Assembly (NCBI GenBank): GCA_030653635.1
Contig: JAURYZ010000093.1
Span: 1-10,462 of the forward strand
Reading direction: 5' to 3'
Length of the DNA stretch: 10,462 bases
Origin: Coriobacteriia bacterium
GTDB taxonomy: Bacteria; Actinomycetota; Coriobacteriia; Anaerosomatales; JAHIQC01
A program made the translations under genes and the position numbers. The notes under the pieces are model-generated. The model had not been told where the DNA came from and searched no databases. It saw only the letters and a list, made by a program, of their open reading frames with translations. Below, in pieces: positions 1 through 10,462 of this stretch (the first letter of the stretch is position 1; each line of letters opens with the position of its first letter).

Positions 1-1048
1 CCGGCGTGGATCGCTGCCCTGCCTTGAGGTCGGCAAGCCTTTGAACCAAGATACCCTCGCCCAAGAGGTTGGCTAGGCGGGCGATGGATCGGCCGTACGT
101 TATGGGCTCATGGAACGGGTGCGTGAAGTTCTGGCTCACGAGAACGGCAAAGTTGGTGTAGGCAGTCTTCTTCTCGGCGTACGAGTGCCCATTGACCGTG
201 ACCACATCGCCGTAGGACTCCGTGGTGACCTCACCGTAGGGGTTCATGCAAAAGGTGCGCACGCGATCACCGAAGAGCTTGGACGTGTAGAGCAGCTTGG
301 CCTCATACAAGTGGTCGGTGAGAGGCTCCATGACCTGTGCCGGGCACTCGACACGAACTCCGATGTCCACCGCGTTGTTGGAAAGCGCCAACCCGAGTGC
401 CTTGGACTGCTCCACAAGCCAATCCGCTCCCTCGCGACCGGGGGCCGCGACAACTGCGGAAGCGGTGACGCACGTCCCGTCGGACAGCTCCACCCCGGTG
501 ACTCGACCCTCCGACGCCAAGATGCGAGCCACTGGGGCCGAGGTGCGCACTTCGACACCTTGAGCCTCTAGGTACGTCCGCATGGCGCCAAGAACCTCAG
601 GTGAGCGATCGGTACCGAGGTGTCGGATCCGCATGGGCACGAGCTGCATGTCCACAGCCGCCGCCTCGCGCATCAAGCGGGCTGTGTGCTGCTCGTCGGG
701 TGTGTGCACGAACGGGTCAGCGCCGAACTTGAGCCAAAGGTCATCGGCATCTTGAAGCAAGGAGTCGAGGGTCGCAGAACCCACATACTCGCCGAGCCAC
801 CCACCTACCTCGCCGGTGAGCGTGAGCTTACCGTCGGAGAAAGCCCCGGCTCCGCCCCAGCCGGTCATGATGTCACAGGTCTTGCAGCCGCTGCATCCGC
901 TCTGGCGTGCAGGACATCGACGCTTCTCGATATCACGGCCCTTTTCAAGGAGCAGCACGCTGATGCCAGGAGTGGCGAGTAGCTCGAGCGCCGCGAAAAT
1001 GCCTGCGGGGCCCGCACCTATCACTACCACGTCATAGGAATCGCTCAT
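1..1048 (-). CDS. FAD-dependent dehydrogenase (COG2509-like), 3' end cut by window
   Basis: An open frame runs from ATG at 1048 to the window edge without a stop, giving 349 residues, so the C-terminus is missing. Residues 6-16 (DVVVIGAGPAG) are a Rossmann dinucleotide-binding motif, followed by an acidic strand end (LLLEKG, about 32-37). A cysteine cluster C45-x6-C52-x2-C55-x2-C58 leads directly into GWGGAGAFSDGKL (63-75). This combination, with FGDRVRTFCMNPYGE and VNGHSYAEKKT further on, matches the uncharacterised FAD-dependent dehydrogenase family COG2509 as I know it. A flavoprotein redox role is therefore likely but the substrate is unknown. The four cysteines may bind a metal or Fe-S cluster; that is inference. 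An AUGGAGCUGGU leader places GGAG five bases before the ATG. It is divergent from the glutaredoxin gene, which hints at shared redox physiology. Confidence 0.88.
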   Translation of the reverse strand, partial: MSDSYDVVVIGAGPAGIFAALELLATPGISVLLLEKGRDIEKRRCPARQSGCSGCKTCDIMTGWGGAGAFSDGKLTLTGEVGGWLGEYVGSATLDSLLQDADDLWLKFGADPFVHTPDEQHTARLMREAAAVDMQLVPMRIRHLGTDRSPEVLGAMRTYLEAQGVEVRTSAPVARILASEGRVTGVELSDGTCVTASAVVAAPGREGADWLVEQSKALGLALSNNAVDIGVRVECPAQVMEPLTDHLYEAKLLYTSKLFGDRVRTFCMNPYGEVTTESYGDVVTVNGHSYAEKKTAYTNFAVLVSQNFTHPFHEPITYGRSIARLANLLGEGILVQRLADLKAGQRSTP

Positions 1049-1090
1049 ACCAGCTCCATTCGGACTGACGTATTGGACGCACTGGGGAAT

Positions 1091-1120
1091 ATCCTAATCA
1101 GCAGCGCATATGACACTCAA
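1091..1120 (-). promoter_or_regulatory. Candidate promoter of the FAD dehydrogenase
   Basis: On the minus strand TTGAGT (1120-1115) and TAGGAT (1096-1091) are separated by 18 bases. Each matches four of six positions of the sigma-70-type -35 and -10 hexamers. The implied start site is about 35 bases before the ATG at 1048. It lies in the 82-base divergent region shared with the glutaredoxin gene. The match is modest and nothing else confirms it. Confidence 0.3.
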
Positions 1121-1130
1121 GGGGTGCGAG

Positions 1131-1409
1131 ATGGTACGGAAGCGCAATCGTAGAACCAAGCAAGCCGATCCACCACTCAAACACGTGAAAGTGTACTCCA
1201 CGCCTGCTTGTCCTTGGTGCAAAGTCGCCAAGGCATACCTCAAGGACAACGACATCCCATTCATGGATATCGACGTCAGCCGTGACAGGGCTGGGCTCAA
1301 GGAAATGCTCGCTATGACCGGACAGCACGGAGTGCCGGTGCTCCTCGTGGGCGAGAAGACGATGGTTGGATGGAACCCGGGCGAGTTCGAGAAGCTACGT
1401 CGGCACTAG
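1131..1409 (+). CDS. Glutaredoxin-family protein (YruB-like)
   Basis: This 92-residue protein is a single thioredoxin-fold redox domain with a short basic N-terminal leader (about residues 1-17). The strand VKVYST leads into the active site C27-P-W-C30, and GVPV (67-70) supplies the cis-proline turn next to the active site. The CPWC motif plus TGQxGVPV resembles the YruB glutaredoxin subfamily rather than classical CPYC glutaredoxins. It probably performs dithiol-disulfide exchange, with reductant and client unknown. An ATG at 1110 would add seven residues but has no ribosome site. The ATG at 1131 follows AAGGGG six bases upstream and is preferred. It is the only plus-strand gene here. It converges on dnaB with four bases between stops and has no visible terminator of its own. 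Confidence 0.88.
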   Translation: MVRKRNRRTKQADPPLKHVKVYSTPACPWCKVAKAYLKDNDIPFMDIDVSRDRAGLKEMLAMTGQHGVPVLLVGEKTMVGWNPGEFEKLRRH

Positions 1410-1413
1410 AATC

Positions 1414-2799
1414 CTATCGGACCACGTCAATGAAGTCCGTGAACTTGGTGTAGCGCTCGTTGAACACGAGCCTCTCGGTACCGATCGGTCCGTTGCGGTG
1501 CTTGGCCACGATGATCTCAGCCACACCCTTGGCGGGCCGATCCTCTTCTTCGCCTTCGTTGCGCGGATCGGTGTTGCGGTCCAGGAACATGACCACATCC
1601 GCATCCTGCTCGATGGCTCCGGACTCTCTGAGGTCGGACAGTTGGGGCCGCTTTCCCGCTCGCTGCTCAACGGCTCGCGAGAGCTGAGACAGCGCGATGA
1701 CCGGCACATGCAGCTCCTTCGCCAGGATCTTGAGCCCTCGGCTAATCTCGGAGATCTCAACCTGGCGATTCTCGGAGCGACGCCCCCCCGGCTGCATCAG
1801 CTGTAGGTAGTCGACGATGATCAGGCCGTCTTTCTTGCCGGACAGCAATCGACGTGCCTTGGCACGGATCTCAAGAATCGAGATGCCCGGCGAGTCGTCG
1901 ACGTGCAAATCGAGCTTTGCGAGCTGGCCCATCGCCCGATGGATGTCGCCCCACGCCGGATCCTTGATGCGCCCCGTGCGCACGTCTTGCGAGTTGATGC
2001 GCGCCTCGGAACACAGGATTCTTTGAATCAGCTGCTCGGCTGACATCTCGAGGCTGAACACCCCGACCGTCGCGCCTGACTTGGCCGCGTTGACCGCAAT
2101 GTTGAGCGCGAGAGCCGTCTTTCCGACTGCAGGACGAGCCGCGAGGATGATCAGATCGGAGCGATGAAGCCCAGCGAGAAGCTCGTCGAGATCCTTAAAG
2201 CCGGTTGGGACACCGGTGATCTTCTCCTGCCGCTCGAACAACTCCTCGAGCTGCTTGAAGCTCTCCTCTAGCAGTTCATCAATCGGCTTAAAGTTCGACT
2301 TAATGCGCTCATTGGTGACTTCGAAGATGAGACGCTCGGCTTTGTCGATGACCTCATCAAGGTCATCAGGTGCCTGGTATCCCATGGAAACAATCTGCGT
2401 AGCCGCGCCGATAAGCGCCCGCAACATCGCGGTACGCTTCACAATCTCGCCGTAGCGACTGGCGTTGGCCGCCGTGGGCACGACTTGAGTGATATCGATC
2501 AGATAGGTCTTGCCCCCGACCTGCTCAAGTTCCCCAGTAGACTCGAGCCGATCCGCGACACTCACGTGGTCAACGGGCACGTTCGAGTTATACAGGTGTC
2601 CGATCGCGGCGAATATCTTCTGGTGGGCAGGGCGATAGAACTCCGTCGAACCGAGAGAAGACAGTGCGTTCTCAGCCGCTTCGTGCGACAGGAACATCGA
2701 GCCCAAGAGCGCCTGTTCCGCCTCGAGGTTATGAGGCGGCACCTGCGCCACCGAGGTCACTCCATTCATGGCCCTGTCGCGAATCGCGCTTTCAGACAC
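1414..2799 (-). CDS. dnaB: Replicative DNA helicase DnaB
   Basis: This 461-residue protein has the full length expected for DnaB, the hexameric helicase that unwinds DNA at the fork and recruits primase. The N-terminal domain starts at PPHNLEAEQALLGSM (21-35). The RecA-like motor follows after a helical linker (about 170-200). Walker A is ARPAVGKT (221-228), the catalytic glutamate is E251 in SLEMS, Walker B is LIIVDYLQL (326-334, D330), SQLSR is 371-375, and KHRNGP (433-438) carries the trans-acting basic residues. No intein interrupts the Walker A or DYLQL sites, which are common insertion points. The start is GTG at 2799, with GGAGG four bases upstream. An ATG ten codons in (2769) is a weaker alternative. 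The gene follows the rplI terminator and has its own leader. Confidence 0.98.
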   Translation of the reverse strand: MSESAIRDRAMNGVTSVAQVPPHNLEAEQALLGSMFLSHEAAENALSSLGSTEFYRPAHQKIFAAIGHLYNSNVPVDHVSVADRLESTGELEQVGGKTYLIDITQVVPTAANASRYGEIVKRTAMLRALIGAATQIVSMGYQAPDDLDEVIDKAERLIFEVTNERIKSNFKPIDELLEESFKQLEELFERQEKITGVPTGFKDLDELLAGLHRSDLIILAARPAVGKTALALNIAVNAAKSGATVGVFSLEMSAEQLIQRILCSEARINSQDVRTGRIKDPAWGDIHRAMGQLAKLDLHVDDSPGISILEIRAKARRLLSGKKDGLIIVDYLQLMQPGGRRSENRQVEISEISRGLKILAKELHVPVIALSQLSRAVEQRAGKRPQLSDLRESGAIEQDADVVMFLDRNTDPRNEGEEEDRPAKGVAEIIVAKHRNGPIGTERLVFNERYTKFTDFIDVVR

Positions 2800-2852
2800 C
2801 GTTCCTCCAGCTCTCGAACACGGTCCGCAGCAACGATGCGGGATTCTTCCCG

Positions 2853-2881
2853 ATTGTAGGCGGGGGCTGTGACATATTCGA
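2853..2881 (-). promoter_or_regulatory. Candidate dnaB promoter
   Basis: TACAAT on the minus strand (2858-2853) matches five of six -10 positions. Seventeen bases upstream lies TCGAAT (2881-2876), which matches only three of six -35 positions. The -10 is 54 bases before the GTG start. Because an intrinsic terminator ends rplI transcription upstream, dnaB would need such a promoter. The -10 is convincing; the -35 is weak. Confidence 0.38.
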
Positions 2882-2895
2882 GCGTGGCGTTGCAG

Positions 2896-2955
2896 TCATC
2901 CACAGGCGCGCGAGGCTATGACCTCAAGGTTCGATGGTTATCCCGAGTATCCACA
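2896..2955 (+). promoter_or_regulatory. DnaA-box-like sequences upstream of dnaB
   Basis: TCATCCACA (2896-2904) and GTATCCACA (2947-2955) each differ from the DnaA box TTATCCACA at one position. They share the 8-mer ATCCACAG and point the same way, 51 bases apart. A poorer copy, TTATCCCGA (2938-2946, two mismatches), abuts the second. They lie between the rplI terminator and the candidate dnaB promoter. The region is not AT-rich and has too few boxes to call an origin. Control of dnaB by DnaA is the likelier reading, if the sites are real. Confidence 0.35.
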
Positions 2956-2978
2956 GATTGCGGTCGCAATGTGCGCCC

Positions 2979-3012
2979 AACAGAAACGCCACCCGTGTAC
3001 TTGCGGGTGGCG
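2979..3012 (-). terminator. Rho-independent terminator after rplI
   Basis: A perfect 8-base-pair stem is formed by CGCCACCC (minus strand, 3012-3005) and GGGTGGCG (2994-2987), extendable by one C-G pair. It has an 8-base loop and is followed by TTTCTGTT. It lies about 30 bases past the rplI stop and ends the ribosomal operon before dnaB. The uridine tract is interrupted, so some read-through into dnaB is possible. Confidence 0.72.
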
Positions 3013-3043
3013 CTCCGGCTGAGCTTCTCGTACGTGGCTCGGG

Positions 3044-3610
3044 CTACTCGGCCTCAGGGTTCTGTTCAACCTCTTCGACGTCAGCCTCGACCTCGACTAC
3101 CTCGTCCACCATCGTCTCCTCGGCCTTAACGACCTCTTCGACGACATCCGGAACGACCGGAGCGCCTTCGGCGACGACGTTGATCATGATTGTCGCTTTG
3201 ACATCACGGTATACGTGAACCTGCACGGGGTGCAGGCCTGTCTCCTTGATGGTGCCATGGACGTCCATCTGCTTGCGATCGACAACTAGTTCGTACTGCT
3301 GAGCGATCGCGTCTTCGATCATCTGGCTCGTGATGGAGCCGTACAGACGACCTTCTTCGCCTACCTTGGCCTCGATGCGAACGACCTTGCCTTCAAGGCC
3401 GGCCGCGATGCTCGCGGCACCATTGAGGCGAGTGGCCTCACGGTTGCGCACATTGTGCATGCGCTGCTCGAGCTGCTTGAGGTTCCCGCTGGTGGCCTCG
3501 ATGGCCATCTTGCGCGCGAACAGGTAGTTCACGGCATAGCCGCGCGCGACGTCGATGACGTCGCCCTCGCCGCCCTTGCCTTTGACTTCCTGGGTGAGAA
3601 TCACCTTCAT
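3044..3610 (-). CDS. rplI: 50S ribosomal protein bL9 with acidic C-terminal tail
   Basis: The first 147 or so residues are a standard bL9. The N-terminal rRNA-binding domain begins MKVILTQEVKGKGGEGD and includes the conserved ARGYAVNYLFARKMA (22-36). A long connecting helix spans about 42-75, and the C-terminal domain spans about 76-147 (GRLYGSIT near 88-95). bL9 binds 23S rRNA near the L1 stalk and helps maintain reading-frame fidelity. The protein is 188 residues, against about 150 usual. The extra 41 residues (148-188) are low-complexity Val/Glu/Asp with 16 acidic residues and one lysine. The ATG at 3610 has AAGGGAG upstream. It is the last gene of the rpsF operon, 58 bases after DUF2232, with a hairpin in that gap. 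Confidence 0.96.
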   Translation of the reverse strand: MKVILTQEVKGKGGEGDVIDVARGYAVNYLFARKMAIEATSGNLKQLEQRMHNVRNREATRLNGAASIAAGLEGKVVRIEAKVGEEGRLYGSITSQMIEDAIAQQYELVVDRKQMDVHGTIKETGLHPVQVHVYRDVKATIMINVVAEGAPVVPDVVEEVVKAEETMVDEVVEVEADVEEVEQNPEAE

Positions 3611-3631
3611 TGCATACTCCCTTGAATCCGG

Positions 3632-3647
3632 GCCGGGTCTCCCCGGC
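3632..3647 (-). promoter_or_regulatory. GNRA-capped hairpin before rplI
   Basis: In the mRNA, GCCGGG and CCCGGC form a perfect 6-base-pair stem around a GAGA tetraloop, a GNRA-type loop. It sits between the DUF2232 stop (3669) and the rplI ribosome site, about 20 bases before the start codon. No uridine run follows, so it is not an intrinsic terminator. A processing, stability or translational element is possible. Confidence 0.45.
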
Positions 3648-3668
3648 TCGAGAAGTGCCTTATGACTC

Positions 3669-4610
3669 CTAGAGTCCTTCTGCGGGTCCTTCGATACCTT
3701 CGGATCCCGTCCCGCGGTCGAGCCGCCGGAAGTTGATCCAAAAATCCAACAGGCCCGCCATACTGACTACCCATGTTGCTGCATCAACGAGCAATGCAAC
3801 GACCACACCGATGACCAGAGCCACGCGTCCGGTCCCACCCGCTCGCAAGAGAGCCGCCACGAGGGCAAGGCCCTGTACGAGCAGTGCAACACGAACCACG
3901 AGCAACAGGTTCAATCCCATGATCATCAAAACGCCGTCCGAGCCACCCCAAACACGACCCGCAGCCATGAGCAGCACTGCGGTGACGAGCGGCCAAAGCA
4001 CGTGCGGACTAAGATCGGTACGATCCAGCTTTGGCACCGGCCGGATCACAGCATCTGCTCGCCTAGCGGACCAGACGAGCGCGTACAGTGTGGGAACCAC
4101 GACAGCGAACCCGAGCATGACGTACACGGCTGGCGCGAACTGGATCATGGTCTTGGTCATCGCATCGACATCCATGCCGCTGAAAGCCCGGTTCCCAAGA
4201 ACCACCGTGGCCTGGGAAGCAGCCTCATTCATATACTCTCGGATCGTGAGGCCGTTCAGGCGTGCAGTCATGTACTCCGCACCCGCCATTCCGACACCCA
4301 ACACCACTCCGAGCCAAACTCCGACCTGATACACATCGGCGCGTCGCAGCCGCTGAGCGGCGCTGAGAATACCGAGGACCGCAAGGCCCACGGCAACCAT
4401 GTCACCTGGACGCAACCATCCGCCCACTACAGTCGCCATGATCGCGACAAGCGCAGCGGCCATCGAGCGCTCACGGTACACGAGCCCGCCGAGCGAAGCT
4501 GCACACAGCGGGATCCCCACGAAGGGGAACACCGGTGTCAGCATCGCGCCGGCTATACACGCCACCGAAAGCAACACGACATCACGCATATCAGTCAGTT
4601 TGGTCAGCAT
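3669..4610 (-). CDS. DUF2232 (YybS-like) multi-pass membrane protein
   Basis: This 313-residue, strongly hydrophobic protein has about seven or eight predicted helices and ends in a polar tail. The segments DVVLLSVACIAGAMLTP near the start and GLLDFWINFRRLDRG near the end fit the DUF2232/YybS family. Members commonly sit between rpsR and rplI in Gram-positive genomes. The function is unknown. A substrate-binding, ECF-transporter-like S-component fold has been suggested for the family, but nothing here names a substrate. The ATG at 4610, four bases after the rpsR stop, is chosen as the start. A longer frame from TTG at 4637 overlaps rpsR by 23 bases and has no ribosome site. The close spacing implies translational coupling to rpsR. 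Confidence 0.85.
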   Translation of the reverse strand: MLTKLTDMRDVVLLSVACIAGAMLTPVFPFVGIPLCAASLGGLVYRERSMAAALVAIMATVVGGWLRPGDMVAVGLAVLGILSAAQRLRRADVYQVGVWLGVVLGVGMAGAEYMTARLNGLTIREYMNEAASQATVVLGNRAFSGMDVDAMTKTMIQFAPAVYVMLGFAVVVPTLYALVWSARRADAVIRPVPKLDRTDLSPHVLWPLVTAVLLMAAGRVWGGSDGVLMIMGLNLLLVVRVALLVQGLALVAALLRAGGTGRVALVIGVVVALLVDAATWVVSMAGLLDFWINFRRLDRGTGSEGIEGPAEGL

Positions 4611-4614
4611 GAGT

Positions 4615-4878
4615 CTACCTACGACCCCTGCCATCAACGCGTCCGCTGACTACGGGCACTGTGTACGGGACCAAAGCCATCTCGCGGGCGCGCTTGACTG
4701 CCATCGAGAGGCTGTGCTGATGCTGGGCGCAGGTCCCAGTGACGCGACGGGGCTTGATCTTGCCACGGTCGGTCATGAACTTGCGGAGCATCTGCACATC
4801 CTTGTAATCGATGTACTCTGCTTTGTCCTTGCAAAACGCACAGTACTTGCGGCGCGGCTTGCGTGCGTAATCCGACAT
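4615..4878 (-). CDS. rpsR: 30S ribosomal protein bS18, zinc-ribbon form
   Basis: This 87-residue protein has the full bS18 core: [51 protein letters not shown]13, C16, C50 and H53 form the metal-binding (zinc-containing, C+) version of the fold. About 15 residues after ALVPY form a basic tail. bS18 pairs with bS6 on the platform of the small subunit, which fits rpsF being first in the same operon. The ATG at 4878 is preceded by AAAGGAGGAAAG, a near-ideal ribosome site. A tandem hairpin array lies just upstream, and the loop of the larger hairpin is complementary to that site, suggesting translational control. The DUF2232 gene starts four bases downstream. Confidence 0.97.
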
Positions 4879-4880
4879 CG

Positions 4881-4941
4881 CTTTCCTCCTTTCGTCTCAT
4901 CCGAGACGTTCACGCGACCGGCGGGAGGAGACCGCCGGTCG
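4881..4941 (-). promoter_or_regulatory. Tandem hairpins with loop complementary to the rpsR ribosome site
   Basis: In the ssb-rpsR gap the mRNA can form a perfect 10-base-pair stem (CGACCGGCGG at 4941-4932 with CCGCCGGTCG at 4924-4915). A 7-base loop UCUCCUC caps it. A second 6-base-pair hairpin (CGTCTC 4908-4903, GAGACG 4898-4893) follows. The ribosome site AAAGGAGGAAAG (4892-4881) comes next. Loop bases UCCUC, plus the adjoining stem C, are exactly complementary to GGAGGA in that site. A loop-to-SD pseudoknot could block rpsR translation. No uridine tract follows, so this is not an intrinsic terminator. Confidence 0.5.
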
Positions 4942-4953
4942 TTCACGATAGAA

Positions 4954-5373
4954 CTAGAACGGTATTTCGCTGTCATCCATGGGAGCTACCGAAGCAGCTG
5001 ACTCCTTGAAGCTTGAACCGCCCGAAGAGGACGAGCCGCCGTCACGAGAGGACATGAACTCAATCTCGTCGACGACAACTTCGACCTTGGAGCGCTTCTC
5101 GCCCTGTGGGGTCTCCCACGAGCTCCACCTGAGCTTGCCCTCGATGGCTACCTTGGATCCCTTGGAAAGGAACCGCGAGACCGCCTCGGCGCGGGTACCG
5201 AACATCGTCACATCGATGTAGTTCGGCTTATCTTCCCACTCGCCGGTCTGCTGGTTCTTCGCGCGGTCGTTGACCGCAACGCCCATCTTGAGTACCGCCA
5301 TACCGCCCGCTGTCGAGCGAAGCTCGGGGTCGCGAGTCAGGTTGCCGGTTATGGTCACTCGGTTGATGCTCAA
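4954..5373 (-). CDS. ssb: Single-stranded DNA-binding protein SSB
   Basis: This 139-residue protein is a typical bacterial SSB, which coats single-stranded DNA as a tetramer and recruits replication and repair enzymes. The OB-fold spans about residues 1-107, starting MSINRVTITGNLTRDPELR and including the YIDVTMFG and WSSWETPQGEKRSK segments. A flexible Gly/Ser linker (about 111-128) follows. The C-terminal tip DDSEIPF is the conserved acidic peptide that binds partner proteins. The start codon is TTG at 5373, with AAGGTGG five bases upstream; no ATG or GTG fits the conserved N-terminus. It is second in the operon, 67 bases after rpsF, with a hairpin in that gap. Confidence 0.97.
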   Translation of the reverse strand: MSINRVTITGNLTRDPELRSTAGGMAVLKMGVAVNDRAKNQQTGEWEDKPNYIDVTMFGTRAEAVSRFLSKGSKVAIEGKLRWSSWETPQGEKRSKVEVVVDEIEFMSSRDGGSSSSGGSSFKESAASVAPMDDSEIPF

Positions 5374-5425
5374 TTAAACCACCTTCTCATTCCGCTACGT
5401 CACTTGATGATCCGGACGTCACGCG

Positions 5426-5439
5426 GGTGTCAAGACACC
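5426..5439 (-). promoter_or_regulatory. Hairpin just after the rpsF stop
   Basis: GGTGTC and GACACC form a perfect inverted repeat with only two bases between them. As RNA it would be a 5-base-pair stem with a CUUG tetraloop, directly after the rpsF stop codon. No uridine run follows. It may be an RNA processing or mRNA-stability element; its role is unknown. Confidence 0.35.
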
Positions 5440-5440
5440 G

Positions 5441-5734
5441 CTAGTCGCGGTCTTCGCGACGGACGACCATGAAACGTACGACCGGATCGGTGATGCGAAG
5501 CACGCGGTCAATCTCGGCGATCGCCGAGGCGGTGGCGTGAAAGTCGATAACGGCGTAATCGCCGTCAGTGAGCTTGTCGATCTCGAATGCGAGACGACGT
5601 TTGCCCCAGTCATCGACGTTGTCGACAACGCCACCATCAGCGGTGATGAGCCCCTGAGCCTTCTCGAGCGTGGACGCACGCATCTCGTCGTCGAGGGTAG
5701 GGTTGAGCATAAGCATAAGTTCATAAGCCTTCAC
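5441..5734 (-). CDS. rpsF: 30S ribosomal protein bS6
   Basis: This 97-residue protein has the full length and ferredoxin-like fold of bS6. It opens MKAYELMLMLNPTLDDE, contains DNVDDWGKRRLAFEIDKLTDGDYAVIDF in the middle (written here only by its conserved stretches WGKRRLAFEI and DGDYAVIDF), and ends RITDPVVRFMVVRRED. bS6 binds bS18 and 16S rRNA on the small-subunit platform. The start is GTG at 5734, preceded by AAGGGAGGTGA, one of the best ribosome sites in the window. It is the first gene of the ribosomal operon. An 81-base gap separates it from the M23 gene, with hairpins but no clear terminator, so read-through from the M23 gene is possible. Confidence 0.96.
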   Translation of the reverse strand: MKAYELMLMLNPTLDDEMRASTLEKAQGLITADGGVVDNVDDWGKRRLAFEIDKLTDGDYAVIDFHATASAIAEIDRVLRITDPVVRFMVVRREDRD

Positions 5735-5749
5735 TGGTTCACCTCCCTT

Positions 5750-5790
5750 GGGCTTTACGGCCCCGGGACAAGTGAAGGCTTCGCCCGGAG
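5750..5790 (-). promoter_or_regulatory. Structured rpsF leader, possible S6:S18 autoregulatory RNA
   Basis: Two overlapping pairings are possible in the leader. The first is CUCCGGG (5790-5784) with CCCGGGG (5767-5761). The second is GGGC (5763-5760) with GCCC (5753-5750) around loop CGUAAA. They share bases and exclude each other, and the second ends directly at the ribosome site. The shared segment carries a CCG triplet. Known S6:S18 leader RNAs feature a CCG bulge, so feedback by the bS6-bS18 complex is possible but unproven here. Confidence 0.3.
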
Positions 5791-5815
5791 CAGGAAATGA
5801 AGCTTACGGAGTGTA

Positions 5816-6835
5816 TCACCGCGCCACCGCGGTCGCAACATGATTGATTCGGCCTGAGACATCCGGGCCGCAGGAACGTCGTCGTCGCCACATGGGCCAC
5901 ATTGCGAGAGCTCCCACGGCCAATAGGCCGACAGCTTTGGCGGTCGCACCTTCGCGCCGAGACGTGAACGAAGCACGAGCCCACCTAGGGCCGTGAGCCG
6001 TACGGAACGCCTGGGGGCTGCTGTTCGCCACATGGAGGCGCGCGACTGCCGGATCACCGCTGGACTGCAGAGAGGTCGTCACGGCCTTGCGCGAAGTGGA
6101 CTCAAGAGCCTCTGTCGAGGCGCTAAGGGCGATCTTCCCGACCGAAACGGGAACCGGTGCTTCTGCCTGAGTGAACACCTGAGACGCAATGGCGGGTGAC
6201 ACTCCCGAGGGGTCGGCGTGGACTTGCGCGTCCGTTACCGACTCATGCGTCGCCTCGACCCGAGGGAGCGCCTGCGTGACAGGCACCGCAGGCAGCTGGG
6301 GCTCCTCTTGTATTGGAAGCGTCACCAAAGTGGGCGCAGGCGGTGCACCCAGAAGGGCCGTGGGATCAAGGTACCGATCGCCGCGACGCGCGCTCACGTG
6401 AAGATGCGGCGTCGACGTCGATGGATCGCCCGACTCGGCAATCATGCCGACCAAACCTCCGGCGTCGACTCTCTCCCCCGCCAACACCTGAGCCTCGGAC
6501 AGGGGTGACACCGTCACAAGTATTCCGTCATCGGTCGTGATGGTGAGGGCCAGAATGGTCCCCACGCTGCCGGGCACACGGCCCACGAAACTCACAATAC
6601 CGGCTGCCGGAGCGAGCACGGCCGAGCCGGTCGCACCGGCAAGGTCCACCCCAAGATGCGACACACTGCGCCCGTCACGCGTGTACGTCTCCCCATATCC
6701 GAGTGTGACCGGCGCCGCCAATTCAAGCGGCCATGCGGCACGGACAGGAGCAACGCCAACTGACGTGCAGGCGACCATCAGTACGACACCCAAGCGCAAA
6801 ACGCCCGGGGGCATAGCACGGTTGAATCTGAACAT
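5816..6835 (-). CDS. Secreted M23 (LytM-like) protein with C-terminal membrane anchor, likely SOS-controlled
   Basis: This protein of 339 residues is predicted to sit on the outer face of the membrane. Residues 1-33 form a signal peptide with a hydrophobic core (LGVVLMVACTSVGVAP) and a likely cut after VRA. The M23 domain spans about 45-165, with H60-x3-D64 (HLGVD) and PHLHV (H144, H146), the usual zinc ligands and first HxH histidine. The strand normally reading Y-x-H-L reads VSPLS here, so the other catalytic histidine appears to be missing. Peptidoglycan hydrolysis is therefore uncertain and a regulatory or binding role is possible. A Pro/Ala/Ser-rich linker (about 166-295) leads to a transmembrane helix (about 299-316), RRRR (317-320) and a short cytosolic tail. 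The ATG at 6835 follows AAGGGGTGG; an upstream TTG (6853) overlaps that site and was rejected. Two LexA-type boxes lie 48-108 bases upstream. Confidence 0.85.
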   Translation of the reverse strand: MFRFNRAMPPGVLRLGVVLMVACTSVGVAPVRAAWPLELAAPVTLGYGETYTRDGRSVSHLGVDLAGATGSAVLAPAAGIVSFVGRVPGSVGTILALTITTDDGILVTVSPLSEAQVLAGERVDAGGLVGMIAESGDPSTSTPHLHVSARRGDRYLDPTALLGAPPAPTLVTLPIQEEPQLPAVPVTQALPRVEATHESVTDAQVHADPSGVSPAIASQVFTQAEAPVPVSVGKIALSASTEALESTSRKAVTTSLQSSGDPAVARLHVANSSPQAFRTAHGPRWARASFTSRREGATAKAVGLLAVGALAMWPMWRRRRSCGPDVSGRINHVATAVAR

Positions 6836-6882
6836 AGAGCACCACCCCTTCAAGTCGCGCCGAGGGGTGGCGCATCCATCTA

Positions 6883-6896
6883 CGAACAGGTGTTCG
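6883..6896. promoter_or_regulatory. LexA (SOS) box 1
   Basis: CGAACAGGTGTTCG has two perfect 5-base arms CGAAC and GTTCG around four bases, and the arms extend by one A-T pair. It fits the Gram-positive and actinobacterial LexA operator CGAAC-N4-GTTCG, including the CGAACRNRYGTTCG form, at every position. It lies 48 bases before the M23 start codon. The flanking genes show no other likely target: the tRNA is terminated upstream and no plus-strand gene follows. Confidence 0.72.
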
Positions 6897-6929
6897 CTCG
6901 ACTACACCGAACTCCTCCTTTGGACGCGA

Positions 6930-6943
6930 CGAACGGCTGTTCG
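6930..6943. promoter_or_regulatory. LexA (SOS) box 2
   Basis: CGAACGGCTGTTCG again has intact CGAAC and GTTCG arms. It is centred 47 bases from box 1, about four and a half helical turns. A further CGAAC half-site at 6950-6954 makes an overlapping inverted repeat, GTTCGG-TCTG-CCGAAC (6939-6954). Tandem boxes suggest tight or cooperative LexA repression of the downstream M23 gene. Confidence 0.68.
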
Positions 6944-6978
6944 GTCTGCCGAACGGTCGATGCACTTCTCCAAGCGCG

Positions 6979-7009
6979 AAACAGAAAAGAGCCGCCCTCA
7001 AGGCGACTC
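6979..7009 (-). terminator. Rho-independent terminator of the tRNA-Gly unit
   Basis: On the minus strand GAGTCGCC (7009-7002) and GGCGGCTC (6996-6989) pair over 8 bases with one G-U pair. The loop has 5 bases and is followed by TTTTCTGTTT. It starts 11 bases past the tRNA CCA end. It separates the trk/tRNA transcription unit from the LexA boxes and the M23 gene. Confidence 0.85.
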
Positions 7010-7020
7010 TGTGGTTCCTG

Positions 7021-7096
7021 TGGAGCGGGCGACGGGATTCGGACCCGCGACCTAAAGCTTGGGAAGCTTTCGCTCTACCAACTGAGCTACACCCGC
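7021..7096 (-). tRNA. tRNA-Gly(CCC)
   Basis: A complete 76-base cloverleaf with encoded CCA. The acceptor stem GCGGGTG pairs with CGCCCGC (one G-U pair) and the discriminator is T. D-arm GCTC/GAGC encloses AGTTGGTA with the GG pair. Anticodon stem AAAGC/GCTTT encloses TTCCCAA, so the anticodon is CCC, reading GGG glycine codons. T-arm GCGGG/CCCGT encloses TCCGAAT. Position 55 in that loop is C where nearly all elongator tRNAs have U (pseudouridine), which is unusual. The other invariant T-loop bases (T54, C56, A58, C61) are present. A promoter-like element precedes the gene and a terminator follows it. Confidence 0.96.
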
Positions 7097-7105
7097 GCGT
7101 CGCGA

Positions 7106-7135
7106 ATTGTAATCCTAACCTGCCGAAAGCAGCAA
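7106..7135 (-). promoter_or_regulatory. Promoter-like element of tRNA-Gly
   Basis: TACAAT (minus strand, 7111-7106) lies nine bases before the first tRNA base, the right distance for a start site just ahead of the mature 5' end. TTGCTG (7135-7130) lies 18 bases upstream and matches three of six -35 positions. The element fills the short gap after the OB-fold gene, so the tRNA may be both independently transcribed and reached by read-through. Confidence 0.5.
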
Positions 7136-7137
7136 CT

Positions 7138-7731
7138 TCAGCGGCGGCGTGAAACGGGGCCCAGTGTCCGTGAGGCTTCGCCAGATCGGTGCATCGCATA
7201 CAGCAGCGCAGCTATCAAACAAAGTACAACCGCCAACCAGATCTTCCATGGCTTGACCTCGTCGATCACATGCCGACCCTGCACGTCCACGACGAGCTCA
7301 TCGGCATGGATGTCCATGTCGCCGCCGTGCTCGGCGCATGCGGCGTTGAAGACGCCCGTGATTGTCACGACGTCACCCTCATGCTTGTAGTCGCCGTAAT
7401 GCATGATGCGGGTGGTGAGCCCGGCTGGTAGCCAGACCGCCATGCCGGAGTTGAAGCCGCCCAAAGGCGCGCCCTCCTCCACGTTCTTGGCGTAGTAGGC
7501 GTCGTCATTGATGTGGATCCAGGCGTCCTCGCCTCTGACCATCACCTCGCCGATCGCTTCGCCCGTGAACTCGACCTTCCGGCCGTCGTAGTTCTTGGGC
7601 TGTTCGACGAGTCCTGCGCTATCGGGAAAGTTCGGGCTCGGCGTCAGCGCCAAGGCTGGCCCCTCTGGGGAACTCAGCCCCACGATGAGCAGGAGCGCCA
7701 CGAATCGCACTGCAATGCGTAGGCCCGACAT
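7138..7731 (-). CDS. Membrane-anchored OB-fold-like protein of unknown function
   Basis: I do not recognise a named family. The 197-residue product has an N-terminal hydrophobic segment (about 5-28, signal peptide or anchor ending in PALA). A beta-rich extracytoplasmic domain (about 45-152) follows, with an OB-fold-like pattern: DGRKVEFTGEAIGEVMVRG, then AWIHINDDAYY, then DVVTITGVFN. The protein ends with a single helix (about 162-180) and a basic tail with RRR. C132 and H135 lie in a CAEHGGDMDIHADE segment that could bind a metal; that is inference. The ATG at 7731 overlaps the trkH stop as TGATG and has AAGGGG six bases upstream. It is therefore probably co-translated with trkH, suggesting a link to potassium transport or to the same stress. 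A longer frame reaching 7806 lies inside trkH and was rejected. Confidence 0.75.
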   Translation of the reverse strand: MSGLRIAVRFVALLLIVGLSSPEGPALALTPSPNFPDSAGLVEQPKNYDGRKVEFTGEAIGEVMVRGEDAWIHINDDAYYAKNVEEGAPLGGFNSGMAVWLPAGLTTRIMHYGDYKHEGDVVTITGVFNAACAEHGGDMDIHADELVVDVQGRHVIDEVKPWKIWLAVVLCLIAALLYAMHRSGEASRTLGPVSRRR

Positions 7732-9227
7732 CAGCGTCCCCTTGCCATCGAGAAGAGGTATCCGCCAAGCGCGAAGACGGACATGAACTCCAAACGACCA
7801 AGCCACATGCCGAAGATGTAGACCACTTTCAGAAACTCGGGCATAGCCGGCGAGGTCAGGCCGCAGGACAACCCGGTGTTAGACACGGCCGAAACCGCTT
7901 CGAACGCCGAGGAGCTCAGATCGTAGCCATAGGCCACGCCAATTAGCGCCGTTATCATGTAGGCGCTCAGATAGCACAACGTGATGGTCATGACGGTGCG
8001 GACCATCGCGTCATCGAGCATGATTTCGCGGATATGGTGATATCGGGAGCGAATGACTGCCGATTCCGGGGAGATCATCTTGCGGATGTCCTGCACAAAC
8101 GCCTTGGTGATCACCCCGATGCGAATGCCTTTGATGCCGCCGGCGGTCGAGCACGCAGAGGCGCCAATGGCCATGACCACCGTGACCGCCAGCATGCCCA
8201 TCGGTCCCCACTGCGTCACGAAGGCCCTAGAGTACATGGTCGAATAGCCCGTCGTCGTGTGCCCCGACGCGAGTTGATAGAACACCTTGCGAAACAGCGT
8301 CATCGCCGTCGGATAGACCCCGGCCTTAGCTAGGGCGAACGTCGCTACGAGGGTCATAAGCGTCAGTGTGATCACGAATGAGAGCACTTCGATGTTGCGT
8401 ACGATCTCTTTGCGATTGCCGGTCCACATGGCCCAGTGCAACGCGAAGTTGAACGAGCCCGCGATGAATACCACGGCTGCGACGACCTCGTATGCCAGCG
8501 AGTGGAACCAGACCGTGTTGTAGCTCTGTGGCGCAAAACCGCCGGTACTCCAACCGCCCATGAATATCCAAAGGCCATGAAGGAGCGCACGGCTGGGCGC
8601 TTGACCCAGTGCAAGTCCGACACCCGACAGCGCTACCGTGCCCAGCACGAGCCACGTCAGTGAGATAAGCCAGATCGCCCGCGCGGTTTGAAGCACGTTG
8701 GGCAACAGGCGCTCGTCCTTGCCCTCACCTACATACACCTTGTATGCACCCGACGTGCCCTTGAACAGAAACGTGAGTGCGATCACGACGATGCCCTGGC
8801 CGCCGGCATACGTGAGCAGATGGCGCCACATGTTCAGGCCGTTGGCGATGTGGTCGAGGTCCTGCAAGAGATACAGTCCGGTCGTGGTATACCCACTCAT
8901 GACGTCGAACATCGCGTCAAGGTAGCTACCTTCGTGTCCTGACAGATAAAGCGGCAGACAACCCAGAAGCGTCGCCCACACCCATGAGCCTGCGGCGACG
9001 ACCAGCCCGTGGCTCCACGTGAGGTCCCGATCCGTCTTGCTTAAGATCTGGACCCCGAAGCCAAACACTAGGCACGCGGCGATACCGATCACGAAGTCGA
9101 GCGCGGTGTCCCACTCGTGATAGGCGATTGACGTCAGAAGTGGAATGGCCATCAAAAGGCCAACCCCGACGATGACCTTGCCGGTGTACTTGCCTACGAC
9201 GAGGTGGTCGCCAGCGCGAGGCTTCAC
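7731..9227 (-). CDS. trkH: Trk/Ktr-type potassium uptake channel subunit TrkH
   Basis: This 498-residue membrane protein is the ion-conducting subunit of a Trk/Ktr potassium (or sodium-coupled potassium) uptake system. It shows the four pore-loop repeats of the superfamily, with selectivity-filter segments TTTG (about 114-117), STGG (227-230), TTTG (324-327) and SNTG (449-452). The intramembrane loop GASACSTAGGIKGIR after the third repeat is also typical. About ten helices are visible. The start is uncertain. GTG at 9227 gives the natural family N-terminus but a poor ribosome site, and GTG at 9233 is close by. A TTG at 9284 would overlap the small membrane ORF by 41 bases in another frame. 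The stop overlaps the start of the OB-fold gene. RCK subunits that gate it are encoded immediately upstream. Confidence 0.95.
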   Translation of the reverse strand: MKPRAGDHLVVGKYTGKVIVGVGLLMAIPLLTSIAYHEWDTALDFVIGIAACLVFGFGVQILSKTDRDLTWSHGLVVAAGSWVWATLLGCLPLYLSGHEGSYLDAMFDVMSGYTTTGLYLLQDLDHIANGLNMWRHLLTYAGGQGIVVIALTFLFKGTSGAYKVYVGEGKDERLLPNVLQTARAIWLISLTWLVLGTVALSGVGLALGQAPSRALLHGLWIFMGGWSTGGFAPQSYNTVWFHSLAYEVVAAVVFIAGSFNFALHWAMWTGNRKEIVRNIEVLSFVITLTLMTLVATFALAKAGVYPTAMTLFRKVFYQLASGHTTTGYSTMYSRAFVTQWGPMGMLAVTVVMAIGASACSTAGGIKGIRIGVITKAFVQDIRKMISPESAVIRSRYHHIREIMLDDAMVRTVMTITLCYLSAYMITALIGVAYGYDLSSSAFEAVSAVSNTGLSCGLTSPAMPEFLKVVYIFGMWLGRLEFMSVFALGGYLFSMARGR

Positions 9228-9243
9228 GATCACGGCTGTGCGC

Positions 9244-9390
9244 CTACCGAACCCACTGGGCGGCGACCGCCAGTATGTACACAAGCAGCATCCACCCGAG
9301 GATGAGCACCACTTCGGTCAGGATTCCCGCCGAGTACTTCCCCCAGTTCTTTCGAGCCGCAAAGCTCGGAAAGCCCACGTTACGCGCCAC
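9244..9390 (-). CDS. 48-residue single-helix membrane peptide between trkA and trkH
   Basis: A small reading frame fills the space between trkA and trkH almost exactly. GTG at 9390 lies three bases after the trkA stop, and the TAG at 9246-9244 lies 16 bases before the trkH start. AGGGG sits eight bases before the GTG. The product begins MARNVGFPSFAARKNWGKYS, a polar basic head. A hydrophobic helix (about 22-44, AGILTEVVLILGWMLLVYIL in part) and a short WVR end follow. Thirty-eight of 48 codons end in G or C, as expected for coding DNA here. The positive N-terminal head predicts an N-in orientation. I know no family for it. It may be a small accessory subunit of the Trk complex, comparable in scale to KdpF in Kdp, but that is inference. 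Confidence 0.72.
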   Translation of the reverse strand: MARNVGFPSFAARKNWGKYSAGILTEVVLILGWMLLVYILAVAAQWVR

Positions 9391-9393
9391 TGC

Positions 9394-10059
9394 TCATTCC
9401 CCTGTCAGGGCCTTCTTGAGCGCGCGCTCGCGCTCCACATTCGTGAACGCGATGACCACGTCTCCGGGCTGCAACTTGGTGTCTCCGTGGACGGTGACGA
9501 TATCGTCGCCCCGCACCAACGCCACAAGTATGCAGTCCGAGGGTAGATTGAGCGACGCGACCTCCTTGCCGCACACCACGCACCGATCCGTTGGCAACTC
9601 GATCTCAACGATCGCCATGTTGCCCTTACGAAGTGCGATAAGAGTGCGGATATCCCCGACGGTCGCCTCCTCCTCGATCATGCGAGAGATGATCGTGGTC
9701 GAGGATATGGCCTCTATGCCGAGGAGATTGAAGATGCGTTCGTTCTTGGGGTTGTTCACGCGCGCGATGGCGCGAGGAACGCCGAAGGCGACCTTGGACA
9801 GTTGGCAGGCGACGAGGTTGTCGTCATCGTCACCGGTCGAAGACACGAACACGTCGGCACGCGAAACGCCTGCGTCCTCGAGATAGGCGGCGTCACACCC
9901 GTCGCCATGGATGATGAGGGCGCTTTGAGGCAGCTCGCTTCCCAGCTTGTAAACGATCGCCTCGCGCTTCTCGATGATGGCGACGTCATGACCCGAATCG
10001 ATCATCGTTCGCCCCAGATACGAAGCGACCTTACCGCCACCGTTGATGACGATATACAC
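9394..10059 (-). CDS. trkA: TrkA/RCK-family potassium channel gating subunit
   Basis: This 221-residue cytosolic protein has one RCK_N and one RCK_C domain, the single-copy type of KtrA and mycobacterial CeoB/CeoC rather than the duplicated E. coli TrkA. RCK_N (about 1-118) begins MYIVINGGGKVASYLG, a glycine-rich nucleotide-binding loop variant. An acidic residue ends the second strand (E30 in IIEKRE), followed by GDGCD (52-56). RCK_C spans about 147-207 and ends QPGDVVIAF. It should bind NAD(H) or ATP/ADP and gate TrkH. A C160-x2-C163 pair lies at the start of RCK_C. The start is GTG at 10059, with GGAGGAG six bases upstream and three bases after the preceding stop, so translation is probably coupled to the upstream trkA paralog. 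Confidence 0.94.
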   Translation of the reverse strand: MYIVINGGGKVASYLGRTMIDSGHDVAIIEKREAIVYKLGSELPQSALIIHGDGCDAAYLEDAGVSRADVFVSSTGDDDDNLVACQLSKVAFGVPRAIARVNNPKNERIFNLLGIEAISSTTIISRMIEEEATVGDIRTLIALRKGNMAIVEIELPTDRCVVCGKEVASLNLPSDCILVALVRGDDIVTVHGDTKLQPGDVVIAFTNVERERALKKALTGE

Positions 10060-10062
10060 GGC

Positions 10063-10462
10063 TCACTCCTCCATGAAGCGCTCGAGCTTCGGGAACGTCT
10101 CGTCCTTGACCGCGGCGACGATGACATCGCCCGCATGCAGCACCGTGCCCGGTTCCGGCACGAACATCGACTCGCCCCGGGCGACCACGGCTATGCGAAA
10201 GCGACGATCTATCTCGATATCGTCCACGGTCTTGCCTTCGACAGCAGCGCTCGCCTTGAACTGAACGACCTCTACATCGCCGACGCTTGCCAGGTGATGG
10301 CCGTGTCCGGCCATGATCTTATCCAAAAGGGTCTCGGCCACAAGCGTTGTGCCGCAGACATAGTCCAAGCCGAGCTGCTGATAGGTGCGCTCGCGGACCG
10401 GGTTGTACAAGCGGGCCACAGCGTGGGGCACGTTGAATATCTTGCGCGCCACTTCTGCGGCC
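10063..10462 (-). CDS. trkA: Second TrkA/RCK-family protein, 5' end outside window
   Basis: The frame is open through the window edge, so only the last 132 residues are seen. They cover the end of an RCK_N domain (ARKIFNVPHAVARLYNP near the edge, then the YQQLGLDYVCGTTL segment) and a full RCK_C domain ending PGTVLHAGDVIVAAV. A GTG at 10452 begins inside the RCK_N fold and is not a credible start. The next trkA begins three bases after this stop. Two adjacent single-RCK genes resemble the ceoB/ceoC pair of mycobacteria, where both products form the regulatory ring. The visible part carries no cysteine pair like that in its neighbour, so the two are not recent duplicates. Confidence 0.92.
   Translation of the reverse strand, partial: AAEVARKIFNVPHAVARLYNPVRERTYQQLGLDYVCGTTLVAETLLDKIMAGHGHHLASVGDVEVVQFKASAAVEGKTVDDIEIDRRFRIAVVARGESMFVPEPGTVLHAGDVIVAAVKDETFPKLERFMEE

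Follow-up and report, generated by a model that had tools for sequence, protein, structure and literature searches.

The stretch of DNA analysed here (the window, 10,462 nt) carries a gene for an M23-family envelope protein that is preceded by two boxes of LexA type. This raises the question whether the gene is controlled by LexA and, if so, what a protein with an M23 fold would contribute to the SOS response. The gene is an open reading frame of 339 aa with an ATG start on the minus strand (5816..6835), and its assignment to the M23 (LytM-fold) family is based on Pfam (PF01551), a structure model and fold matches. An alternative in-frame TTG start is present at 6853.

The proximal box CGAACAGGTGTTCG (6883-6896) and the distal box CGAACGGCTGTTCG (6930-6943), neither of which is assigned to a strand, both match CGAAC-N4-GTTCG exactly. 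They lie 47 nt apart, at upstream distances of 48-61 and 95-108 nt from the ATG at 6835. Both boxes are genuine, the window contains no further exact one, and the distances of 48-108 nt given in the original prediction could be confirmed. At the upstream side, the region is bordered by a terminator-like hairpin (6988-7010, minus strand) and a tRNA-Gly(CCC) gene (7021-7096, minus strand), which gives the boxes a short promoter region to themselves. A simple scan of positions 6700-7300 for a sigma-70-like promoter before the M23 gene gave no match. Between the tRNA gene and trkH, a protein without a Pfam or NCBIfam family is encoded (7138-7806), and it is found in the same place in several relatives.

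The frequency of the motif was examined in the window, in its own draft genome and in relatives. In the window, nine further matches with two mismatches bring the loose motif to 11 matches in all compared to 7.5 expected from shuffles, indicating no enrichment. The draft genome from which the window derives (1.52 Mb in 304 contigs) contains six exact boxes versus 10 places for the reversed control pattern, and the four boxes outside the window all lie inside long ORFs. In G001, a relative of the same genus, 10 exact boxes were found versus 10 for the reversed control, and in G039 the motif and the reversed control each occurred six times. Since the reversed control was as common as the motif in these three genomes, motif frequency was rejected as evidence. 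The claim that a chance origin of the boxes is very unlikely could therefore not be upheld from raw frequency, but it was borne out by their position and their conservation in relatives, and on these grounds the pair is more than a chance occurrence. Neither lexA nor recA was found in the draft genome, which is 64% complete, and therefore the LexA motif was tested in relatives.

Among the 41 genomes of the same order that were searched, the window's own included, 39 encoded a LexA DNA-binding domain. All 30 of the 39 lexA loci that were scanned had a box within one mismatch, which was exact in 26, and often two to four boxes were clustered before lexA. The motif CGAACRNNYGTTCG was present 6 to 8 times per genome in six near-complete genomes, compared to 0 to 6 times for the reversed control. 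The genes flanking these boxes included recA in all six genomes, genes for UvrD-like helicases in four and uvrA in two. Ten box-flanked proteins, nine from the six near-complete genomes and one from G001, were analyzed with Pfam and comprised one RecA, two UvrA, two UvrD-like and three PHP and polymerase III alpha proteins; the remaining two were a DUF6504 protein and a protein with a match below the cut-off only. DnaE2-type (PHP/polymerase) genes of the order are also fronted by a box, and the 10 exact boxes of G001 include the two that precede the M23 gene as well as single boxes at lexA and uvrA. Sharing of CGAAC-N4-GTTCG by lexA, recA and uvr genes, as had been anticipated, was indeed observed in the same-order relatives, with boxes at lexA, recA and uvrA. 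In one of these loci (L139:2013-2429), a DUF6504 gene with a box 47 nt upstream lies directly before a PHP/polymerase III alpha gene, and this pair is possibly part of a mutagenesis cassette. Another exact box, in G037, is located 111 nt upstream of an ORF (L141:2099-3049) that by eye resembles a DNA cytosine methyltransferase.

An ortholog of the M23 gene was identified in 37 of the 41 same-order genomes, and G003, G009, G018 and G022 contained no ortholog or a weak paralog only. When the search covered 300 nt upstream and 60 nt downstream of the estimated start, 32 of the 37 orthologs had a box within one mismatch. After addition of 20 further same-order orthologs from a class-wide search (n = 57), the box expected upstream of orthologs was found just before the M23 gene in 52, 42 of which had an exact box; the orthologs of G006, G012, G031, G035 and G038 had none within one mismatch. 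Fourteen families of the order have the M23 gene and 13 of them keep the box. In the 245 nt around the gene start, exact boxes of the 57 loci numbered 43 in 13,965 positions, compared with three in 465,353 positions of the surrounding DNA; one of these three is the M23 box of G062 itself. No box within one mismatch was found at nine M23 paralogs from nine genomes. The order-wide conserved box is the proximal one, and among the loci read the full pair at 47-nt spacing was observed only in the window and in G001. In 26 of 52 loci, the box is preceded at a distance of 39-70 nt by a CCGTTCGTC-like element (within one mismatch), compared to a mean of 1.1 in shuffled sequences, and the distal box of the window (element at about 6925-6945) contains such an element. 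Judged from its conserved boxes, the M23 gene is very probably under LexA control.

Outside the order, nine strong matches from the class-wide search (E 1e-41 or better) were taken as orthologs. All nine stand before rpsF, and in the vicinity of these genes no box within one mismatch was found. The lexA loci of seven of these nine genomes were read, and six of the seven had a box that was exact in three and otherwise within one mismatch. Because five of the 57 same-order orthologs and all nine orthologs from other orders are free of the box, the function of the M23 protein, as read from this distribution, is not dependent on LexA everywhere.

The M23 protein consists of a signal-like N-terminus, the M23 domain (about residues 29-166), a linker rich in Ala and Pro, and a C-terminal hydrophobic segment. 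Peptidase_M23 (PF01551, E 4.1e-14, residues 59-158, above the cut-off) was the only Pfam family identified, and no LysM domain was found. In the structure model the M23 domain reached a pLDDT of about 91-98, and most of the linker was below 60. The matches in the fold search were M23/LytM domains, with EnvC, ShyA and lysostaphin tied among the top structure matches (within one Z unit). Compared with G001, dN/dS was 0.29 overall, 0.17 for the M23 part, 0.47 for the linker and 0.43 for the tail; by these ratios the M23 domain is under purifying selection. A protein search, in which the 8000 best word-sharing candidates were scored, matched 21 proteins and gave no further information on function.

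An M23 envelope protein anchored by a C-terminal helix had also been predicted. Export, the M23 fold and a C-terminal hydrophobic segment are all supported, but in the window protein this segment is weak, with a mean hydropathy of 1.43 over 18 residues; in 35 orthologs with a complete C-terminus the values ranged from 1.08 to 2.86. The segment (about residues 296-313; 5897..5950, minus strand) is followed by RRRR and, based on hydropathy and on the model, in which a helix at residues 295-311 was obtained with moderate confidence, is a putative membrane anchor.

The active-site region (6398..6658, minus strand) was studied in an alignment of 37 orthologs and in profile alignments with solved M23 proteins. 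The zinc ligands H60 (6656-6658), D64 (6644-6646) and H146 (6398-6400) and the catalytic histidine H144 of the HxH motif (6404-6406), all on the minus strand, were invariant in the 37 orthologs. The protein thus shares the fold and the zinc ligands with LytM/lysostaphin-type M23 endopeptidases, but differs from them at the catalytic histidine of the YxHL motif. At this place it has a proline (P111; 6503-6505, minus strand), which profile alignments with two solved M23 proteins put opposite their second catalytic histidine. All 37 aligned orthologs have this proline; the nine M23 paralogs all have the histidine. H260 and H291 of LytM are termed essential in PMC5519744, and PMC6962226 describes that the activity of pseudoalterin is almost abolished by alanine at either equivalent histidine position. 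With a proline in place of the YxHL histidine throughout the family and the zinc ligands kept, an ordinary endopeptidase is doubtful, and the protein probably lacks ordinary catalysis.

The alternative that the gene encodes an active SOS-induced peptidoglycan endopeptidase despite the proline, which would loosen or remodel the wall or lyse badly damaged cells, would fit the invariant zinc ligands and HxH histidine, the purifying selection on the M23 domain, and the tie of active ShyA and lysostaphin with EnvC as best structure matches. Indeed, with the zinc ligands and one catalytic histidine kept, the protein may have some hydrolytic activity. An active endopeptidase of this kind is nevertheless considered improbable, given the proline in all 37 orthologs at a position where the equivalent histidines are described as essential (PMC5519744, PMC6962226).

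A non-hydrolysing M23 domain would have a counterpart in EnvC, which, with NlpD and ActS, is a non-catalytic LytM-domain activator of amidases, a role that for EnvC is also given in PDB titles. EnvC lacks the zinc ligands. The M23 protein differs from it in that the zinc ligands are kept, that an N-terminal export signal is predicted together with the putative C-terminal anchor, and that no coiled coil was seen.

Directly downstream of the M23 gene, and also on the minus strand, Pfam identified rpsF (5441-5734), followed by ssb (4954-5373) and rpsR (4615-4878). This rpsF-ssb-rpsR block (4615..5734) follows the M23 gene with unchanged gene order in 35 of the 37 loci, the contigs of the other two ending in the M23 gene; likewise, rpsF comes after the M23 gene in 19 of the 20 additional same-order loci, and in the remaining one the contig ends. 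Since no terminator was seen in the gap between the M23 gene and rpsF, read-through into ssb is possible, and SOS transcripts may run on into rpsF-ssb-rpsR and raise SSB. The arrangement is comparable to the SOS-controlled rpsF-ssb-rpsR operon of Bacillus subtilis (PMC5531588) in the order of the downstream genes and in that an SOS input might reach them from the upstream side. It differs in that the box is separated from these genes by about 1 kb, being located in front of the M23 gene, and is not found where that gene is missing.

It was therefore considered whether the box serves rpsF-ssb-rpsR, with SSB raised by read-through and the M23 gene a mere passenger in a long leader. The invariable position of the M23 gene before rpsF wherever the contig continues agrees with this, as does the description of B. 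subtilis rpsF, ssb and rpsR as one SOS-controlled operon (PMC5531588), but the distribution of the box argues against it. G003 and G018, two same-order genomes of one genus, have neither the M23 gene nor a box before rpsF, yet have boxes at lexA; as the absence of the M23 gene in both is probably a single loss event, this point is weak alone. In 24 other members of the class without an ortholog, an exact box within 1.5 kb of rpsF was found in none and one-mismatch sites were scattered near rpsF in three, whereas at lexA 23 of the 24 had a box within one mismatch and three had an exact one. In addition, the M23 domain is under selection, and rpsF appears to have a promoter of its own, as a putative promoter TTGCGA-N17-TACACT was recognized by eye over the M23 stop codon (5810..5838, minus strand). 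A box that serves the downstream genes with the M23 gene as passenger is thus unlikely. Since genomes lacking the M23 gene also lack the box before rpsF, the box belongs with the M23 gene in this order, although it could serve both the M23 gene and rpsF-ssb-rpsR. That the boxes arose by chance or are bound by a different regulator, as might be thought from the draft genome, where the reversed control outnumbers the exact boxes (10 versus six), and from the missing excess of loose matches in the window, is extremely improbable in view of the box before 52 of 57 orthologs and its identity with the boxes at lexA and recA.

In 36 of the 39 lexA loci of the order, nine of which supplied the seeds for this count, a YneA/ChiZ-like LysM gene is located divergently from lexA (e.g. 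L055:886-1374 and L042:881-1309). Most of the encoded proteins have a hydrophobic segment before the LysM domain, and of four that were analyzed with Pfam, two passed the LysM cut-off, including that of G001, and two remained below it. In Bacillus, yneA is also located beside lexA. With this LysM gene already present beside lexA in the same genomes, the M23 protein would add a second envelope protein to the SOS response and would not be the division inhibitor otherwise missing in the order.

YneA of Bacillus, ChiZ of mycobacteria and SosA of Staphylococcus are described as SOS-induced membrane division inhibitors (PMC6851548, PMC13396833). The M23 protein resembles them in its SOS-type control, which here is predicted, in its membrane anchor, which here is putative, and in having a part outside the membrane; according to the same sources YneA and ChiZ also carry a wall-related domain, as the M23 protein does. 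It differs in its M23/LytM fold where the others have LysM or none, in the C-terminal instead of N-terminal position of the anchor, in its length of about 340 aa, and in the location of its gene before rpsF and not beside lexA. The LysM protein beside lexA is closer to YneA than the M23 protein is. The original prediction of a distinct damage-inducible wall or division factor is supported as far as the LexA-type box and an exported protein with an M23 fold are concerned, but the protein is not a plain SOS peptidase and not clearly the division inhibitor of the order. The functional part of the prediction needs to be changed because of P111, the LysM gene beside lexA and the running of the gene into rpsF-ssb-rpsR.

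The following mechanism is proposed. LexA would repress the M23 gene via the proximal box, helped in this genus by the second box 47 nt away, and DNA damage would lift this repression as part of the SOS response. The product is predicted to be exported and held in the membrane by its C-terminal helix, with the M23 (LytM-fold) domain outside. Because the YxHL histidine is a proline while the zinc ligands and HxH stay, this domain is most likely a binding module for zinc and for either peptidoglycan or a partner protein that does not carry out ordinary hydrolysis. In this way the protein might tune wall hydrolases or septal wall synthesis during DNA repair, and it would work beside the YneA/ChiZ-like LysM protein, not in its place. 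SSB levels might rise at the same time by read-through of the SOS transcript. As a whole, this explanation of a LexA-controlled, non-hydrolysing, anchored M23 protein that tunes the envelope during repair has about an even chance of being correct, and for a role of the protein in a wall or division checkpoint the chance is put slightly below one half. More tentatively, the order could have placed an older, zinc-keeping pseudo-M23 protein under LexA and so gained a second SOS envelope arm, together with a coupling to SSB by read-through.

A few small membrane proteins are known to pass the signal of DNA damage on to the envelope. In an open-licence library, no report was found of an SOS-controlled M23 protein, nor a paper joining LexA, SOS and Coriobacteriia, or M23 peptidase, DNA damage and LexA. 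If the proposed mechanism is true, a single SOS response would be able to act on the envelope through two effectors, and for the second a concrete protein is named. The conserved change from histidine to proline marks a well-defined M23 family with catalysis in doubt, and in this group of Coriobacteriia the presence of the switch of the DNA-repair genes before an inactive-looking surface protein that resembles a wall-cutting enzyme is suggestive of a second connection from DNA damage to the envelope.

In relatives, too, a promoter-like element of rpsF (TTGCNN-N17-TGATACACT, by eye) overlaps or follows the M23 stop codon. This position accounts for the classes of M23-rpsF gaps, which in 35 loci measured 76-83 nt in 19, 141-172 nt in 12, 43 nt in one and -4 to 4 nt in three, and for the conserved C-terminal residues of many M23 orthologs. 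A conserved VAAAVGR-like tail had been considered as a degron or binding motif, but this was rejected since its codons coincide with the promoter-like sequence; the tail is absent in orthologs whose M23 stop codon lies further upstream. The promoter-like element is followed by a conserved rpsF leader, and the two together take up 5735-5838 in the window. The leader recalls the S6:S18 autoregulatory RNA leader, but Rfam gave no match at the gathering threshold and one meaningless weak match in 5700-5900. In three loci of one family (L090, L098 and L099, from G002, G017 and G032), the M23 ORF runs through both the rpsF promoter and the leader, which leaves the gap of -4 to 4 nt.
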